Shown one piece after another: positions 1 to 64,000 of a stretch of DNA of 64,000 nucleotides. Within the stretch, counting starts at the first letter, position 1; each line of letters opens with the position of its first letter. Under the pieces are notes generated by a model that searched no databases, had not been told where the DNA came from, and worked only from the letters and a program-made list of their open reading frames with translations. Source of the DNA: Rhodococcus sp. P1Y (GTDB lineage: Bacteria; Actinomycetota; Actinomycetes; Mycobacteriales; Mycobacteriaceae). Position numbers and translations under genes: made by a program. Location of the stretch: NCBI RefSeq assembly GCF_003641205.1, contig NZ_CP032762.1, positions 5,290,001 through 5,354,000 on the forward strand, given 5' to 3'.

Positions 1-770
<770 letters not shown>

Positions 771-772
771 CG

Positions 773-1030
773 TCAGCTCTCGCCGGTGTTCGGTTCCGTC
801 GAGCGAAGATTCTCGCGGACTGCACCTCGGTCGGTGCCTTCGTCGAGTTCCTGATCCGGGCCTGGATCTTCCTTCTCGAACGTCTCCGGCAACTTCTTGA
901 TCTGCTTGTTCATCGACCAGATTAGCAATGCGGTTCCGACGAGCAACGCGACGATGATCACGAGCCCGATGGGTGAGGACTTCCCGAATTCCGGCCCCGG
1001 CGCGCCCTGCGCCAGCAAGGACACGATCAT
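773..1030 (-). CDS. Small single-pass membrane protein downstream of mca
   Basis: An 85-residue protein starting [15 protein letters not shown]. It has one strongly hydrophobic segment at about residues 18-37 ([18 protein letters not shown]), then a charged tail rich in Glu and Asp. Its ATG overlaps the mca stop codon (ATGA), so the two are probably translationally coupled. A longer reading frame exists upstream, but it would run through the mca 3' end and is not needed. Position and size match the short hypothetical protein found next to mca in mycobacteria. No function is known; a membrane-tethered accessory of the mycothiol neighbourhood is only a guess. Confidence 0.75.
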
Positions 1031-1905
1031 TCGGTGCGCTCCGGCTCGATCCCGGCGAAGAGTTCCGTTTCCGGAATCGACGTCTTGACCCTCGTTCGCG
1101 CGAGCTCGTATTCCTCGGTCGGCCACAACTTGCGCTGCACCTCCACCGGCACAGCGAAGAAGGATCCGTTGGGATCGATCTGCGTCGCGTGCGCCCGGAG
1201 AGCGTCGTCGCGCTGTTCGAAGTAGTCGCCGACGGTTACCTGCGTCGTGATGCGCTCCATGATCTCGTCACGGTCGCCGGTCCACCGCTTCAGCCAGTCC
1301 ACGAATGGGCTTTCTTCGCCTCGGTCGATGAACCAGTCGTGGAACAGCTGCATCCGCTTCCGGAGAAATCCGTGGGAGTAGTAGAGCTTGAGAGGCGTCC
1401 ACGGCTCGCCCACGTCGGGGAACTGCTCGGGATCTCCCGCAGCCTCGTACGCCGCAACCGACACCTCATGGCACCGGATGTGGTCCGGGTGCGGGTAGCC
1501 ACCCTTCTCGTCGTAGGTCGTGATGACGTGCGGCTTGAACTCGCGAATCACCTTGACCAGGGCCTCGGTCGACTCCTCCAGCGGGACGAGCGCGAAGCAT
1601 CCCTCCGGCAGCGGAGGAAGCGGGTCGCCCTCCGGGAGGCCGGAATCGACATAACCGAGCCAGGTCTGACGAACGCCCAGGATGCGGGCCGCCTCCGCCA
1701 TCTCCTCGCGTCGAACTTCTTGAATGCGATCGCGCACACCGGGGATATCCATCGCCGGATTGAGGATGTCTCCTCGCTCACCACCGGTGAGGGTCACGAT
1801 CAGGACGTCGTTGCCTTCGGCTGCGTACCGCGCTGTTGTTGCAGCACCCTTGCTCGACTCGTCGTCAGGATGGGCGTGAACCGCCATGAGCCGTAGTCCG
1901 GACAC
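1027..1905 (-). CDS. mca: Mycothiol S-conjugate amidase
   Basis: A 292-residue LmbE/PIG-L family zinc amidase. It cleaves mycothiol S-conjugates to a mercapturic acid, which is exported, and GlcN-Ins, which is recycled, so it detoxifies electrophiles in the cytoplasm. The zinc-site motif AHPDDE lies at residues 11-16, and a second metal-binding segment, [10 protein letters not shown], lies in the middle of the protein. The N-terminus ([19 protein letters not shown]) closely resembles mycobacterial Mca rather than MshB, and the length fits Mca. The start is GTG at 1905. The gene is divergent from the DUF4307 gene and overlaps the following small membrane-protein gene by four bases. Its presence implies that the host makes mycothiol, which is expected for Actinobacteria. 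Confidence 0.93.
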
Positions 1906-2029
1906 GTTCTTTCCTCACCTCAGCTTCGCCTGCATGTTTCTCTACCCCTATAGTTCCACTTGGCGCCGACACTGCCCGCACCGGCTGCCGAAGACCCGAG
2001 CACGGGTTCCCGCTCCGAAGAAAGTTCGT
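1906..2029. promoter_or_regulatory. Divergent promoter region between mca and the DUF4307 gene
   Basis: This 124-bp gap separates two divergently transcribed genes, so both promoters should lie here. A TATAGT hexamer at 1949-1954 on the plus strand could be a -10 element for the DUF4307 gene, and its complement is AT-rich enough to serve the other direction. No convincing -35 is visible. This is a weak, motif-only call. Confidence 0.3.
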
Positions 2030-2455
2030 ATGACTGCCACGCTTCCCGAAGGCCGGTACCCGGCGTCGACGACGCGTCCCGGCGTCACCCGCCGCACCAA
2101 GAACCTCCTGCTGGTACTGGTGCTGGTCGTCGGACTCGGGGTCGCCTACTTCGGCTACCAACGTCTGTCCGTTCAAGACGTCGAAGGCAAGGCTCTGTCC
2201 TTCGACATCCTCGACGACGACACGGTCACCGTGGGCTTCAGCGTCACCCGCGCCGATCCAGGCCAGGAAGTTGTCTGCATCATTCGCGCTCGCTCTCGCG
2301 ACGGATCGGAAAGCGGCAGACGCGAGGTTCTCGTGCCCGGGTCGGTCGATCGCGAAGTGGAGGTGTCGTCGATCATCACGACGTCGAAGCCTCCCGCCAT
2401 GGCCGACGTGTACGGCTGCGGCACGAATGTCCCCGAGTATTTACGGGCAGGCTGA
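2030..2455 (+). CDS. DUF4307 family membrane-anchored protein
   Basis: A 141-residue protein starting at ATG 2030 (MTATLPEGRYPAS). A basic stretch (RPGVTRRTKN) precedes one transmembrane helix at about residues 24-43 (LLLVLVLVVGLGVAYFGY). An extracytoplasmic domain follows with a Cys in VVCIIRARS and another near the C-terminus in VYGCGTN, a pair that could form a disulfide. The architecture and the location between mca and greA match the DUF4307 family (Rv1081c-like in mycobacteria). Function is unknown. The reading frame is open upstream to 1886, but the earlier codons overlap the mca start and look non-coding. Confidence 0.8.
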   Translation: MTATLPEGRYPASTTRPGVTRRTKNLLLVLVLVVGLGVAYFGYQRLSVQDVEGKALSFDILDDDTVTVGFSVTRADPGQEVVCIIRARSRDGSESGRREVLVPGSVDREVEVSSIITTSKPPAMADVYGCGTNVPEYLRAG

Positions 2456-2486
2456 CCTCCCGCCGCCTCGTGGTAAGATTGCGCTG

Positions 2487-2513
2487 TACACGGTTCCGCA
2501 CTGGAGCCGTGTA
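2487..2513 (+). terminator. Hairpin downstream of the DUF4307 gene
   Basis: An 11-bp stem (TACACGGTTCC / GGAGCCGTGTA, one G-T pair) with a 5-base loop begins 31 bases after the DUF4307 stop codon. There is no U-tract, which is common for actinobacterial terminators, so it could also be a structured part of the greA leader. Confidence 0.4.
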
Positions 2514-2573
2514 TTGCTGCATTGACGGCCAGATTGGCAAGTGAGAAGCCGTAGCGGCGCCACTGCTGCAGCC

Positions 2574-2620
2574 GGCTCAAGCTGCTAGTCGGCTCAGGCT
2601 GCAGTTGGCTCAAAAAGTGG
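2574..2620 (+). repeat. Imperfect 16-17 bp tandem repeats upstream of greA
   Basis: Three successive copies begin GGCTCAAGCTGC, GGCTCAGGCTGC and GGCTCAAAAAG, with a period of 16-17 bp. They sit about 110-150 bp before the greA start, in its presumed promoter or leader. Function is unknown. Confidence 0.45.
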
Positions 2621-2725
2621 GCCGACAAGGGGGATCCGTCAGGGATATCCCTTGCCAACACGCGCGCGCATGTCAGCACAAGACCGGGAGTCCACCGCGA
2701 CTTCGACTACAAGGGAGTGATCGAG

Positions 2726-3220
2726 ATGACCGAGACCCAGGTGACCTGGCTTACCCAGGAATCCCACGACAGGCTCAAGAGCGAACTCGACCAACTCATT
2801 TCCAATCGTCCGGTCATCGCCGCCGAGATCAACGAGCGACGCGAAGAGGGCGATCTGAAGGAGAACGGCGGTTACCACGCAGCGCGCGAAGAGCAGGGGC
2901 AGCAGGAAGCCCGAATTCGCCAGCTGCAGGAGCTTCTCAACTCGGCGAAGGTCGGCGAAGCGCCCACACAGTCCGGTGTCGCCCTGCCCGGATCCGTCGT
3001 CAAGGTCTACTACGACGGAGACGAGTCGGATACCGAAACGTTCCTCATCGCCACCCGCGAAGAGGGCGCACGCGACGGCAAGCTCGAGGTGTACTCCCCC
3101 AGCTCGCCCCTCGGCGGAGCCCTCATCGACGCCAAGGTCGGCGACACCCGTGAGTACTCGCTGCCCAACGGCAAGACCATGAAGGTGACTCTTCTGAGCG
3201 CCGAGCCGTACCACACGTAA
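2726..3220 (+). CDS. greA: Transcription elongation factor GreA
   Basis: A 164-residue protein that binds the RNA polymerase secondary channel and stimulates cleavage of backtracked transcripts. The N-terminal half is the antiparallel coiled coil, carrying the acidic tip region [20 protein letters not shown]. The C-terminal half is the FKBP-like domain ([27 protein letters not shown]). Length and sequence match actinobacterial GreA closely. ATG 2726 (MTETQVTW) was chosen over GTG 2717 because homologues start there and AAGGGAG lies a suitable distance upstream. A strong terminator follows immediately, so greA is probably monocistronic. Confidence 0.96.
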
Positions 3221-3240
3221 ACACAGAAATTACCGACGAG

Positions 3241-3276
3241 AAAAGCCCCTGGCCAACACATTGGCCAGGGGCTTTT
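3241..3276. terminator. Bidirectional intrinsic terminator after greA
   Basis: A perfect 16-bp inverted repeat (AAAAGCCCCTGGCCAA, 4-base loop CACA, TTGGCCAGGGGCTTTT) lies 20 bases after the greA stop. Because the arms begin with A4 and end with T4, it has a U-tract on both strands and can also stop the convergent ABC-transporter operon, which ends at 3288. Confidence 0.93.
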
Positions 3277-3287
3277 CCGTGCTCGAC

Positions 3288-4079
3288 TCAGGCTGTCAAG
3301 GTTCTCTCGTACTTGCGCACCGACAGCGGCACGAAGATGACGAGGAACAGCACCACCCAGATCAACGTGTACAGAACGGGATTCTGCAGCGGCCACGCCT
3401 CCGGCGGCGGGGCGAGCGGATTGGTGTTGCCGAACAGCTCACGCACCGCGAGAGTCACCGACGAAATCGGGTTCCATTCGGCAATCGTCTTGAGCACCGT
3501 CGGGAAACCGTCGATCGGAACGAAGGTGTTTGCGATGAACGTCAGCGGGAAGATGACGATGAACGACGCGTTGTTGAAGATCTCCGGCGACCGCACCGTC
3601 AAACCGACGAACGCCATCACCCATGAGATCGAGTACGCGAACAGCAGGAGCAGAACGTACCCCGCCACCGCTTCGAAGAACGACGACGTGATGCGCCAGC
3701 CGACGATGAGACCCGTGATCGACATGATCGTGATGGTCACGATGTTGTTGCCGACGTCCGCTGCGGTGCGTCCGATGACTACTGCCGAACGCGCCATCGG
3801 CAGCGACCGGAAGCGGTCCATGACGCCCTTCTGAAGGTCTTCGGCCAGTGACGACCCTGTGATCGAGGCGCCGAAGATCATCGTCTGAACGAAGATGCCG
3901 CCCATCAGGAAGCTCTTGTAGTCGACACCGGGAATGTCGATCGCACTGCCGAACACGTACGCGAACAGGAGCACGAACATGATCGGTGACAGCGTCGCGA
4001 AGAACAGCAGATCCGGAACTCGCTTGAGCTTGATCAGGTTTCGCTTGGTGATGATGAGGGAATCGTGAAGAACGCTCAT
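3288..4079 (-). CDS. ABC-2 type exporter permease, DrrB-like
   Basis: A 263-residue integral membrane protein with about six hydrophobic helices, for example LLFFATLSPIMFVLLFAYVF near the N-terminus and YTLIWVVLFLVIFVPLSV at the C-terminus. The segment EDLQKGVMDRFRSLPMARSAV is typical of the DrrB/daunorubicin-resistance ABC-2 permease family. The start codon overlaps the stop of the upstream ATPase (ATGA), so the pair forms one exporter. In Actinobacteria such pairs export drugs or lipids; the substrate cannot be read from sequence. The reading frame ends 11 bases from the bidirectional terminator. Confidence 0.88.
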   Translation of the reverse strand: MSVLHDSLIITKRNLIKLKRVPDLLFFATLSPIMFVLLFAYVFGSAIDIPGVDYKSFLMGGIFVQTMIFGASITGSSLAEDLQKGVMDRFRSLPMARSAVVIGRTAADVGNNIVTITIMSITGLIVGWRITSSFFEAVAGYVLLLLFAYSISWVMAFVGLTVRSPEIFNNASFIVIFPLTFIANTFVPIDGFPTVLKTIAEWNPISSVTLAVRELFGNTNPLAPPPEAWPLQNPVLYTLIWVVLFLVIFVPLSVRKYERTLTA

Positions 4080-5044
4080 TTCTCTTCCTCCACTGGTGCG
4101 TCGTCCTCGGTGGCATGGCCGGTGAGGGTGAGAAATACGTCGTCGAGGTTCGGTCTGCGCAAACCGACGTCCACGACGTGGATGCCCGCTTCCTTCAATT
4201 GCACGAGCGCCGTCGTCAAGTCGTCGGCGCCGCCGCCGACTGGGATGCCGATTCGACGTGTCTGTTCGTCGTACGACGGCGCATCGAGGCCGATCGGGGT
4301 GAGGATTTCGAGTGCGCGATCCTTGTCGGCTGCATCGGTCAGCACGAACTCCAGACGCTCACCACCGACTTGATTCTTGAGCTCGTCCGCGGTGCCCTCG
4401 GCGATGATCGCGCCCTTGTCGAGGACGATGATCTTGTCTGCCAGCCTGTCGGCTTCTTCCAGATACTGCGTCGTCAACAGAATTGTCGTACCGTCCTTGA
4501 CCAGGTCGGCGATGAAGTCCCACATGGCATTTCGACTTCGCGGGTCAAGCCCGGTGGTGGGCTCGTCGAGAAAGACCACCTTCGGCCGCCCGATGAGGCT
4601 GGCTGCGATGTCCAACCGCCGACGCATACCGCCCGAGTACTGCTTGGCCGTCCGGTCGCGAGCGTATTCCAGATCGAACCGAGCCAGCAGCTCGTCGGCT
4701 CGCTTGTGCGCCTCGGCCTTCTTCAGGCCGAAGAGCCGTCCGACCATCTCCAGATTCTCGTATCCGGTCAGGTATTCGTCGACGGCCGCGAACTGACCGG
4801 TGAGTCCGATCGACTTACGCACTTCGTTCGGATTGTCGCCGACGTCGATGCCGTGCACCTTCGCTGTTCCCGACGTCGCTTTCAGAAGCGTTGCGAGAAT
4901 CCGCACTGCTGTTGTCTTGCCTGCCCCATTCGGTCCGAGCACGCCCAGGACCGTCCCCTCCGGTACGACGAAGGAAATGCCCGCCAGAGCCGTGTTCTTG
5001 CCGTACTCGAGTACCAGATTCTCGACTTCGATGGCGTTCGCCAT
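4076..5044 (-). CDS. ABC transporter ATP-binding protein, DrrA-like
   Basis: A 322-residue nucleotide-binding subunit. Walker A (GPNGAGKTT) lies at about residues 37-45, the signature YSGGMRRRLD in the middle, Walker B (VVFLDEPTTGLDPRSR) after it and the switch histidine region as TTQYLEEADRLAD. A DrrA-type C-terminal extension of about 100 residues follows, containing LRRPNLDDVFLTLTG. It energises the permease encoded directly downstream with a 4-bp overlap. A near-palindrome (CCAAGCGCTTAGG) sits upstream of the start and could be an operator. Substrate unknown. Confidence 0.9.
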   Translation of the reverse strand: MANAIEVENLVLEYGKNTALAGISFVVPEGTVLGVLGPNGAGKTTAVRILATLLKATSGTAKVHGIDVGDNPNEVRKSIGLTGQFAAVDEYLTGYENLEMVGRLFGLKKAEAHKRADELLARFDLEYARDRTAKQYSGGMRRRLDIAASLIGRPKVVFLDEPTTGLDPRSRNAMWDFIADLVKDGTTILLTTQYLEEADRLADKIIVLDKGAIIAEGTADELKNQVGGERLEFVLTDAADKDRALEILTPIGLDAPSYDEQTRRIGIPVGGGADDLTTALVQLKEAGIHVVDVGLRRPNLDDVFLTLTGHATEDDAPVEEEK

Positions 5045-5060
5045 GATGTGTTCCCCATTC

Positions 5061-5073
5061 CCAAGCGCTTAGG
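5061..5073. promoter_or_regulatory. Near-palindrome upstream of the ABC exporter operon
   Basis: CCAAGCGCTTAGG lies 17-29 bases before the ATPase start; its core AAGCGCTT is a perfect palindrome. The position suits a repressor site, but no regulator gene is adjacent, so this is a motif observation only. Confidence 0.3.
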
Positions 5074-5147
5074 CACTACATCGTGCTGACGTACTGCAGA
5101 CTCGAAACCTGTGGAAGATTAACCGGTCTTCGCCGAATACTGCGTGT

Positions 5148-6455
5148 CTACGGACGTGTGGGAGACCACACAGTCGACCCGGTGCGGCCGGACACGGTCA
5201 GTAATCCCGCGTTCTCTGCGACCGACATCTCGCGCGGATCCACACCGACAGGCCACGGGATCGACCACATCATGACCCCGTCCGATGCGCGCAAGGCGTG
5301 CATGCCGGTGTAGTCACCGAAGATGTAGTGTTCGCCGTCGGTGGTGCCGGCACGCGCCCAGTACGCGTCCGGCCACGGCGTCGTCCACGTCGTCAGACCG
5401 GTCCGGAGATCTATGCCGGAAAATGTGCGGGTCTCGGAAGAGCGAACGACGACGGTATTGCCCACCACGGCGAGGACTGCGGAGTTGATTCCGCCGTTGT
5501 TCTCCAGCGTGGCTGCATTTCGCCAGAGCTCGGCGCCGGTCCTCGCGTCGTAGGCACCGTCGCCGAGAAACTTCGGAAGGTCGTCGCTTGCACCCATGTT
5601 GGCCCAGGGCTCGGGCGCCAGACCGAACGTCGCGACCGGCACCTCGGTCCTGATCTCTCCCTGCCCGTCGAGGATCACCTCCCGCAGGGTGCCGTCCGGT
5701 GCCTGCGTGACGTTGGCGAAGAGATCGTTGCCTAGCGCGAGCGGATTCACACCGGCGTAGCGGAACCGAGGCTCACCGGTGTCGATGTCGATGATCTGAT
5801 GGGCACCACTCGAATACACGTCGGCGATACCGAGATCGGGGAACACGGCGGGCGATGCAGGCTGCCCGGCGACCGGCGACGGATAGGTCGCGTTCCAATG
5901 CTCGTCGAGTTCGGTGAACGTACCGCTGTGGATGGTGGACACCAGCATGTCGTCGCTGCGCCCGGAGACATATCCCACCCCTGCGGCAGCGCGGACGTGG
6001 TAGACGTAGAAATCGGTAGATATATCGCCGAGAATCCGACCGTCGGCGACATCGACATAGACGACGCGGTGATCGCCATAACACGCGAGTACGGTGTCGT
6101 CGATTTCCTCGGCGCACTGGCGCACCGGTCCGATGTCGCGCAGCCACAACCGTTTTCCGGTTCCGGGATCGAGCGCGAGCACTCGCAGACTGCGAGGATT
6201 CTGCGAGTAGACTCCGTCGGACAGTCCGACGAGCATGGGCCCTTCGCCACCCGGAACCTCGGGCAGCACGAATGGAGTCCGGTGCGTCGGCGTTCCCAGC
6301 GCAACCGGGTCGAGCGACCAGGCGGGGGTGGGCGCCACCGCGAAATCGCCGGGACCGAAGCGCGCGTCGAGGGCAGGTTCGGCCTGCGGACCAGCACAGC
6401 CCGCAGCGACAACCGCCACCACGATGGCAGCGGCGACCCTGTGTCTCGGTCTCAT
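5148..6455 (-). CDS. Secreted lipoprotein with PQQ-like beta-propeller
   Basis: A 435-residue protein starting MRPRHRVAAAIVVAVVAAGC, a classic lipoprotein signal with the lipobox cysteine at residue 20. The mature part has repeated segments of the kind LDPGTGKRLWLRDIG, DARTGAELWRN, IDLRTGLTTWTTPW and RASDGVMMWSIPW. These are the blades of a PQQ-like (pyrrolo-quinoline quinone-like) beta-propeller. No catalytic function can be assigned; such propellers often act as binding scaffolds at the membrane. The start lies six bases beyond the ilvA stop, so it may be cotranscribed with ilvA. A much longer in-frame extension upstream is antisense-free but overlaps ilvA and has no family support. Confidence 0.82.
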   Translation of the reverse strand: MRPRHRVAAAIVVAVVAAGCAGPQAEPALDARFGPGDFAVAPTPAWSLDPVALGTPTHRTPFVLPEVPGGEGPMLVGLSDGVYSQNPRSLRVLALDPGTGKRLWLRDIGPVRQCAEEIDDTVLACYGDHRVVYVDVADGRILGDISTDFYVYHVRAAAGVGYVSGRSDDMLVSTIHSGTFTELDEHWNATYPSPVAGQPASPAVFPDLGIADVYSSGAHQIIDIDTGEPRFRYAGVNPLALGNDLFANVTQAPDGTLREVILDGQGEIRTEVPVATFGLAPEPWANMGASDDLPKFLGDGAYDARTGAELWRNAATLENNGGINSAVLAVVGNTVVVRSSETRTFSGIDLRTGLTTWTTPWPDAYWARAGTTDGEHYIFGDYTGMHALRASDGVMMWSIPWPVGVDPREMSVAENAGLLTVSGRTGSTVWSPTRP

Positions 6456-6460
6456 CGCCT

Positions 6461-7678
6461 CTAGCTCTCGACCGTCACGACGTACCCACTCGAACCGAGG
6501 GCGTCGAGAACTTCTGTGCGATGCGTCGGTCCGCGGGTCTCGACGGTCAGCATCACCTCTACCTCTTCGAGTCCCAATTGGCCTCCAGTGCGGGAGTGAA
6601 CGACGTCGACGACGCTTGCTCCCGACGCCTTGACGACGCCGAGCAAACCGACCAGACCACCGGGGCGATCCGAAATAGTGACGCGCACAGCCAGATATCG
6701 GCCGGCAGCGCGCAGTCCATGGGTGATGACATGGGTCAACAGAAGCGGATCGATGTTGCCGCCGGAGAGGATCGCGCACACCGGGCCCTCCAGACCCAAG
6801 TCTTCGCGACTCATCAGCGCCGCGACTGCGGCAGCACCTGCGGGTTCGACGATCAATTTCGCGCGCTCGATACACAGTAGAAGGGCCCGCGACAAGGCGT
6901 CCTCACTGACAGTCACCACGTCGTCGACCCAGTCCACGACGTGGTCGAACGGCACGCTCCCCGGCAATCCGACGGCGATGCCGTCGGCCATCGTCGACAT
7001 CGATTCCGCTGCAACGGGATGGCCGGCTTTCAGCGATGTCGGCCATGCGGCGGCGCCCTCGGCTTGAACGCCGAGAACTCGGACGCCCGGCTTGTGGAAG
7101 TGGACGGCCGCGGCGACGCCTGCGAGCAGTCCCCCACCTCCCGTGGGTACGACGATGGTGCCGACGTCGGGCATCTGCCCCAGCAGCTCGGTACCCAGAG
7201 TCGCCTGTCCTGCAACGATATCCGCGTGGTCGAACGGGTGGATCAGGATGGCCCCGGTACGCTCGGCGAACTGGCGAGCATGACCGAGGGCCTCGTCCAC
7301 CGTCTGGCCGACCAGCGTGACGGATGCTCCGTAGGCCTTCGTCGCGACGAGCTTCGGCAGCGATACACCCGTCGGCATGAAGACCGTCGAGGCGATCCCC
7401 AATTCGGATGCGGCCCAAGCAACTCCCTGAGCATGGTTGCCTGCACTCGCAGCGACGACACCGTGTGCACGGTCGGCCGACGACAACTTGGCAATCCGGT
7501 TGTACGCCCCGCGCGGCTTGAAAGAGCCTGTGCGTTGCAGGTTTTCGCACTTGAGCCGCACTTCGAGACCGGTGAGGTCGGAGAGAATTCGAGAAGAGAC
7601 AACGGGGGTTCGTCGCATGACCGGTGCGAGGAGATTCTCCGCATCGGCGATGTCCTGCTGCGTGAGCAGAATGCTCAC
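6461..7678 (-). CDS. ilvA: Threonine ammonia-lyase (threonine dehydratase)
   Basis: A 405-residue PLP enzyme that converts L-threonine to 2-oxobutanoate and ammonia, the first step toward isoleucine. The PLP lysine is in GSFKPRGAYNR (Lys54), the phosphate-binding glycine loop is VPTGGGGLLAG and the cofactor-ring segment is LSGGN. A single ACT-like regulatory domain occupies roughly residues 325-405 (VRVTISDRPGGLVGLLGVVK). This short, one-ACT form is typical of actinobacterial IlvA and of the TdcB-plus-ACT group, so feedback by isoleucine may differ from the two-ACT enterobacterial enzyme. Its ATG overlaps the stop of the ferredoxin-reductase gene by four bases. Confidence 0.93.
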   Translation of the reverse strand: MSILLTQQDIADAENLLAPVMRRTPVVSSRILSDLTGLEVRLKCENLQRTGSFKPRGAYNRIAKLSSADRAHGVVAASAGNHAQGVAWAASELGIASTVFMPTGVSLPKLVATKAYGASVTLVGQTVDEALGHARQFAERTGAILIHPFDHADIVAGQATLGTELLGQMPDVGTIVVPTGGGGLLAGVAAAVHFHKPGVRVLGVQAEGAAAWPTSLKAGHPVAAESMSTMADGIAVGLPGSVPFDHVVDWVDDVVTVSEDALSRALLLCIERAKLIVEPAGAAAVAALMSREDLGLEGPVCAILSGGNIDPLLLTHVITHGLRAAGRYLAVRVTISDRPGGLVGLLGVVKASGASVVDVVHSRTGGQLGLEEVEVMLTVETRGPTHRTEVLDALGSSGYVVTVES

Positions 7679-8811
7679 CGCGGTTGGCCGATCTTCGCAC
7701 GCATCTTCATTACGCCACCGGCCTTGCCCGCACCGACAACGGCCGTAAGAATTCCATCACCGACATAGTATGCCAGGAATTTTCTGCCGTCGTCCTCGAT
7801 GATCTCCACCGAATCACCGGGAGATGGAGATCCGAGTGCCTGGATCTTCACGTCGTACTGGTCGCTCCAGAAGTACGGAACCACCGGACGCGACGCACCT
7901 GGTTCGACACCGAGCAATGCAGGTGCCATGACACGGACTTGGTCACCGACGTTGCTCCAGTGCTCCACCCTCTTACCCGCACCGGACCACCCGGCCACAT
8001 CTCCGACAGCCCACACATGCGGATCACTCGTGCGGCCCGTGGAATCGGCAGTGATGCCGTCACCGATCTCTATTCCCGACTCTGCCAGCCACCCTGCCGA
8101 CGGCGTCGAACCGATACCGACGACCACCAGGTCGGCCGCGATCTCGGAACCGTCGCTCAGAACCACGTGAGACACGCGGTCCACTCCGCGGAGGGTGTCG
8201 ACACCGACTCCGGTGCGCAGGTCCACACCCTCGGCGACGTGAAGGCGACCGATCAACGCCCCCACCTCGGTTCCCAGGACGGACGCGAGCGGGGTCTGCT
8301 GAGGCTCGACGACCGTCACGTCGACACCGAGATGCCGGAATCCGGCCGCGAGTTCGCACCCGATGAAACCAGCCCCGATCACCACCGCGTGCGAGCTCGC
8401 CCTGGCGTCCTGCCGCACGGCGTCGGCATCGTCGCGAGAACGAAGAACGTGCACGCCGCCGAGATCGGGCAGCGAGGACAGCCTTTTCGGGGTCAGCCCG
8501 GTCGCGATGACGAGGTCGTCGTATTTCAGTCGTGATCCGTCGGCGAGTTCGACGCACTTCTCGGCCGGATCGAGGGCCGTCGCGGCCACACCCAACCGCA
8601 ACTCGATGCGCTGCTCGTCGAAGTACTCCCGTGGTTCGAGCGTGGTGTCCTCGCGCTCGCCGCGAATCACTTCCTTGGACAGAGGAGGCCTGTCGTACGG
8701 CAGATGTGGTTCGTCGCCCACCAGCACGAGGTTCCCGTCGTACCCGAGTTTGCGCAATTCCTGCGCGGTGCGCAGCCCAGCGAGACCCGCTCCCACGATC
8801 ACAATCGTCAT
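7675..8811 (-). CDS. FAD-dependent pyridine nucleotide-disulfide oxidoreductase, ferredoxin-reductase type
   Basis: A 378-residue flavoprotein. The FAD-binding dinucleotide fold is at the N-terminus (IVIVGAGLAGLRTAQELR), an NAD(P)H-binding fold in the middle (VIGAGFIGCELAAGFRHLG) and a second FAD contact near residue 265 (VWAVGDVAG). This layout is that of putidaredoxin/rubredoxin reductases serving P450s or dioxygenases, not of glutathione reductase, as there is no CxxxxC motif. No ferredoxin, P450 or oxygenase gene is adjacent, so the electron acceptor is unknown. It overlaps ilvA by four bases, although the two functions have no obvious link. Confidence 0.88.
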   Translation of the reverse strand: MTIVIVGAGLAGLRTAQELRKLGYDGNLVLVGDEPHLPYDRPPLSKEVIRGEREDTTLEPREYFDEQRIELRLGVAATALDPAEKCVELADGSRLKYDDLVIATGLTPKRLSSLPDLGGVHVLRSRDDADAVRQDARASSHAVVIGAGFIGCELAAGFRHLGVDVTVVEPQQTPLASVLGTEVGALIGRLHVAEGVDLRTGVGVDTLRGVDRVSHVVLSDGSEIAADLVVVGIGSTPSAGWLAESGIEIGDGITADSTGRTSDPHVWAVGDVAGWSGAGKRVEHWSNVGDQVRVMAPALLGVEPGASRPVVPYFWSDQYDVKIQALGSPSPGDSVEIIEDDGRKFLAYYVGDGILTAVVGAGKAGGVMKMRAKIGQPR

Positions 8812-8886
8812 GGAAGATCTCTACCAGAAGAACAACTGTTTCCGGGACAGTCACGGTGTCCCTGCGGCGCGTCTACGATCGATGCC

Positions 8887-9330
8887 ATGAGCACTGACCC
8901 CAGCTTCGCCGCAGCCGGATCGGCAGCGTTGACCACTACGCAGGGTCGAACGATCATCGCCGACGCCGTGGTCGCGAAAATCGCGGGCATTGCCACACGC
9001 GAGATCGACGGCGTGTACGACGTCGGCGGCGGGACCGCCCGTGTCGTCGGCGCTCTGCGCGACCGCATCCCCGGCGCACGGGTCAACCACAGCCAAGGCG
9101 TCGCGGTGGAAGTCGGCGAGAAGCAGGCAGCCATCGACATCGGAATCGTCGCGGAGTACGGCGTCGCGCTTCACGAACTGGCAGCCGGGATCCGCCGGAA
9201 CGTCATCACGGCGGTCGAACGGATGACGGGCTTGGAAGTCACCGAAGTCAACATCACCGTCTACGACGTCATCTTGTTCGACGAGGCGGAGCAGGCCGTC
9301 GACACCGACGTTCGACCGCGGGTCCAGTGA
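8887..9330 (+). CDS. Asp23/Gls24 family envelope stress protein
   Basis: A 147-residue protein starting MSTDPSFAAAGSAALTTTQG. It carries the Asp23 core: GRTIIADAVVAKIAGIATREIDGVYDV, then QGVAVEVGEKQAAIDIGIVAEYGVALHELAAGIRRNV with a typical VTEVNITVYDV end. Asp23 proteins are abundant membrane-associated stress proteins in Firmicutes, anchored by AmaP, and related cassettes are common in Actinobacteria. It is the first gene of a five-gene overlapping cluster (8887-11354) and its stop overlaps the next start (GTGA). The exact role in Actinobacteria is not established. Confidence 0.87.
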   Translation: MSTDPSFAAAGSAALTTTQGRTIIADAVVAKIAGIATREIDGVYDVGGGTARVVGALRDRIPGARVNHSQGVAVEVGEKQAAIDIGIVAEYGVALHELAAGIRRNVITAVERMTGLEVTEVNITVYDVILFDEAEQAVDTDVRPRVQ

Positions 9331-9614
9331 CCGCCGACTCGCTCGAGCTCGCGGATTCGGTCGCCGAGGCCGTGCTGTCGGTGTCCGGTGTTGCGGCACT
9401 GCACGGAGGCGAGTTCGGTGAAGTCGCTACCTACCTTCCCGGAAGGAAGGTCGTCGGCGTACGAATCGACGCCGAGCGTTGCGACATCCATATCAGCGCC
9501 GAGTACCCGTGCGATGTCAATGGAGTTGCCTCGGGCGTCCGCGCTGCAGTGAGACCGCTCGTACCCGTGACGGTCGCGGTGACCGTCGAAGACATCGTCG
9601 TTCCAGAAAGCTGA
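9327..9614 (+). CDS. Second, short Asp23-like protein
   Basis: A 95-residue protein starting with GTG at 9327, overlapping the preceding stop. It follows the Asp23 pattern in shortened form: LADSVAEAVLSVSGVAALHGG, then RKVVGVRIDAERCDIHISAEYPCDV and a C-terminal VPVTVAVTVEDIVVPES strand. It is probably a paralogous partner of the first Asp23 protein. There is no membrane segment. Its size and position between an Asp23 gene and a small DUF2273-like membrane gene are typical of such clusters. Confidence 0.75.
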   Translation: MTADSLELADSVAEAVLSVSGVAALHGGEFGEVATYLPGRKVVGVRIDAERCDIHISAEYPCDVNGVASGVRAAVRPLVPVTVAVTVEDIVVPES

Positions 9615-9617
9615 GAC

Positions 9618-9797
9618 ATGAACTTCACAGTCGTCGGTCTGCTCACCGGATTGCTGCTCGCCCTCGCCGGAATCATCGGTGGGTTCAGCGCATTCGTCCT
9701 CGCACTCTTCCTCGGAGCGGTCGGGGTCGCCATCGGCGCCCACCTCGACGGACGACTCGATTTGACGTCGGTGCTGCGTAGCCGCGGCCGTGGCTGA
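9618..9797 (+). CDS. Small DUF2273-like membrane protein
   Basis: A 59-residue protein, MNFTVVGLLTGLLLALAGII and onward, with one or two closely spaced hydrophobic helices (residues 3-22 and 24-42) and a basic C-terminal end (LTSVLRSRGRG). Small hydrophobic proteins of this type (DUF2273) accompany Asp23 and AmaP genes and are thought to form part of the membrane anchor. It begins four bases after the previous stop and overlaps the next gene by eight bases. Confidence 0.78.
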   Translation: MNFTVVGLLTGLLLALAGIIGGFSAFVLALFLGAVGVAIGAHLDGRLDLTSVLRSRGRG

Positions 9798-10749
9798 TCA
9801 CGGCGAAGCGACCCCGGTTGCCGGCAGCGGAGCCGGCGACGCGACTGAAGGTGGCGGTCCGGGCACGCTCGTCATCAAGGAACGTGCCATTTCACGTGTC
9901 GCTGTAGCTGCTGCGCTGACGGTTCCGGACGTGGTCCGCCAGCTCGGTGGACTGTCGCGGCTGACTGGGCGCGATCTCCCCCGCGCCGATGTCTCGGTCG
10001 GCGAGCATTCGGTGTCGGTGAACCTCTACATCGCAGTTCGGTGGCCGACGAAAGTGGCCGACGTCGCACACGGTGTGCACACCGAGGTGGGACGAGTCCT
10101 CGACGGGTTCGTCGGTCTTCCTCTGCATCGCTTGAACATCATCGTCGCGGGCACGACACCGAAGGATTCGGTCGAGCACACGTCGGCCGGCGATTCCGTC
10201 CGTGCGCTGCGACCTCGTCCGCCGACAGCAAGTCCCGCTGCCGCGTTCATCGCGGTCGTTCTGGCGCTGGCCCTCCTCGGTGTTGCGTTCGTCGCCGGGC
10301 GTGAGTTTCTGATCGCGCACGAGACGATCGGCGGGCCGCCATGGATAGGCAATGCCATCGCGTGGATCGCAGACCTGCACTGGGCGCCGTGGATGATCAC
10401 TGCCGCATCGGCTGCCATTGTCGTCGGCCTGATTCTCGTCGTGTCGGGGCTCTCACCGAGAACCAAGACCCACACCGGCGCCCGGTCACCGGAATCGAAG
10501 TCACCGATCGTGTGGCTGCGACCGACCGACGTTGCCCGAATCTGCAGTGACTACGCCGGATCGGTCCCCGGCAGCGAGTCGGCCCGGACGACGGTCACCA
10601 AGCGAGCTGTCACAGTAGAAGTTCACCGGACCCCGGGTGGTGACGACGCCGCGGTGACCGAGTCCGTTCGCGACGCCGTGGCACCGACCCTCGCTGCTCT
10701 TGCCGACACCAGGAAGGTGCGTGTGCGCGTGCGGGAGAGCAAGAAGTGA
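9790..10749 (+). CDS. Asp23-domain membrane protein (Asp23 + two TM helices + DUF6286-like C-terminus)
   Basis: A 319-residue protein starting with GTG at 9790. Residues of about 20-115 form an Asp23-like domain (GTLVIKERAISRVAVAAAL, VSVNLYIAVRWPTKVADVAH). Two transmembrane helices follow near residues 152-175 and 197-220. The last 90 residues form an alpha/beta domain with PTDVARICSDYAGSVPGSES and LADTRKVRVRVRESKK, resembling DUF6286. Fusion of a soluble Asp23 domain to a membrane anchor fits a complex built by this operon. It overlaps both neighbours, indicating tight coupling. Confidence 0.78.
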   Translation: MADHGEATPVAGSGAGDATEGGGPGTLVIKERAISRVAVAAALTVPDVVRQLGGLSRLTGRDLPRADVSVGEHSVSVNLYIAVRWPTKVADVAHGVHTEVGRVLDGFVGLPLHRLNIIVAGTTPKDSVEHTSAGDSVRALRPRPPTASPAAAFIAVVLALALLGVAFVAGREFLIAHETIGGPPWIGNAIAWIADLHWAPWMITAASAAIVVGLILVVSGLSPRTKTHTGARSPESKSPIVWLRPTDVARICSDYAGSVPGSESARTTVTKRAVTVEVHRTPGGDDAAVTESVRDAVAPTLAALADTRKVRVRVRESKK

Positions 10750-11354
10750 AGCGCGCGACGGCGGCATTCGACCGCATCCTCGTCGTAGCGCTCGGTCTCG
10801 CGCTCCTCGCAGCGGGATCGTTCGCTCTGGCATGGTACTTCGACGTGCCCCTCGCGTTGAACACTCTGTCGAGGTTCGACCGAGAGGTGTTCGGCGACCT
10901 ACCGACTCAAATCTGGTGGGAAGGTGCGCTCGCCGGTACTGCTGCGGTGAGCGCGCTGATCGCCCTCGCGTTGCTCATCGGCAATCTGTCGCCGCGTCGA
11001 ACCGGAACGCTGCAAATTTCGTCCGACGAATCCCTCGCAGTCCGAGTCGATCTCGGGGCGCTGGCACGCGGGGTCGCCGCCGACCTTGCGACGTTCCCCG
11101 GCGTCGACTCCGCGCGTGGACGGGCAATCGACGACCGAGGTACCGCGACGCTGGCGGTCACAATGGACACCACGCCCCACATCGACATCGACGCGTTCAC
11201 CCGCTGCGCTGAGCAGACGGCGGCGTTCGTCGCCGAGTCGATGCAGGGCGGTGCCGTCGCAGTGCGCGTCCAAGTACATGTCGGCGCACGCAGGACTCAG
11301 AGCCGAGGATCGACCGGCTCCGAGTCCATCGCGAGCACGGCGAACACCGCTTGA
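10746..11354 (+). CDS. AmaP-like alkaline shock membrane anchor protein
   Basis: A 202-residue protein. Two N-terminal transmembrane helices (about residues 9-31 and 58-78) flank a short loop containing WYFDVPLALNTLSRFDREVFG, and a soluble Asp23-like alpha/beta domain follows (LAVRVDLGALARGVAADLATFPGVDSARG). This is the AmaP topology, the membrane anchor for Asp23. It is the last gene of the cluster. Its final 58 bases overlap the 3' end of the pnkp gene on the other strand, a convergent overlap of two apparently genuine coding regions. Confidence 0.77.
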   Translation: MKRATAAFDRILVVALGLALLAAGSFALAWYFDVPLALNTLSRFDREVFGDLPTQIWWEGALAGTAAVSALIALALLIGNLSPRRTGTLQISSDESLAVRVDLGALARGVAADLATFPGVDSARGRAIDDRGTATLAVTMDTTPHIDIDAFTRCAEQTAAFVAESMQGGAVAVRVQVHVGARRTQSRGSTGSESIASTANTA

Positions 11355-13783
11355 TGCACCCGCCACAGAGGCTCTCCGTTCACCGAACGCGTCAGGGCCT
11401 CGACGCCGAGCGCGTACTCGCGCAACGCCATCGACTGCTTGTGAGCAAGGTTTCGGTCACGGAGCGCTGTCAGCGCCGCCGCGTCGGTGTAATTCGGACC
11501 GTAGATCAGACGTAGGTAGCTCCGACCTCGAACCTTGATACCCGGCTGCACTTTTCCCTTGGGCCCGTTGGCCGCCGGCTTGACCACCATGCCTTCTCCG
11601 CCGTTGCCGGTCAGGTCCTCCCACCACGTCGTCGCCGCCGCCACCGACTCCGCGGAAGACAGGTCGACCGACATTCTGCGGGTCGAGGTGAACAGCGTCG
11701 GGTCGTGATCGGCGAGCCTGTCCGCGACGGCGAGATGCCACAGGTGCGGCTTCTCCACGTGGACGGCGGTAGAAGTCGCAAGCACTTGGAACGGCGCCAG
11801 CAATACCCCATCCAACCCAGTCGTCGGCCAGACGTAACCGCGGTATGCCTCGGTGAATTCGGCCATGTTCGCTGTGCGCTCGTCGTTGATTCGCTGACGC
11901 TCCCCCACCTGCAGGCCGCGCGCAGTGGCTCTCTCCAGCAGGGCTGCTTCGGCGCTCAGATCGGCCCGCGCCGCAGCACCGACCGACGCGTACTGACTAC
12001 GAATCAACCCTCCTGCCTTCGCCGACCACGGCATGAGTTCCGCATCGAGGATCACTCGGTCGGAAGCGAGTTCGTCCCACACTCCCGATCCTTCGAGGAC
12101 CGCATCGACGCGCCGCACCAACTCCCCGGTGAGGTTCTTCTCGAATACCCTTCGTCCGGTTCGCGTGTAGGCCATGCCTTCGGCGCCGCGGTGGACCACG
12201 ACGACCACCCGCGAACCCATGTGCTTTTCCTCGCAGATCACCTCGGTCACCCCCACCTTTCGGTAGGCATCGAACGCCTCGGTCGGGTACTCGAGGTACC
12301 CCTCCTTCGACGACGACGGCGTGGGCGCCATGGTCGGCGGTAGGTAGTGCAGCCACTTCGGCGCCACCGCGAAGCGACTCATCACCTCCAAAGCACCCGC
12401 AGCGTTCTCGGCACGAACACTGACACGTCCTCGAAGTGCGGTCTCGACACCCGTCGGTCCGATGATGTCCGTCAAATCGAGCGAATCCGCCTCTCGGAAC
12501 GCACTGCTGAGCGGCTTCGCCGGTGTGTACCACTCCCGTTCGGCCGGTACGGACACGATCTCACGCTCCGGATACCGCAGCGCCGTCAGCTTCCCGCCGA
12601 ACACGCAACCGGTGTCGAGACACAGAGTGCCGTTGACCCACTCCGGCTCCGGGACAGGGGTGTGTCCGTACAGGACCATCGCCGACCCGCGATAGTCCTG
12701 CGCCCAGGGATACCGGACCGGAAGACCGAATTCGTCGGTCTCGCCGGTGGTATCGCCGTAGAGAGCAAAGCTACGAACCCTCCCCGACGCCCGGTTGTGG
12801 TACTTCTCGATCAGGCCTGCGTGCGCGACGACCAGCTTTCCCTCGTCGAGCACGAGGTGAGCGACCAGACCGTCGCAGAACGTCAGAACCTCCAGGCGGA
12901 ACTGCTCTGTCTCGCCGTCGAGCTGCGTGAGGGTTTCCGCAAGCCCGTGCGAGACGTTGACCTTCCGCCCACGCAACGCCTGTACGAGCTTGTGCTCGTG
13001 GTTACCCGGAACCGCCAGTGCCTCACCGGAACCCACCATGCCCATCACGAGCCGTAGTACACCCACCGAATCCGGCCCACGGTCGACGAAATCGCCGACG
13101 AACACAGCTGTCCTGCCACTCGGCGGCACAGCACCCTCGGCACGACCGTCGCCATCTCGTCGGATCCGGTAGCCGAGGGTGGTAAGCAGCGTAGTCAGTT
13201 CACCGAGGCACCCGTGGATATCGCCGATGACATCGAACGGACCGGTGACGTTTCGCAGATCGCTTCGAAGCGGGGTTCTCGCGAAACTCGCGTGCTCGAC
13301 GGCATCGGTGCTGGCGAGAACGTGGACCGTGCGAAATCCCTCCTTGGACAACCCCCGCATCGACCGCGTCAGTTGCTGGTGTTGACGCCCTAGAACGTCC
13401 CGGCCGAAGGTCCGGTCCGGGCGCTCGGCGTTGCGCTGCGCACACACGGACTCCGGCACATCGAGCACCACCGCTACCGGTAGGACATCATGCTCACGCG
13501 CGAGCTTCACCAGAGCCTTCCTGGCAGCAGGTTGCACGTTCGTGGCATCGACGACAGTCAGCCTTCCGGCCGAAAGCCGCTTCGCGACGATGAATTCCAG
13601 CAGTTCGAAGGCGTCCTTTGTTGCGCTCTGCAGGTTGGGATCTCCCGAGACAATTCCGCGGCACGTGTCGCTCGACACCGTCTCGTACTCGCCGAAGTGG
13701 CGAGCGGCGAACGACGATTTGCCCGATCCGCTGATTCCGACCAGAACGACCAGCGAGAGGTCGGGGATCTCGTACTGGGTCAT
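11297..13783 (-). CDS. pnkp: Polynucleotide kinase-phosphatase-ligase of the bacterial RNA-repair system
   Basis: An 828-residue three-domain enzyme that heals and seals broken RNA. The N-terminal kinase has a P-loop GISGSGKSS at residues 16-24. The central metallophosphatase has GDIHG (Asp188, His190), GDFVDRG (Asp231, Asp234, Arg235) and GNHEH (Asn261, His262). The C-terminal adenylyltransferase/ligase has the lysine motif EKHMGSR (Lys520). Every catalytic motif I know from Clostridium thermocellum Pnkp is present in order and at the expected length. The start overlaps the hen1 stop (ATGA), so the two products are coupled. In the studied systems Hen1 2'-O-methylates the 3' end before Pnkp seals, protecting repaired tRNA from being cut again by ribotoxins. 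Confidence 0.95.
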   Translation of the reverse strand: MTQYEIPDLSLVVLVGISGSGKSSFAARHFGEYETVSSDTCRGIVSGDPNLQSATKDAFELLEFIVAKRLSAGRLTVVDATNVQPAARKALVKLAREHDVLPVAVVLDVPESVCAQRNAERPDRTFGRDVLGRQHQQLTRSMRGLSKEGFRTVHVLASTDAVEHASFARTPLRSDLRNVTGPFDVIGDIHGCLGELTTLLTTLGYRIRRDGDGRAEGAVPPSGRTAVFVGDFVDRGPDSVGVLRLVMGMVGSGEALAVPGNHEHKLVQALRGRKVNVSHGLAETLTQLDGETEQFRLEVLTFCDGLVAHLVLDEGKLVVAHAGLIEKYHNRASGRVRSFALYGDTTGETDEFGLPVRYPWAQDYRGSAMVLYGHTPVPEPEWVNGTLCLDTGCVFGGKLTALRYPEREIVSVPAEREWYTPAKPLSSAFREADSLDLTDIIGPTGVETALRGRVSVRAENAAGALEVMSRFAVAPKWLHYLPPTMAPTPSSSKEGYLEYPTEAFDAYRKVGVTEVICEEKHMGSRVVVVVHRGAEGMAYTRTGRRVFEKNLTGELVRRVDAVLEGSGVWDELASDRVILDAELMPWSAKAGGLIRSQYASVGAAARADLSAEAALLERATARGLQVGERQRINDERTANMAEFTEAYRGYVWPTTGLDGVLLAPFQVLATSTAVHVEKPHLWHLAVADRLADHDPTLFTSTRRMSVDLSSAESVAAATTWWEDLTGNGGEGMVVKPAANGPKGKVQPGIKVRGRSYLRLIYGPNYTDAAALTALRDRNLAHKQSMALREYALGVEALTRSVNGEPLWRVHQAVFAVLAMDSEPVDPRL

Positions 13784-15156
13784 ACCGTGTCCTCTCTTCG
13801 GGTGAAAACAGCCAGCTGAGTTGGGGTGCCTCGGGTGTCGTCCATGGGGCCGACGCCCTCGAACCTGACGTCGTACCCGTCTATCTCCGCGGCCCAGTCC
13901 TGGAACTGTGCACGGGTGAATTCGAAACGATGGTCTGGGTGCCGGAACTCGTCCGCGGCCAGGCCGTCGTACAGCTCGTTGTACTCACTGTTGGGTGTGG
14001 TGACCACGACGGTCGAAGCCCGTGACTCCTGAAACACGGAGCGGACCAGCGCGGGCAACCTGTCGGCGTCGACGTGCTCGATGACCTCCATCAACACCAT
14101 CGCGTCGAAGCCGCGAAGCCGGTTGTCTCGGTACGTCGCCGACGAGTGGATCAGCTCGATACGTGCCCTCTGCCTGTCGCCGAGGTCATCGAGTCGAAGC
14201 CTGCGCTGTGCTGAATCGAGCGCACGTGAACTCACATCCACGCCGATGATTCTCTCGAAAGTATTGTCCGCGAACAGTTCACGCAACAGCCTCCCCTCAC
14301 CGCACCCGAAATCGACCACGGTCTTCGCGCCGACCACCTTCAATTCGGCAAGCACCGCTCTCGCCCGGAGTTCACCCAGGCTTGGATCCCGCGGAGCCTG
14401 GACACTCGGGGTGGCATCGGGAACGAGCCTGTCGACTACCGACTCGACCAGTTCACGACGGTGCTTGAGATACCGCTCGGTGATCAGTTCGATACGTGGG
14501 TGGTCACCGAGCCAATCACCCGCTGCACGAACGAGTTTGTCGGCTTCGTCCTCACCCACCCAGTAGTGCTTGACGTCGTCGAGCACTGGCAGCAGAACGT
14601 AGAGGTGCCTCAGTGCGGCCGCGACCGTAGCGGTGCCGGTCAGCGTCAGATCCACGTAGACGGAGTCTCCCCACTCCGCAACCTCAGGGTCGAGCGGGAT
14701 CGGCGTGGTCTGCGCATCCCATCCCAGAGGACCGAACAGTTCAGCGGCAAGGCCACTGCCCCCTCGGCACGGCACCGAAGGCAAGGTGATCCGCAGTGGG
14801 AGTTCTCGGTCCGGCAGATCGGGACGTGCCGTGCACACCCCGGCCATCGCTTGTTTGAACACCCGCGAGATCGCAACGGCAAGGAGAGATGCACCGGCAT
14901 ACGGACGGTCGTTGAGGTAGCGGCCGAGGGCGAACTCGCCAGGCGAGTACTTCGGCAGACTCCGGCCGAGCTCGAGTGCGTCGACGTCGAGAATCAGCGC
15001 GACACAGGTGGATTCCCTCATTGCCTCCGGGTAGAACACCGTCGCCGAACCCACGGACAGCCCGAAGTTCTGCACCTTGTCGGGGTGCTTGTGCAACAAA
15101 TATCCGAGTTCGGTCGAGTCCGTGAAATCGGTTGTCGCATCGGCCGTGAGAGTCAT
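13780..15156 (-). CDS. hen1: 3'-terminal RNA ribose 2'-O-methyltransferase Hen1
   Basis: A 458-residue protein. The first 245 residues are the bacteria-specific Hen1 N-terminal domain that activates the ligase of Pnkp. The C-terminal part is the methyltransferase: the SAM-binding loop VDFGCGEG lies at 281-288, and the metal-site motif MEVIEH supplies Glu357, Glu360 and His361, with a further histidine in HPDHRFEF (His406/His409). These match the metal-dependent Hen1 active site. ATG 15156 (MTLTADATTDF) was chosen; the open frame continues to 15390 but upstream residues are low complexity and antisense to the tuf terminator. It is the first gene of a two-gene RNA-repair operon located directly after tuf. 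Confidence 0.93.
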   Translation of the reverse strand: MTLTADATTDFTDSTELGYLLHKHPDKVQNFGLSVGSATVFYPEAMRESTCVALILDVDALELGRSLPKYSPGEFALGRYLNDRPYAGASLLAVAISRVFKQAMAGVCTARPDLPDRELPLRITLPSVPCRGGSGLAAELFGPLGWDAQTTPIPLDPEVAEWGDSVYVDLTLTGTATVAAALRHLYVLLPVLDDVKHYWVGEDEADKLVRAAGDWLGDHPRIELITERYLKHRRELVESVVDRLVPDATPSVQAPRDPSLGELRARAVLAELKVVGAKTVVDFGCGEGRLLRELFADNTFERIIGVDVSSRALDSAQRRLRLDDLGDRQRARIELIHSSATYRDNRLRGFDAMVLMEVIEHVDADRLPALVRSVFQESRASTVVVTTPNSEYNELYDGLAADEFRHPDHRFEFTRAQFQDWAAEIDGYDVRFEGVGPMDDTRGTPTQLAVFTRREDTV

Positions 15157-15283
15157 GAGCACTCGTGCGACGCTACGGGACGGGCGGTTTCGGCGCTCGG
15201 GGTTTTTCGAGGGCGGCTCGGGGGGGTGACCGAATGAGCCGTTCGGTGCACGGGCGGTACACGCACAACCCCGGACACAGCAA

Positions 15284-15313
15284 AGCGGCACCCACCCGAA
15301 GGTGAGTGCCGCT
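15284..15313 (-). terminator. Terminator hairpin downstream of tuf
   Basis: A 12-bp stem with one mismatch (AGCGGCACCCAC / GTGAGTGCCGCT) and a 6-base loop begins about 25 bases after the tuf stop, followed on the minus strand by TTTGCTG. It likely ends the str operon and separates it from hen1. Confidence 0.7.
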
Positions 15314-15337
15314 GTGGTGAAGCTGGGTGGAACTAGA

Positions 15338-16528
15338 TCACTTGATGATCTTCGTGACGCGACCGGCGCCGACGGTACGACCGCCTTCACGGATAGCGAA
15401 ACGCAGGCCCTCGTCCATGGCGACCGGCTGGATCAGCGTGACGGACATCTCGGTGTTGTCACCAGGCATGACCATCTCGGTGCCCTCTGGGAGGGTAACG
15501 ACGCCCGTAACGTCCGTGGTACGGAAGTAGAACTGCGGGCGGTAGTTGTTGAAGAACGGCGTGTGACGGCCGCCTTCGTCCTTGGACAGGATGTAAGCGT
15601 TGCCCTCGAACTCCGTGTGGGGAGTCGTGGTGCCCGGCTTGATGATGACCTGTCCACGCTCGACATCTTCACGCTTGATGCCACGAACGAGCAGACCGAC
15701 GTTGTCGCCTGCCTGGCCCGAGTCGAGCAGCTTGCGGAACATCTCGATGCCGGTGACCGTGGTCTTGGTCGAGCCGGGACGGATGCCGACGATCTCGACC
15801 TCTTCGTTGACGTTGACCGAGCCACGCTCGATACGTCCGGTGACGACGGTGCCACGACCGGTGATGGTGAAGACGTCCTCGACGGGCATGAGGAACGGCT
15901 TCTCCGTCTCGCGGACGGGGTCCGGGATGGAATCGTCGACGGCCTGCATGAGCTCGACAACGCTCTCGGCCCACTTCTCGTCGCCCTCGAGCGCCTTGAG
16001 TGCGGACACCTTGATGACCGGTGCGTCCTCGTCGAAGTCCTGCGCAGCGAGAAGCTCGCGGACCTCCATCTCGACGAGCTCGATGATCTCGTCGTCGTCG
16101 ACCATGTCGGCCTTGTTGAGTGCAACGAGGATGTAAGGAACGCCGACCTGCTTGGCGAGCAGGACGTGCTCACGCGTCTGCGGCATGGGGCCATCGGTAG
16201 CTGCAACGACCAGGATCGCGCCGTCCATCTGAGCCGCGCCGGTGATCATGTTCTTGATGTAGTCGGCGTGACCGGGAGCATCGACGTGAGCGTAGTGACG
16301 CTTCTCCGTCTGGTACTCGACGTGCGAGATGTTGATCGTGATACCACGAGCCTTCTCTTCGGGAGCCTTGTCGATCTGATCGAACGCAAAGCTCTCGTTG
16401 AGGTCCGGGTACTTGTCGTGCAGAACCTTGGTGATTGCTGCCGTCAGCGTCGTCTTGCCGTGGTCAACGTGACCAATGGTCCCGATGTTGACGTGCGGCT
16501 TCGTCCGCTCGAACTTCGCCTTCGCCAC
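15338..16528 (-). CDS. tuf: Elongation factor Tu
   Basis: A 396-residue GTPase that carries aminoacyl-tRNA to the ribosome. G1 (GHVDHGKTT) is at residues 19-27, followed by DAPGHADY (G3) and NKADMVDD (G4). Domains 2 and 3 contain [17 protein letters not shown] and the C-terminal [13 protein letters not shown]. The true start is the GTG at 16528 ([14 protein letters not shown]), preceded by a strong GGAGG. The open frame to 16606 is leader. Last gene of the rpsL-rpsG-fusA-tuf operon, with a 123-bp gap after fusA that may hold an internal promoter. Confidence 0.98.
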
Positions 16529-16651
16529 TGTGTGTCCTCCTGGACTGTTGGTGCTTGCGTGAAATGCAGCAGTGCGGGTGTCTCGTACAGCTCTTGTGAG
16601 CTGCATGGTCGTGCGGTGTTACAGATGCAGCGTGTCCAGCTAGCGGAGAAA

Positions 16652-18763
16652 TTATTCTCCGGTTGCCTTAGCGATGATTTCCTTCGCGACGTTCGCAGGA
16701 ACCTCGGCGTAGGAATCGAACACCATGGAGTAGTTAGCGCGGCCCTGAGTCTTCGACCGAAGGTCTCCGATGTAGCCGAACATCTCCGACAGCGGAACCA
16801 GTGCCTTGACGATACGGGCACCGCTGCGTTCCTCCATGGCCTGAATCTGACCACGGCGGGAGTTCAGGTCGCCGATGACCTCACCCATGTAATCCTCGGG
16901 CGTGATGACCTCGACGGCCATGACTGGTTCGAGAATGACGGGGCCGGCCTTACGAGCGGCTTCCTTGAACGCTTGTGAGCCGGCGACCTTGAAGGCCATT
17001 TCCGACGAGTCGACGTCGTGGTACGCACCGTCGAGCAGTGTGACCTTGACGTTGACGAGCGGGTATCCGGCGAGAACACCGTATTGCATGGCGTCCTGGG
17101 CTCCGGCGTCCACCGAAGGGATGTACTCCCTCGGCACACGACCACCGCTGACCTTGTTCTCGAATTCGTACGTGGCACCATCTTCGCCCTCGAAAGGCTC
17201 GAGCTTGATGATGACCTTCGCGAACTGGCCGGAGCCACCGGTCTGCTTCTTGTGCGTGTAGTCGTGCTTGTCGACCGTCTTGCGGATGGTCTCGCGGTAC
17301 GCGACCTGCGGCTTGCCGACGTTGGCCTCGACCTTGAACTCGCGACGCATACGGTCGACGAGGATGTCGAGGTGCAGCTCGCCCATACCGCCGATGACGG
17401 TCTGGCCGGTGTCCTCGTCCAGCTTCACCGAGAAGGTGGGATCCTCTTCGGCGAGCTTCTGGATTGCTGTTCCCAGCTTCTCCTGGTCGGACTTGGTCTT
17501 GGGCTCGATCGAGACCTGGATGACCGGGTCCGGGAAGCTCATGGACTCGAGGATGATCTGGTTCTGCGGATCGCAGAGCGTGTCACCCGTCGTGGTGTCC
17601 TTGAGTCCGATGACCGCGTAGATGTGACCGGCAGATGCGGTCGCGATCGCGTTCTCCTTGTTGGAGTGCATCTGGAAGAGCTTGCCCAGACGCTCCTTCT
17701 TGCCCTTGGTCGAGTTGATGACCTGAGCGCCGGAGTCGACCTTGCCCGAGTACACGCGGACGTAGGTCAGCTTGCCGAAGAAGGGGTGCGTCGCAATCTT
17801 GAACGCGAGAGCCGCGAACGGCTCGTCTGCGGACGGCTTGCGAGTGATCTCCTTCTCCTCGTCACCGATGGCGTGTCCGATGGTCTCGGCAACGTCAAGG
17901 GGAGACGGGAGGTAGTCGATGACCGCGTCGAGCATGGGCTGAACGCCCTTGTTCTTGAACGCGGATCCACACAGGATCGGGTACAGCTCGCTGTTGACCG
18001 TCATCTTGCGGATGGCGCCCTTGATCTCGTCGATCGTGAGCTCTTCGCCACCGAAGTGCTTCTCCAGAAGCGCTTCGTCGGACTCGGCCACGGTCTCGAG
18101 CAGCATGGTGCGGTACTCGTCTGCGCGCTCTTTGAGGTTTTCCGGGATCTCCTGGATCTCGTACTTCTCACCGAGCTTGGTCTCGCCGCTCCACACGAGA
18201 GCCTTCATCTGCACGAGGTCGATAACGCCCTCGAACTCGTTCTCTGCGCCGATCGGCAGCTGGATGACCAGCGGCTTGGCACCGAGACGATCGATGATGG
18301 TCTGCACGGTGTAGTAGAAGTCAGCGCCCAGCTTGTCCATCTTGTTGACGAAGCAGATACGCGGAACGTCGTACTTGTCGGCCTGCCGCCACACCTGCTC
18401 CGACTGCGGCTCGACACCCTCTTTGCCGTCGAACACGGCAACGGCGCCATCGAGCACGCGAAGCGAACGCTCGACCTCGACGGTGAAGTCGACGTGGCCG
18501 GGTGTGTCGATGATGTTGATCTGGTTGTCGTTCCAGAAGCAAGTCGTGGCAGCAGAGGTGATCGTGATGCCACGCTCCTGCTCCTGCTCCATCCAGTCCA
18601 TCGTGGCTGCGCCGTCGTGGACCTCACCGATCTTGTACGAGATACCGGTGTAGAAGAGGATGCGCTCGGTAGTGGTGGTTTTACCAGCATCGATGTGGGC
18701 CATGATGCCGATGTTGCGGACCTTGTTGAGGTCGGTCAGCACGTCCTGTGCCACGGAATTCAT
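16652..18763 (-). CDS. fusA: Elongation factor G
   Basis: A 703-residue translocation GTPase. The P-loop AHIDAGKTT lies near residues 22-30, switch [10 protein letters not shown] and G4 [10 protein letters not shown] follow, then the usual domains II-V with [36 protein letters not shown] and [13 protein letters not shown]. It is closely similar to mycobacterial/rhodococcal EF-G. ATG 18763 ([11 protein letters not shown]) is given, but GTG 18754 (VAQDVLTD) is equally plausible, since homologues start M-A-Q and GGCGGG sits at a better distance from it. It lies 121 bp after rpsG in the str operon. Confidence 0.97.
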
Positions 18764-18884
18764 CCCGCCTTGTAAGTCGAAGAAGTGGGACTGGTCCAGC
18801 TTTGAATGGTAATCAGGCCGGTCCAGGTACTAGATACAACGCCGGAAAGGTGCGAGAAGTTTCTCGCACCCTCCCGACAGGAAG

Positions 18885-19355
18885 TCACCAGCGGTAGTGC
18901 GCGAACGCCTTGTTGGCTTCTGCCATCTTGTGGGTGTCCTCACGACGCTTCACAGCGGCACCGAGGCCGTTGCTTGCGTCGAGCAACTCGTTGGCCAGAC
19001 GCTCGACCATGGTCTTCTCACGACGAGCGCGCGAGAACGTGACCAGCCAGCGCAGTGCCAGCGTGGTGGAGCGGCCCGGACGAACCTCGACGGGCACCTG
19101 GTAGGTGGCGCCACCGACACGACGGCTGCGAACCTCGAGGGCCGGCTTGACGTTGTCGAGTGCACGCTTGAGCGTGACGACGGGGTCGGTGCCGGTCTTC
19201 TCGCGTGCCTGCTCGAGAGCCTGGTACACGATGCGCTCGGCGGTCGACTTCTTGCCGTCCATGAGGATCTTGTTGACGAGCTGCGTGACCAACGGGGATC
19301 CGTAGACCGGATCGTTGATCAGCGGCCGCTTGGGTGCTGGGCCCTTGCGTGGCAT
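18885..19355 (-). CDS. rpsG: 30S ribosomal protein S7
   Basis: A 156-residue primary 16S rRNA-binding protein of the small-subunit head. It starts [20 protein letters not shown] and contains the S7 signature [24 protein letters not shown] and the C-terminal [11 protein letters not shown]. Length is exactly that of actinobacterial S7. The start is one base past the rpsL stop, as usual. In E. coli S7 represses the str operon by binding the rpsL-rpsG gap; here the gap is only one base, so that mechanism cannot operate in the same form. Confidence 0.98.
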
Positions 19356-19356
19356 A

Positions 19357-19731
19357 TCAGCTCTTCTCCTTCTTGGCGCCGTAGCGGCTGCGAGCCTGCT
19401 TGCGGTTCTTGACGCCCTGAGTATCGAGCGAGCCGCGGATGATCTTGTAACGCACACCCGGGAGGTCCTTCACACGACCACCGCGAACGAGCACCATGGA
19501 GTGCTCCTGCAGGTTGTGGCCTTCACCGGGGATGTATGCGGTGACCTCTACCGAGCTGGTCAAGCGCACACGCGCGACCTTACGGAGAGCAGAGTTGGGC
19601 TTCTTCGGAGTGGTGGTGTACACGCGAGTGCACACACCACGGCGCTGGGGACTGCCCTTGAGGGCAGCGGTCTTCAGTTTCGCAACCTTGTCGGTGCGAC
19701 CCTTGCGGACCAGCTGGTTGATAGTTGGCAT
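19357..19731 (-). CDS. rpsL: 30S ribosomal protein S12
   Basis: A 124-residue decoding-centre protein, [20 protein letters not shown] and onward. The streptomycin-resistance positions carry wild-type lysines: [12 protein letters not shown] (Lys43 region) and [13 protein letters not shown] (Lys88 region). The C-terminal GAKKEKS is typical of Actinobacteria. First gene of the str operon. A 5' leader hairpin lies 23-45 bases upstream of the start. Confidence 0.98.
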
Positions 19732-19753
19732 GAACCGGCTTTCTTCGTGTCGC

Positions 19754-19776
19754 GAGTCTCTTTGTTGTAGAGACTC
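19754..19776 (-). promoter_or_regulatory. Hairpin in the rpsL 5' leader
   Basis: A perfect 8-bp inverted repeat (GAGTCTCT / AGAGACTC) with a 7-base loop lies 23 bases upstream of rpsL. It could be an attenuator or the target for autogenous control of the str operon. A TAGATC hexamer just upstream of it on the minus strand may be the -10. Sequence-only inference. Confidence 0.5.
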
Positions 19777-19834
19777 AGGGATCTAGCAGTTGGAGCAAGA
19801 GAACACTGCTCCTCACCCGGTACTGCTCGTACGT

Positions 19835-19859
19835 CAGTACTGCAGGTGCTCCAGTACTG
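19835..19859. repeat. Duplicated palindrome CAGTACTG in the str-operon promoter region
   Basis: The perfect palindrome CAGTACTG occurs at 19835-19842 and 19852-19859, with starts 17 bp apart, upstream of the presumed rpsL promoter. Two such sites on nearly the same DNA face could be an operator pair. Function unknown. Confidence 0.4.
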
Positions 19860-19861
19860 CT

Positions 19862-19887
19862 ACCGCGGGTCTCTTGCACCCCGCGGT
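19862..19887 (-). terminator. GC-rich hairpin between the lipoprotein genes and rpsL
   Basis: A perfect 8-bp stem ACCGCGGG / CCCGCGGT with a 10-base loop. It sits about 175 bases after the lipoprotein stop and 130 bases before rpsL, in an otherwise gene-free 331-bp gap (19732-20062). It may terminate the upstream operon; there is no U-tract. Confidence 0.4.
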
Positions 19888-20062
19888 CGGGTGTGTCGCA
19901 TACCCCCACACGGCAGCCGCTTCGCACGCTCGTTCCAGGCTTTACGCCCGGGCGTGAGCACGGCTGTACCTCGCATAGGCACACAGACGGTCCGGTCAGG
20001 CCGGACACGACCCATAACGATACCTGGCGGCGCGGCCTCGGGTCAAAACGGTATCGCTTGTG

Positions 20063-20581
20063 CTATCGACTCAGGTTGATCGTCAGATCCATCAACGTAG
20101 TCGCGGCCTCGCACGGATCGGGGTGGCCCGACCCTGGCAGGTACTGCACCCACCATCCGACGACACCCGAGTCCGGAGATCCGGCCGTCACCCCGCAGGA
20201 TGCGGGATCGTCAGGGGGCTGCTGGCGAATCGCCTTGCGGCCCTGCACAGTTATGTCCGACGTCGTGTACATCATTTGCTGGCTCGCGTCCCGTTCGGCA
20301 TCCAACGAACCGTTCTCGAACCAGTTGAACGTCACCTTCACGATGCCGTTCGGGCCTGCCACGTCCCACCGGCAGATGGCCCCGAAGAATCCGCGCTCGA
20401 TGGCGTCGCCGCCCACCGTGTCGGCGATTCGATCGTCGGCGACGGCGTCGCACTCGGTGAGCAGATTCGTGAATTCCGAGTCGGCGCTGCCGTCGAACGA
20501 CTCTGCCTTCGGCGTGCCTGGGACGGTGGTGCTGCAGCCGGCCAAGAGGAGAACACCGACCGCCACTGCCGTGCGCCTCAC
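20063..20581 (-). CDS. DUF3558-type secreted lipoprotein (1)
   Basis: A 172-residue protein starting with GTG at 20581: VRRTAVAVGVLLLAGCSTT, a lipoprotein signal with the lipobox LAGC. The mature part has cysteines in LLTECDAVADD, GAICRWDV, DPASCGV and DPCEAATT, and a WFENGSLDAERD segment, all of the DUF3558 pattern (small-molecule-binding-like lipoproteins of Corynebacteriales). Its start overlaps the stop of the paralogous lipoprotein upstream (GTGA). Function unknown. Confidence 0.8.
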   Translation of the reverse strand: MRRTAVAVGVLLLAGCSTTVPGTPKAESFDGSADSEFTNLLTECDAVADDRIADTVGGDAIERGFFGAICRWDVAGPNGIVKVTFNWFENGSLDAERDASQQMMYTTSDITVQGRKAIRQQPPDDPASCGVTAGSPDSGVVGWWVQYLPGSGHPDPCEAATTLMDLTINLSR

Positions 20582-21090
20582 TGGGCTCGCTCCACGGTCA
20601 GCTCCGCGAGTTGCTCGGCGACCCCGCACACATCGGCTGTCGGTACTTGGTCCCCGTAAGTAACGGACCAATGGACGAAATCCTTCCCGAACTGCACGCC
20701 GACTTCGCACAGATAGTTTTTGGTCGCGGCGGAGAATCCAGGATGCCCGTCGATCTCGATGTCGTCGGCGGGTCGGCCGATGAGTTCGGAGCCCGATCGT
20801 TCCCGGTCGATAGGGCTTCCCCGGTACCACGAGAAGCTCACCGACGGTCCGGTGAATCCGGCGACTTCCCATTCGCACCCGACAGAATTACGGGTGATCA
20901 TCGTGAATGCAGGGACATTGAAGGCTCGGACGACTTCCTCGTCGTTCACCGATCCGCACTGCCCGAAAAACGGACCGGACGCGCCTGGATCAACCGATGT
21001 GGACTGGCGCGCCGAAGAGGCGTCGTCACCCGAACCGCAGCCGACCAGCAGCGCGGCCAAGGCCACCCCGAGAACCACCGTCGCGCGCAT
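20578..21090 (-). CDS. DUF3558-type secreted lipoprotein (2)
   Basis: A 170-residue protein starting MRATVVLGVALAALLVGCGS, with the lipobox VGC at residue 18. It contains the family's NSVGCEWEV, FSWYRGSPIDRERSG and a C-terminal DVCGVAEQLAELTVE. It is a paralogue of the downstream lipoprotein: both have the pattern W/F-x-G-S-x-D-x-E-R, suggesting tandem duplication. The longer open frame upstream has no lipoprotein logic and is rejected. Adjacent paralogues could form a heteromeric surface complex, but that is speculation. Confidence 0.8.
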   Translation of the reverse strand: MRATVVLGVALAALLVGCGSGDDASSARQSTSVDPGASGPFFGQCGSVNDEEVVRAFNVPAFTMITRNSVGCEWEVAGFTGPSVSFSWYRGSPIDRERSGSELIGRPADDIEIDGHPGFSAATKNYLCEVGVQFGKDFVHWSVTYGDQVPTADVCGVAEQLAELTVERAQ

Positions 21091-21125
21091 GCTGGTGACC
21101 CTAACCGAGATCACCGACACCGCAG

Positions 21126-22109
21126 CTAGTCGAAATAGTCCCAGAACTGCAACCACTTGATCGACGCGAACAACGCCAGCGTGACCGCGTAGACCACCAC
21201 CACCACGAGAGCCCCCACCAACGAGACCTTCCGCGGTGCGCCGTCGATCGGATCCAGCCACCGCCTGAACCATCCGGTCACCGCGGGCATGAAGAAGTAG
21301 GTCATCAACCCGACGCTGAGGATCTGACTGAGCCACATCGACAGCCACGGCGGCGATCCGATGTCGTCGAGGAGCGGTCCGACGAACCGCGACAGTGTCA
21401 TCACGGTCGGATAGAGGACGAGCAGGACGAGCATTGCCGTTTTCCAGTCCGGCGTCACCTGGGTCTTGCCGTCTTCGACACGAACGATGGAGCCGAAAGG
21501 GGTGCTGTGGGTGATCACCGAGAAATCTCCGGTGAGCTGCTTGCGCAGTTCCGGCAGAGCGGCCGTGCGGACGTCGGACTGCATCCATGCCGACAGTTGG
21601 CGATCGGTACGGAATCGAAGGACCGACAGCCACTTCGACGCCGCGTCGCCGAGAATTTCGTCGCTCGGGCGCCCCGGCCCGAGAAGCACCGCACCTTCGA
21701 AACCGGAGAATCCCGAGCTCAGTTCGACCAGGTCCTGCTGTGTCTGCAGAAACTCGTCCTGTCTACCGTTTGCGACGTCGTGCACGATGATCCCGACGCC
21801 CGTCGACGGCGCGCTGCCCTCGACGACTAGAAGGTCCGTGCTGATCCGGTGGTGGCCGAGTGCGTCGCCCTGGCTGAGCAAACCTGCGCGTTCCGGGGAA
21901 TCCAGCCAGGCATGCAGGTGCTCCTCGGTGTCGAAGGACACCGAGGCCGCCCACGCGAAGGACGCGGCGTCGGGAGTCGACACGAGTGCACTGTCGAAAC
22001 CGGGTGCGTGCTCGGCAGCTCGATGCAACTCGGCAACCCACGAGACGAATCCGGCGTCGTCCTGCTCCCGATGGAAGACACTGACGGCTGTGGCGGGCGC
22101 GGTGAGCAT
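21126..22109 (-). CDS. Tandem antibiotic-biosynthesis-monooxygenase (ABM) domain membrane protein
   Basis: A 327-residue protein. Two ferredoxin-like ABM domains appear at about residues 5-95 (VSVFHREQDDAGFVSWVAELH, AWLDSPERAGLL) and 100-190 (VGIIVHDVANGRQDEFLQTQ, LSAWMQSDVRTAALPEL). Three hydrophobic helices follow in the last 110 residues. ABM domains are heme- or quinone-oxygenase-like folds, but fusion of two copies to a membrane tail is a known uncharacterised architecture. No active-site assignment can be made. The ATG overlaps the guaD stop by one base (TGATG), so it is likely cotranslated with guanine deaminase. Confidence 0.75.
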   Translation of the reverse strand: MLTAPATAVSVFHREQDDAGFVSWVAELHRAAEHAPGFDSALVSTPDAASFAWAASVSFDTEEHLHAWLDSPERAGLLSQGDALGHHRISTDLLVVEGSAPSTGVGIIVHDVANGRQDEFLQTQQDLVELSSGFSGFEGAVLLGPGRPSDEILGDAASKWLSVLRFRTDRQLSAWMQSDVRTAALPELRKQLTGDFSVITHSTPFGSIVRVEDGKTQVTPDWKTAMLVLLVLYPTVMTLSRFVGPLLDDIGSPPWLSMWLSQILSVGLMTYFFMPAVTGWFRRWLDPIDGAPRKVSLVGALVVVVVYAVTLALFASIKWLQFWDYFD

Positions 22110-23509
22110 CAGATCGTGTCGATGCGTCGGCCCTGCACGTACACCTCGGTGATCGCCGGCTCTCGCATGGCCATCAGCAGTGCGAACAACGTCTGATCCC
22201 GCGCCATGTCAGGTTCCTCCGATCGAACGCCGCGTTCGATCAAGCCGCCGAGAGGCGGCCACGCAGCTGGGTCGACGACGATGAAATCGGCCTCTTTGCC
22301 GTGATCGAAGTTGCCGATACGGTTCTCCATGTCGAGGGCCCGGGCGCCGGCGAGGGTACCGGTGAACAGTAGTTCCGCCGGGTGGAGGGAAACACCGTCG
22401 TCGCCTGCCTCCGAAATGTGCACTTTGAAGGCGTCGCCGAGCACTCTCGTCAGCAGGAACTCGTCGCCGCCGCCGTAATCGGAACCGATGGCGATGTTGA
22501 CGCCGGCCGCGACGGTCCGCTTCCACGGCATGGTTCCCGAGCCGAGAAACTGCTGCGACGTGGGGCAGTGCGAGATCGACGTTCCGGTTTCGGCCATGCG
22601 GGCCAGTTCGACATCCTGACAGTGCACGGAGTGCGCGAGGATGCTGCGCTTTCCGAGGAAGCTCTTGCCGCCGACCTTCGATCCGGGCAGGAACTTGCCG
22701 TCATAGGTGTCGAGGTACGAGTCGACCTGGTAGGTCTCCTTGGTCGTAGCAACCTCGCCTGTACCCGGTCGGTCGTTCTCGTTGAGATGGCTGTGGAAGT
22801 AGACCCCGCGGTCGCGGACGGAGTCGTACAGCTCCCCGAGATTTTTCAGTGTCTCGGTGGTGACCGACAGCGAGAACCGCGGTACGACGGCAACGTGCAG
22901 CAGCGCTGTCTTTTCGTCACCGGTGTCGGCGCCGTGCCACTTCTCGATCTCCTCCGAGACGAGCCTGACTGCGTCGTCCTCGCTGGTGATCAGGGCATGG
23001 GCAGAGTCGGGACCGGTGGTCTGGACGCCTCTGCCGCTGACGACGCGGAGGCCACGTCGCCGGGTTTCTTCGAACAACGAGTCCTGCGCATGGGGAAAGG
23101 CCGACCCGAAGACCATCGCCTGCGTGGTGCCCGCTGCGATTCGGCGATCACAGAACGCCGTGGCGGCGTCGGATGCGAATTCAGGATCCTCGAGCAGCGA
23201 CTCCGATGGAAAGATGCAGGCGTTCAGCCATTCGAGCAACTGTCCGCCGCCGTAGGCGTCGCCTGCGAACGTCTGCGGAAAATGAACGTGGGTATCGATG
23301 AACCCGGGAAGAAGAAAACCAGGACGATGGTCCACGACAGTCGAACCAGGAGTGGAGCCCGCGTTGTCGAACTCGCCCACGTAGGTGATTATTCCGTTGT
23401 CGTCGACGACGAGGGCGCCGTCGGGAATCGAGACCAGCGCAGCCGCAGCGTCGGTGACCGTCGGCGATCCAGCAATGTGGAAGATATGTCCCCGGTGTAT
23501 CTGGCTCAC
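22109..23509 (-). CDS. guaD: Guanine deaminase
   Basis: A 466-residue amidohydrolase converting guanine to xanthine and ammonia. The zinc-binding motif DTHVHFPQ, the guanine deaminase region GGGQLLEWLNACIFPSE, the later zinc ligands in HSHLNEN and AHSVHC, and the catalytic aspartate in GSDYGGGDEF are all present. Length and motif order fit GuaD rather than cytosine or chlorohydrolase relatives. It lies downstream of a TetR gene and upstream of the ABM membrane protein. No other purine catabolism genes are in the window. Confidence 0.9.
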   Translation of the reverse strand: MSQIHRGHIFHIAGSPTVTDAAAALVSIPDGALVVDDNGIITYVGEFDNAGSTPGSTVVDHRPGFLLPGFIDTHVHFPQTFAGDAYGGGQLLEWLNACIFPSESLLEDPEFASDAATAFCDRRIAAGTTQAMVFGSAFPHAQDSLFEETRRRGLRVVSGRGVQTTGPDSAHALITSEDDAVRLVSEEIEKWHGADTGDEKTALLHVAVVPRFSLSVTTETLKNLGELYDSVRDRGVYFHSHLNENDRPGTGEVATTKETYQVDSYLDTYDGKFLPGSKVGGKSFLGKRSILAHSVHCQDVELARMAETGTSISHCPTSQQFLGSGTMPWKRTVAAGVNIAIGSDYGGGDEFLLTRVLGDAFKVHISEAGDDGVSLHPAELLFTGTLAGARALDMENRIGNFDHGKEADFIVVDPAAWPPLGGLIERGVRSEEPDMARDQTLFALLMAMREPAITEVYVQGRRIDTI

Positions 23510-23560
23510 AGTCGACAGCGAACCACGGGTGCGGACATCGTGCTGACCGACGAGCTCAAA

Positions 23561-24208
23561 TCACCCGTCGACGAGGGTTTTCTCACCCTTGTGCATCGTC
23601 GAGCTCGAGTTCATCTTCAAGCTGGAGTCGAGCACGCCCGACCACGCCCGAACGATTTCGCTTCGTCGGCGTGAGTCGTCACTCAGCACATCGGCCAGGC
23701 CGAGACCACGAGCGAGGTCGAGAGTGGCCTGGACGAGGCGGTGTGTTTGGGGATCTCGGTCGTCGACGCCGAGCTGTTCGACAGCCATCCGGTGTGCGAC
23801 CCGGCCGAATTTGTCTTCCAACGGCAACACCCGAGCCCGCATTTCCGGATCGGCCGCTGCGGCTGTCCACACTTGGAGTGCGGCCTTGAACACCGAGCCT
23901 GTGTAGTACTCGACCAACCGTTCGACGACAGCCTCCGTCCGTGCATGGCCGGTCGGCAGGGCGACCGATTCGCGACGGGCATCGTCCATCCGGGTGTCGA
24001 ACATGTAGTCCAGTGCCGCGGTGATGAGGTCCTCACGCGTCGGGAAATGGTGCTGTGTTGCACCGCGGGAGACCCCGGCCTTCTCGGCGACGACACCCAC
24101 GGTCGTCGCACCCCAGCCCTGGTCTGCCAGCGAGGCGATGGTCGCTTCGAGGAGCCGCTGGCGCGTGGCCCTACTTCGATCTTGCTTCGGTTCACGCGCC
24201 GTCACCAT
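23561..24208 (-). CDS. TetR family regulator, probable repressor of the acyl-CoA operon
   Basis: A 215-residue regulator with an N-terminal helix-turn-helix (TRQRLLEATIASLADQGWGA, VAEKAGVSRGATQHHFPTRE). The C-terminal ligand domain contains TEAVVERLVEYYTGSVFKAALQVW. It lies 15 bases downstream of the enoyl-CoA hydratase gene, the end of a long acyl-CoA operon, and mycobacterial relatives of that operon also have a TetR gene adjacent. The best operator candidate is the palindrome at 33362-33377 in front of the operon. Regulation of guaD is a possible alternative, since guaD follows. Confidence 0.85.
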   Translation of the reverse strand: MVTAREPKQDRSRATRQRLLEATIASLADQGWGATTVGVVAEKAGVSRGATQHHFPTREDLITAALDYMFDTRMDDARRESVALPTGHARTEAVVERLVEYYTGSVFKAALQVWTAAAADPEMRARVLPLEDKFGRVAHRMAVEQLGVDDRDPQTHRLVQATLDLARGLGLADVLSDDSRRRSEIVRAWSGVLDSSLKMNSSSTMHKGEKTLVDG

Positions 24209-24223
24209 CTCGACCTACTTCTC

Positions 24224-24979
24224 CTACCGACCGTGCGTCGCCCACGAGGGCGGCCGCTTCTCCAGAAAGGACATCATCCCCTCTCGAGCTTCCTCGGATG
24301 CAAACAGGTTCGCAGAACGGTCCGACAAGTCGGTTCCACGCGCATCGAAGTCGGCGAGGATCGACTCGGTGGTGAGCCTCTTCGACTCGGCCAGCCCCTG
24401 GGGTGACCCCTGCCTGAGCGATCCGAGAATGTCCTCGACGGTCGTGGCCGGGTCTGCGCTCGCCTCGCTGATCAGTCCGATCGCCTCGGCCTCGTGGGCC
24501 CCGAACTTCTCTCCGGTGAGGAAGTAGCGACTCGCTGCCCGGGAGTTCATGCGAGGAAGAAGCGTCAAGGACACGATCGACGGCGCGAGCCCGAGCCGCA
24601 CTTCGGTCAGGGCGAAGGTCGCCTTGGTTCCGGCGACAACGACGTCGCACGCCCCGACCAGGCCCATACCGCCCGCCCGCACGTGACCGTCGATCTTGGC
24701 GACCACCGGCTTCGGCGTCTCGAGAATCGCCCGGAGAAGTCCGAGCATCTGAGCGGTTCGGCCTTCGACCGATCCACCGGCCTCGGTCAGGTCGGCCCCC
24801 GCACAGAACGTTCCGCCGGTGTGGGTGAGAACGATTGCTCTCACGTCCGGGTCGCCCGATGCCTCCCGCAGCCCCGCCGTGAGTTCCTCGACGAGGGCCG
24901 TCGACAGGGCATTTCGGTTGTGCGGAGTGTCGAGAGTGAGCGTGGTGACGGCGTTGTCCGTTGCCCGAGTCACTGCCAT
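24224..24979 (-). CDS. Enoyl-CoA hydratase/isomerase family protein
   Basis: A 251-residue crotonase-fold protein starting MAVTRATDNAVTTLTLDTPH. The oxyanion-hole segments are GTFCAGADLTEAGG (about residues 58-71) and HVRAGGMGLVGACDVVV. The usual catalytic glutamates of canonical hydratases are not clearly conserved, so it may be a lyase or methylglutaconyl-CoA-type hydratase. It is the last enzyme gene of the operon and its ATG overlaps the upstream stop by one base. Together with the carboxylase genes it corresponds to echA7 of mycobacteria. The open frame continues upstream but overlaps the acyl-CoA dehydrogenase. Confidence 0.85.
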   Translation of the reverse strand: MAVTRATDNAVTTLTLDTPHNRNALSTALVEELTAGLREASGDPDVRAIVLTHTGGTFCAGADLTEAGGSVEGRTAQMLGLLRAILETPKPVVAKIDGHVRAGGMGLVGACDVVVAGTKATFALTEVRLGLAPSIVSLTLLPRMNSRAASRYFLTGEKFGAHEAEAIGLISEASADPATTVEDILGSLRQGSPQGLAESKRLTTESILADFDARGTDLSDRSANLFASEEAREGMMSFLEKRPPSWATHGR

Positions 24980-26139
24980 CAGTACGACCTGGGCAGTCCG
25001 AGCGAATGCTGAGACACGAAATTGAGAATCATCTCTCGGCTGACGGGGGCCACGCGAGCGATACGTGCGGCGCCCAGCATCGCCGCGAGGCCGTATTCCT
25101 CGGTCAGACCTGCGCCGCCGTGGGTCTGGATCGCCTGGTCGAGTGCTTTGATGCTTGCCTCTGCCGCCGCGTACTTGGCCATGTTGGCGGCCTCGGCTGC
25201 ACCGAAATCGTCGCCGGAGTCGTAGAGGACCGCGGCTTTCTGCATCATCAGCTTCGCAAGCTCCAGCTCGATCTTGATCTGCGCCAGCGGATGCGAAATA
25301 CCCTGGTGCGCACCGATCGGCGTCTTCCATACCGTCCGCTCGTTCGCGTACTTCACCGCAGCGTCGAGCGCATAGCGGCCCATCCCGACGGCCATCGCCG
25401 CCCCGAGGATGCGTTCGGGATTCAGGCCGGCGAACAACTGCATCAAGGCTGCATCGGCTTCACCGACCAGCGCCTCGGCGGGAAGTCGTACATCGTCGAG
25501 GAACAGCGTGAACTGATGGTCCGGCTCGATGATGTCCATCTCCATCCGGGTCTTCTGGAAGCCCTCGGAGTCGGTCGGGACGATGAACAGTGCAGGCTTG
25601 AGCTTGCCGGTCTTGGAATCTTCCGTACGGGCGACGATCAACACGGCATCCGCTTGGTCGACGCCGGAGATGTAGATCTTGCTGCCCTTGACGATCCAGT
25701 CCGATCCATCGCGTCTGGCCGTTGTCGTGATCTGATGCGAATTGGATCCGGCGTCCGGCTCGGTGATACCGAAGGCCATGATCTTGGAGCCGTCGGCGAG
25801 CGCGGTGAGCCACGTCCGCTTCTGGTCCTCGGTGCCGTACTTCCCGATGATGGTGCCGCAGATTGCAGGGCTGACCACCACGAGCAGTAGCCCTGCGCCG
25901 TGCGCGGAGAGTTCCTCCTGCACGAGCGCCAGCTCGTAGATTCCCGCACCGCCGCCGCCGTACTCCTCGGGGAGGTTTACGCCGAGAAATCCGAGTTTGC
26001 CTGCCTCGTTCCACAATTCGGTGAGCGGTTCACCTTTACGCGCGTTCGGAAGGACGTAATCGATGTAGTTGTACCGCTTGCCCAGCGAGGAGACCGCGGC
26101 CCGCAGCCCCTTCTGCTCTTCGGATTCGACAAAGCTCAT
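24979..26139 (-). CDS. Acyl-CoA dehydrogenase (fadE12-like)
   Basis: A 386-residue flavoprotein introducing an alpha,beta double bond into an acyl-CoA. FAD/substrate motifs include MAFGITEPDAGSNSH, KTRMEMDIIEPDHQFTLF and the C-terminal IQTHGGAGLTEEYGLAAMLG. The start is ATG 26139 (MSFVESEEQKGLR), overlapping the biotin-carboxylase stop. The catalytic base sits in the usual region but its identity cannot be confirmed by eye. It is one of two acyl-CoA dehydrogenases in the operon; both probably act on branched or terpenoid-type acyl-CoAs together with the carboxylase. Confidence 0.88.
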   Translation of the reverse strand: MSFVESEEQKGLRAAVSSLGKRYNYIDYVLPNARKGEPLTELWNEAGKLGFLGVNLPEEYGGGGAGIYELALVQEELSAHGAGLLLVVVSPAICGTIIGKYGTEDQKRTWLTALADGSKIMAFGITEPDAGSNSHQITTTARRDGSDWIVKGSKIYISGVDQADAVLIVARTEDSKTGKLKPALFIVPTDSEGFQKTRMEMDIIEPDHQFTLFLDDVRLPAEALVGEADAALMQLFAGLNPERILGAAMAVGMGRYALDAAVKYANERTVWKTPIGAHQGISHPLAQIKIELELAKLMMQKAAVLYDSGDDFGAAEAANMAKYAAAEASIKALDQAIQTHGGAGLTEEYGLAAMLGAARIARVAPVSREMILNFVSQHSLGLPRSY

Positions 26140-28085
26140 GATTCTCCTTCTATTACCACGGCCAAGACTGCGCCGACTTCTACTTGCTGCCCCTGGATGA
26201 CGTTCAGCTCGGTGAGCACGCCATCGGTAGGGGACGTGACCGTGTGTTCCATTTTCATCGCTTCGAGCCACAGGATCGGTTGCCCCGCAGTGACGGTGTC
26301 ACCCTGCGCTGCAGCAACTCTGATGACGCTACCCGGCATCGGTGCGAGCAGAGAGCCCGCCGCGACTTCCTCGGTGGGGTCGGTGAAACGAGGGGATCTG
26401 ACGAGCCGAACCGGCCCGAGTGCGGAGTCGACGAAGACGTCTCGACCATACCGTGAGACCTGGAATGTTCGCCGAATCTTGTTGTCGTCGAGCACCACTA
26501 GGGTCGGGGTATTGGATACCAGAGTCACGCCGCCCAGATCGGTCACCAGTCCGTACCTGCCGAGAGAGTATTCGACGGTGATGTCGTTGTACGTCTTCCG
26601 CTGAGGTTGCGACGGAAGGTTACGCCAACCGCTGGGTAGACCCCGGTTCACCGGCGCCGAACTTCGGTTGTCGGCGGCGTCGGCCAGCGCAGCCGCAAGA
26701 GCCGAGAGCTCGAGCGCACGACCCTGGGCGATCGACTGCGACAGGACCTCGAGACCGTGGGTATCGAAGAACGCAGTATCGGTGTCCCCCGCCAGGAAAG
26801 CCGGGTGCCGAAGAATGTTGACGAGCAGATCACGATTGGTCTTCAGTCCGTGAATCGTGGCTTTCTGCAACGACTTCGCGAGCAAATTCGCAGCCTGGTC
26901 CCTGGTGGGCGCGAAGGAAATGACCTTGGCCAACATGGGGTCGTAATGCGTCCCGACCACACTGCCTGTCTCGACGCCTGAGTCCACCCTTACGCCGGCC
27001 TTGTCCAACACGCTGAACTGCGCGCCGGGGATCTCGAATCGATGCACCGGGCCGCTTTGTGGCTGCCAGTCCTGCGAGGGGTCTTCGGCGTACAGCCGAA
27101 CCTCGATGGAGTGACCTCGCGTCGCAGGCTGTATCGCCGGAAGCGGGTTACCCGCTGCCACGTCGATCTGCAACGCAACCAGGTCGAGACCCGTCGTACA
27201 TTCGGTGACGGGGTGCTCCACCTGAAGTCGTGTGTTCATCTCGAGGAAGAAGAAGTTGCCCTTGTCGTCGGCGAGGAACTCGACGGTGCCTGCCCCTTCG
27301 TACCGAAGAGCCTCGGTGGCGAGCCTGGCCGCGTCGAACAACCGCTCGCGCATACCGTCGATCCGCTCGACGAGCGGCGACGGCGCCTCCTCCACGACCT
27401 TCTGATGGCGACGCTGGATCGAGCACTCACGCTCCCCCACCGCCCATACGGTTCCCTGACGGTCGGCCATGACCTGGACCTCGATGTGGCGTCCGGTTTC
27501 GATGTAGCGCTCGACGAACACGGTGCCGTCACCGAACGCCGAGAGCGCTTCCCTCTGCGCCGCTTCGATTTCCTCGGTCAGCTTGTTCATCTCACGGACG
27601 ATGCGCATGCCGCGCCCACCTCCACCTGCGGAGGCTTTGACAAGCACCGGGAGCTCGCCCTCGCTCACGGTAGCTGGGTCGAGTTGTGTGAGGACCGGGA
27701 CGCCGGCGTCGTGCATCATCTTCTTGGACTCGACCTTCGAGCCCATCAGTTCGATGGCCTTGACCGGCGGTCCGATCCAGATCAGTCCGGCGTTCTGGAC
27801 CTGTTGTGCGAATTCGGCGTTCTCCGAGAGAAATCCGTAGCCGGGATGGATCGCATCGGCGCCGGCTTGGACCGCTGCGGCGATGACGAGTTCACCGCGC
27901 AGGTACGTCTCGCTCGACGAGTTACCCGGTAGCCGGACTGCTACATCGGCGTCCCGTACGTGCGGCGACTTTTCGTCCGCGTCGGAGAAGACAGCGACGG
28001 TATCGATACCTTCGGCGCGGCAAGTGGCGAAGACGCGCCGGGCAATTTCGCCGCGGTTGGCGACGAGTACTGAAGTGATAGTCAT
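26136..28085 (-). CDS. Biotin-dependent acyl-CoA carboxylase alpha subunit (biotin carboxylase + BCCP)
   Basis: A 649-residue alpha subunit. The biotin-carboxylase domain starts SVLVANRGEIARRVF, has the ATP-grasp loop KASAGGGGRGMRIV and the catalytic region EMNTRLQVEHPVTE. The C-terminal BCCP domain has EAMKMEH with the biotinylated Lys611. The size and domain order match AccA1/AccA2-type subunits or methylcrotonyl/geranyl-CoA carboxylase alpha. It pairs with the carboxyltransferase gene seven bases upstream. Biotin demand links it loosely to the biotin transporter at 53-57 kb. Confidence 0.92.
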   Translation of the reverse strand: MTITSVLVANRGEIARRVFATCRAEGIDTVAVFSDADEKSPHVRDADVAVRLPGNSSSETYLRGELVIAAAVQAGADAIHPGYGFLSENAEFAQQVQNAGLIWIGPPVKAIELMGSKVESKKMMHDAGVPVLTQLDPATVSEGELPVLVKASAGGGGRGMRIVREMNKLTEEIEAAQREALSAFGDGTVFVERYIETGRHIEVQVMADRQGTVWAVGERECSIQRRHQKVVEEAPSPLVERIDGMRERLFDAARLATEALRYEGAGTVEFLADDKGNFFFLEMNTRLQVEHPVTECTTGLDLVALQIDVAAGNPLPAIQPATRGHSIEVRLYAEDPSQDWQPQSGPVHRFEIPGAQFSVLDKAGVRVDSGVETGSVVGTHYDPMLAKVISFAPTRDQAANLLAKSLQKATIHGLKTNRDLLVNILRHPAFLAGDTDTAFFDTHGLEVLSQSIAQGRALELSALAAALADAADNRSSAPVNRGLPSGWRNLPSQPQRKTYNDITVEYSLGRYGLVTDLGGVTLVSNTPTLVVLDDNKIRRTFQVSRYGRDVFVDSALGPVRLVRSPRFTDPTEEVAAGSLLAPMPGSVIRVAAAQGDTVTAGQPILWLEAMKMEHTVTSPTDGVLTELNVIQGQQVEVGAVLAVVIEGES

Positions 28086-28092
28086 CTGCGCA

Positions 28093-29691
28093 TCACATCC
28101 GGAAGACGCCGAAGTTCTCGGTGCCTTCGATCGGGGCGGTGGCGATGGCCGACAGGCACATTCCCACTACCGTGCGGGTGTCACGGGGGTCGATGACGCC
28201 GTCGTCGTAGAGGCGTCCGGAGAGGAACATCGGCAGCGATTCGGCTTCGATCTGATTTTCGATCATCGCGCGCAGTCCGGCGTCGGCCTCCTCGTCGAAG
28301 GCTTGGCCGCGGGCTTCGGCGGCGGCACGTCCGACGATCGAGATGACGCCTGCCAGCTGCGCACCGCCCATCACGGCGGATTTGCTGCTGGGCCAGGCGA
28401 ACAGGAACCGGGGGTCGAATGCTCGACCGCACATACCGTAGTGACCGGCTCCGTAGGAGGCGCCGAGCAGGATCGAGATGTGCGGAACCTTCGAATTGGA
28501 CACGGCGTTGATCATCATCGATCCGTGCTTGATCATGCCGCCCTCCTCGTACTCCCTGCCCACCATGTAGCCGGTGGTGTTGTGCAGGAACAGCAACGGA
28601 GTGTTCGAACGGTTCGCCAGCTGGATGAACTGCGTCGCCTTCTGCGACTCCTCGCTGAACAGGACGCCGCGGGCGTTGGCGAGGATGCCGATGGGGTACC
28701 CGTGCAGTTCGGCCCAACCGGTGACGAGCGAACCGCCGTACATCGGCTTGAACTCGTCGAAATCCGATCCGTCGACGATCCGGGCAATCACCTCGCGCGG
28801 GTCGAAGGGGATCTTCAGATCCGTGGGGACGATGCCGAGAAGATCCTCGGGGTCGGCAAGCGGTTCGATCACTTCGGCGCGCGGCTCGGGCCCCTTCTTC
28901 TTCCAGTTCAGCCTCTTGACGATACTGCGGCCGATGCGAATGGCGTCCTGCTCGTCGACTGCGAAATAGTCGGCGAGTCCAGACTTTCGGGCGTGCATCT
29001 CAGCGCCGCCGAGTGATTCGTCGTCCGAGTCCTCGCCGGTCGCCATCTTCACCAGAGGCGGCCCCGCGAGGAACACCTTGGAGCGCTCCTTGATCATCAC
29101 GACGTGGTCGGACATACCGGGGATGTACGCGCCGCCCGCGGTGGAGTTGCCGAAGACCAGGGCGATCGTCGGAATTCCTTTGGCGGACAGCTGCGTCAAA
29201 TCGCGGAACATCCGTCCGCCCGGAATGAAGACTTCCTTTTGCGTCGGCAGGTCGGCGCCACCGGACTCGACGAGAGAGATGACGGGGAGACGATTCTGCG
29301 TCGCGATGTCGTTGGCGCGGAAACCCTTCTTCAGGGTCCACGGGTTGCTGGCACCGCCGCGGACCGTCGGGTCATTGGCAACGATGAGGCATTCGACACC
29401 GCTGACGACGCCGATCCCCATGACCGTGCTGGCGCCGACGGGGAAGTCGCTGCCCCACGCTGCGAGAGGGCAGAGCTCCAGAAACGCAGAATCCTCGTCG
29501 ATGAGCAGTTCGATCCGCTCGCGAGCGAGGAGTTTGTCGCGCTTCTTGTGCCGTGCAACGTACTTCTCACCGCCGCCGAGAAGCGCTTTCGCGTGTTCGG
29601 CGTCGATCTCCGCGAGTTTGGTGTTCATCGCCTCGGTCGCACCGACGAACTGCTCCGACGCGGTGTCGAGGGTGGACTTCAGCACGCTCAT
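28093..29691 (-). CDS. Acyl-CoA carboxylase beta subunit (carboxyltransferase)
   Basis: A 532-residue carboxyltransferase starting MSVLKSTLDTASEQFVGATE. It has the two crotonase-like halves, with GGASNPWTLKKGFRANDIA and VFGNSTAGGAYIPGMSDHVV in the first and TTGYMVGREYEEGGMIKHG and LGASYGAGHYGMCGRAFDPR in the second. The pattern is that of methylcrotonyl-CoA/geranyl-CoA carboxylase beta (AccD1/AccD2 type) rather than propionyl-CoA carboxylase. The start overlaps the upstream dehydrogenase stop (ATGA). Substrate is inferred to be a branched enoyl-CoA. Confidence 0.92.
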   Translation of the reverse strand: MSVLKSTLDTASEQFVGATEAMNTKLAEIDAEHAKALLGGGEKYVARHKKRDKLLARERIELLIDEDSAFLELCPLAAWGSDFPVGASTVMGIGVVSGVECLIVANDPTVRGGASNPWTLKKGFRANDIATQNRLPVISLVESGGADLPTQKEVFIPGGRMFRDLTQLSAKGIPTIALVFGNSTAGGAYIPGMSDHVVMIKERSKVFLAGPPLVKMATGEDSDDESLGGAEMHARKSGLADYFAVDEQDAIRIGRSIVKRLNWKKKGPEPRAEVIEPLADPEDLLGIVPTDLKIPFDPREVIARIVDGSDFDEFKPMYGGSLVTGWAELHGYPIGILANARGVLFSEESQKATQFIQLANRSNTPLLFLHNTTGYMVGREYEEGGMIKHGSMMINAVSNSKVPHISILLGASYGAGHYGMCGRAFDPRFLFAWPSSKSAVMGGAQLAGVISIVGRAAAEARGQAFDEEADAGLRAMIENQIEAESLPMFLSGRLYDDGVIDPRDTRTVVGMCLSAIATAPIEGTENFGVFRM

Positions 29692-30836
29692 GCCTGGTAC
29701 CCCAATCGTTTCGCCGCAAGACCGGTGAGAATTTCTGTTGTGCCGCCGCCGATTCCGAGGATGCGCATGTCTCGGTACTGGCGTTCGACTTCGCTTTCGC
29801 GCATGTATCCGAGACCGCCGAACAGTTGAACGGCTTGGTTGGCCACCCACTCCCCCGATTCCACGGCGGTGTTCTTCGCGAAGCAGACCTCGGCGATGAA
29901 GTCGTTGTCTTCCTCCAGAGACCGCTCGACGATGTTTCGCGTGTAGACGCGAGCGATGTCGATCTTCCGTGCCATCTCGGTCACGGTGTTCTGGACGGAT
30001 TGCCGCTTGATCAAGGGCTTTCCGAATGTCTCGCGATCACGGACCCACTGCAGGGTGAGGTCGAGGCAACGCTGTGCGCTGGCGTAGGCCTGGGCGGCCA
30101 GAGCGATTCGTTCGGTCAGGAAGGCCTGCGCAATCTGCGCGAACCCGCTGTTCTCCGCGCCGACGAGATTGCTCACCGGCACCCGTGCGTCGACGAACGA
30201 CAACTCCGCGGTGTCCGACGCCCGCCACCCCATCTTGTCGAGCTTGCTCGTCACTTCGAAACCGGGAGTGCCCTTTTCGATGACGAGAAGTGACACTCCA
30301 CCGGCACCGTCACCACCGGTTCTCACCGCTGTGACGACGAAATCTGCACGACATCCCGAGGTGATGTAGGTCTTGGCACCGTTGACGACGTAGTGGTCGC
30401 CATCTTTCACAGCCTTCGTACGAAGATGCCCGACATCGGAGCCGCCACCCGGTTCGGTGATGGCCAGAGACCCGATCTTGTCGCCGGCAAGGGTCGGCCT
30501 GACCCACTTGTCGATCTGGTCCGGATCTCCGGCTGCAACCAAGTGCGGCAACGCGATTCCGCTCGTGAACAACGACGCGAACAGTCCGCCCGACGCTCCG
30601 GCCTGATGCATCTCCTCGCAGATGACGACAGCGTCGGCGAGGTCGCCGCCGTCGCCGCCGACTTCCTCGGGAAAGCCTGCACCGATGAGCCCGAGCGACG
30701 CAGCCTTCTTGTGCAGCTCGCGTGGCAGTTCGCCGTCGGTCTCCCATTGGTTCAGGTGCGGCGCGATGTCCTGTTCGACGAAGCTGCGCACGGTCTTGCG
30801 GAGCTGCTGGCGTTCGGGGGTGGTCCAGATGGTCAT
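29688..30836 (-). CDS. Acyl-CoA dehydrogenase (fadE13-like)
   Basis: A 382-residue acyl-CoA dehydrogenase starting [20 protein letters not shown]. Motifs include GSLAITEPGGGSDVGHLRTKA, DKMGWRASDTAELSFVDARVP and a C-terminal AVQLFGGLGYMRESEVERQYRD. It is distinct from the second dehydrogenase of the operon, so the two may act in succession or on different chain positions. Its start and stop both overlap neighbours by four bases, indicating one polycistronic unit. Confidence 0.88.
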   Translation of the reverse strand: MTIWTTPERQQLRKTVRSFVEQDIAPHLNQWETDGELPRELHKKAASLGLIGAGFPEEVGGDGGDLADAVVICEEMHQAGASGGLFASLFTSGIALPHLVAAGDPDQIDKWVRPTLAGDKIGSLAITEPGGGSDVGHLRTKAVKDGDHYVVNGAKTYITSGCRADFVVTAVRTGGDGAGGVSLLVIEKGTPGFEVTSKLDKMGWRASDTAELSFVDARVPVSNLVGAENSGFAQIAQAFLTERIALAAQAYASAQRCLDLTLQWVRDRETFGKPLIKRQSVQNTVTEMARKIDIARVYTRNIVERSLEEDNDFIAEVCFAKNTAVESGEWVANQAVQLFGGLGYMRESEVERQYRDMRILGIGGGTTEILTGLAAKRLGYQA

Positions 30837-32533
30837 ATTTGTCCTTGGAATACAAGAGTTTCGGGGATGTCGATATGACGGGAACGCAGCCATTCGCCGA
30901 GCCCCTTGGCTTGTGGGTCGAAGCGGGCCTGCGATGCGACGCCTTGGCCGAGGATGCCGTCGATGACGAAGTTGACGGCTCTGAGGTGCGGGAGAACGTG
31001 GCGGGTGACGTCGAGGTCCTTCGCCTCTGGGAGGAGGACCTTGATCTGCTCGACTGTCAGAGCGTGTACCAGCCAGGCGAACTCGTCGTCGCTGCGTACC
31101 CACACCCCGACGTTGGCATTGCCGCCTTTGTCGCCGCTGCGGGCGGCAGCGATTGTTCCGAGAGGAACCTTCAGTGTCGGTTCCTCGGGTCGCCGCTGCG
31201 GAAGTTGCGGCTCGTCGACAGGTTCGAGCTCTCTCGTCTCGGTAGCCTGAGCAATATCGGTTCGGGTTCCGTCCGGTAACACCGCGACGTGGGGAACCTT
31301 CTCCGCCGGTACGTACCCCGCAGTGAACACCCCGAAAGGGGCCCCGTTGCTCGGCGGTGCGGTGAGCGAGAATCCTGGATAGCTCGCGAGGGCGAGTTCC
31401 ACTGCAACCGCTGAGAACTGGCGACCGACGAGGTTCGGGTCGGTGTCGCGCGCGACGCACCTGAGCAATGCACTCGCGGTCTCTTCGGTGTCTGCGTTCG
31501 GCTTGTCGGTGCGCACGAGAGTCCAGTCGAGTTCCTTGGGTCTCACGGGAAGCCAGGACTGAAATTGTTTCTGCGCGAGCTCGGCTTTGGCGTCGATGTC
31601 GAGACCGGTGAGTATGCACGTGAACTCGTTGCGAAAACCGCCGAGCGAGTTCAGCGACACCTTCAGCGTGGGCGGAGGAGCCTCTCCCTTCACCTCGGTG
31701 ATTCTCACTCGGTCGCTCGAGACCTGCGTTAAAACCGCGGTATCGATTCGCGCGGTGACGTCAGGGTTCGCGTAGCGGCCGCCGGTGATTTCATACAGCA
31801 ACTGCGCGGTGACGGTTCCCACACTGACGGCACCGCCGGTGCCGTCGTGCTTGGTGATGACCGACGAGCCGTCGCCCTCGATTTCGGCGATCGGGAAGCC
31901 CGGCCTGCCCATGTCGGCGATCTCGGTGAAGAACGAATAGTTGCCACCGGTGGCCTGAGTCCCGCATTCGATGACGTGACCGGCCACCACCGCCCCGGCC
32001 AAGGCGTCGTAATCGGTTCTCGACCAACCGAAATGGTGAGCTGCCGGTCCGACGATGACCGATGCATCGGTGACCCGACCGGTGACGACGACGTCGGCGC
32101 CTGCCTTCAAGCTTTCGACGATCCCCCAAGCGCCGAGATACGCGTTGGCGGTCAGCGGACTGCCCAAGCCGAGATCAGTTGCGCGCGAGAGTAGGTCGTC
32201 GCCTTCGACGTACGCGATGTTCGCACCGGAATCGAGCTTGTTCAACGCTTCCGCGAGCCCCGCAGGATTCAGACCTCCGGCATTGACGACGATCTTGACA
32301 CCCTTGTCCAGCGCGAGCCCGAGGCAGTCTTCCGCCTGACGCAGAAACGTTTTCGCGTATCCGCGGGTGGCGTCTTTCATGCGATCTCGGCCGAGGATGA
32401 GCATGGTCAGCTCGGCGAGGTAGTCGCCGGTGAGGTAGTCGAGCTCACCGCCTTCGAGCATCTCGCGCATCGCCGAGATCCGGTCTCCGTAGAAGCCTGA
32501 ACAGTTTCCGATCCTGACTGCGGGCGTGCTCAT
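30833..32533 (-). CDS. AtuA/DUF1446 family protein with fused C-terminal domain
   Basis: A 566-residue protein. The main N-terminal region ([75 protein letters not shown]) is the AtuA/DUF1446 domain named for acyclic terpene utilisation. The final 110 residues ([23 protein letters not shown]) are the small AtuA-associated domain encoded separately in some organisms, here fused. AtuA is needed for citronellol/geraniol catabolism in Pseudomonas but its reaction is not firmly established. Here it overlaps both neighbours and resembles the mycobacterial gene beside fadE13. Confidence 0.85.
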
Positions 32534-33327
32534 CTCGTGGGTCGTCCTGGTCCTGGAGGGCCTGCGAAGGCTTGGGCGATGGTGAGCCAGTGCTGAGCGT
32601 CGGCGCCGTCCGCACGAATATCGAGGTCGTCGCGATGGGCACGCTGAGTGACGAGTAGGCAGAAGTCCGCCGCCGAGCCGGTGACGCGCTGAGGCGCGTC
32701 ACCGGGGCCCCAGGTCCAGAGCTCGCCCAAGGGGGAGGTGAGCTCGACCCGGAACGGCTCGGTCGGCGGGGTCTGTTGGTTGACTGCGTACGCGAAGTCT
32801 CGGGTGCGAACACCGATGTGCGCGACGCCTCTGATGCGCTCGGTGGGTTCTCGGGTGATGCCCAACGCGTCGGCGACGTCCTGGCCGTGCGCCCACGTTT
32901 CCATCAGCCGCGCGGTTGCCATCGATGCGGCGCTCATCGGCGGTCCGAACCAGGGGATCTTCACCCCGGCCGGAACCTTCGCCAGCGCCTCGGCCATCGT
33001 GTGCCGGCGGGTACGCCACGTCGCCAGGAGGTCGGGGTTTCGGGCCTCTTCTGCCGCTGAGCTGTCCACGAATCCGGTCGGATCCGACCATGCGCGCTTC
33101 ACTGCGACGTCGAACTCCGCCTTCGCATCGGCGTCGCCTGCCGCACCCGCTGTCGTGCGCTCGGCGACATTGTCGGTCCAGGAGAGATGCCCGATCTGAT
33201 GAGCGACGGTCCATCCGGCAGCCGGAGTCGGCGTCGACCATTGTCGGTCGGTGAGGTCGGCGACCAGTGCATCGAGGGCGTCGCCCTCGGCGCGGAGGTC
33301 ATCGACGATGGAGTCGAGGTCGGCCAT
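32530..33327 (-). CDS. DinB/MDMPI-like metal-binding protein (TIGR03084 type), first gene of the acyl-CoA operon
   Basis: A 265-residue protein starting [20 protein letters not shown]. The N-terminal helical bundle contains [17 protein letters not shown] and [20 protein letters not shown], whose histidines form the metal site of the DinB/mycothiol-dependent maleylpyruvate isomerase fold. The C-terminal part ([21 protein letters not shown]) matches the TIGR03084 type. It may be a mycothiol- or metal-dependent enzyme in the pathway, but no reaction is known. It is promoter-proximal, 35 bases from the TetR-like operator. The frame is open up to 33366, but ATG 33327 is the better start. Confidence 0.82.
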
Positions 33328-33361
33328 GGAGAAAGCTTCACATCGTCGGACAGAAAAAGCA

Positions 33362-33377
33362 AGCAAGCCTGCTTGTT
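33362..33377. promoter_or_regulatory. TetR-type operator candidate for the acyl-CoA operon
   Basis: AGCAAGCCTGCTTGTT is an inverted repeat with arms AxCAAG and CTTGxT around four bases. It resembles operators of actinobacterial TetR repressors of sterol and fatty-acid catabolism, such as KstR2 (AnCAAGnnCTTGnT), but with a longer spacer. It lies 35 bases before the first gene of the operon and about 105 bases before the divergent lipoprotein gene. Confidence 0.6.
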
Positions 33378-33481
33378 AATGGTCTTAGTGGTGCGGTTGA
33401 GTGCCCTCCATGGCACTTCGGCGTGCCACTGGTCGACGCACGGACATCTTCCGTTCTCCTCTCGTCACTACCGTGTTGCCA

Positions 33482-34534
33482 GTGAAATACGCGCGCGCCA
33501 TTTCAGCCGTCATCGCCGTCGCTATGCTGACGGCATGCACTTCGGTCGAGGAAAATGAGGTGACCAGCGTTCGGATTGCGACGTTCAACGCAAGCCTCAA
33601 TCGCGCAGCCGAAGGGCAGTTGACTTCCGATCTGAGCGGCGAAAACGAACAGGCCCGCGCGGCCGCAGATGTCATCGTCGAGAACGCCCCGGACATTCTT
33701 CTGGTCAACGAGTTCGACTACTCACCGGGTGCCGTCGACCTGTTTCGCGAGAACTACCTCGGCGGTGCCTACCCATATTCGTTCACGGCACCGGTGAACA
33801 CGGGCGTCGATTCCGGCCTCGATCTCGATTCCGACGGTGCCGTGGGCGGCCCCGGCGACGCGTTCGGTTTCGGTCAGTTCCCCGGCCAGTACGGGATGGT
33901 GGTGCTGTCCAAGTATCCGATTCTTCTCGATTCGGTCCGAACGTTCCAGACTTTCCTGTGGAAGGACATGCCGAATTCGCTTCTGCCACGTGAGTATTAC
34001 GGTGCGAACGCCGACTCTCTTCGGCTGTCGAGTAAATCGCATTGGGATGTGCCAGTCGATGTCGACGGCAAGACCGTGCACATTCTGGCGTCCCACCCGA
34101 CGCCGCCGTCGTTCGACGGACCCGAGGATCGCAACGGGAAACGCAATCACGACGAGATCAGGTTGACCGCCGACTACATCGACGGAGCAGATTACCTGTA
34201 CGACGACAACGGAGTTCGCGGCGGGCTGGACGGCGATGCCTCGTTCGTCGTGTTGGGCGACCAGAACAGCGACCCGGTAGACGGCGATTCGGTGGCCGGG
34301 TCGATCCAGCAGCTCCTCGACAATCCCCGCGTCCAGGACCCAACCCCGACCTCGGACGCAGGAGATGGAACCGACACCGCCGACTTCTCCGATCCGGTCC
34401 CCGGTGACCTGCGGGTCGACTACGCCTTGCCCTCCGATGATCTGACGGTCGTCGAGTCGAAGGTCTACTGGCCCATCGACGCCGGTCATCCGTCGGATCA
34501 CCGCTTGGTGTGGGTCGATCTGAAGACCTCGTGA
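33482..34534 (+). CDS. Endonuclease/exonuclease/phosphatase-family lipoprotein
   Basis: A 350-residue protein starting with GTG 33482, VKYARAISAVIAVAMLTACT, a lipoprotein signal with lipobox LTAC. The mature domain has EEP-fold motifs: RIATFNASLNR, LLVNEFDY (metal-binding Glu), VVLGDQNSDP (DxN) and a C-terminal AGHPSDHRLVWVDL (SDH). All catalytic elements are thus present, so it is probably an extracellular phosphodiesterase, nuclease or phosphatase. The frame is open from 33401, but the signal peptide supports the internal start. It stands alone, divergent from the acyl-CoA operon. Confidence 0.83.
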   Translation: MKYARAISAVIAVAMLTACTSVEENEVTSVRIATFNASLNRAAEGQLTSDLSGENEQARAAADVIVENAPDILLVNEFDYSPGAVDLFRENYLGGAYPYSFTAPVNTGVDSGLDLDSDGAVGGPGDAFGFGQFPGQYGMVVLSKYPILLDSVRTFQTFLWKDMPNSLLPREYYGANADSLRLSSKSHWDVPVDVDGKTVHILASHPTPPSFDGPEDRNGKRNHDEIRLTADYIDGADYLYDDNGVRGGLDGDASFVVLGDQNSDPVDGDSVAGSIQQLLDNPRVQDPTPTSDAGDGTDTADFSDPVPGDLRVDYALPSDDLTVVESKVYWPIDAGHPSDHRLVWVDLKTS

Positions 34535-34633
34535 TGAACCACGGCCTTCCGGTCGCCTGTCCGATAGTTGTACAGACCAGTCGTTCGGTTTACAGTCGAC
34601 TCTGCTGCCAATCTTCGACGAAAGGCTCTTCCG

Positions 34634-34846
34634 ATGGGATCAGGCGTCCGACCCTCTCTTGCGGTTGCGACATTCACCGTTGCAGCAACATGCCTCCTTG
34701 CTCCCGTCGCCTCTGCCGAGCCGGCGACACCAAGCCTCACCACGGGATCGGCAGGGCTGACGATCGGGCAGATCGACGACATCATCCGAATTCTCATCCC
34801 CGACCATTGCTCGGTTGCCGGCAGCGTGGGATGCGTGAACCCGTAG
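34634..34846 (+). CDS. Small secreted protein
   Basis: A 70-residue protein beginning MGSGVRPSLAVATFTVAATC with a Sec signal peptide and a likely cleavage after SAEP-type residues near position 28. The mature part is about 40 residues with two cysteines (HCSVAGSVGC) that could form one disulfide. Tiny secreted two-cysteine proteins are common in rhodococci and nocardiae; function unknown. The gene lies entirely inside the C-terminal extension of the opposite-strand GNAT frame, so one of the two must be shorter than its open frame or they truly overlap. Confidence 0.6.
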   Translation: MGSGVRPSLAVATFTVAATCLLAPVASAEPATPSLTTGSAGLTIGQIDDIIRILIPDHCSVAGSVGCVNP

Positions 34847-35488
34847 GCGCATTCGGCGACGATGCCCCGGAATGTCCCGAGCTGACGCTCGATCGGTAAG
34901 GCTCTGAGCGCTGCCGAAAGGCAGCAAATCGCAGCGTAAGTGCGCTTCCGACGACGAAATCTCGAAGATGATCTCCAGCCCATCTTCCTCGTCCCATTGC
35001 TCCCCTGACTCGACGAACCCGAAGCTCCTGATGAGGGCCAACGAGGGGAGATTGTCAGGGCTGATCGTCGCGCGAACCGTTTTCACATCCAGCTGACCAC
35101 GCGCAACGTGGAGCAGCGTTTCCACGGATCGCCGTGCATAGCCCCGTCGACGTAGATCGGGGGCGACCCGATAGCCGATCTCGACCATCCCCGCCTCGTC
35201 GGGAGCGCCGTGGAAGCCTGCCACGCCAACCGGAAACGCGACGAGAGGGTCGACCATCGATCGCGTGATCCACGGCGCGTCCCTGGGGGTATCGATGAGC
35301 TGCTTGCTCCTCATCCGCCACAGGGCACGGCAATCGGTCCCCGCCAGGTAGGACGAAGCGTATTCCACTCCGAGCGAAGCAGTTTCACCTGATGCCAGCG
35401 CGTGCACAACGCGCGCGGGCACAACGTCAAGGCGAAGTTGCGACTGCTCGGGCCGCGGGTGCTTCCAGGGTTCGCTGGTAATCGTCAT
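34640..35488 (-). CDS. GNAT family N-acetyltransferase with doubtful C-terminal extension
   Basis: A 282-residue open frame. Residues 1-185 are a RimJ/RimL-type acetyltransferase with MVEIGYRVAPDLRRRGYARR (the acetyl-CoA loop) and PDNLPSLALIRSFGFVESGEQ. Family members end close to FEISS, near residue 185, whereas this frame runs another 95 residues of Arg/Cys-rich sequence antisense to the small secreted gene. The extension looks non-functional, suggesting that the original stop was lost by mutation or frameshift. It is otherwise a complete acetyltransferase; substrate unknown. Confidence 0.75.
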   Translation of the reverse strand: MTITSEPWKHPRPEQSQLRLDVVPARVVHALASGETASLGVEYASSYLAGTDCRALWRMRSKQLIDTPRDAPWITRSMVDPLVAFPVGVAGFHGAPDEAGMVEIGYRVAPDLRRRGYARRSVETLLHVARGQLDVKTVRATISPDNLPSLALIRSFGFVESGEQWDEEDGLEIIFEISSSEAHLRCDLLPFGSAQSLTDRASARDIPGHRRRMRLRVHASHAAGNRAMVGDENSDDVVDLPDRQPCRSRGEAWCRRLGRGDGSKEACCCNGECRNRKRGSDA

Positions 35489-35545
35489 CGCCGGAATAGT
35501 GACACGCCCCTTCCTACCGTTGGTTGATCGTGAGCGCGATGGAAC

Positions 35546-36241
35546 CTAGAGATCGCTCAGCGGTCGGGCTGTCGGCGGCGGAATCCCTACGGACTCGACC
35601 GGGATGTTCGAGGCCCTTTCCGTCGTGAGGTTTGCGACTTCGATGCGGTCCAGACGGAACCAACGGATCGCCCCTGCGGTCCGGCAGTGGGCGATGAGGT
35701 ACCAAGTTCCCCGTGTGTGCGCCAGGAGCACTGGGTCGACCCGTCGCAGCGTTATCGTGCCGTGTCGGTCGCTGTACCGCAGAGCGAGGACGCGTTGTTC
35801 GACCAGACTCTGCTCGACACACCGTAGGTTCCGGGTATTTCGTCGGTTGTGGCTGACATTCATCCACACTCGGTCCGTCAGACGAGCAGTACGTCTTCGA
35901 GCAGGGCCGTCCATCGCGCTCAGGACCTTTCTCAACACGGCTCGAAGATCCTGATCGAAGGGCTGCCCCCAACTGGCTGCTGCAGCCGCGGCGAGCCCCG
36001 CGACCTCCGACTCGGTGAAATTGACGGGCGGAAGCGTTGCGCTCCGATCGACGACGTAGCCCCCGCCCGGTCCCGGTCTGGCCCACACAGGAAAGCCTGA
36101 CTGTGCGAGTGCGGTGACATCACGCTTGATGGTGCGGACGCTGACCTCGAACACCTCTGCAAGCCGGTCGGCGGTACGACCGCCTTTGCCCGCGCCACGC
36201 AACTCCTCGCGGATCGCAAAAAGTCTGTCCGTGCGGTTCAT
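35546..36241 (-). CDS. YafY/WYL-type transcriptional regulator
   Basis: A 231-residue regulator. The N-terminal winged helix (MNRTDRLFAIREELRGAGKG, FEVSVRTIKRDVTALAQSGF) is HTH_11-like. The C-terminal part carries the WYL-type strand region (TLRRVDPVLLAHTRGTWYLIAHCRTAGAIRWFRLDRIEV). It is divergent from the alpha/beta hydrolase, with a 49-bp gap holding a small palindrome, and likely controls that gene and itself. The ligand is unknown; WYL domains often sense nucleic acids or small nucleotides. Confidence 0.87.
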   Translation of the reverse strand: MNRTDRLFAIREELRGAGKGGRTADRLAEVFEVSVRTIKRDVTALAQSGFPVWARPGPGGGYVVDRSATLPPVNFTESEVAGLAAAAAASWGQPFDQDLRAVLRKVLSAMDGPARRRTARLTDRVWMNVSHNRRNTRNLRCVEQSLVEQRVLALRYSDRHGTITLRRVDPVLLAHTRGTWYLIAHCRTAGAIRWFRLDRIEVANLTTERASNIPVESVGIPPPTARPLSDL

Positions 36242-36263
36242 TCACAAATGGTGACAGACTGGT

Positions 36264-36275
36264 GACAAAGTTGTC
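36264..36275. promoter_or_regulatory. Palindrome in the WYL regulator/hydrolase divergent promoter
   Basis: GACAAAGTTGTC has perfect 5-bp arms around two bases and lies in the 49-bp gap between the divergent genes. Adjacent direct repeats TGGTGACA add to the pattern. It is a plausible site for the WYL regulator; motif evidence only. Confidence 0.4.
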
Positions 36276-36290
36276 GGCCACGATTAATAC

Positions 36291-36971
36291 ATGACTGATG
36301 CGCACCACCCGATCTTGTTCCTCAGCGGCGCTGGGCTCTCGCCCTGGATTTGGAAAGATGTGCGAGCTCAGGTGAATGCCGATTCGGCAGTTGGGCCCCG
36401 GCCCTCAGACTGCTCCGGTGCTCCGCTGGCCGCATACGTCGAACTCGCCGTCGAAGCGGCACCGCCAGGCCGGTTCGCCATCGTGGCGCACTCCTCAGGT
36501 GGTGTGGTCGGTGCCGAAGTTGCACGGCTGGTTCCGGACCGAGTCACGGGCTTCCTAGGGATCGCCGCCGTGATTCCAGCGGCAGGCGGGTCCTTCGTGT
36601 CCGCGATGCCAGCCCCGAACCGGTGGGCCATTGCCACGGCGATGCGACTTGCCGGCACACGCCCTCCTGCGACAGCCATCCGACGGGGCCTCGGGACGGG
36701 CCTGAGCAAAGACGTTGTGGAACGCATTGTCGCGGAATTCACCCCTGAATCGTTGGATCTGTACAGGCAAAAGACTGGGGACCACGTGTGGTCCGGTCGC
36801 CGAGGCTTCCTGGTGACCACTCGAGACCAGCAGCTTTCACCTGGGCTCCAGCGCCGTTTCGCCGAGCGCCTCGGCGGGAAGTGGTCGCAGGTGATCGCAA
36901 CCGGCCACTTGCCGATGCTCCAGAACCCGGAAGCAACAGCCGCGATGATCCGCGGGTTTTTGACAGCATGA
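36291..36971 (+). CDS. Alpha/beta hydrolase
   Basis: A 226-residue hydrolase starting MTDAHHPILFLSGAGLSPWI. The nucleophile elbow is AHSSGG (Ser about residue 67), an oxyanion-type SGAGLSP segment is near the N-terminus, and the C-terminal histidine lies in ATGHLPMLQNPE. It is shorter than many relatives, lacking most of the lid. It is probably controlled by the divergent WYL regulator. Substrate unknown. Confidence 0.83.
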   Translation: MTDAHHPILFLSGAGLSPWIWKDVRAQVNADSAVGPRPSDCSGAPLAAYVELAVEAAPPGRFAIVAHSSGGVVGAEVARLVPDRVTGFLGIAAVIPAAGGSFVSAMPAPNRWAIATAMRLAGTRPPATAIRRGLGTGLSKDVVERIVAEFTPESLDLYRQKTGDHVWSGRRGFLVTTRDQQLSPGLQRRFAERLGGKWSQVIATGHLPMLQNPEATAAMIRGFLTA

Positions 36972-37276
36972 CCGCAAGCGACCGGCGGACAATTCATGCG
37001 GTACGTCGATCGGCTCACAAATGCATCTGACGGCTGGTTCGAAGGCAAACGAAAAAGGGCTGCGCTATCCCAACGCGATGGATTCACAAAGATCGAGCGC
37101 TGCAGGAGGATTCACACCGAAGAACTACCGGTCACTGCAGGAGCACGAGCATTAGTCCACCGCGTCCGGCCTCATGCGATCTGTCGGCGGCCTAGTGTAT
37201 AGCGTCAATCCCGTCCGATAAGGTTATGCCGCAACAGAATTGCCTTGACGCGTGCTTAGTTGTGCATTACTATCGA
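36972..37276. other. Gene-free stretch between the hydrolase and the IS element
   Basis: About 305 bases with no supported gene. A 68-codon frame (36996-37202) lacks any recognisable pattern and has poor composition. The right end holds one half of the interrupted SOS-box/promoter region of the HNH gene. Confidence 0.6.
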
Positions 37277-37284
37277 ACATACGT
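37273..37284 (+). promoter_or_regulatory. Left half of a split LexA/SOS-box-like sequence
   Basis: TCGAACATACGT is the left part of TCGAACATACGTTCTA, which matches the mycobacterial SOS consensus TCGAAC(N4)GTTCGA at 11 of 12 positions. The right half-site is replaced here by insertion-element sequence (GGCG), so LexA binding is expected to be lost. Confidence 0.6.
37277..37284. repeat. Target-site duplication, left copy (ACATACGT)
   Basis: An 8-bp direct repeat that flanks the ISL3-family element, identical to the copy at 38677-38684. Eight bases is the usual duplication for ISL3. Perfect identity indicates a recent or intact insertion. Confidence 0.9.
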
Positions 37285-37307
37285 GGCGCTCCTGAGGTTT
37301 GTGTGGG
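37285..37307 (+). repeat. Left terminal inverted repeat of the IS
   Basis: GGCGCTCCTGAGG followed by TTTGTGTGGG. It pairs with the right end in 18 of 23 positions. Confidence 0.88.
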
Positions 37308-37447
37308 CGTCATTTCTGCTGTTCAGGGTGGGTTGTGTTGTTGGACGCAGTGTTCGGCGAGTTGCCGGTGAGATGAGGGACGCGCACGTGTTGGGCCTCT
37401 AGATTTCGGGGTTCCTACACCGACCTCAATCCGGAGGACCGCTACAC

Positions 37448-38668
37448 GTGCGCGTCAGTACTGCATTTAACCGTCTGCTTCAGATTCCCGGTGCATCGGT
37501 GTCGGATGTGTCGATCACAGACTCTTTGGTCGAGGTCACGCTCAGGCTTACCGCGCGCCGTGTGAAGTGCCCGTGTGGCTATTCGAGCACCGCGGCTTAC
37601 GATCGCGAACCTCGTCGCTGGCGGCATCTCGATTTCGGCCGGCACAAGGTGTGGCTGGTCTACTCGATCCGACGGATCGAGTGCCCGACCTGCGGTGTTC
37701 GTACCGAGGACATCCCGTGGGCGCGGCCACGAGCGCGGCATTCACGAGACTTCGAAGACACCGTGTTGTGGCTGGTCACTCGCACCGACAGGACCTCGGT
37801 ATCGACGTTGATGCGCTGCGCGTGGCGAACGGTGACCTCCATCGTCACACGCGCGGTCGATGCGTTGATCGACTCGCGTCGCCTCGATCGGCTCTATCGG
37901 ATCGGTGTCGACGAAATCTGTTATCGGCATCCGCACAAGTACCTCACGATCGTGGGTGATCACGACACCGGCAAGGTCATCTATATCTCCGAGGGCCGCG
38001 GTCGGGACTCGTTTTCGGAGTTCTTCGAACAACAGTCCGCGCAGGAGCGAGAGGAGGTGCAGGTGGTGTCGATGGACGGGTCGCCGGCGTTCCGTGCGGC
38101 CGCCGAACATCACGTCCCGCAGGCTCGTCAGTGCATGGATCCCTTTCATGTCATGCAATGGGTCAATCGAGCGTTGGACCGGGTGTTCTCCGATGCCGCG
38201 TCGATTCGTCGCACGCTGACCATGCAGGCACCGGAGTGGCGCAAGGCTCGAACAGCGTTGCGGCTCGGTAAGAATCGGCTCACCAAGACCCATAAGTCGC
38301 TATTGCGGACGGTGACTGCAGCTGACACCGAAGTCGGGACGGCGTGGCGTCTGAAGGAACAGTTCCGGGATCTCTACCGGAAAGTCGCGCCGTCGAACGC
38401 TGCACGGTATTTGAGGCGTTGGATCGAAGAAGCGAAGTCCTGCGGCATCAGTGCGTTCGTTCAACTCGCCCGGATGATCGACAAGAAGTCCGAGGCGATC
38501 TGCGCAGCAATCGAATTGGGTGTCTCCAACGCTCTCATCGAGGGAATCAACTCCAAGATCAGACTGATCAACGCCCGCGGCTACGGCCACCACTCTGCCG
38601 CATCGCTGAAAGCAATGATCTACCTCAACCTCGGCGGAATCGAGGTCAAACTACCCACACAAAGGTAA
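37448..38668 (+). CDS. ISL3-family transposase
   Basis: A 406-residue transposase starting with GTG at 37448, preceded by GGAGG at a good distance. The N-terminal zinc-finger region has CPCGYSSTAAYD and CPTCGVRTEDIPW, then an HTH region (TSVSTLMRCAWRTVTSIVTR). The DDE domain shows IGVDEICYRHPHKYLTIVGD (first Asp), VSMDGSPAFRAAAEHHVP with the next Asp, FHVMQWVNRALD, and the final ALIEGINSKIRLINARGYGHH (Glu). All expected catalytic residues are in place and the frame is uninterrupted, so it is probably active. Confidence 0.95.
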   Translation: MRVSTAFNRLLQIPGASVSDVSITDSLVEVTLRLTARRVKCPCGYSSTAAYDREPRRWRHLDFGRHKVWLVYSIRRIECPTCGVRTEDIPWARPRARHSRDFEDTVLWLVTRTDRTSVSTLMRCAWRTVTSIVTRAVDALIDSRRLDRLYRIGVDEICYRHPHKYLTIVGDHDTGKVIYISEGRGRDSFSEFFEQQSAQEREEVQVVSMDGSPAFRAAAEHHVPQARQCMDPFHVMQWVNRALDRVFSDAASIRRTLTMQAPEWRKARTALRLGKNRLTKTHKSLLRTVTAADTEVGTAWRLKEQFRDLYRKVAPSNAARYLRRWIEEAKSCGISAFVQLARMIDKKSEAICAAIELGVSNALIEGINSKIRLINARGYGHHSAASLKAMIYLNLGGIEVKLPTQR

Positions 38669-38676
38669 GGAGGGGC
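38654..38676 (-). repeat. Right terminal inverted repeat of the IS
   Basis: Read on the minus strand: GCCCCTCCTTACC then TTTGTGTGGG. It begins just inside the transposase 3' end and finishes directly before the target duplication. Confidence 0.88.
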
Positions 38677-38684
38677 ACATACGT
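38677..38684. repeat. Target-site duplication, right copy (ACATACGT)
   Basis: Identical to the left copy at 37277-37284. It is also the centre of the SOS-like box. Confidence 0.9.
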
Positions 38685-38692
38685 TCTAATAC
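38677..38692 (+). promoter_or_regulatory. Right half of the split SOS box and -10 of the HNH gene
   Basis: ACATACGTTCTA contains the intact right half-site GTTCTA, but the left half-site is now IS sequence (GGGC). TAATAC at 38687-38692 is a likely -10 for the HNH gene; the original -35 region remained on the far side of the element. Confidence 0.55.
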
Positions 38693-38721
38693 TGGTTCGA
38701 GACGATTGCCGGGGGGCAACG

Positions 38722-40896
38722 ATGACGGGAAGTCTCGCAGGCGCATTCGCCGCTTACACAGGGCCGCAGAAGAAGCCCGTCATCGACCGATCCCTCCTGA
38801 ACGAAGTCGGGGACGTCTCGGTCATCGAAAACCGAGCCTGCGCCCGTAAAGTCGCACTCGCAGCGGCTATCTGGGACTCCTGCATCCACCAGACGGTTCA
38901 AGTCGGCGAACACATCACCGACGCCGGAAACTACGCATCCTCCGAAATCGCCGCAGCCCTGGGCTGCTCCAAAACAGTCGCAGACACCTACTCCGAAATC
39001 GGAATGGACCTTCGCTTACGATTGCCCGCCATCAAAACAGCATTCGAAGCCGGGGAACTCGACCTTGCCCGCGTACGCGCCATCTACCGCATCACCAACC
39101 CCTACAGCACCCCAGCTGTCGAACGCACCGAAACCGAAATCCTCACCGCCGCCCTACACCTCTCCCCCGGCCCCCTCGCCACCGAAGTCGACGCCATCAT
39201 GCACCGCAGCGCACCAGACGAAGCAACCGAACTCCGCAAAGACCTCACCAGACTCACCGGCGTGCGATACCGCGACAAAGACATGATCGCCACCATCGAA
39301 GCACACCTCGAGGCAGCCGACGCCGCAGCCAGCTGGCAACTGATCAACGAAATGGCAGACACCATCTGCCCCCGAGACCCCCGCACCCGCGGACAACGCC
39401 GCGCCGCCGCCTACACCGCCCTCATGCGACGCGAAAGCTACGTCGCCTGCACCTGCGAACCCGACGACGATCACCCCTGCACCGCGAACCCCGAACTCCC
39501 CGACCGCAGAACCCCACTCACCAACATCACTATCGACATCAACACCCTCCTCGGACTCGCAGACCTCCCCGCCTACCTCGCCGGACACGGTCACATCGAC
39601 GCCGACTACGCCCGCCAGCTCGCGGAGAACAGTGACCTCCAAATCATCCTCACCGAGGTACTCGACCTCGCCCGAAACCTCGGACTCGTCACCGACAACG
39701 AGGGTCAGGACACCGACAACAAGGACAGCGACACCGAAGACACGGGCCAGGACACCGAAGACGAGAACGACGGCGACGGCGACGGCGGCGACGACGACAC
39801 AGGCGACGACACAGACGCAGACGCAGAGGACGAGGATGACCGCGAACCAACTGATGACGTCGATCTCGGGTCTGCGAGGAAGACCTACCCCACGACACAC
39901 CTGACGTTCCATCCACTCGGACGCGGACGGAGACGCCGAGGAATGGCACTGCCGAGGCCTCAGCTCTCGCACACACGCACGAGAACCGACGCTACTTCCG
40001 GACCGCACGAAGGTCGCTACACCCTCATCGCCGCACTGGAGAAATCAATCGCCGCCAACCCAGGGCTAGCCGTCGCGCTGTATCCCGACGGCCACGGCGG
40101 ACACATCGAACCACCCGACAGCGCACTCCGATATCGCCCAACCACCGCACTCGCCGACTGCGTCCGCCAACGAGACCGCACCTGCCGCCACCCCGGCTGC
40201 GACGTCCCCGCAGCCGGCTGCGAAATCGACCACGTCATCCCCTATAACCACCGCAACCCCGCACGAGGCGGCTGGACCATCCTCACCAACCTCCACTGCC
40301 TCTGCAAATACCACCACGCACTCAAAACAATGGGCGCATGGACACCGACCATGCTCGCCGGCGCGGTGAACTACTGGGAATCCAGCTCAGGCACGACAGC
40401 AATCACACTGCCGGGAAGCGCCATCGGAACAACGGACTGCGCGGAACAGCCCCTGATTCCCCACATTCCTCGCAAACGTAGACCGAAATGCGAAACCGTG
40501 CCGGAGACCGCAGTGGAAGCAGCCGTTGCCACGGGGTCGACTGCTCCAGCCGGATCCGGATCAGGTTCTGTGGCGGCCGGATCAGGTTCTACGCCAGCCG
40601 AATCAGGCTCTGCGCTCGGTCAATCCGCCGTGGATACTGCGAAGCGAACCGATCCACGCACACGGAACCGGCGGAGCTCTACTCGCAAATCGGCCCATGC
40701 CGCAGGATCAGGATCAGACGCAGAATCAGGGGCAGAGGCAGGCTCAGGGGCAGGGGCCGCCGGCAGCAACGTTCGCTCGAAGCGACCTCGGATTCATCTC
40801 GAACCGATTGTCGGGTGCAACGAATCGATGGGAACGGCCGTGGGTCTGATTGTCGGTACTGCGATCAGCGCACACCGAGGAGGTGCACCGTTCTGA
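38722..40896 (+). CDS. DUF222 / HNH endonuclease protein (13E12 repeat family)
   Basis: A 724-residue protein starting MTGSLAGAFAAYTGPQKKPV. Residues of about 30-320 are the DUF222 domain (ALGCSKTVADTYSEIGMDL, AGELDLARVRAIYRI). A strongly acidic Asp/Glu/Thr linker follows near 335-375. The HNH nuclease domain is CRHPGCDVPAAGCEIDHVIP with NLHCLCKYHHALK, including the His, Asn and zinc cysteines. A Gly/Ser/Ala repetitive tail near 600-700 (AGSGSGSVAAGSGS) is unusual. Related 13E12 genes in mycobacteria are known LexA-regulated genes. Here the SOS-like box is cut by the upstream IS. The nuclease target is unknown. Confidence 0.88.
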   Translation: MTGSLAGAFAAYTGPQKKPVIDRSLLNEVGDVSVIENRACARKVALAAAIWDSCIHQTVQVGEHITDAGNYASSEIAAALGCSKTVADTYSEIGMDLRLRLPAIKTAFEAGELDLARVRAIYRITNPYSTPAVERTETEILTAALHLSPGPLATEVDAIMHRSAPDEATELRKDLTRLTGVRYRDKDMIATIEAHLEAADAAASWQLINEMADTICPRDPRTRGQRRAAAYTALMRRESYVACTCEPDDDHPCTANPELPDRRTPLTNITIDINTLLGLADLPAYLAGHGHIDADYARQLAENSDLQIILTEVLDLARNLGLVTDNEGQDTDNKDSDTEDTGQDTEDENDGDGDGGDDDTGDDTDADAEDEDDREPTDDVDLGSARKTYPTTHLTFHPLGRGRRRRGMALPRPQLSHTRTRTDATSGPHEGRYTLIAALEKSIAANPGLAVALYPDGHGGHIEPPDSALRYRPTTALADCVRQRDRTCRHPGCDVPAAGCEIDHVIPYNHRNPARGGWTILTNLHCLCKYHHALKTMGAWTPTMLAGAVNYWESSSGTTAITLPGSAIGTTDCAEQPLIPHIPRKRRPKCETVPETAVEAAVATGSTAPAGSGSGSVAAGSGSTPAESGSALGQSAVDTAKRTDPRTRNRRSSTRKSAHAAGSGSDAESGAEAGSGAGAAGSNVRSKRPRIHLEPIVGCNESMGTAVGLIVGTAISAHRGGAPF

Positions 40897-40925
40897 CAAC
40901 TCAGCTGGGGACCGAAACGAGAGTC

Positions 40926-41684
40926 CTATCTCCGCCGAATCGGCGCGAACGTCGCGACTGCGTCGCGCGTCAGGAAGTCCAAGAGAAGTGCGTTGCACAA
41001 CTCCGGCTTCTCGACGAGTAGGCCGTGCGAAGTGCCAGGCACTATTGCCAACTCAGCACGCGCAGCGTTGGCGTAGAACTGAGCCGCGTGCTCGATGGTG
41101 ACCTCGTCGTCGTCCCCGATCATGACCAGCAGCCGAACACGAAGTTCACCGAGCTGCTCGGGCGTGACGAGCGGCCCGGCTCGGTGCATGTCGTCGAGCT
41201 TGGCTGTGATCACCGCATAGTGGTCGGCGCCGTCGGGCGAGATCTCGCCGTACATGTCGACGAGAAACTGCGGTGTCGCATCGTCGGGATCGGACACTCC
41301 GCCGCCCCAACCGTCGCGGTGAAACACTCCGGCGACGCAGGCGAGTCGTTCGACGAGGTCCGGTCGGCGCAAAGCCACGAGCAAAGCGACGACCGCGCCG
41401 TCACTGCATCCTGCCAACCTCGCGGGTCCACCGATCACCGTCTCGATGAACGCGACGGTGTCGGTGGCCATGTCGTCGAACGTCATCGGGCCGTCCACGT
41501 CGGGAGTCCGACCATGCCCGCGGCGCTCGGGTGTGTAGACGGTGAACTCCTGCGTCAGCGCGTCGAGAGTCGGTTCCATGGCACGCGAATCGACGCCGCC
41601 TGGATGCAGGAGAACCAACGGGTCACCGCTGCCCTTCTCGTCGTACCAGGTGTCGACCGGCCCCAACTGCACACGTTTGCTCAT
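40926..41684 (-). CDS. Alpha/beta hydrolase
   Basis: A 252-residue alpha/beta hydrolase starting MSKRVQLGPVDTWYDEKGSG. Motifs are LLHPGGVDSR (oxyanion region), LAGCSDGAVVAL with nucleophile Ser in GCSDGA, and a C-terminal histidine in PGTSHGLLVEKPE. It resembles haloalkane/epoxide-type or proline-iminopeptidase-type hydrolases, but no substrate can be assigned. It is convergent with the HNH gene, 29 bases away. Confidence 0.85.
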   Translation of the reverse strand: MSKRVQLGPVDTWYDEKGSGDPLVLLHPGGVDSRAMEPTLDALTQEFTVYTPERRGHGRTPDVDGPMTFDDMATDTVAFIETVIGGPARLAGCSDGAVVALLVALRRPDLVERLACVAGVFHRDGWGGGVSDPDDATPQFLVDMYGEISPDGADHYAVITAKLDDMHRAGPLVTPEQLGELRVRLLVMIGDDDEVTIEHAAQFYANAARAELAIVPGTSHGLLVEKPELCNALLLDFLTRDAVATFAPIRRR

Positions 41685-41724
41685 GCAACGTAAGACCGGC
41701 GCAGCAGGGGAAAGTAACCGCGGG

Positions 41725-42120
41725 CTACACGCCGTCGAGCGGCGTGGTCACGGCGATCCGACGCTTCCCGTCACCGTCGACGACGATCTGGTAGGCGTTC
41801 CTTTCCTCACCGGCGGGCGTTCCGACGTCATCCAAGTTCTCCAGAACCAGATGCCCGACCCAGATTCCGTTCGCCTCGATCTCGGTCACGATGTCCTTCG
41901 CTCGCACGCTCTGAATGCCGCGAGAACGGTAGAACTGCTGGCCCTGCGCGAAGAAGTCTCGCGTTTGCTGCGGCTCGGTGACGGCCATGCAACCGCGCGG
42001 CGATACCGCAAGCGCTGGATAGTTGTAGATGTCGGCGAGTCCGCCCAAGTCGCCGTCGGACAAATATCCGGTGTACCGGGCGAAGAATGCTTCGATGGTT
42101 TCCAATTCGGTGTATGCCAT
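41725..42120 (-). CDS. SnoaL/NTF2-like protein
   Basis: A 131-residue protein starting MAYTELETIEAFFARYTGYL. The pattern, an amphipathic helix start then LADIYNYPALAVSPRG, DFFAQGQQFYRSRG and WVGHLVLENLD, fits the NTF2-like/SnoaL cone fold. No enzyme activity can be assigned. The frame continues seven codons upstream to ATG 42141, which is also possible. It is divergent from the HTH/cyclase pair. Confidence 0.7.
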   Translation of the reverse strand: MAYTELETIEAFFARYTGYLSDGDLGGLADIYNYPALAVSPRGCMAVTEPQQTRDFFAQGQQFYRSRGIQSVRAKDIVTEIEANGIWVGHLVLENLDDVGTPAGEERNAYQIVVDGDGKRRIAVTTPLDGV

Positions 42121-42183
42121 GCCGAGCAACGTACGGCTCATTACCGCCACGCCGGTGTCGGGAATCGGACAGAATTCACAACT

Positions 42184-42573
42184 GTGCCCCGCGAGACGAG
42201 CGCCGAAAGCCGTGACAACCACCTGACGCTGCGACGCGTTGTCCGCCAGCAGCGCCTGATCGAAATTCTCGCGGACTCTCCGGTTCCGGTTCCCACCGAG
42301 GCACTCGCCGAGAAATTGCAGGTCAGCGCCAGGACCGTGGAACGAGATCGCCGACGGCTCGTCGAGTCGGGAGTTCCCATCGTGGCGGTGCCGGGGACAC
42401 ACGGCGGGAGCAGGCTCCCGCGCCACGATCGGCTGTCACCCGTCAGTCTTACCTTCGAGGAAATCGCGGCCCTGATCGCCGCACTGGTAGCGCTGGGTCC
42501 GACCGAAACAGACAGTGCTGGTTCCGCGATGCGGGCACTGGTCAGCGCACTCACCGGCGGGCCGCAGCGGTGA
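42184..42573 (+). CDS. Small HTH regulator (YafY-like without WYL domain)
   Basis: A 129-residue protein starting with GTG at 42184. It has an HTH_11 domain (RRVVRQQRLIEILADSPVPV, LQVSARTVERDRRRLVESGV) followed by PLSLTFEEIAALIAAL-like residues of the YafY family linker, and then stops. The usual WYL sensor domain is missing. Its stop overlaps the GTG of the adenylate cyclase gene by four bases, so they form one unit. It may act as a DNA-binding partner whose signal is supplied by the cyclase product. Confidence 0.72.
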   Translation: MPRETSAESRDNHLTLRRVVRQQRLIEILADSPVPVPTEALAEKLQVSARTVERDRRRLVESGVPIVAVPGTHGGSRLPRHDRLSPVSLTFEEIAALIAALVALGPTETDSAGSAMRALVSALTGGPQR

Positions 42574-44060
42574 CGCGCAAGCGGGCCAGGTCCGTAGCGG
42601 TCCGGTACGGCGTCGGGCTCCTCGTGCTGAACATCTTCGCCGCCGTTCAGGTCACGTTCGTAGTTGCTCTGTTGGCACGCTCGGAAACTGCAACGGTGAG
42701 CAGCATCCTGACCGATCCGGCATTCAGCGCGTTCCGTTGGATCGTGCCACTCGGGATCACGGCCGGAGCTGCGGCAGGCGCTCTGCTGATCGCACCGACG
42801 TTGCGGTGGGTGAGCACCGAGGCGCCGCCCACGGCCAGCCAGGCCAAGCGGGCGAAACGAATACCGTTGCATCACACAGCATCACATCTGATTCTGTGGC
42901 TCGGATTCGGGTTCGCGCTGGCGTTCCTCACCCGAGAGGCGGAGAACGACGTCACGATCCTCGTCGTCGTCGGCACGATCTTCGGTGCCGTGACCACGGC
43001 AGGGACCGGCTATCTGTTGACCGAGCGAGCATTGCGCCCCATCAGTGTCCGCGCGTCGGCAGTGCAGCCGCGCACGCGTCGTGAACTGAGCGTGCTGGCG
43101 CGGCTCGTCGTCACGTGGGTCGTATGCACGGCATTCCCCGTCTCGGCCATCACCCTCATCGTCATCGCACACTCGACCGGCCACCCCGTCGAGATTCCAG
43201 CGCCGATCGAATTACCGATCCTGATCGTCTCGGCAATCGCACTCGGCACTGGACTACGAGGGACCGTGCTCGTCGCGAGATCGGTGTCCGAACCAGTGCG
43301 CGAGGTGAGCTCGGCGATGCGGGCACTCGAGACCGGCACCGCAGACGCCCGCGTGCCCGTCTACGACTCCTCGGAAATCGGTGATCTACAGCGCGGCTTC
43401 AACAGCATGTCGGCCGGGTTGGCCGAACGGGAACGACTGCGCGACCTTTTCGGCCGCCACGTCGGGACCCAGGTAGCCTCCCGCGCGCTAGAGGAATCGG
43501 ACTTCCCACGCGGCGACGTCCAGTACGCGGCAGTGCTGTTCATCGACCTCGTCGGATCGACGACGTTCGCCGTCGACCATCCGCCCGAACGCGTCGCGGA
43601 GGTGCTCAACGAGTTTCTTGCCATCGTGGTCGACACCGTCGACGAGAACTTCGGATTCATCAACAAGTTCGAGGGTGACGCAGCGCTGGCGATCTTCGGT
43701 GCGCCGCAACCGATCGACGATGCGGCCACTGCAGCACTACGAGCAGCCCGACGGTTGCGCGTGGCATTGAGATCGCTCGACTCCATGGACTTCGGAATCG
43801 GAGTGGCCGCCGGCCAGGTGTTCGCCGGCGACATTGGTGCCACGCAGCGCTACGAGTACACGGTCATCGGCGGCCCGGTGAACTGCGCAGCGCGACTGTC
43901 GGACCTTGCGAAGAACGAGCAGTCGCGGGTGTTGGTCGCCTCCGACGTCGTGGACAGTGCGACTACCGACGAAGCAGTCCGCTGGGAAGCTCGAGACCCG
44001 GTACTGCTGAGAGGCCTCGAGAGTCCGACTTCTGTCGCGACAGTCAGTCTCGATCCCTGA
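42570..44060 (+). CDS. Membrane-bound class III adenylate cyclase with HAMP domain
   Basis: A 496-residue protein. About six membrane helices fill residues 10-235, then a HAMP linker (RSVSEPVREVSSAMRALETG) and a class III cyclase domain. The metal aspartates lie in VLFIDLVGSTT and FINKFEGDAALAIFG. The latter also holds the substrate lysine. The transition-state Asn and Arg are in GGPVNCAARL, while the adenine-selecting position is Thr in YTVIGG, as in mycobacterial class IIIb cyclases. Architecture matches Rv1318c/Rv1319c-type proteins. It starts with GTG, overlapping the HTH gene. Confidence 0.9.
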   Translation: MTRKRARSVAVRYGVGLLVLNIFAAVQVTFVVALLARSETATVSSILTDPAFSAFRWIVPLGITAGAAAGALLIAPTLRWVSTEAPPTASQAKRAKRIPLHHTASHLILWLGFGFALAFLTREAENDVTILVVVGTIFGAVTTAGTGYLLTERALRPISVRASAVQPRTRRELSVLARLVVTWVVCTAFPVSAITLIVIAHSTGHPVEIPAPIELPILIVSAIALGTGLRGTVLVARSVSEPVREVSSAMRALETGTADARVPVYDSSEIGDLQRGFNSMSAGLAERERLRDLFGRHVGTQVASRALEESDFPRGDVQYAAVLFIDLVGSTTFAVDHPPERVAEVLNEFLAIVVDTVDENFGFINKFEGDAALAIFGAPQPIDDAATAALRAARRLRVALRSLDSMDFGIGVAAGQVFAGDIGATQRYEYTVIGGPVNCAARLSDLAKNEQSRVLVASDVVDSATTDEAVRWEARDPVLLRGLESPTSVATVSLDP

Positions 44061-44068
44061 ACCGCTAG

Positions 44069-45769
44069 CTACGAAGCCTCACCGGCCGCAGCGTCGCGCT
44101 CGGCTTCGGCGTCGCGCTCGGCCTTGGCCGCTGCCAACCCGGACATCGTCCGCAACGGCACCTCCTTGACGAAGAGGACGAGGACGAACCCGAGGACCAT
44201 CAGGATCGACACCGCCAAGAACACATAGTCCATCGCGTCGGAGAATCCGATCCGGAACGGCTCGGCGAGAGCGGAATCGAGCTTCTGGATGAACGACGAG
44301 TCGACCAGGGCGCTGCCCGCGATCGAGGGATCGCGCGCGATCAGCGCATCGGCGAAGCCTGTCTCGAGTGGATCGCCGCTCGTCGACGCGGCCTGGACGG
44401 CCGATTGGAACTCCGGAGTGGCACTCGCGGTGACCAATGCGTCGGTCGTCTTCGGAGTGAGCTGAGTGAACAGCATCGACAGGAACACTGCAACCCCGAG
44501 CGTCGCACCGATCTGCCGGAAGAACGTGGCGGCGGACGTCGAGACTCCCATGTCCTTCGGCGGCATCGCGTTCTGAATGGCCAGCGTCAGCGGCTGCATC
44601 ATCGAACCGAGTCCGACGCCGAACACCGCCATCACGACCATCGTCTGCCACAGTGGAGTGTCGGCATGGACGTAGTGGAAGGTGAACATCGCAATCGCCA
44701 TCAGCGCGGTACCGACGATCGGGAAGATCTTGTAGCGGCCGGTCTTGGAGATGAGTCGTCCGGAGACGATCGAGCTGATCATCAGCGCTCCAACGAGCGG
44801 GAGGGTCTGATACCCGGCCAGTGTCGGCGACGAACCCTTGACCACCTGCAGATACTGCGGCAGCAGTGAGATACCACCGAACATCGCGGCACCCGCGATG
44901 ACACTGACCGCGATACACAACGCGAACAGCCGGTTGCGGAAGAACCGCATGGGGATCAGAGCGTCGTCACCCATCCTGATCTCGGCCAGAACGAACGCAA
45001 TGATTCCGACGACGCCGATCGCGAAGCACGCCAGTGCGCGCGGCGAACTCCAGCCCCAGACGCGGCCTTGCTCGGCGATGATGAGCAGTGGCACGAGTCC
45101 GATCGTCAGGAGCAGTGCGCCCCACCAGTCGATGCGGGCCTCGCGCCTGTTCACGGGCAGGTTCAGCACGCGCCACACCACGACGAGCGCGATGATGCCG
45201 AGCGGAACGTTGATGTAAAAGACCCACCGCCACCCGGTGATGCCGAGGATCGACGACTGCCCTGCCAGCAGTCCGCCGATGACCGGGCCGAGAACACTGG
45301 ACGTTCCGAATACGGCGAGGAAGTAGCCCTGGTACTTGGCGCGCTCACGGGGCGGAACGATGTCGCCGATGATGGCAAGCGCCATGGACATCAGCCCGCC
45401 CGCGCCGAGTCCTTGGACGGCGCGGAAGGCCGCGAGTTCGTACATCGACGTGGAGATTCCGCACAGCATCGACCCGATGACGAAGATCGAAATGGCCGTC
45501 ATGAAGAACGGTTTGCGACCGTAGAGATCGGACAGTTTGCCGTACAGCGGCGTCGAGACCGTAGAGGTGATGAGGTAGGCCGTCGTGACCCACGCGAGCA
45601 CAGAGAAGCCGTTGAGATCGTCGGCGATCGTGCGCACCGACGTCGACACGATCGTCTGATCGAGCGCCGCGAGAAACATTCCCATCATGAGTCCGGAGAG
45701 GATCGTCATGATCTCCCGGTGCGAGTATTCGCCTGAGTCGTTCTTGGTCACATCAGCTGGGGATACCAC
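44069..45769 (-). CDS. DHA2 (14-TM) MFS drug-efflux transporter
   Basis: A 566-residue transporter. It begins MVSPADVTKNDSGEYSHREI and has about 14 hydrophobic helices. The DHA2 motifs are MFLAALDQTIVSTSVRTIADDL, YGKLSDLYGRKP (motif A) and AVFGTSSVLGPVIGGLLA (motif C). The family (EmrB/QacA/Stp/LfrA-like) exports drugs by proton antiport. It is divergent from the MFS gene cluster only at a distance and has no adjacent TetR. The C-terminal charged tail (AKAERDAEAERDAAAG) is cytoplasmic. Confidence 0.9.
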   Translation of the reverse strand: MVSPADVTKNDSGEYSHREIMTILSGLMMGMFLAALDQTIVSTSVRTIADDLNGFSVLAWVTTAYLITSTVSTPLYGKLSDLYGRKPFFMTAISIFVIGSMLCGISTSMYELAAFRAVQGLGAGGLMSMALAIIGDIVPPRERAKYQGYFLAVFGTSSVLGPVIGGLLAGQSSILGITGWRWVFYINVPLGIIALVVVWRVLNLPVNRREARIDWWGALLLTIGLVPLLIIAEQGRVWGWSSPRALACFAIGVVGIIAFVLAEIRMGDDALIPMRFFRNRLFALCIAVSVIAGAAMFGGISLLPQYLQVVKGSSPTLAGYQTLPLVGALMISSIVSGRLISKTGRYKIFPIVGTALMAIAMFTFHYVHADTPLWQTMVVMAVFGVGLGSMMQPLTLAIQNAMPPKDMGVSTSAATFFRQIGATLGVAVFLSMLFTQLTPKTTDALVTASATPEFQSAVQAASTSGDPLETGFADALIARDPSIAGSALVDSSFIQKLDSALAEPFRIGFSDAMDYVFLAVSILMVLGFVLVLFVKEVPLRTMSGLAAAKAERDAEAERDAAAGEAS

Positions 45770-45864
45770 CGCTTGGTTACACCTTTACGATATGTTTGCT
45801 TGTGTCACACAACTAAAATTGGGACACCAGCATGCGCTCGCCGAGCCGATAAAGCAAAGCGGTT

Positions 45865-47151
45865 TCAGCGATCCCTGAACCGCTGCACGATCTCGCTCAT
45901 CGTATGGGGGTAGACGCCTTCTTCGGCCAGCTGCCTGCGAGTCTTGCGCCGTGTGATGACGAGCCCGGTGATCGCGACGATCCACACCGGGTATTGCACG
46001 AGAAATGCGACGCGGAACGCATCGAACGTGTATCCGCCCCGCAAGTCCAGGATCAATCCGATCGACGCGATCACGAGCAACGAGGCGAGAAATCCGCCGA
46101 TGTTGACCATCCCCTGGGCGGTCCCGAGGTTGGCACTCGGGTTGAAGGTCCTGGCGTAGTCGAAGCCGATGACCGAGCCCGGCCCTCCGACCGATATGAC
46201 AACCACCAGAACGACGAGAAGCCACAGCGGCGCGGGGCCAGGCAGAGCGAGGACGATTCCCCACATCGCCGCGTTGCTGATCATGATGGCAAGCACCAGC
46301 CACGACCGGCGCATCGGATAGCGGCCCGTGAGAATCCCCAGCACGATCCCCGACGCCACCGCCGAGACCACCGACACCGACAGCAACGCTCCGGCCGTCG
46401 ACGCGGACAAACCCTGTGCCGAGGTTAGGTATGGAATTCCCCACAGCAACGCGAACACCGTGATCGAGAACTGCGTTCCCATGTGACTGAAGAACCCGAG
46501 CCTGGTTCCGGGACGCTTCCAGACCTGCCGGATCGTCGCGACCGTCTCACGAATCGACGTCGCCTTCTCGACCGGCTCGGTTCCGGGTGGCGCATCGCGA
46601 ATCAGGGCGAGCGCCAACACGAACGCAACGAGACCGAGTGACGCGGCGCTGCCGAACGCAAAGCTCCATCCCGGTCCGCCCAGCAGAATCAGGAATGGCA
46701 CCGCCGACAAGATCTGACCGCCTTGCCCGAGCAGACCGGTCAGCTGCGACACGATCGGCACCTGGCGCGGGGGGAACCATTGCGGCACCAACCTCAGCAC
46801 CGAGATGAACGTCAATGCGTCGCCGACGCCTACCAGCGCCCTGGCTGCCACCGCCAGCGGCAACGACTCCGTGACGGCCAACGTCACCTGCGCGACGGTC
46901 ATCAGCAACGCCCCGAGCGCGATCATCTTCCGCGATCCGACGCGGTCCAGAACCACCCCGACCGGAATCTGCATGGCGGCGTACACGACGATCTGAAGAA
47001 CGACGAAGGACGACAGCAGCGACGGGCTGATCGAGAATCTGTTGGCGGCGTCGAGTCCGGCGACACCGAATGCCGTGCGGTGCAGAACTGCGACGATGTA
47101 CGCGAACACGCCCACACCCCAGACCACCCACACGCTTCTCACTGGCAACAT
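45865..47151 (-). CDS. MFS transporter (12-TM, nitrate/organic-anion type)
   Basis: A 428-residue MFS transporter starting [20 protein letters not shown]. It contains [17 protein letters not shown] (motif A), [25 protein letters not shown] and [18 protein letters not shown]. Twelve helices are expected. Similar uptake proteins serve small organic acids or sugars, but no substrate is evident. The open frame runs upstream to 47214 but overlaps the aroQ leader. Divergent with aroQ, 67 bases apart. Confidence 0.85.
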
Positions 47152-47218
47152 TCTGCCGGGTCGTCTGTGGGAAGATCGCACCCGGCAGGACGCGACGACG
47201 CAGAAAGTGAGCAATCAC

Positions 47219-47653
47219 ATGGCCCACCCCATCTGGGTACTCAACGGACCGAACCTGAACATGCTCGGTACCCGCCAGCCAGATGTGTACGGTCACGACA
47301 CACTTTCCGACGTGATCGCACTGTGCGAGAAGACAGCAGCCGCTCACGGCCGGACCATTCGCGCGGAGCAGTCGAACCACGAGGGCCAGATCATCGACTG
47401 GATCCACGAGGCCCGCGGCGCTGCCTCGGGAATTGTCATCAATCCCGGTGGACTGACCCACACCTCGGTCGCCCTCAGGGACGCGCTCGTCATACCGGAA
47501 GTACCGATCATCGAGGTCCACATCAGCAACGTGCACGCGCGCGAGGACTTCCGCCACCACTCCTACGTCTCCCCCATTGCCAATGGCGTGATCGCTGGGC
47601 TCGGCATCGCAGGGTACGGATACGCCATCGAACGACTCGTCGCGCTCAGCTAG
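47219..47653 (+). CDS. aroQ: 3-dehydroquinate dehydratase, type II
   Basis: A 144-residue enzyme that converts 3-dehydroquinate to 3-dehydroshikimate in the shikimate pathway. Type II motifs are [15 protein letters not shown] at the start, [34 protein letters not shown] and [20 protein letters not shown], the last including the flexible-loop and catalytic His. Length is exactly typical. No other aro gene is adjacent, as the usual aroK-aroB cluster is not here, so this may be an additional or catabolic copy. Confidence 0.95.
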
Positions 47654-47704
47654 AGCTCAGGTTCACCTGCCTATGCTGACTCGGGCAGGAGTGGAGCCCG
47701 CGGA

Positions 47705-48487
47705 ATGACCCAGGGATCAGAGCGTAGGACGAGCGAGGGATCAGCCACGGTGAGCAACGACAGGGCGAGTAAGAACAGCAAGAAGAAGGCGCAGGCAGCC
47801 GCAGCGGCCCTGCAAGGTAAGAAGGACAGACAGCGTCGCACGCTGATTCAGGTCGGCGTTGCCGTTGTACTGATCGCGCTCGTTGCCGTCATCGGGTTCT
47901 CCATCGCGTCCAAGAGTTCGGACGACACCACCGCAGCCCCCGCAGCGACGCCGTCGACGGTCACAGCCGATGGCGCCATCCGCATCGGTGACCCGAACGC
48001 GGCCGTCGTCGTCACTGCCGTCGAGGACTTCCAGTGCCCGGCGTGCAAGCAGTTCGAGGCCATCAGCGGAGACACCCTGTCGGAACTGGTCGCGGACAAC
48101 ACCATCGCAGTCGACTACAAGCCGATCGCGATACTCGACCGCATGTCCACGACCAACTACTCGACCCGTGCGGCGAACGCGAGCCTCTGCGTCGCCGACG
48201 CCGACATCTCCAAGTGGCCTGCCTGGCACAAGGCGATGTTCGAACAGCAGCCCGCCGAGGGTGGCGCGGGTCTGAGCGACGAGGACCTGACCGGTATAGC
48301 TCAGCTGATGCAAATCGACGTCGGCAGCTGTATCGCCGACGGGAAATACACCGACTACGTCGCGAGCCAAACGCAGAACGTTGTCAACAGCGGCATCACC
48401 AGCACCCCGACGGTGACGGTCAACGGCACCGCGGTGTCGAACCCGACGCCGGACGGTCTGCGCGCGGCTATCGCTGCGGCACAGTGA
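47705..48487 (+). CDS. Membrane-anchored DsbA-like thiol-disulfide oxidoreductase
   Basis: A 260-residue protein. A basic, lysine-rich cytoplasmic region is followed by one transmembrane helix (VGVAVVLIALVAVIGFSIA, about residues 50-68) and a periplasmic thioredoxin fold. The active site is FQCPACKQFE with Cys111 and Cys114, and the cis-Pro loop is TSTPTVTVNG. It oxidises cell-envelope proteins. A VKOR gene follows 10 bases later, providing its reoxidation partner. GTG 47750 is an alternative start. Confidence 0.9.
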   Translation: MTQGSERRTSEGSATVSNDRASKNSKKKAQAAAAALQGKKDRQRRTLIQVGVAVVLIALVAVIGFSIASKSSDDTTAAPAATPSTVTADGAIRIGDPNAAVVVTAVEDFQCPACKQFEAISGDTLSELVADNTIAVDYKPIAILDRMSTTNYSTRAANASLCVADADISKWPAWHKAMFEQQPAEGGAGLSDEDLTGIAQLMQIDVGSCIADGKYTDYVASQTQNVVNSGITSTPTVTVNGTAVSNPTPDGLRAAIAAAQ

Positions 48488-48497
48488 GGCCGGCGCA

Positions 48498-49067
48498 GTG
48501 AAGCCGGCACGGGCGGCAGCATGGGTCCTCACAGTCGGGGGGCTACTCGGTCTACTCGCCGCGTTGACGCTGACTATCGAGCGGTTCAAACTACTCGAGG
48601 ACTCGTCGTACGTTCCGTCGTGCAGCTTGAACCCGGTGCTGTCGTGCGGTTCGGTGATGACGACGGACCAGGCCGCACTGTTCGGATTCCCCAACCCAAT
48701 CCTCGGCATCGTCGCGTTCACCGTGGTGGTGACGACAGGAATCCTGACGCTGGCGAAGATCGAGTTGCCGCACTGGTATTGGCTGGGACTGTCGATCGGC
48801 ACGCTGTTCGGCGAGGTGTTCATCCATTGGCTGATCGATCAGAGCCTGTACGAGATCGGCGCCCTCTGCCCGTACTGCATGGTCGTGTGGTTCGTGACCA
48901 TGCCGATATTCGTCGTCTCGCTCTCGCAACTGGTGGACCGCGAGCATGCAGGAACCGCGGCGAGGTTCTTGCTGGAATGGCGCTGGACCATCCTCGCCCT
49001 CTGGTACGCCGTGGTGATCGCCTTGATCGGCATCAGGTTCTCGGACTACTGGTCCACCCTGATCTAG
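48498..49067 (+). CDS. Vitamin K epoxide reductase (VKOR) family protein
   Basis: A 189-residue membrane protein with four or five helices. The VKOR motif cysteines are in SCSLNPVLSCGSV (Cys42, Cys50) and the redox pair CPYC (Cys124, Cys127) lies in the fourth helix. It transfers electrons from DsbA to menaquinone and serves the function of DsbB in Actinobacteria. GTG 48498 follows the DsbA-like gene by 10 bases, so the two form a matched disulfide-bond operon. Confidence 0.92.
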   Translation: MKPARAAAWVLTVGGLLGLLAALTLTIERFKLLEDSSYVPSCSLNPVLSCGSVMTTDQAALFGFPNPILGIVAFTVVVTTGILTLAKIELPHWYWLGLSIGTLFGEVFIHWLIDQSLYEIGALCPYCMVVWFVTMPIFVVSLSQLVDREHAGTAARFLLEWRWTILALWYAVVIALIGIRFSDYWSTLI

Positions 49068-49077
49068 AGGACGCGGT

Positions 49078-49479
49078 CTAGAGGACAGCTACCGCATCGA
49101 TTTCGATGAGTAGTTCCGGCATCGCCAGGCGTGAGATTTCGACGACGGTCTGAGCCGGTCTCGTCTCGGGGAAGAGCTCGCCGAGAATCCCGGTGTAGGT
49201 GTCGAGGTTGCGCAGATCGACGAAGTAGACCGTCAGTTTCACGACGTTGTCGAGCGTGCCGCCGGCCGCGTCGACGATGAGCCGAATGTTCTCGAACGCC
49301 AACCTGATCTGCGTGTCGACGTCGCCGATTCCTGCGAACTGCCCGTCGGCGGTGATCGCCGTCTGTCCGGACAGGTACAGCGTCGTCGAGGCCTGTTCGA
49401 TGGCAACACATTGAGACAACAACTGTGCGCCCGGATCCCAGACCGTGTCGGGGGATATGACGTTCTTGTTCACGAGCAC
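49078..49479 (-). CDS. RidA family protein
   Basis: A 133-residue RidA/YjgF-like protein. The core contains LYLSGQTAITADGQFAGIGD, FENIRLIVDAAGGTLDNVVKLTVYFVDL and ETRPAQTVVEISRLAMPELLIEIDAVA. The arginine of canonical deaminase RidA is present in ETRPAQT, so a reactive-enamine/imine deaminase role is plausible. It stands alone, convergent with the VKOR gene. Two start codons, GTG 49479 and GTG 49473, are possible. Confidence 0.85.
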   Translation of the reverse strand: MLVNKNVISPDTVWDPGAQLLSQCVAIEQASTTLYLSGQTAITADGQFAGIGDVDTQIRLAFENIRLIVDAAGGTLDNVVKLTVYFVDLRNLDTYTGILGELFPETRPAQTVVEISRLAMPELLIEIDAVAVL

Positions 49480-49665
49480 TCCTGTCGGTCTGTTCGGTCA
49501 ACCTACCTGCCGCTCCATTGCCTGGTTGTGATCAGCCACAAGCGGACGGTTCTATTACGCCTCGCGAATCGTCCCGGCAGTGCATGATGATGTGAGTCAG
49601 CTCACTACCGTGAGCGGGCCATGCAGGTCGGGGCGGGAATCTTCACAGGCACCAGGAGTTGTTAC

Positions 49666-51108
49666 ATGGCAGGCGATCCGATCGCAGTCATCGTTGCAGT
49701 AATCGTGTCCGCAGCGGGCGCAGTCGCCGGAACCGATCTCCCTCCGCCGATCCAGGACGGGGCGCAGGGGGTAGCAGCAGCGGCCGAGGGTTCATCGGAC
49801 GGATTGCAGCAACAACTCGACGATCTACTCGGCGGATTGCCGGACAGTCAGCGCGAGCAAGCGGAGACGATGCTCGACGACGCAGCGACTGCCGTCGAGA
49901 ACGCCGCGGAACCGATGCTGCCGACGGTGCCCGAGACAGCCGAGAGCACTACCGGCACACCTGCCGAACCCGCTGCGGCCCCGGCACCGCTCGCTGCAGC
50001 GCCGAAACCCGCCGCAAGCAGTCCGATCTCCACTGCCACCTCGCTCGGCGCTGTCACCTCACTCGGTGCTCTGATTCCCAGCACCGCGGGGATCGTTCAG
50101 TTCGGCACCTCCTCGTTCTCCCTCGGCGACCTGGCGTCGCAGACGGCGTTCATGCCAGCGGCCGAATCGCTTCGGCGTGCACTGTTTCCCGGCATGCCCG
50201 CCACGTTCACCGGTGTGTCGGCGTCACCGATCGGGGCCATCACCGCGTTCGTTCCGTGGCTCATGAAGGCCGGCTCGATCTGCGGCGGAGTCAAAGCTCC
50301 GACGATCGCCGCTCTGTACGCCGCCGAGAACGGTTTTCGCTACGGACCGACTGCGCCCGTCTCGTCCACCGGTGCACGCGGACCCGGGCAGTTCATGCCC
50401 GGCACCTGGCAGACATACGGCAAAGATGCCGACGGCGACGGCACCGCCGACATCAACGGCATCGCGGACTCGGTGATGGCGTCGGGAAACCTGTTGTGCG
50501 ACATCAGCGGCCAGGTCGAGAAGTGGAAGGCCGAGGGACGGGTCAAGGGTGACACCCTGGACCTGACGATCGCCGGGTACAACGCAGGCGCGGGCGCGGT
50601 TCTACGATCAGGCGGAATGCCCTCGGGAACACCCGATTACGAAAATCAGACCAAGCCGTACGTCGCCAAGATTCGAGCGACGGAACGCCAGTTCGCGGCC
50701 ATGCTCAATCCCTTCGCCGGGCTCGACCTCGCCGGTATCGGTGCGCGGGCGGTCAATTCCGCAATGGACTACCTCGGATTGCCGTACGTGTGGGGTGGCG
50801 GCAACATCAACGGCCCCTCCGGCGGCGGTTTCGACTGCTCCGGTCTTACGTCGTACGCGGTCTACAAGGCCTCGGGCGGCACCGTCACTCTGCCGCGCAC
50901 CTCGGAGACGCAGTGGAACGTAGGCACCGAAGTGCCGATCGAGTTGGCGCAGCCCGGTGACCTACTGTTCGGAAACTGGCAGTCAGCCGGCCCCGGCCAC
51001 GTCGCCATCTACGTCGGCAACGGCCAGATGGTCCACGCGCCGACGTTCGGCGACGTCGTCCGCATCGGCCCGGTGTTCGACGGCATGAAGGCGCGGCGGG
51101 TGCTGTGA
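49666..51108 (+). CDS. Cell-wall hydrolase: SLT-type transglycosylase + NlpC/P60 endopeptidase
   Basis: A 480-residue protein starting at ATG 49666 (MAGDPIAVIVAVIVSAAGAV), with AGGAG at a suitable distance; the longer frame from 49621 is less likely. An N-terminal hydrophobic segment may act as signal. A Glu- and Ala-rich linker follows. The middle domain has ALYAAENGFRYGPTAPV and GARGPGQFMPGTWQTYGKDA of soluble lytic transglycosylase type. The last 110 residues are NlpC/P60, with Cys391 in FDCSGLTS, His445 in PGHVAIYVG and His457 in MVHAPTFGD. Such two-enzyme proteins split peptidoglycan during growth or resuscitation. Confidence 0.88.
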   Translation: MAGDPIAVIVAVIVSAAGAVAGTDLPPPIQDGAQGVAAAAEGSSDGLQQQLDDLLGGLPDSQREQAETMLDDAATAVENAAEPMLPTVPETAESTTGTPAEPAAAPAPLAAAPKPAASSPISTATSLGAVTSLGALIPSTAGIVQFGTSSFSLGDLASQTAFMPAAESLRRALFPGMPATFTGVSASPIGAITAFVPWLMKAGSICGGVKAPTIAALYAAENGFRYGPTAPVSSTGARGPGQFMPGTWQTYGKDADGDGTADINGIADSVMASGNLLCDISGQVEKWKAEGRVKGDTLDLTIAGYNAGAGAVLRSGGMPSGTPDYENQTKPYVAKIRATERQFAAMLNPFAGLDLAGIGARAVNSAMDYLGLPYVWGGGNINGPSGGGFDCSGLTSYAVYKASGGTVTLPRTSETQWNVGTEVPIELAQPGDLLFGNWQSAGPGHVAIYVGNGQMVHAPTFGDVVRIGPVFDGMKARRVL

Positions 51109-51174
51109 GAAGAGGCTGCGGGTAAGTTCGAGAACGACAGCTGAGGTCGTGACCGGATTGAGGAGAACCCACCT

Positions 51175-51954
51175 GTGGCCAGCGGAGCCCGCAACGAACC
51201 ACTGAGCTTCGACGACCCCTTGGCCCCGGCGCCACCCGAGGGAGAAGGCTTCGAGACCGGCTGGACCGTGAGGACCGGCGACGTCGATCCCGACAACCGC
51301 CTCAGATTCGACGGAATCGCGCGCTACCTACAGGACATCGGCTCGGACAACCTCGCGGCCACGTCCCTCGGCGTCACCGACCCGTTCTGGATCGTACGAA
51401 GAACGGTCATCGACGTGCATACGCCGGTGAAGTTCCCCAACCGCGTACACATGCGCCGTTGGTGCTCGTCGATGTCGACGCGATGGTCGAACATGCGGGT
51501 GAACATCACCACCGACGAGGGCGCATCGATCGAAACCGAGGGCTTCTGGATCAACATCAGCGCCACCACCGGAGGTCCGACGCGCATCAGCGACGAGGCA
51601 CTTACCCTCCTTGCCCGCACGACAGAGGAACATCGACTTCGATGGAAGGCCTGGCTCACCGAGCCTGCGCCGCCCGAATCGCATACCGATGTTCAATTCC
51701 CTTTGCGCGCAACCGATATCGACTCGTTCAACCACGTCAACAACGCAATCTACTGGCACGCCGTCGAAGAACTGCTCGTCGACCGGAGCGAGCTGCTGCG
51801 CGAACCGCACCGCGCCGTCATCGAGTACCTGTCCCCCGTTCTCGCCGGCGAACACGTCACCATCCGGCACCGCTACGACAACGGCTCTCTCACACTGTGG
51901 TTCGTCGTCGACGGGTCGGTCCGCTCAGTCGCGAAGGTCGCGCCGAGGGCCTGA
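51175..51954 (+). CDS. Acyl-ACP thioesterase-like hotdog protein
   Basis: A 259-residue protein starting with GTG at 51175, preceded by GAGGAG. It has two hotdog-like halves: ETGWTVRTGDVDPDNRLRFDGIARYLQDIG at the start, and RATDIDSFNHVNNAIYWHAVEELL in the second half with the Asn-His-Asn type active site. This is the pattern of acyl-ACP/acyl-CoA thioesterases. Its last 82 bases overlap the 3' end of the biotin-cluster ligase on the opposite strand. A link to that cluster (releasing an acyl chain) is possible but unproven. Confidence 0.8.
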   Translation: MASGARNEPLSFDDPLAPAPPEGEGFETGWTVRTGDVDPDNRLRFDGIARYLQDIGSDNLAATSLGVTDPFWIVRRTVIDVHTPVKFPNRVHMRRWCSSMSTRWSNMRVNITTDEGASIETEGFWINISATTGGPTRISDEALTLLARTTEEHRLRWKAWLTEPAPPESHTDVQFPLRATDIDSFNHVNNAIYWHAVEELLVDRSELLREPHRAVIEYLSPVLAGEHVTIRHRYDNGSLTLWFVVDGSVRSVAKVAPRA

Positions 51955-53312
51955 CGGTCGATCTTGCCGCGCGGGGTGCGGGGAAGGGCATCGAGAACGC
52001 GAATGCTCGACGGCATGCTCGGGGCAGGTAATACGGTGCGCAGATGCCGTCGAATCTCTGCCGTCGACGGCGCATGCGCGTCGACCACGAGAGCGAGCGC
52101 CGGCGCCTGTCCCATCCTGGCGTCGGGCAATGCAATCGCGGCCGCGTCGACGACTCCCGAAATATCCAGTGCTGCAGCCTCGATCGGCGCCAATTCCACG
52201 TTGAGGCCCGCCCTGATCAGGGTGTCGGAGTCTCGACCGAACAGAGTCAACTCCCTACCCTCGATCGAACCCCTGTCGCCTACCGTCATCCAGCCGTCGA
52301 CGGGCCCGCTCTGGATCCCCATGTCGGTGAGGTAGCCGTCGAACAGCATGTCGCTGCGCACGTGAACAACACCGTCGCGAATCTGCGCTTCGACCCCGTC
52401 GAACAGAATTCCCGCGCTCGGCTCGACCCCACGGTCGTAGGAAACGAAGCTGAGCTCGGATGCGCCGTAGAAGTGTGTCAGCGATGCAGTGGGCAATACC
52501 TCCTGCAGCGCAACGCGCCCGGACGTCGGCCAGCGGGCGGCACTGGAGAGCACCTCGCGAACGCTCGTCACCGGTCCGATCCCCGATCTCACGATGTCCC
52601 AGGCGATGGTCGGCACCGAATACAGGTGCGTCGCTTCGCTTTCGAGCGCATCGGCCGCTGGCCGCAGATCGACGGTCGCTCCCCTGGTCAGGGCGTGCAA
52701 CGCGCCGTACAGAAAGTGCGTGTGATCGAGCACTCCCGGGGTCGACACTCTGTCTCCGGGTCGAATGTCGAAAATCGCGTCACTCCGGTCGAGTGTTCGC
52801 GCCCAAGAACGTTGACTCCGGACGAACAGCTTGGGTTCACCCGTCGTACCGGAGGTGACACCGACGAGCAGTTCGCTCTGCGGGGTCGCGGCCATGTGGG
52901 GGTGGCCTGATTCGTCCAGAAATGCGACCGGATTCGCGCAGCCGAGGCGGCTGAGCCTGCGATGCTGATTCGGCTCGGCCAGCACCACATTCGGTGCCGC
53001 CAGCTCCATGATTCTCGCGAACTGGACGGGCAACAGATGCCGGTGCAGCAACACCACCGACACTCCCGAATGCATCGCGGCAGCCACCGCAACGATCGAA
53101 CCCACATCGGACGTCGGAAGAACCGCCACTCGGCGCATGCCACCCATCGCGGCGGCTGTGCGCTGCACTCGGTCCCAGAGTTCGCCGTACGACACTGCGT
53201 CACGACGGTCGACGACTGCGACCGCCGCACTGTCGGCTTCCACTCGGCACGCTATCCGTGAGGTGAGAAGCTCAGGCATCGGCGTGCTCGGTTCACGGCC
53301 CGGCTCAATCAT
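51873..53312 (-). CDS. AMP-dependent ligase of the biotin-transport cluster (1)
   Basis: A 479-residue ANL-superfamily enzyme. The P-loop-like ATP motif is LLVGVTSGTTGEPKLFVRSQ, the acyl-binding/A5 region is HFYGASELSFVSY, the A8-like hinge is GRDSDTLIRAGLNVELAPIE and the catalytic Lys is in LPRTPRGKIDRQAL. So it should activate a carboxylic acid as acyl-AMP and then CoA. It is the last gene of the bioY operon. The ATG at 53312 lies in the last unit of the 17-bp mini-ORF array; ATG 53279 (MPELLTSR) is an alternative and may be the original start. Confidence 0.82.
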   Translation of the reverse strand: MIEPGREPSTPMPELLTSRIACRVEADSAAVAVVDRRDAVSYGELWDRVQRTAAAMGGMRRVAVLPTSDVGSIVAVAAAMHSGVSVVLLHRHLLPVQFARIMELAAPNVVLAEPNQHRRLSRLGCANPVAFLDESGHPHMAATPQSELLVGVTSGTTGEPKLFVRSQRSWARTLDRSDAIFDIRPGDRVSTPGVLDHTHFLYGALHALTRGATVDLRPAADALESEATHLYSVPTIAWDIVRSGIGPVTSVREVLSSAARWPTSGRVALQEVLPTASLTHFYGASELSFVSYDRGVEPSAGILFDGVEAQIRDGVVHVRSDMLFDGYLTDMGIQSGPVDGWMTVGDRGSIEGRELTLFGRDSDTLIRAGLNVELAPIEAAALDISGVVDAAAIALPDARMGQAPALALVVDAHAPSTAEIRRHLRTVLPAPSMPSSIRVLDALPRTPRGKIDRQALGATFATERTDPSTTNHSVREPLS

Positions 53313-53385
53313 CGGCGCAGTTCAATCATCGGCGCAGTTCAGTCATCGGCGCAGTTCAGTCATCGGCGCAGTTCAGTCATCGTCG
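53305..53385 (-). repeat. 17-bp tandem array forming a chain of mini-ORFs between ecfT and the ligase
   Basis: Four full units (ACTGCGCCGATGACTGA, two with ATT in place of ACT) plus the related ecfT end. On the minus strand each ATG opens a six-codon frame (MTELRR three times, then MIELRR). Its TGA overlaps the next unit's ATG (ATGA), and the last stop overlaps the ligase ATG at 53312. The period is 17, so the frame shifts by two each time. It appears to be a slipped-strand duplication of the ecfT-ligase junction and may set the coupling between the two genes. Confidence 0.85.
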
Positions 53386-53975
53386 ACGCCCCTGGCGACG
53401 AGAGCGTCTCCCAACGCATCGGCCGTTCGAAGTGCCCGGACGAGAACGGGTGTCGCGAGCGCAGTCATCGACCACTGAAGGCCCCGCGCCTTTCTCGCCT
53501 CGGAGACCTCGCCCACGATCGTCGCGAGGATCGGAATACAACGAATAGCCAGCGCGAGCATCAACCCGATCCGTTCGGGGTCGACTCCGAACCGCCGCAG
53601 TGGTCCGAGCGCCCGCGTCACCGTATCGAGCATGTCGGTGACCCGGGTTGTCAGCGTCACGAGCGCCGCGAGCGCCACCGAGATCAGCAAGACTCCGCAT
53701 ACCACGATTGCGCGGGTGGGAGAGGTGATGATCACCTGGAACACCGCGATGATCACGATCATCCACAGCACCGGACGTAGCTGCGCCAGAGCAAGTTTCG
53801 CAGGAATACGTGCGACCGCATACAGCAGAGCAACCGCGATTGCGACGATCCCGACGACTACCGGCGTGCGCACGAACAGCGTCGCGGCGAGAATCGAGAT
53901 CAGCAGAAGTGCCAACTTCACCCCGGCGGGAAGCCGATGCACAACCGTGTCCCCCGGGCGGTACAGCCCGATCAC
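53373..53975 (-). CDS. bioN: ECF transporter transmembrane subunit T (BioN-like)
   Basis: A 200-residue membrane protein with about five helices. It carries the EcfT coupling motif EARKARG near the C-terminus and ends LVARGVDDD. Its partner ATPase overlaps it by four bases, and BioY is in the same operon, so it should be the T component of a biotin ECF transporter. The final codons GAC GAT GAC TGA merge into the tandem array described at 53305-53385. Confidence 0.87.
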   Translation of the reverse strand: MIGLYRPGDTVVHRLPAGVKLALLLISILAATLFVRTPVVVGIVAIAVALLYAVARIPAKLALAQLRPVLWMIVIIAVFQVIITSPTRAIVVCGVLLISVALAALVTLTTRVTDMLDTVTRALGPLRRFGVDPERIGLMLALAIRCIPILATIVGEVSEARKARGLQWSMTALATPVLVRALRTADALGDALVARGVDDD

Positions 53976-54652
53976 AGGACCAGCTCCTGGTAGGCCGGGA
54001 CCGCGTCGTCCGGTGTGCCGTCGAACGCGACGAGTCCGTCGTCGATGACGATGACACGCTCGAACGACTCCAGCAGCGCCAACTGATGGGTCACGACGAT
54101 CACCTGCTGATCGATCGAGTCGAGCGCTTCGGAGACGACGCGCGCATTGCGGAGGTCGAGCAGGGTGGTCGGCTCGTCCGCGACGACGACCTCCGGCCGT
54201 CGGATGAGGACCGCGCCGATGGCCAACAACTGCTTCTGTCCGCCGGACAACAGGTGGGCGGGGTGCTCGGCGTGCCCGTCCAACCGAAACCTGGTCAAGA
54301 TCTCCTGCACTCGATCGGCGATCTCGTCCTTGCTCAACTTCGATCGCCTGAGCGAGAACGCGAGATCCTCGCCGACGGTAGGCATCACTATCTGATTGTC
54401 GGGGTCGGTGAAGACGAAGCCGACCTTCTTGCGAACCTGCCCACCCTTCTTCGCCGGATCGATACCGTCCACCGTCACGGTTCCCGATGTGGGCGTCAGC
54501 AGCCCGTTGATGGTGCGGGCAAGTGTCGACTTGCCCGAACCGTTCGATCCGATGATTCCGACCCTGCGTTCGGTGATGGACAAGTCGATGCCTCGCAGCA
54601 CCTCTCGTTCACCGAACGAGTGCCGGATGCCTCGAAACACGATCTCGCTCAC
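53972..54652 (-). CDS. bioM: ECF transporter ATPase subunit (BioM-like)
   Basis: A 226-residue ATPase starting with GTG at 54652 (VSEIVFRGIRHSFGEREVL). Walker A is GSNGSGKST, the signature LLSGGQKQLLAIGA, Walker B VVVADEPTTLLD and the switch VVTHQLALL. The Q-loop lies near VFTDPDNQIVMPTVGED, a typical EcfA feature. The start overlaps the thiolase stop (GTGA) and the stop overlaps ecfT. With BioN and BioY it forms the biotin importer. The alternative start at 54655 differs by one codon. Confidence 0.9.
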   Translation of the reverse strand: MSEIVFRGIRHSFGEREVLRGIDLSITERRVGIIGSNGSGKSTLARTINGLLTPTSGTVTVDGIDPAKKGGQVRKKVGFVFTDPDNQIVMPTVGEDLAFSLRRSKLSKDEIADRVQEILTRFRLDGHAEHPAHLLSGGQKQLLAIGAVLIRRPEVVVADEPTTLLDLRNARVVSEALDSIDQQVIVVTHQLALLESFERVIVIDDGLVAFDGTPDDAVPAYQELVL

Positions 54653-55788
54653 CACACACGCTCCACGATCATTGCGATACCTTGCCCGCCGCCGATGGCG
54701 CACGCCGCGAGGCCGAGTTCCGGTCCACCGTCGACGGTCATCTGACGTGCCAACCGCACCAGCAGGATCGCCCCGGACGCACCCCACGGATGGCCCATCG
54801 CGATAGCGCCTCCTTGCGGACACAACACGTCCTCGTCGACGCCGAGCGCATCGGATACTGCGAGCACGACGGATGCGAACGCCTCGGTGATTTCGATGAT
54901 TCCTATGTCCGACAGCGTGATTCCAGTCCGGTCGAGTACCTTCTCGATCGCCGGCACCGGGCCGAGTCCTGGCAGCGCTGGGTCGTGGCCAGCGACAGCG
55001 GCGCCGACAACTCGGAGTGCCGGCAGTTCGCGCGCGCGGCCCTCGGTCGTCACTGCCAACACAGCGGCACCGTCGGAAATCCCGCACGAATTGCCCGCGG
55101 TCGCGGTGCCGTCGGTCGAGAACGCAGGCCTCAGTCGCGCGAGCCGCGCCTCGGTCATGTTCGGCCGAATCCGTTGGTCTCGGTCGATACCTCCAACCGA
55201 CACGATCTCGTCGCTGAAATCGGCCGCGGCGGCCAAGGAATGCGACCGCGCCGCGTACGCGTCCTGACGTGCCCGGCCGATGCCCCGTATGCGGGCGAGA
55301 TCGTCGGCTGCAACGCCCATGTCCGGATCCGGGAATCCGGCCGGCGCGAACGGTGCTCGGGTGTAACGCACTGGGTCGGCGCCCGGCGTCGGCGGCCAGA
55401 AACGCCACGGCGCAGTACTTGCCGACTCGACGCCTCCGGCGAGAATCAGCCGCTCATCGCCGCCCTTGATGCGCGCCGCGGCCTGCATCACCGCATCGAG
55501 CCCTGCCCCGCATTGGCGATCCACCGTCACACCGGGGATCTCGACGCCGAGGCCTGCGCGCAGGGCCGCGATCCGCGCTGGGTCCCCGCCGGGGCCGAGA
55601 CAGTTGCCGAGTACGACGTCGTCGACGCGCTCGTCGCAGCCCGCTTTACGCAGCGTGCGGACCGTGGCCTGAAGAACGGGAGCGGCGAGATCGGTCGTCG
55701 TGAGCTCGGAAAATCCATGACCTGCATTGCCGATTGCAGTTCGCCACGGCGCGACGAGCACAGGGTTCGTCCCGCGTCCTCGTGTCAT
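54649..55788 (-). CDS. Thiolase (acetyl-CoA acyltransferase) in the biotin-transport operon
   Basis: A 379-residue thiolase starting MTRGRGTNPVLVAPWRTAIG. Catalytic residues are visible: the nucleophilic Cys in VDRQCGAGLDAV (about residue 90), the His in MGHPWGASGAI, and the second Cys region in LAACAIGGGQG. It is a complete thiolase able to cleave or condense beta-ketoacyl-CoA. Both ends overlap neighbours in the bioY-ligase-thiolase-ecfA-ecfT-ligase operon. Thiolases are not part of the standard biotin transport set, which makes this arrangement noteworthy. Confidence 0.9.
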   Translation of the reverse strand: MTRGRGTNPVLVAPWRTAIGNAGHGFSELTTTDLAAPVLQATVRTLRKAGCDERVDDVVLGNCLGPGGDPARIAALRAGLGVEIPGVTVDRQCGAGLDAVMQAAARIKGGDERLILAGGVESASTAPWRFWPPTPGADPVRYTRAPFAPAGFPDPDMGVAADDLARIRGIGRARQDAYAARSHSLAAAADFSDEIVSVGGIDRDQRIRPNMTEARLARLRPAFSTDGTATAGNSCGISDGAAVLAVTTEGRARELPALRVVGAAVAGHDPALPGLGPVPAIEKVLDRTGITLSDIGIIEITEAFASVVLAVSDALGVDEDVLCPQGGAIAMGHPWGASGAILLVRLARQMTVDGGPELGLAACAIGGGQGIAMIVERVW

Positions 55789-56891
55789 GAGTAAGAGTCT
55801 TTCACTCGTCCCCGGGCGATCTTCCCGCTGCCCGTGCGAGGGAGCTCGTCGACGATCGTCCATCTCCGCGGCATCGCTTCTCGCCGGAGTACGCGTCGTG
55901 CCTCGGCTTTGACGGCGTCGAGGTCGCCCGAGGTGGACAGTTCGATCACCGCGGTCACCGTTTCGCCGAGAACTGCATGCGGCGTCCCGATCACGGCGGC
56001 TGCGCTCACCCCGTCGATTGCGTCGAGTACTCGTTCGACGTCCTCGGCGACGACCGTCGCACCTCCTACGTTCACTGCTGCGCTCCCGCGGCCGTGGACG
56101 ACGAGTTCCCCGCCCGGCCGAAGCTCGGCCAGGTCACCGACCCCGACCCACTCGTCGGTACCGAGCACTCGATACGGCGACCGAACGAACAGCAGTCCGT
56201 CGCGGATGTCGGCGTCGATACCGTGGAGCAATCGAAGCGGCTCGGGCACCACGCGCGCGGCGACGAGCGACAACTCGGCGGCGCCGTAGTACTCGACCAG
56301 CCGAATCTTGTGCGCGCGCTCTCGGGCACCGTCGTCGAGGGACGTGCCCGCGACGATCGCAATGCGCAGCAGAGGGGCGTGGTCGACAAGTGTGCGAAGT
56401 ACTGCAGGAACAGCATGCGTCACGGTCGCGTGTCGCACATCGTCGGTGACGCAAGCTCCGAGCCACAGTGCGTGCACGGCCGCGAACAGGTGCATCGTGG
56501 CGTGCAGTGGACCCGTGAGAAGAACTCGGTCGTTCGAGGTGATCCCGGTGAGCGTGGTGAACTCGCCGAAGCTGCTCGTCCAGGATTCGGCGGTACGTGC
56601 CAACGGACGCGGGTTCCCGGTGGAGCCCGAGGTGCCGACCAGAAGGAAGGCGCCGTCTTCGATATCGGGTCGATCGGGCCGGGCCTGAGGATCGAAGACG
56701 CGGACTGCGGCCCCCTGCCGTGCCGCAGCGAAGACGCAGATCAGGGCGTCGGGAACGTCGAGGTCCGACGCGTCGTGCACTGTCTGCTTCGGCCAGTCCG
56801 CGATCGCGGTATCGAGATCGGCGTAGGTGAGCGATCGGCCGTTCCAGTCGATCGCGACGTCGCCCGCCGATCCACCCGGCAGGACGCTCAC
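55785..56891 (-). CDS. Short AMP-dependent ligase of the biotin-transport cluster (2)
   Basis: A 368-residue ANL enzyme, shorter than usual (500-550). It has LLVGTSGSTGNPRPLARTAE (ATP loop), EYYGAAELSLVAA (A5), VHGRGSAAVNVGGATVVAEDVE (hinge) and PRTGSGKIARGRVKD with the catalytic Lys. The N-terminal region is compressed to about 100 residues. The second gene of the operon, it overlaps bioY and the thiolase by four bases each. Together with the ligase at 51873 it gives two related but diverged ligases; one may have lost part of the acyl-binding domain. Confidence 0.82.
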   Translation of the reverse strand: MSVLPGGSAGDVAIDWNGRSLTYADLDTAIADWPKQTVHDASDLDVPDALICVFAAARQGAAVRVFDPQARPDRPDIEDGAFLLVGTSGSTGNPRPLARTAESWTSSFGEFTTLTGITSNDRVLLTGPLHATMHLFAAVHALWLGACVTDDVRHATVTHAVPAVLRTLVDHAPLLRIAIVAGTSLDDGARERAHKIRLVEYYGAAELSLVAARVVPEPLRLLHGIDADIRDGLLFVRSPYRVLGTDEWVGVGDLAELRPGGELVVHGRGSAAVNVGGATVVAEDVERVLDAIDGVSAAAVIGTPHAVLGETVTAVIELSTSGDLDAVKAEARRVLRREAMPRRWTIVDELPRTGSGKIARGRVKDSYS

Positions 56892-57484
56892 CGGGTCGCG
56901 ATGATCCCGGGGTACGCCCGGTGCACACTCTTCGCGACGACGGTGGCGATGACGACCTTCACGAGATCACCGGGGATGTAGGCGAATGTGCTGGTGATCG
57001 CGGCCGTGATCGACAGGTCGGTACGCAGCAGCAAACCGATGACCCCGAAAACGTAGATCACGACAATGCCGCCGAACGCGTTGATCAGCAGGCCCAGAAC
57101 GACGGGGTACTTCGGCAGGATGCGGGCGGTGAGGAACCCGATGACGAGAACGCCCGGGATCCATCCGACGAGGTAACCGGCACTCGGACCGGCAAGCGCC
57201 GTCAACCCCGTGCGGCCACCCGACAACAACGGCAGCCCGATGAGGGTGAGCGCGATGAACACTGCGACGGCAGCTACGCCTTTACGCGCCCCGAGGACGG
57301 CACCGGTGAGGATGACGCCGAGCGTCTGCAGCGTGATCGGGACGCCGCTGACCCCGACGGTGATCGATCCTGCTAGGCCCAGGGCTGCGATGAGCGCCGC
57401 GAACACAGCGATTTGTGCCATGTCTCTGGCCGAGATAAGAGACTTCGAACCCGACACTGATGACTCCTGTACGCCTTCGGACAT
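56888..57484 (-). CDS. bioY: Biotin transporter substrate-binding subunit BioY
   Basis: A 198-residue integral membrane protein with about six helices starting MSEGVQESSVSGSKSLIS. The BioY signature regions ITVGVSGVPITLQTLGVILTG and LSGGRTGLTALAGPSAGYLVGWI are clear. ATG 57484 is preceded by GAGGAG; an earlier GTG at 57490 is less likely. A BioQ-like palindrome sits 22-38 bases upstream. It is the first gene of the operon. BioY is the high-affinity biotin-binding S component and works with EcfA/EcfT. Confidence 0.93.
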   Translation of the reverse strand: MSEGVQESSVSGSKSLISARDMAQIAVFAALIAALGLAGSITVGVSGVPITLQTLGVILTGAVLGARKGVAAVAVFIALTLIGLPLLSGGRTGLTALAGPSAGYLVGWIPGVLVIGFLTARILPKYPVVLGLLINAFGGIVVIYVFGVIGLLLRTDLSITAAITSTFAYIPGDLVKVVIATVVAKSVHRAYPGIIATR

Positions 57485-57505
57485 GACCACTCCTCGTGAT
57501 GCAAA

Positions 57506-57522
57506 CTTGAACGGCGTTCAAG
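57506..57522. promoter_or_regulatory. BioQ-like operator upstream of bioY
   Basis: CTTGAACGGCGTTCAAG is a perfect 7-bp inverted repeat around three bases. It fits the actinobacterial BioQ core TGAAC-N3-GTTCA (C. glutamicum BioQ binds TGAAC-N3-GTTAC). It lies 22 bases before the bioY start, so the whole operon is probably repressed when biotin is sufficient. The bioQ gene itself is not in the window. Confidence 0.7.
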
Positions 57523-57569
57523 GTAGCAGGTGCGCGAGGTCACGTGATCTTTCAGGACCCCGGAGGTGG

Positions 57570-59270
57570 TCATCCAGGCGTGACGGCGAACCGTGCGAGT
57601 TCGGTACTGACGACCTCGGGTCGACCGTTGTTCTGAGTCTGCGCGGCGGTCAGGACGTCGAGGTGGTTGTAACCCTGGATCACGATCGGAAGATCGTTCG
57701 GGTGACCGGACGGCGGCAGCTCGATGCCGCCGGTGCCTTGGAGCGTCAGGATCGGATTGCGCTCGACGCCGTCGCGGTGCAACCGATGCTCACGGATTGC
57801 CGTCGAACCGGACTGCGTCAGATCTGTCGCCAGTGTGGTCGGAAAGTACCACTCGGTGAAATCGAGAGGCGGCTCGGCGAGGCTTCGCGCGAGCTGCGCG
57901 ATCGATGTGACCTCACTGGTCGAATCGGTGTAGCGCGCAGTCTGTTCCGAATCGTCGAGCGAGTCGTAGTCGTTCCAGGTGTACACGACGAGAGGATCGC
58001 CGTACACCGCGGGCGCAGCCTTGCGAGCGTCCCCGAGCGCGCTGCCTATTACCGGAAGCGCCTCCATCCCCGGGAGGGTCGGAAATGCTTTGTCCGTCAC
58101 CGGCTGAGCGCCGATGAAGCCGACACTCGACTGGAGGAACCCGAACGGCTGCGAGTTGTCGTCGAGAAGAGCTCCGAGAACTGCGTCGTTGGTTGCGAAC
58201 AACGTGCGCACCGACGGACTGCCCGTCGCTGCCATCACGGTGTCCTTGGACAACAGAACCCGCAGGGTGGCGTCGATGTTCAGATTGTTGGGGAGCACGT
58301 CGACGAGATCGTTGATGCCGTTCGGGTCGAGTCGCGCGGCAACGCCTGCCATCGCAAGAAGGTTGGTCGTTTCGGGGTTGATGACGGCAGGCAAACGGAG
58401 AACGGGCAGAGCCGTGTCCAGGGCGCCGGTCAACTTCGCAATCGGATCCGCCACCGCTGCCGGAAGTTCGATATCGGGAATGCCTCTGAGCAGAGGCGGT
58501 GTACCAGCTTTGACGATGGTGTCGAGCGCGAAGTATCCCGCACACTGGTTGTATCCGGCGTCGTCCAGGGTGGCCGGGTTGCCGTCGAAATCCCACTCGG
58601 CGAAGTAGCCGGTGACGAAACCTCCGAGCGAGTGCCCACCGCACAGCACCTTCTCTTTACGCAGCTGCTGATCGGGAAGTTCCAGGCGAAGCAGGTCGTA
58701 CTGATCTCGCAGGGTCTGCTCGATTCCCTGGTTCGCGAGCCAGGCCGTCGACGCGCCGTCGGCGAAGCCTGCGAATCGTTTTCCGTCGACTTCGGCACCG
58801 CCGTAGTAATAGTCCGTTGCAGTCTTCAGGTCTCCGGTCTTCAGGGCCGCCTGAGTGCCCGCGTGGTCTTCGAGGCAGTTCGAGCGGCGATCGAGCGCCC
58901 AGAATTCGATGTGCGAACCCTGCGCGGCGGCGGCAGACACGGTGTTGCGCGCCACCGATTCGAACGCGCCCGCACCCTCGAAAATGCCGGGCTGCGCGAC
59001 CAGGATGCGGTCGGCATCGGCGGACTTCGCCGGGCCATCGACCGAGGTGTACCGCAGGTAGGACAGGTAGTCGCACTGGACAGGATGTGGCAGCGCATCG
59101 GGCGGCAGGGGCGCCGGCACCGAAACGACGGACGCTTCGACATCGGTCACCGGCGAGGACGACGCGACCGGTATCTCGGTGCGCACGGGTGAGGGCTGAC
59201 CGCTCGCTGGACTGGCCCCGAACACCAGCAATGCGACAGCGCACACAATTGACACGACCGACCGAATCAC
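57570..59270 (-). CDS. Secreted lipase-like alpha/beta hydrolase
   Basis: A 566-residue protein. The start is GTG 59270 (VIRSVVSIVCAVALLVFGAS), with AGGGGG just upstream; the open frame to 59294 is slightly longer. A Sec signal peptide of about 27 residues is followed by a linker and a hydrolase domain with the nucleophile motif LCGGHSLGGFV. A later Asp region (VVYTWNDYDSLDD) and His in QGYNHLDVL complete a plausible triad. The pattern fits large actinobacterial secreted lipases/esterases. Ends 49 bases before the bioY operator. Confidence 0.82.
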   Translation of the reverse strand: MIRSVVSIVCAVALLVFGASPASGQPSPVRTEIPVASSSPVTDVEASVVSVPAPLPPDALPHPVQCDYLSYLRYTSVDGPAKSADADRILVAQPGIFEGAGAFESVARNTVSAAAAQGSHIEFWALDRRSNCLEDHAGTQAALKTGDLKTATDYYYGGAEVDGKRFAGFADGASTAWLANQGIEQTLRDQYDLLRLELPDQQLRKEKVLCGGHSLGGFVTGYFAEWDFDGNPATLDDAGYNQCAGYFALDTIVKAGTPPLLRGIPDIELPAAVADPIAKLTGALDTALPVLRLPAVINPETTNLLAMAGVAARLDPNGINDLVDVLPNNLNIDATLRVLLSKDTVMAATGSPSVRTLFATNDAVLGALLDDNSQPFGFLQSSVGFIGAQPVTDKAFPTLPGMEALPVIGSALGDARKAAPAVYGDPLVVYTWNDYDSLDDSEQTARYTDSTSEVTSIAQLARSLAEPPLDFTEWYFPTTLATDLTQSGSTAIREHRLHRDGVERNPILTLQGTGGIELPPSGHPNDLPIVIQGYNHLDVLTAAQTQNNGRPEVVSTELARFAVTPG

Positions 59271-59354
59271 TGTTCCCCCTACAGGCCCGCCCACCCTGAC
59301 GAAGAGTCACTGTAGATCGGCGGTCCGACACAGTGGGCCGATACGGTGGTATCC

Positions 59355-59846
59355 ATGACCCGAACACTCGTCCTGATGCGGCATGGCAAGTCCGGATACC
59401 CGGAAGGAACGCCCGATCACGAGCGGCCACTCGCCGACCGCGGGCAGAGGGAAGCCGGGCTGGCAGGTGCGTGGATCAGAGAATCGGTCGGGGCCGTGGA
59501 CGCTGTGCTGTGTTCGACGGCGACACGAACACAGCAAACCCTGACGGCAACGGGCATAGATGCACACGTGTCCTTCGAAGAGTCGCTCTACGGAGCGTCG
59601 CCCGAAGAGATCATCGAGGAGGTCGCACTCACCGACGACGCCGTGAACACACTGCTGGTCGTCGGGCACGCCCCCGGAATACCGTTCACGGCACTGGAAT
59701 TGGCCGAAGCCGACGGATCGCAAGCAGCAATCGAGATCGGCCGGAAGTTTCCGACGTCGGCGATTGCAGTACTCACCTTCGACGGCTCGTGGGCCGAGAT
59801 TGGGCGAGGAACCGGCTCGCTGACGCACTTCCACGTGCCGCGCTAG
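59355..59846 (+). CDS. SixA-type histidine phosphatase
   Basis: A 163-residue protein starting MTRTLVLMRHGKSGYPEGTP. The catalytic RHG motif is at residues 9-11, and the second histidine in VVGHAPGI. Other residues include RPLADRGQREAG. This is the SixA subfamily, which dephosphorylates phosphohistidine in E. coli; in Actinobacteria the substrate is not known. Divergent from the lipase gene, with an 84-bp gap. Confidence 0.87.
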   Translation: MTRTLVLMRHGKSGYPEGTPDHERPLADRGQREAGLAGAWIRESVGAVDAVLCSTATRTQQTLTATGIDAHVSFEESLYGASPEEIIEEVALTDDAVNTLLVVGHAPGIPFTALELAEADGSQAAIEIGRKFPTSAIAVLTFDGSWAEIGRGTGSLTHFHVPR

Positions 59847-59936
59847 TCGATTTCGGGCGTGAGCCAGGGTGGATCTACCCCCTCGTTGTGCGTTTCCGAT
59901 GCCGTCCGCCGCACAACGTGGGGGTAAATCGCGAAG

Positions 59937-60137
59937 TCATCTGAGTTTCGCGACCACGAACCCGACGACACCGAATGCGATGAGCAGAAGCAACGCAGTG
60001 CCGAACCCGGCGAGCCACCAGACGATCGCGAAGACCACAAGGGCAGGCGCTGCTGCGACAAGTGCGATGGCTGGGCTTTCACGGATCGTTTCCAAGGCAG
60101 TCGTTGCGTGAACCCGGTCCAGTTTCTTGCGTGCCAT
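59937..60137 (-). CDS. Small membrane protein
   Basis: A 66-residue protein starting MARKKLDRVHATTALETIRE, with two adjacent hydrophobic helices (AIALVAAAPALVVFAIVWWLAG and LLLLIAFGVVGFVVAKLR). A GAAGGG lies upstream of the start. It is downstream of the MmyB-type regulator by 36 bases. No family function is known to me. Confidence 0.65.
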   Translation of the reverse strand: MARKKLDRVHATTALETIRESPAIALVAAAPALVVFAIVWWLAGFGTALLLLIAFGVVGFVVAKLR

Positions 60138-60173
60138 GGTGTGCCCTTCGAGTGCGAGTCCGAATTGTCTGCC

Positions 60174-61079
60174 TCACTCCACAGTAGCGCGCATCTGCTG
60201 TATTCCGATGACTCCGAGCAGGTCCAACTTTTGTCTGGCATCGGTTCCCGGCTGCGGTGAGTAGACCATCAGGTGCTGGCCCTCCTTCTGTGTCGCCAGG
60301 GTCTCGCAATGGACCGCGACGACTCCGACGTCGGGATGCACGAACCGCTTGATTGCCGGCGCTTTGAACGCGACCCGGTGCTCGCTCCATACCTTCTCGA
60401 ATTCTTCGCTCTCGGCGCGTAACCGAGCGAGAAGAGGCGCGATTTCCTTGTCGCCTGCCCGACGCGCGGATACTGCGCGCAGGTCCGCAACATGCTTGTG
60501 CGCCAAGCCCTCCCAGTCCTCCTCGACGAACATCCGTCGCGCGTCGGGATTCATGAAGAATCGCCACACCACGTACCGATCGAGACCCGTGTAGTCGGGC
60601 GCACCACCGGACAACGCGTCGAACATCGCGTTGGAGGCGAGGATCTCGCCGAGATCGGTGACCACGCACGCGGGGGTGTCGTCCAGCTTGGTCAGCAGAT
60701 GCATCAAACCAGGACCGACGTGACGATCCGCGCCGATCCGCGTGGGTGCTGCCTGGCCGGCGAGTATGTAGAGATGGTCACGTTCGTCGTCGTCGAGACG
60801 GAGGGCGCGGGCCAACGAACCGAGAATCTGCGTGGACGGATGCGGGCCACGGCGTTGTTCGAGCCGGGTGTAGTAGTCGGTCGACATACCTGCGAGCAAC
60901 GCGACTTCGTCGCGCCGAAGTCCCGGTGTACGACGCCTCGATCCCGGAGATACACCGACGTCGGCGGGCGTCAGAAGCTCCCGTCGTCGACGGAGGAAAT
61001 CGGCAAGCTCGTCTCGTTCCACTCTTCGAGTGTGCTCCTCGGTAAGCCTCCCAGCCAGGGATCGCCGGTCCCCCGACAA
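60174..61079 (-). CDS. MmyB-type helix-turn-helix regulator
   Basis: A 301-residue XRE-family regulator. The N-terminal HTH has LADFLRRRRELLTPADVGVS and RRTPGLRRDEVALLAGMSTDYYTRLEQRRG. The C-terminal MmyB ligand domain includes ILASNAMFDALSG and YVVWRFFMNPDARRMFVEEDW. MmyB regulators are typically divergent from the redox gene they control; here the aldo/keto reductase starts 44 bases away on the other strand. The ligand may be a fatty-acid-like molecule, as in the MmyB fold. Confidence 0.88.
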   Translation of the reverse strand: MSGDRRSLAGRLTEEHTRRVERDELADFLRRRRELLTPADVGVSPGSRRRTPGLRRDEVALLAGMSTDYYTRLEQRRGPHPSTQILGSLARALRLDDDERDHLYILAGQAAPTRIGADRHVGPGLMHLLTKLDDTPACVVTDLGEILASNAMFDALSGGAPDYTGLDRYVVWRFFMNPDARRMFVEEDWEGLAHKHVADLRAVSARRAGDKEIAPLLARLRAESEEFEKVWSEHRVAFKAPAIKRFVHPDVGVVAVHCETLATQKEGQHLMVYSPQPGTDARQKLDLLGVIGIQQMRATVE

Positions 61080-61123
61080 CCGCTCTCTGCCGAGGACGTC
61101 GATCGGGGCCGACAGTAGAACTC

Positions 61124-62161
61124 ATGACACAACTCGGAAGCACAGGACCAACCGTCTCCCGCATCGGACTCGGCGGGATGGGCATGTCGGGCGCATACGG
61201 CGACTCCGACGACAGCGAATCGATCCGGACCATCCACGCGGCGATCGACGCGGGTGTCTCCCTGGTGGACACAGGTGACTTCTACGGTGCGGGGCACAAT
61301 GAAATGCTGATCGGCCGGGCGTTGAAAGAGAGAAATCGCGAGGACGTCGTTCTGTCGGTGAAGTTCGGTGCACTTCGCGGGCCCGACGGCAGCTGGCTCG
61401 GATTCGACGGTAGGCCGGAGGCGGTCAAGAGTGCACTCGGCTACTCGTTGCAGCGCCTGGGCGTCGACCACATCGACATCTACCGACCAGCCCGTCTCGA
61501 CCCACAGGTACCCATCGAGGACACCGTCGGCGCCGTCGCCGAGATGGTCGAGGCAGGCTACGTCCGCCACATCGGATTGTCCGAGGTCGGCAGTGCCACC
61601 CTGCGGCGCGCAGCGGCCGTTCATCCCATCGCGGATCTGCAGATCGAGTACGCAATCGTCTCCCGCGGCATCGAGGCGGACATCCTCCCTACTGCCCGCG
61701 AACTCGGCGTCGGGATCACCGCGTACGGGGTGCTGTCGCGAGGCTTGCTCAGCGATCGTTTCCGCGGCAACACAGCCATGGCCGCGAACGATTTCCGCGC
61801 CCACAGCCCACGCTTCCAGGGTGAGAACCTCACGCGGAACGTCGAACTCGTAGAGACGCTCGCCGCGATCGCCGACGAGCGCGGAGCAACCGTCGCACAG
61901 CTCGCGATTGCCTGGGTGCTCTCGCGCGGCGAGGACATCGTGCCGGTCATCGGAGCGCGGACCGTCCAACGATTGACCGAAACCATTGCGGCGCAGACGA
62001 TCCTGCTATCGGATCAGGACGCCACTCGGATCGAGAAGGCCGTGCCGGCCGATGCGGTCGCAGGTGACCGCTACGCCGAGGCTCAGATGGCTCAGCTCGA
62101 CAGCGAGCGCGCCAGCGCAATCCACCGGGCATCGGCGTCGAACAGTGCAGTTCGGTCGTAG
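61124..62161 (+). CDS. Aldo/keto reductase
   Basis: A 345-residue NADPH-dependent oxidoreductase starting MTQLGSTGPTVSRIGLGGMG. Catalytic residues are visible: Asp in LVDTGDFYGAG with the catalytic Tyr in DFYG, Lys in VVLSVKFGA, and a His-replaced position in HIDIYRPAR. Cofactor-binding GVLSRGLLSDR and VIGARTVQRLTET follow. The C-terminus after MAQLDSE is 17 residues longer than in relatives and overlaps the LLM oxidoreductase gene on the other strand by 70 bases. Likely controlled by the divergent MmyB regulator. Confidence 0.9.
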   Translation: MTQLGSTGPTVSRIGLGGMGMSGAYGDSDDSESIRTIHAAIDAGVSLVDTGDFYGAGHNEMLIGRALKERNREDVVLSVKFGALRGPDGSWLGFDGRPEAVKSALGYSLQRLGVDHIDIYRPARLDPQVPIEDTVGAVAEMVEAGYVRHIGLSEVGSATLRRAAAVHPIADLQIEYAIVSRGIEADILPTARELGVGITAYGVLSRGLLSDRFRGNTAMAANDFRAHSPRFQGENLTRNVELVETLAAIADERGATVAQLAIAWVLSRGEDIVPVIGARTVQRLTETIAAQTILLSDQDATRIEKAVPADAVAGDRYAEAQMAQLDSERASAIHRASASNSAVRS

Positions 62162-63096
62162 GTCGACGTGGAGGCCAGGATCTCGTCCGGCGAGGTGACG
62201 TCGATCAGCTTCTCGAGCTGGGAGGCCACCTCGTCGGGCGTCCCAAGGACCGCGCTGGCGAGCGACCGCTCCACGCGCTCGCGGGTCCGCGCCGGGGCAG
62301 CGTCGAGATCGATCTTCGACGGGTGGACCAGCGGAGGGAACTCTCCGGTGCGCCGTGACTGCGCCATCGCCCACGCCTCGGGGAGTGCCAGTTCGCGCGC
62401 CTCGTCGGTGCTGTCGGCGACGGTGATGTCGAGGGAGACGACGACCCGCGGTTCGGGGTTTTTCGGCGTCGGGACGAACTTGCGGCGATAGACCTCCAGT
62501 GCAGATCCGTCGCCCTTCAGTATCGGCCCGCCCACCACGACCGGAAGTCCGGCTTTTGCCGCCACCGCGAGGCCCTGTCCCGTCGCAAGGACGTAGATCG
62601 GGGGCGCGGGAACAGCCGGACGGATCGTCACCGCCGCCGTACCGTCGAGATAACTGTGAAGCTCGTCCAGGTCCGCGGCGAACGTGTCCGGCTCGTCGCG
62701 ACCGGTGCGAAGGGCCCTTCTGACCGGCTCGGTGAACCCGAGGGACCGGCCGATGCCGACATCGACCCGGCCCGGGAACAAAGCCTCGAGCATCGCGAAC
62801 TGCTCGGCGACGACGAACGGCTGATGATTGGGCAGCATCACTCCCCCGGACCCGATGCGGATCTTCGAGGTCGTCGCGCCGATCGCGGCCAAGAGGACCG
62901 GGGGCGCTCCGCTCGCGATGCCGGGCACGCCGTGGTGCTCGGCTACCCAGAATCGGTGGTATCCGAGCTTCTCCGCGTTGACGGCCCTGTCGATCGTCGC
63001 CTTCAGCGCAGCGGCATCGCTGTACCCGTCGCGGGTTCGGGAGCGATCGAGCAAGGACAAGAGCACAATTGCACCAACCTTAGGTTCGTCGCTCAT
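62092..63096 (-). CDS. LLM-class flavin-dependent oxidoreductase (luciferase-like)
   Basis: A 334-residue luciferase-like monooxygenase starting MSDEPKVGAIVLLSLLDRSR. Family marks are LGYHRFWVAEHHGVPGIASGAP, IRIGSGGVMLPNHQPFVVAEQFAMLEALFPGRVDVGIGRS and VYRRKFVPTP. The pattern is that of MsnO8-type FMN- or F420-dependent oxidoreductases. The substrate is unknown. Its 3' end overlaps the aldo/keto reductase by 70 bases in convergent orientation. Confidence 0.88.
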   Translation of the reverse strand: MSDEPKVGAIVLLSLLDRSRTRDGYSDAAALKATIDRAVNAEKLGYHRFWVAEHHGVPGIASGAPPVLLAAIGATTSKIRIGSGGVMLPNHQPFVVAEQFAMLEALFPGRVDVGIGRSLGFTEPVRRALRTGRDEPDTFAADLDELHSYLDGTAAVTIRPAVPAPPIYVLATGQGLAVAAKAGLPVVVGGPILKGDGSALEVYRRKFVPTPKNPEPRVVVSLDITVADSTDEARELALPEAWAMAQSRRTGEFPPLVHPSKIDLDAAPARTRERVERSLASAVLGTPDEVASQLEKLIDVTSPDEILASTSTYDRTALFDADARWIALARSLSS

Positions 63097-63173
63097 ATTT
63101 CCCGCTTTGTTCGCGGACCGTATCTGTCCTCGATCAGCGCGAAGATATCTCTACCCGAGAGAAGGAGACCACC

Positions 63174-63542
63174 ATGGACATCAAACTCGAGCTCGTCATC
63201 ATTCCAGTTTCCGACGTGGACCGCGCGAAGGACTTCTACGTGAAGATCGGGTTCAACCCCGATCACGACATGAGCCCCTCGGAGGGCATCCGGTTCGTGC
63301 AGCTGACCCCACCGGGTTCTGCGTGCTCGATCGCCATTGGGAATGGCATCACCGAGGCGACGCCAGGCAGCGTCGAGGGTCTACAGGTCGTCGTTGCCAG
63401 CGCCGAGAAGGCACGTGAGCATTTGGTGGCCGCAGGCCTCGAGATCGAACCCGTCGTCGACCTCGGGTGGGGGAAGTTCGTCTTCTTCGCCGACCCCGAC
63501 GGAAACAAGTGGGCGGTGCAGGAATTGCCTCAGTACTCATAA
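63174..63542 (+). CDS. VOC (glyoxalase/bleomycin-resistance fold) protein
   Basis: A 122-residue protein starting MDIKLELVIIPVSDVDRAKD. It shows the beta-alpha-beta-beta-beta repeats of the VOC fold (VSDVDRAKDFYVKIGFNPD, SAEKAREHLVAAGLEIEPVVD, FFADPDGNKWAVQELP). No metal-binding triad can be placed with confidence. AGAAGGAGA precedes the ATG. Its stop codon lies in the first unit of a 15-bp tandem repeat (63531-63575). Confidence 0.83.
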   Translation: MDIKLELVIIPVSDVDRAKDFYVKIGFNPDHDMSPSEGIRFVQLTPPGSACSIAIGNGITEATPGSVEGLQVVVASAEKAREHLVAAGLEIEPVVDLGWGKFVFFADPDGNKWAVQELPQYS

Positions 63543-63575
63543 CATCGGTGCTCATAACATCAGTACTCATAACGT
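63531..63575. repeat. 15-bp tandem repeat at the VOC gene 3' end
   Basis: Three copies (CAGTACTCATAACAT, CGGTGCTCATAACAT, CAGTACTCATAACGT). The VOC stop TAA is in the first copy and the following copies repeat in-frame TAA codons. The third copy also encodes the end of the opposite-strand gene. It looks like a slipped-strand duplication. Confidence 0.8.
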
Positions 63576-64000
63576 CAGGGACGCTCGGATTCCTCGATGG
63601 TCCGACCCCGGAAGATCCACCACCGCTACGTCGGTCACCTCGGCGCCGCGGACGAGGACGTGATCGATCGCGATGAGGGGCGGGAGCGTCCAGTCGGCGC
63701 GGTACGTCGCGAGATGACCGGCCCCGACCTCGATCGCAGCGTCCCGGTAGCCGCCGGTCAGCAGGTTGCGATACCGCTTGTGGTCGTAGGTGGCATTGAA
63801 ATCGCCCGCAACCACCACGGGGCCGTCGTCGGCCGGGATCTTGGCGAGCAACTGTCCGATGGCCGCCAGCTCCCGCACCCAGGTCTCCGGGTGACGCGGC
63901 CACGGCGGTACGGGATGGACCGCGAACAGCAAGGGCAACGGCCCCCCCGGCACCTTCACCCGCGCCGAGAGTAGTTCGGTGACGTAACCGTCGTGACGTT
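63567..64000 (-). CDS. Endonuclease/exonuclease/phosphatase family protein, N-terminus outside window
   Basis: The C-terminal portion of about 144 residues is visible and the frame is open to the right edge (ELLSARVKVPGGPLPLLFAV). EEP-fold motifs are VVVAGDFNATYDHKRYRN (DxN), PLIAIDHVLVRGAE and LPGSDHRGIRASLTL (the SDH motif). This is a phosphodiesterase-like domain often membrane-anchored in Actinobacteria. The start is off the window; a GTG within the visible part (63959) could mislead. Confidence 0.8.
   Translation of the reverse strand, partial: RHDGYVTELLSARVKVPGGPLPLLFAVHPVPPWPRHPETWVRELAAIGQLLAKIPADDGPVVVAGDFNATYDHKRYRNLLTGGYRDAAIEVGAGHLATYRADWTLPPLIAIDHVLVRGAEVTDVAVVDLPGSDHRGIRASLTL

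Follow-up and report, generated by a model that had tools for sequence, protein, structure and literature searches.

Background

Why should an operon for the import of biotin also encode a thiolase-fold protein and two acyl-CoA ligases? This question is raised by a locus of Rhodococcus sp. P1Y (NZ_CP032762.1; genome of 5,868,661 bp, 5.87 Mb), which was analysed within a window, i.e. the whole stretch of 64,000 nucleotides. A sequence-only reading of this DNA had described an operon in which acyl-CoA enzymes are joined to a BioY-EcfA-EcfT importer under biotin control, and had suggested, among other options, that these enzymes could supply pimelate-type units. The first of these claims is supported by our analysis, and the link between BioY and the thiolase is far from chance; the second is not supported as a general function.

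Results

Organization of the operon

The locus contains the following features, with coordinates counted in the window.

57506..57522, palindrome: perfect 17-bp CTTGAACGGCGTTCAAG, holding the BioQ site TGAAC-N3-GTTCA (BioQ consensus as excerpted from PMC3398298)
56888..57490, minus strand: bioY, S component of the ECF biotin importer (PF02632, 121.5 bits)
55785..56891, minus strand: ligase 1, short ANL acyl-CoA ligase of 368 aa (PF00501/PF13193)
54649..55788, minus strand: thiolase-fold protein (PF00108/PF02803)
53972..54652, minus strand: ecfA, ECF importer ATPase (PF00005; TIGR04520 196.3 bits, below cut-off)
53373..53975, minus strand: ecfT, transmembrane coupling protein of the importer (PF02361, 57.4 bits)
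53305..53382, minus strand: 17-bp tandem repeat, 4.6 copies, between ecfT and ligase 2
51873..53312, minus strand: ligase 2, ANL acyl-CoA ligase of 479 aa (PF00501/PF13193)
51175..51954, plus strand: acyl-ACP thioesterase of the FatA type, convergent neighbour (PF01643/PF20791)

All six operon genes of the sequence-only reading (bioY, a short AMP ligase, a thiolase-like gene, ecfA, ecfT and a second ligase) are present on the minus strand, and 4-bp overlaps are found at 56888-56891, 55785-55788, 54649-54652 and 53972-53975. What had been called a mini-ORF array is the 17-bp repeat, the unit of which forms, on the minus strand, a six-codon mini-ORF with a TGA that overlaps the following ATG by 4 bp (frames read by eye). 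BioY, an ECF ATPase and a T component thus occur together in one operon (PF02632, PF00005, PF02361), and BioY-EcfA-EcfT is by prediction an ECF importer transporting biotin; the sole PDB relative of the window BioY is BioY 4dve. The GTG of bioY is separated from CTTGAACGGCGTTCAAG by 15 intervening bases, but an ATG at 57484, preceded by GGAG, is the likelier start.

The P-loop TSGSTG and the motifs YGAAE and PRTGSGK are present in ligase 1. PRK07638 is the top NCBIfam model for both ligases, at 131 bits for ligase 1 and 182.4 bits for ligase 2, both below the cut-off of 518; as ligase 2 is only the fifth-best match of this model in the genome, its assignment to the model is not specific, and the model was rejected as a marker. 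Strong matches to ligase 2 were found in the loci of 4 of 55 relatives and also in Nocardia donostiensis (L155). The convergent thioesterase, proposed earlier as a further partner, gave no tblastn match (E <= 1e-4) in the regions of about +-6 kb around the loci of the 55 relatives and was therefore rejected as a member of the module.

A predicted BioQ site in front of bioY

The BioQ-like palindrome that had been noted ahead of bioY is present and perfect. A single exact match and one with a mismatch, the count for the window by itself, are no more than expected by chance, and the case for BioQ therefore rests on the genome-wide placement of the sites. TGAAC-N3-GTTCA occurs exactly four times in the genome, every time at biotin genes: two sites lie between the divergent bioB and a TetR gene, one at this operon and one at the bioA/bioF junction, and the reversed pattern occurs twice. 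With models for bioB, bioA and TetR, the core is thus found upstream of biotin genes and the TetR gene adjoins bioB, as in a BioQ regulon; the bioF-like gene scored 394.8 bits, short of its cut-off of 426.45. Among relatives with BioY in the locus, the core was found upstream of BioY in 8 of 52. According to the available part of PMC3398298, bioY of Corynebacterium glutamicum is upregulated 18.8-fold under biotin limitation. The operon is predicted to be controlled by biotin via this putative BioQ site, presumably through repression.

Loss of Cys378 in the thiolase-fold protein

Alignment of the catalytic columns showed that the window protein has the thiolase fold with the nucleophile Cys89 and His348 (of the GHP motif), and that the acid/base Cys378 of the CxG loop is replaced by Ala. 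Moreover, Asn316 is replaced by Thr, so that even as a KAS-like active site it is non-standard. The protein matches TIGR01930 over the cut-off (342 bits) and, with 312.6 bits, is the genome's best match to PRK06690 by 62 bits, below the cut-off of 498. Membership of the KAS family was not indicated: Pfam assigns Thiolase_N/C, ketoacyl-synt reaches 19.9 bits (cut-off 20.8), and no KAS III model is among the 25 NCBIfam matches listed. Predicted structures, with a pLDDT of 83 for ligase 1 and 78 for the thiolase, are informative on the fold only, and the window thiolase comes closest in fold to PcaF, a degradative thiolase.

The loss is shared by the module as a whole. In 66 of 66 module thiolases, chosen by similarity or linkage and blind to residue 378, Cys378 is absent and the nucleophile Cys and GHP His are kept, whereas all 15 comparison thiolases retain Cys378. 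Two mechanical samples yielded six more thiolases without Cys378, with a ligase adjoining in all six and BioY in five. The residue is Ala, Ser or Gly in all 72 members examined, and in a tree these 72 form one clade, split exactly from 101 others. The Bacillus model PRK06690 likewise has no preference for Cys at this position and prefers Gly. Loss of Cys378 alone fixes neither the direction nor the reaction.

Distribution and linkage of the module

In Mycobacteriales, 56 of 248 genomes are thiolase-positive and all 56 also have BioY, compared to 97 of the 192 without the thiolase. In 13-kb regions, examined in place of the initial 4-kb loci, BioY, ligase, thiolase, EcfA and EcfT occur together in 50 of 55 Mycobacteriales loci and BioY in 52; one of the three loci without BioY close by also lacks the ligase. 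The set of bioY, ligase and thiolase recurs in other Actinobacteria (Nonomuraea, Microbispora, Nocardia donostiensis and two further actinobacteria), in Alphaproteobacteria (Azospirillum (2), Alloyangia, Paracoccus yeei, there with no adjoining ecf genes, Pseudosulfitobacter, Shinella and S. meliloti) and in Bacillota, where Fictibacillus has the order bioY-ligase-thiolase downstream of a BirA-type box. Ligase and thiolase are found with no BioY nearby in R. etli and R. leguminosarum, and with no BioY within 6 kb in one actinobacterium (L228).

Conversely, bioY often occurs without the module, as in 97 of 153 BioY-positive Mycobacteriales genomes and in 11 of 18 plasmid loci chosen by eye (17 from BioY match lists and one from the ligase match list), namely those of R. 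pyridinivorans, Pseudalkalibacillus, L. plantarum, L. backii, Thermomicrobium, Deinococcus, D. shibae, Tsukamurella, Paracoccus sp. TOH, Arthrobacter and Fusobacterium. The sequence-only reading would be refuted if such ligases and thiolases were equally common next to unrelated transporters. As a partial check of this, 80 thiolase loci were taken from a scan of genomes; BioY was found at 0 of 77 loci with Cys378 and at 3 of 3 without it. There are, however, two thiolases of the ordinary Cys378 kind at loci with BioY (in L044 at more than 5 kb, in L101 adjacent).

Partner genes differ between lineages. The Fictibacillus cluster has an added MaoC/FAS1_DH dehydratase pair, a 4HBT thioesterase and an MDR dehydrogenase (reductase) are found in 4 of 4 Rhizobiaceae loci, and a nitroreductase in 3 of 3 module-bearing loci of Rhodobacterales; these linked genes fit a reduction cycle. 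No reductase or dehydratase linked as in these lineages was found at the Mycobacteriales loci (two weak matches), and any steps after condensation must therefore be borrowed there. Additional genes that recur in the flanks of the Mycobacteriales loci form clusters, of which the 22 largest are each restricted to one group of loci. A 4HBT-like gene recognised by eye lies just upstream of the ligase in ten loci of family f14; since genes of this kind in actinobacteria often stand beside an ABC-F gene, it was left out of the partner genes.

Discussion

Taken together, it is highly probable that the module is biotin-controlled and acts, with a thiolase lacking Cys378, on a ring-containing compound or on biotin itself. 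In our main reading, to which we give a probability of roughly 0.4, the operon imports biotin-like molecules via BioY-EcfA-EcfT and processes a ring-containing relative of biotin for use as biotin. With sufficient biotin, BioQ would shut the operon through the observed site. Under limitation, an ANL ligase would activate the imported carboxylic acid as a CoA thioester, and the acyl group would be loaded on Cys89 of the thiolase-fold enzyme. Since the acid/base Cys378 is gone, no ordinary thiolase reaction is expected; a KAS-like condensation with a decarboxylating donor (malonyl-CoA or malonyl-ACP), or the use of another base, would be more likely. Reduction, dehydration, a further reduction and release of the thioester may then yield a side chain that is two carbons longer; these steps would fall to general fatty-acid enzymes in this genome and to linked genes in some other lineages.

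Salvage routes exist for the breakdown products of other vitamins, and repair of bisnorbiotin would be the biotin counterpart. Bisnorbiotin, which commonly arises when biotin is broken down, appears to be the best-fitting substrate, and we tentatively suggest that it is restored to biotin; in the available part of PMC9106636 it makes up 13-23% of total urinary biotin. That a side-chain repair pathway operates in several phyla, with BioY importing bisnorbiotin, the ligase activating it and a thiolase-fold decarboxylating condenser adding two carbons, is a bolder and somewhat unlikely extension. The frequent occurrence of bioY without the module, the ligase-thiolase pairs with no BioY nearby, PcaF as nearest fold, the replacement of Asn316 by Thr and the Mycobacteriales loci with no linked reductase or dehydratase argue against salvage. 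If degraded biotin is salvaged, vitamers now deemed waste must be counted in growth assays and wherever biotin exchange in soil, sea and gut is modelled.

Supply of pimelate-type units for de novo synthesis would be the obvious role for such enzymes, and the window genome itself has bioA, bioB, bioD and a bioF-like gene, with only weak matches to the BioC model, none over the cut-off; BioZ offers a precedent, as a condensing enzyme co-opted for the synthesis of a pimelate precursor (excerpt of PMC11089781). Systems of the BioW, BioC-BioH or BioZ type serve hosts that make biotin from pimelate, but 29 of the 56 thiolase-positive Mycobacteriales genomes lack bioB, so that pimelate supply cannot be the general role. 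In these 29, bioA is over the cut-off in none, a weaker aminotransferase match occurs in 20 and bioD is missing in 27; among BioY-positive genomes, bioB is equally frequent with (27/56) and without (51/97) the thiolase (p = 0.62). We therefore regard this explanation as most improbable. Beta-oxidation of the side chain, either to break biotin down or to detoxify biotin antimetabolites, also has long odds: ligase and thiolase are the two ends of a beta-oxidation set and the degradative PcaF is the nearest fold, but expression is expected under biotin shortage, bioB-less hosts carry the module, Cys378 is missing across the family and the annotation of the eight annotated loci inspected lists no acyl-CoA dehydrogenase.

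Two further explanations keep the link to biotin limitation. The ligase may make biotinyl-CoA and so prevent scarce biotin from leaving the cell, in the way that FadD retains fatty acids, with the thiolase-fold protein acting as acyltransferase or thioesterase via Cys89 and His348, devoid of Claisen chemistry. Retention of these residues with Cys378 lost is as compatible with acyl transfer or hydrolysis as with condensation, and the position with the importer, the BioQ site as control (compare bioY of C. glutamicum, which rises on limitation) and the presence in bioB-less hosts fit equally; yet BirA already activates and attaches biotin, and no place is left for the dehydratase pair, MDR reductase and nitroreductase of other lineages, which makes this trapping of biotin unlikely. 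Less probable again is a biotin-sparing role, in which a shortage of biotin at acetyl-CoA carboxylase is offset by the ligase, which scavenges fatty acids, and by the thiolase-like enzyme, which initiates or lengthens chains. Biotin-type control, hosts both with and without bioB and the similarity of the ligases to FadD-type enzymes agree with it, but the placement in or beside the bioY operon at most of the loci examined is left unexplained, and condensation based on acetyl-CoA is the least expected reaction once Cys378 is lost.

Comparison with known systems

The operon had been put forward as an undescribed system. This holds in part: the same kind of pair has been published as yhfS-yhfT, in the BirA regulon of B. 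subtilis and S. aureus, and the available text of PMC6391492, PMC7235819 and PMC11089781 gives no function for it. Likewise, among the papers listed in searches of open-licence PMC literature, no title or abstract opening pointed to a function of the ligase-thiolase pair or to bacterial salvage of bisnorbiotin. As far as the published excerpts go, yhfU-yhfT-yhfS (Bacillus) and yhfT-yhfS (Staphylococcus) resemble the window operon in combining homologues of BioY, ANL ligase and thiolase with control by a biotin repressor; bioY linkage, a biotin-repressor site and no Cys preference at 378 are features of both. The Fictibacillus ligase and thiolase exceed the cut-offs of PRK07638 and PRK06690, as does one control genome for each. 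We take B. subtilis YhfT and YhfS to be members of these respective models, and the gene order there to be yhfU-yhfT-yhfS. The window operon differs in that BioQ replaces BirA, that it has its own ecfA-ecfT, a 368-aa ligase and a second ligase, and that its proteins stay under both cut-offs.

BioYMN of C. glutamicum likewise combines BioY with its own EcfA and EcfT under predicted BioQ control, but the operon described in the available part of PMC3398298 consists of bioY-bioM-bioN alone. The Zoogloea thiolase and PcaF share the fold, the Cys89 nucleophile and the GHP His with the module thiolase and differ from it at Cys378. BioZ, of the KAS III type in Rhizobiales, is also a condensing enzyme recruited into biotin metabolism (PMC11089781, in part), but belongs to another family and serves pimelate, unlike a module of which about half of the Mycobacteriales hosts are bioB-less. 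New here are the module-wide loss of Cys378, the grouping in one clade, the bioB-less hosts and the lineage-specific added partner genes. The ligase-thiolase pair of the BirA regulon is hereby placed within a family spanning Bacillota, Actinobacteria and Alphaproteobacteria, from which the loss of Cys378 in every member examined and the bioB-less hosts remove the obvious pimelate idea, and of which the enzymes are likely to rebuild or recycle molecules resembling biotin under biotin scarcity.

Operon structure and predicted biotin control

Gene calls and Pfam families on the window (positions 5290001-5354000 of one 5.87-Mb contig) confirmed the gene coordinates assigned in the sequence-only reading. 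The genes lie in the following order, with a 4-base overlap at every junction from bioY to ecfT:

bioY, minus strand, BioY (PF02632)
55785..56891, minus strand, AMP ligase 1, 368 aa, AMP-binding (PF00501/PF13193)
54649..55788, minus strand, thiolase-fold protein P0003, 379 aa, Thiolase (PF00108/PF02803)
ecfA, minus strand, ABC_tran
ecfT, minus strand, CbiQ
51873..53312, minus strand, ligase 2, AMP-binding (PF00501/PF13193)

The P-loop, YGxxE and PRTxSGK motifs of the ANL ligase are all found, and in a database comparison the nearest named homologues of ligase 1 and the thiolase came from Rhodococcus and Rhodococcoides. Between ecfT and ligase 2 lies a 17-bp tandem repeat of 4.6 copies (53305-53382), each unit of which is a mini-ORF, MTELRR or MIELRR, with its stop overlapping the following start (ATGA). 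Because of this overlap, the frame of ligase 2 is, by eye, independent of the copy number, and the repeat looks like an ATGA junction that was duplicated repeatedly.

The palindrome CTTGAACGGCGTTCAAG at 57506-57522 includes the BioQ consensus TGAAC-N3-GTTCA as given in PMC3398298, a source that also gives an 18.8-fold rise of C. glutamicum bioY under biotin limitation. The exact core has four matches genome-wide, compared to two for a reversed control pattern: two between bioB and a TetR gene transcribed divergently from it, one at the window operon and one at the bioA/bioF junction. As all four lie at biotin genes, chance is unlikely. Of the 52 relatives whose locus contains BioY, eight have the exact core within 220 bp upstream, including all five other thiolase-bearing members of the window's own family, and 44 lack it in that interval. 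Seven of these 44 loci (L077, L080, L081, L082, L085, L087 and L089) have the palindrome GTTGTG-N7-CACAAC upstream of BioY instead of a BioQ site; it may serve another biotin regulator.

Distribution of the module

The thiolase was present (E <= 1e-75) in 56 of 248 sampled Mycobacteriales genomes that were at least 90% complete. BioY was found in all 56, compared to 97 of the 192 others (Fisher p = 1.6e-14). With the thiolase missing at this threshold from 97 of the 153 BioY-positive genomes, the module of bioY, ANL ligase and thiolase-fold gene is not universal among BioY carriers. The 55 thiolase loci besides the window contained the ligase in 54 cases, EcfA in 53, BioY in 52 and EcfT in 51, and all of these together in 50; the one-strand order BioY-ligase-thiolase-EcfA-EcfT was seen in 37, and in 11 the ligase-thiolase pair is oriented toward the importer genes. 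Ligase 2 had a strong match in four of these 55 loci and also in Nocardia donostiensis (L155), which shares the six-gene order of the window. G063, a genome of the window's genus, has no ligase 1 next to the thiolase (locus L044) and retains ligase 2 along with BioY, the thiolase, EcfA and EcfT; this suggests that the two ligases can substitute for each other.

Plasmid and genome records also hold bioY, an AMP ligase and the thiolase together in Azospirillum thermophilum, A. oryzae, Alloyangia pacifica, Paracoccus yeei, Pseudosulfitobacter, Shinella, Sinorhizobium meliloti, Nonomuraea, Microbispora, two further actinobacteria and Fictibacillus barbaricus. The module was missing from 11 of the 18 bioY plasmid loci opened.

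Loss of Cys378 in the thiolase-fold protein

Cys378 is described as the acid/base residue of the thiolase reaction (PMC3406046, PMC6790690). The alignment comprised 66 module thiolases, selected for similarity to P0003 or for linkage with residue 378 disregarded, together with 14 paralogues encoded in the window genome and the PDB entry 4n44. The nucleophile Cys89 and His348 of the GHP motif are kept in all 81 sequences; Cys378 is kept in all 15 comparison thiolases, and all 66 module thiolases have Ala, Ser or Gly there instead. P0003 and its 119 closest database relatives all have Ala (120/120). The Bacillus family was examined through its NCBIfam model, PRK06690: there, exchanging Ala for Cys changed the score by -0.1 bits and Gly gained 3.2, compared to a gain from Cys of 4.7 to 5.9 bits in each of the 14 other thiolase models listed.

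When bacterial genomes were scanned using 12 aligned module thiolases, at least 592 stretches matched; among the best 80, 77 loci had Cys378 and none of these had BioY, and all three Cys378-less loci had BioY and a ligase. A further draw of 296 Actinobacteria (E <= 1e-70) matched 15 genomes, 12 of them new. Nine of the 12 had Cys378 and, within loci of 3.2 to 4.2 kb, neither BioY nor a ligase; the three Cys378-less ones all had a ligase, with BioY in two and none within 6 kb in the third. In a FastTree phylogeny with the catalytic column removed, 69 Cys378-less sequences were split exactly from 92 others (support 1.0), as were 72 from 101 once the added loci were included (support 0.996).

The lack of Cys378 does not extend to every thiolase near bioY: L044 has an ordinary, Cys378-bearing thiolase more than 5 kb from bioY, and on Rhodococcus pyridinivorans plasmid pA such a thiolase adjoins bioY without the module ligase. 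In this plasmid locus (L101, 512082-524615) bioY lies beside a beta-oxidation-like cluster, with IS elements, and the enzyme retaining Cys378 is the cluster's acetyl-CoA C-acetyltransferase. Family-wide loss with three different replacements implies that function is maintained without Cys378, and judged by its residues the window protein appears not to be an ordinary thiolase.

Hosts lacking bioB

The sequence-only reading had proposed that the added enzymes handle pimelate-type units for biotin synthesis. As a general role this is contradicted by the host genomes. The gene bioB is present in 172 of the 248 Mycobacteriales genomes; it is lacking in 29 of 56 thiolase-positive genomes, 46 of 97 BioY-positive thiolase-negative genomes and one of 95 BioY-negative genomes. 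None of the 29 bioB-less thiolase-positive genomes, G063 among them, has bioA above the cut-off of 405 bits; 20 match at lower scores (278 to 326 bits), taken as other aminotransferases, and bioD occurs in two (G119 and G189), G063 lacking it. Five of six bioB-positive controls had both bioA and bioD. The sixth (G024, family f12) had neither at the thresholds used and may live on imported desthiobiotin.

In Rhizobiaceae, R. etli CFN42, R. phaseoli CIAT652 and S. meliloti 1021 are described as biotin auxotrophs (PMC8914248). Among database matches, thiolase homologues lie on R. etli plasmids, strain CIAT 652 included, and on those of R. phaseoli, and ligase and thiolase occur in R. etli IE4803 and S. 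meliloti Ak57, mostly other strains than the published auxotrophs. In bioB-less or auxotrophic hosts, a route that supplies de novo synthesis would serve no purpose; biotin itself, or a compound in which its rings are already formed, is thus the expected substrate.

Proposed function and alternatives

The features supported by the sequence itself are a putative biotin-repressor site, an importer, an ANL ligase and a thiolase fold that retains Cys and His and lacks Cys378. We consider it highly probable (about 0.85) that this is a biotin-controlled module, including a Cys378-less thiolase, and that the module acts on a ring-containing compound or on biotin itself. The ligase would form a CoA thioester, the thiolase-like enzyme would carry out a condensation needing no Cys378, for which a decarboxylating donor would be the simplest partner, and the product would be reduced and released as biotin. 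Bisnorbiotin, making up 13-23% of total urinary biotin according to PMC9106636, suits as substrate since it is ring-bearing, two carbons short of biotin and common; we put it forward tentatively, as a somewhat doubtful choice.

Alternatively, biotin might be trapped as biotinyl-CoA, the enzymes might form a fatty-acid route that spares biotin, or biotin or an analogue might be broken down. Some lineages carry partner genes beside the module. The Fictibacillus operon continues, with 4-bp overlaps, into a FAS1_DH-region protein and a MaoC dehydratase; each of the four Rhizobiaceae loci examined encodes a 4HBT thioesterase together with an MDR (ADH_zinc_N_2) reductase; and all three module-bearing Rhodobacterales loci have a nitroreductase (62-73% mutual identity). 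A dehydratase, reductase and thioesterase fit the needs of a two-carbon extension followed by release, and the complete set was seen in no lineage examined. In the 55 Mycobacteriales loci, tblastn with the partner proteins gave two weak matches only, and under the extension reading the remaining steps would be supplied there by genes elsewhere. By eye, L055 and nine other loci of family f14 have a 4HBT-like thioesterase gene upstream of the ligase-thiolase pair; this may be a partner gene or reflect chance synteny.

Probable relation to the Bacillus yhf genes

The Fictibacillus operon is preceded by a BirA-type box, TGTTAAC-N16-GTTAACA, and its thiolase and ligase score above the curated cut-offs of PRK06690 (509.2 versus 498 bits) and PRK07638 (537.6 versus 518 bits), respectively. 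We take these models to represent, respectively, YhfS and YhfT of B. subtilis. Control of yhfS-yhfT by BirA is published (PMC6391492, PMC7235819, PMC11089781). The window operon thus looks like the actinobacterial form of the set, with a BioQ site where the Bacillus form, a known orphan, is under BirA control. The ligase-thiolase gene pair of the BirA regulon in Bacillota is already known; our literature search, limited to open-licence papers, listed no report of the distribution over several phyla, of the missing Cys378 or of the auxotroph test.
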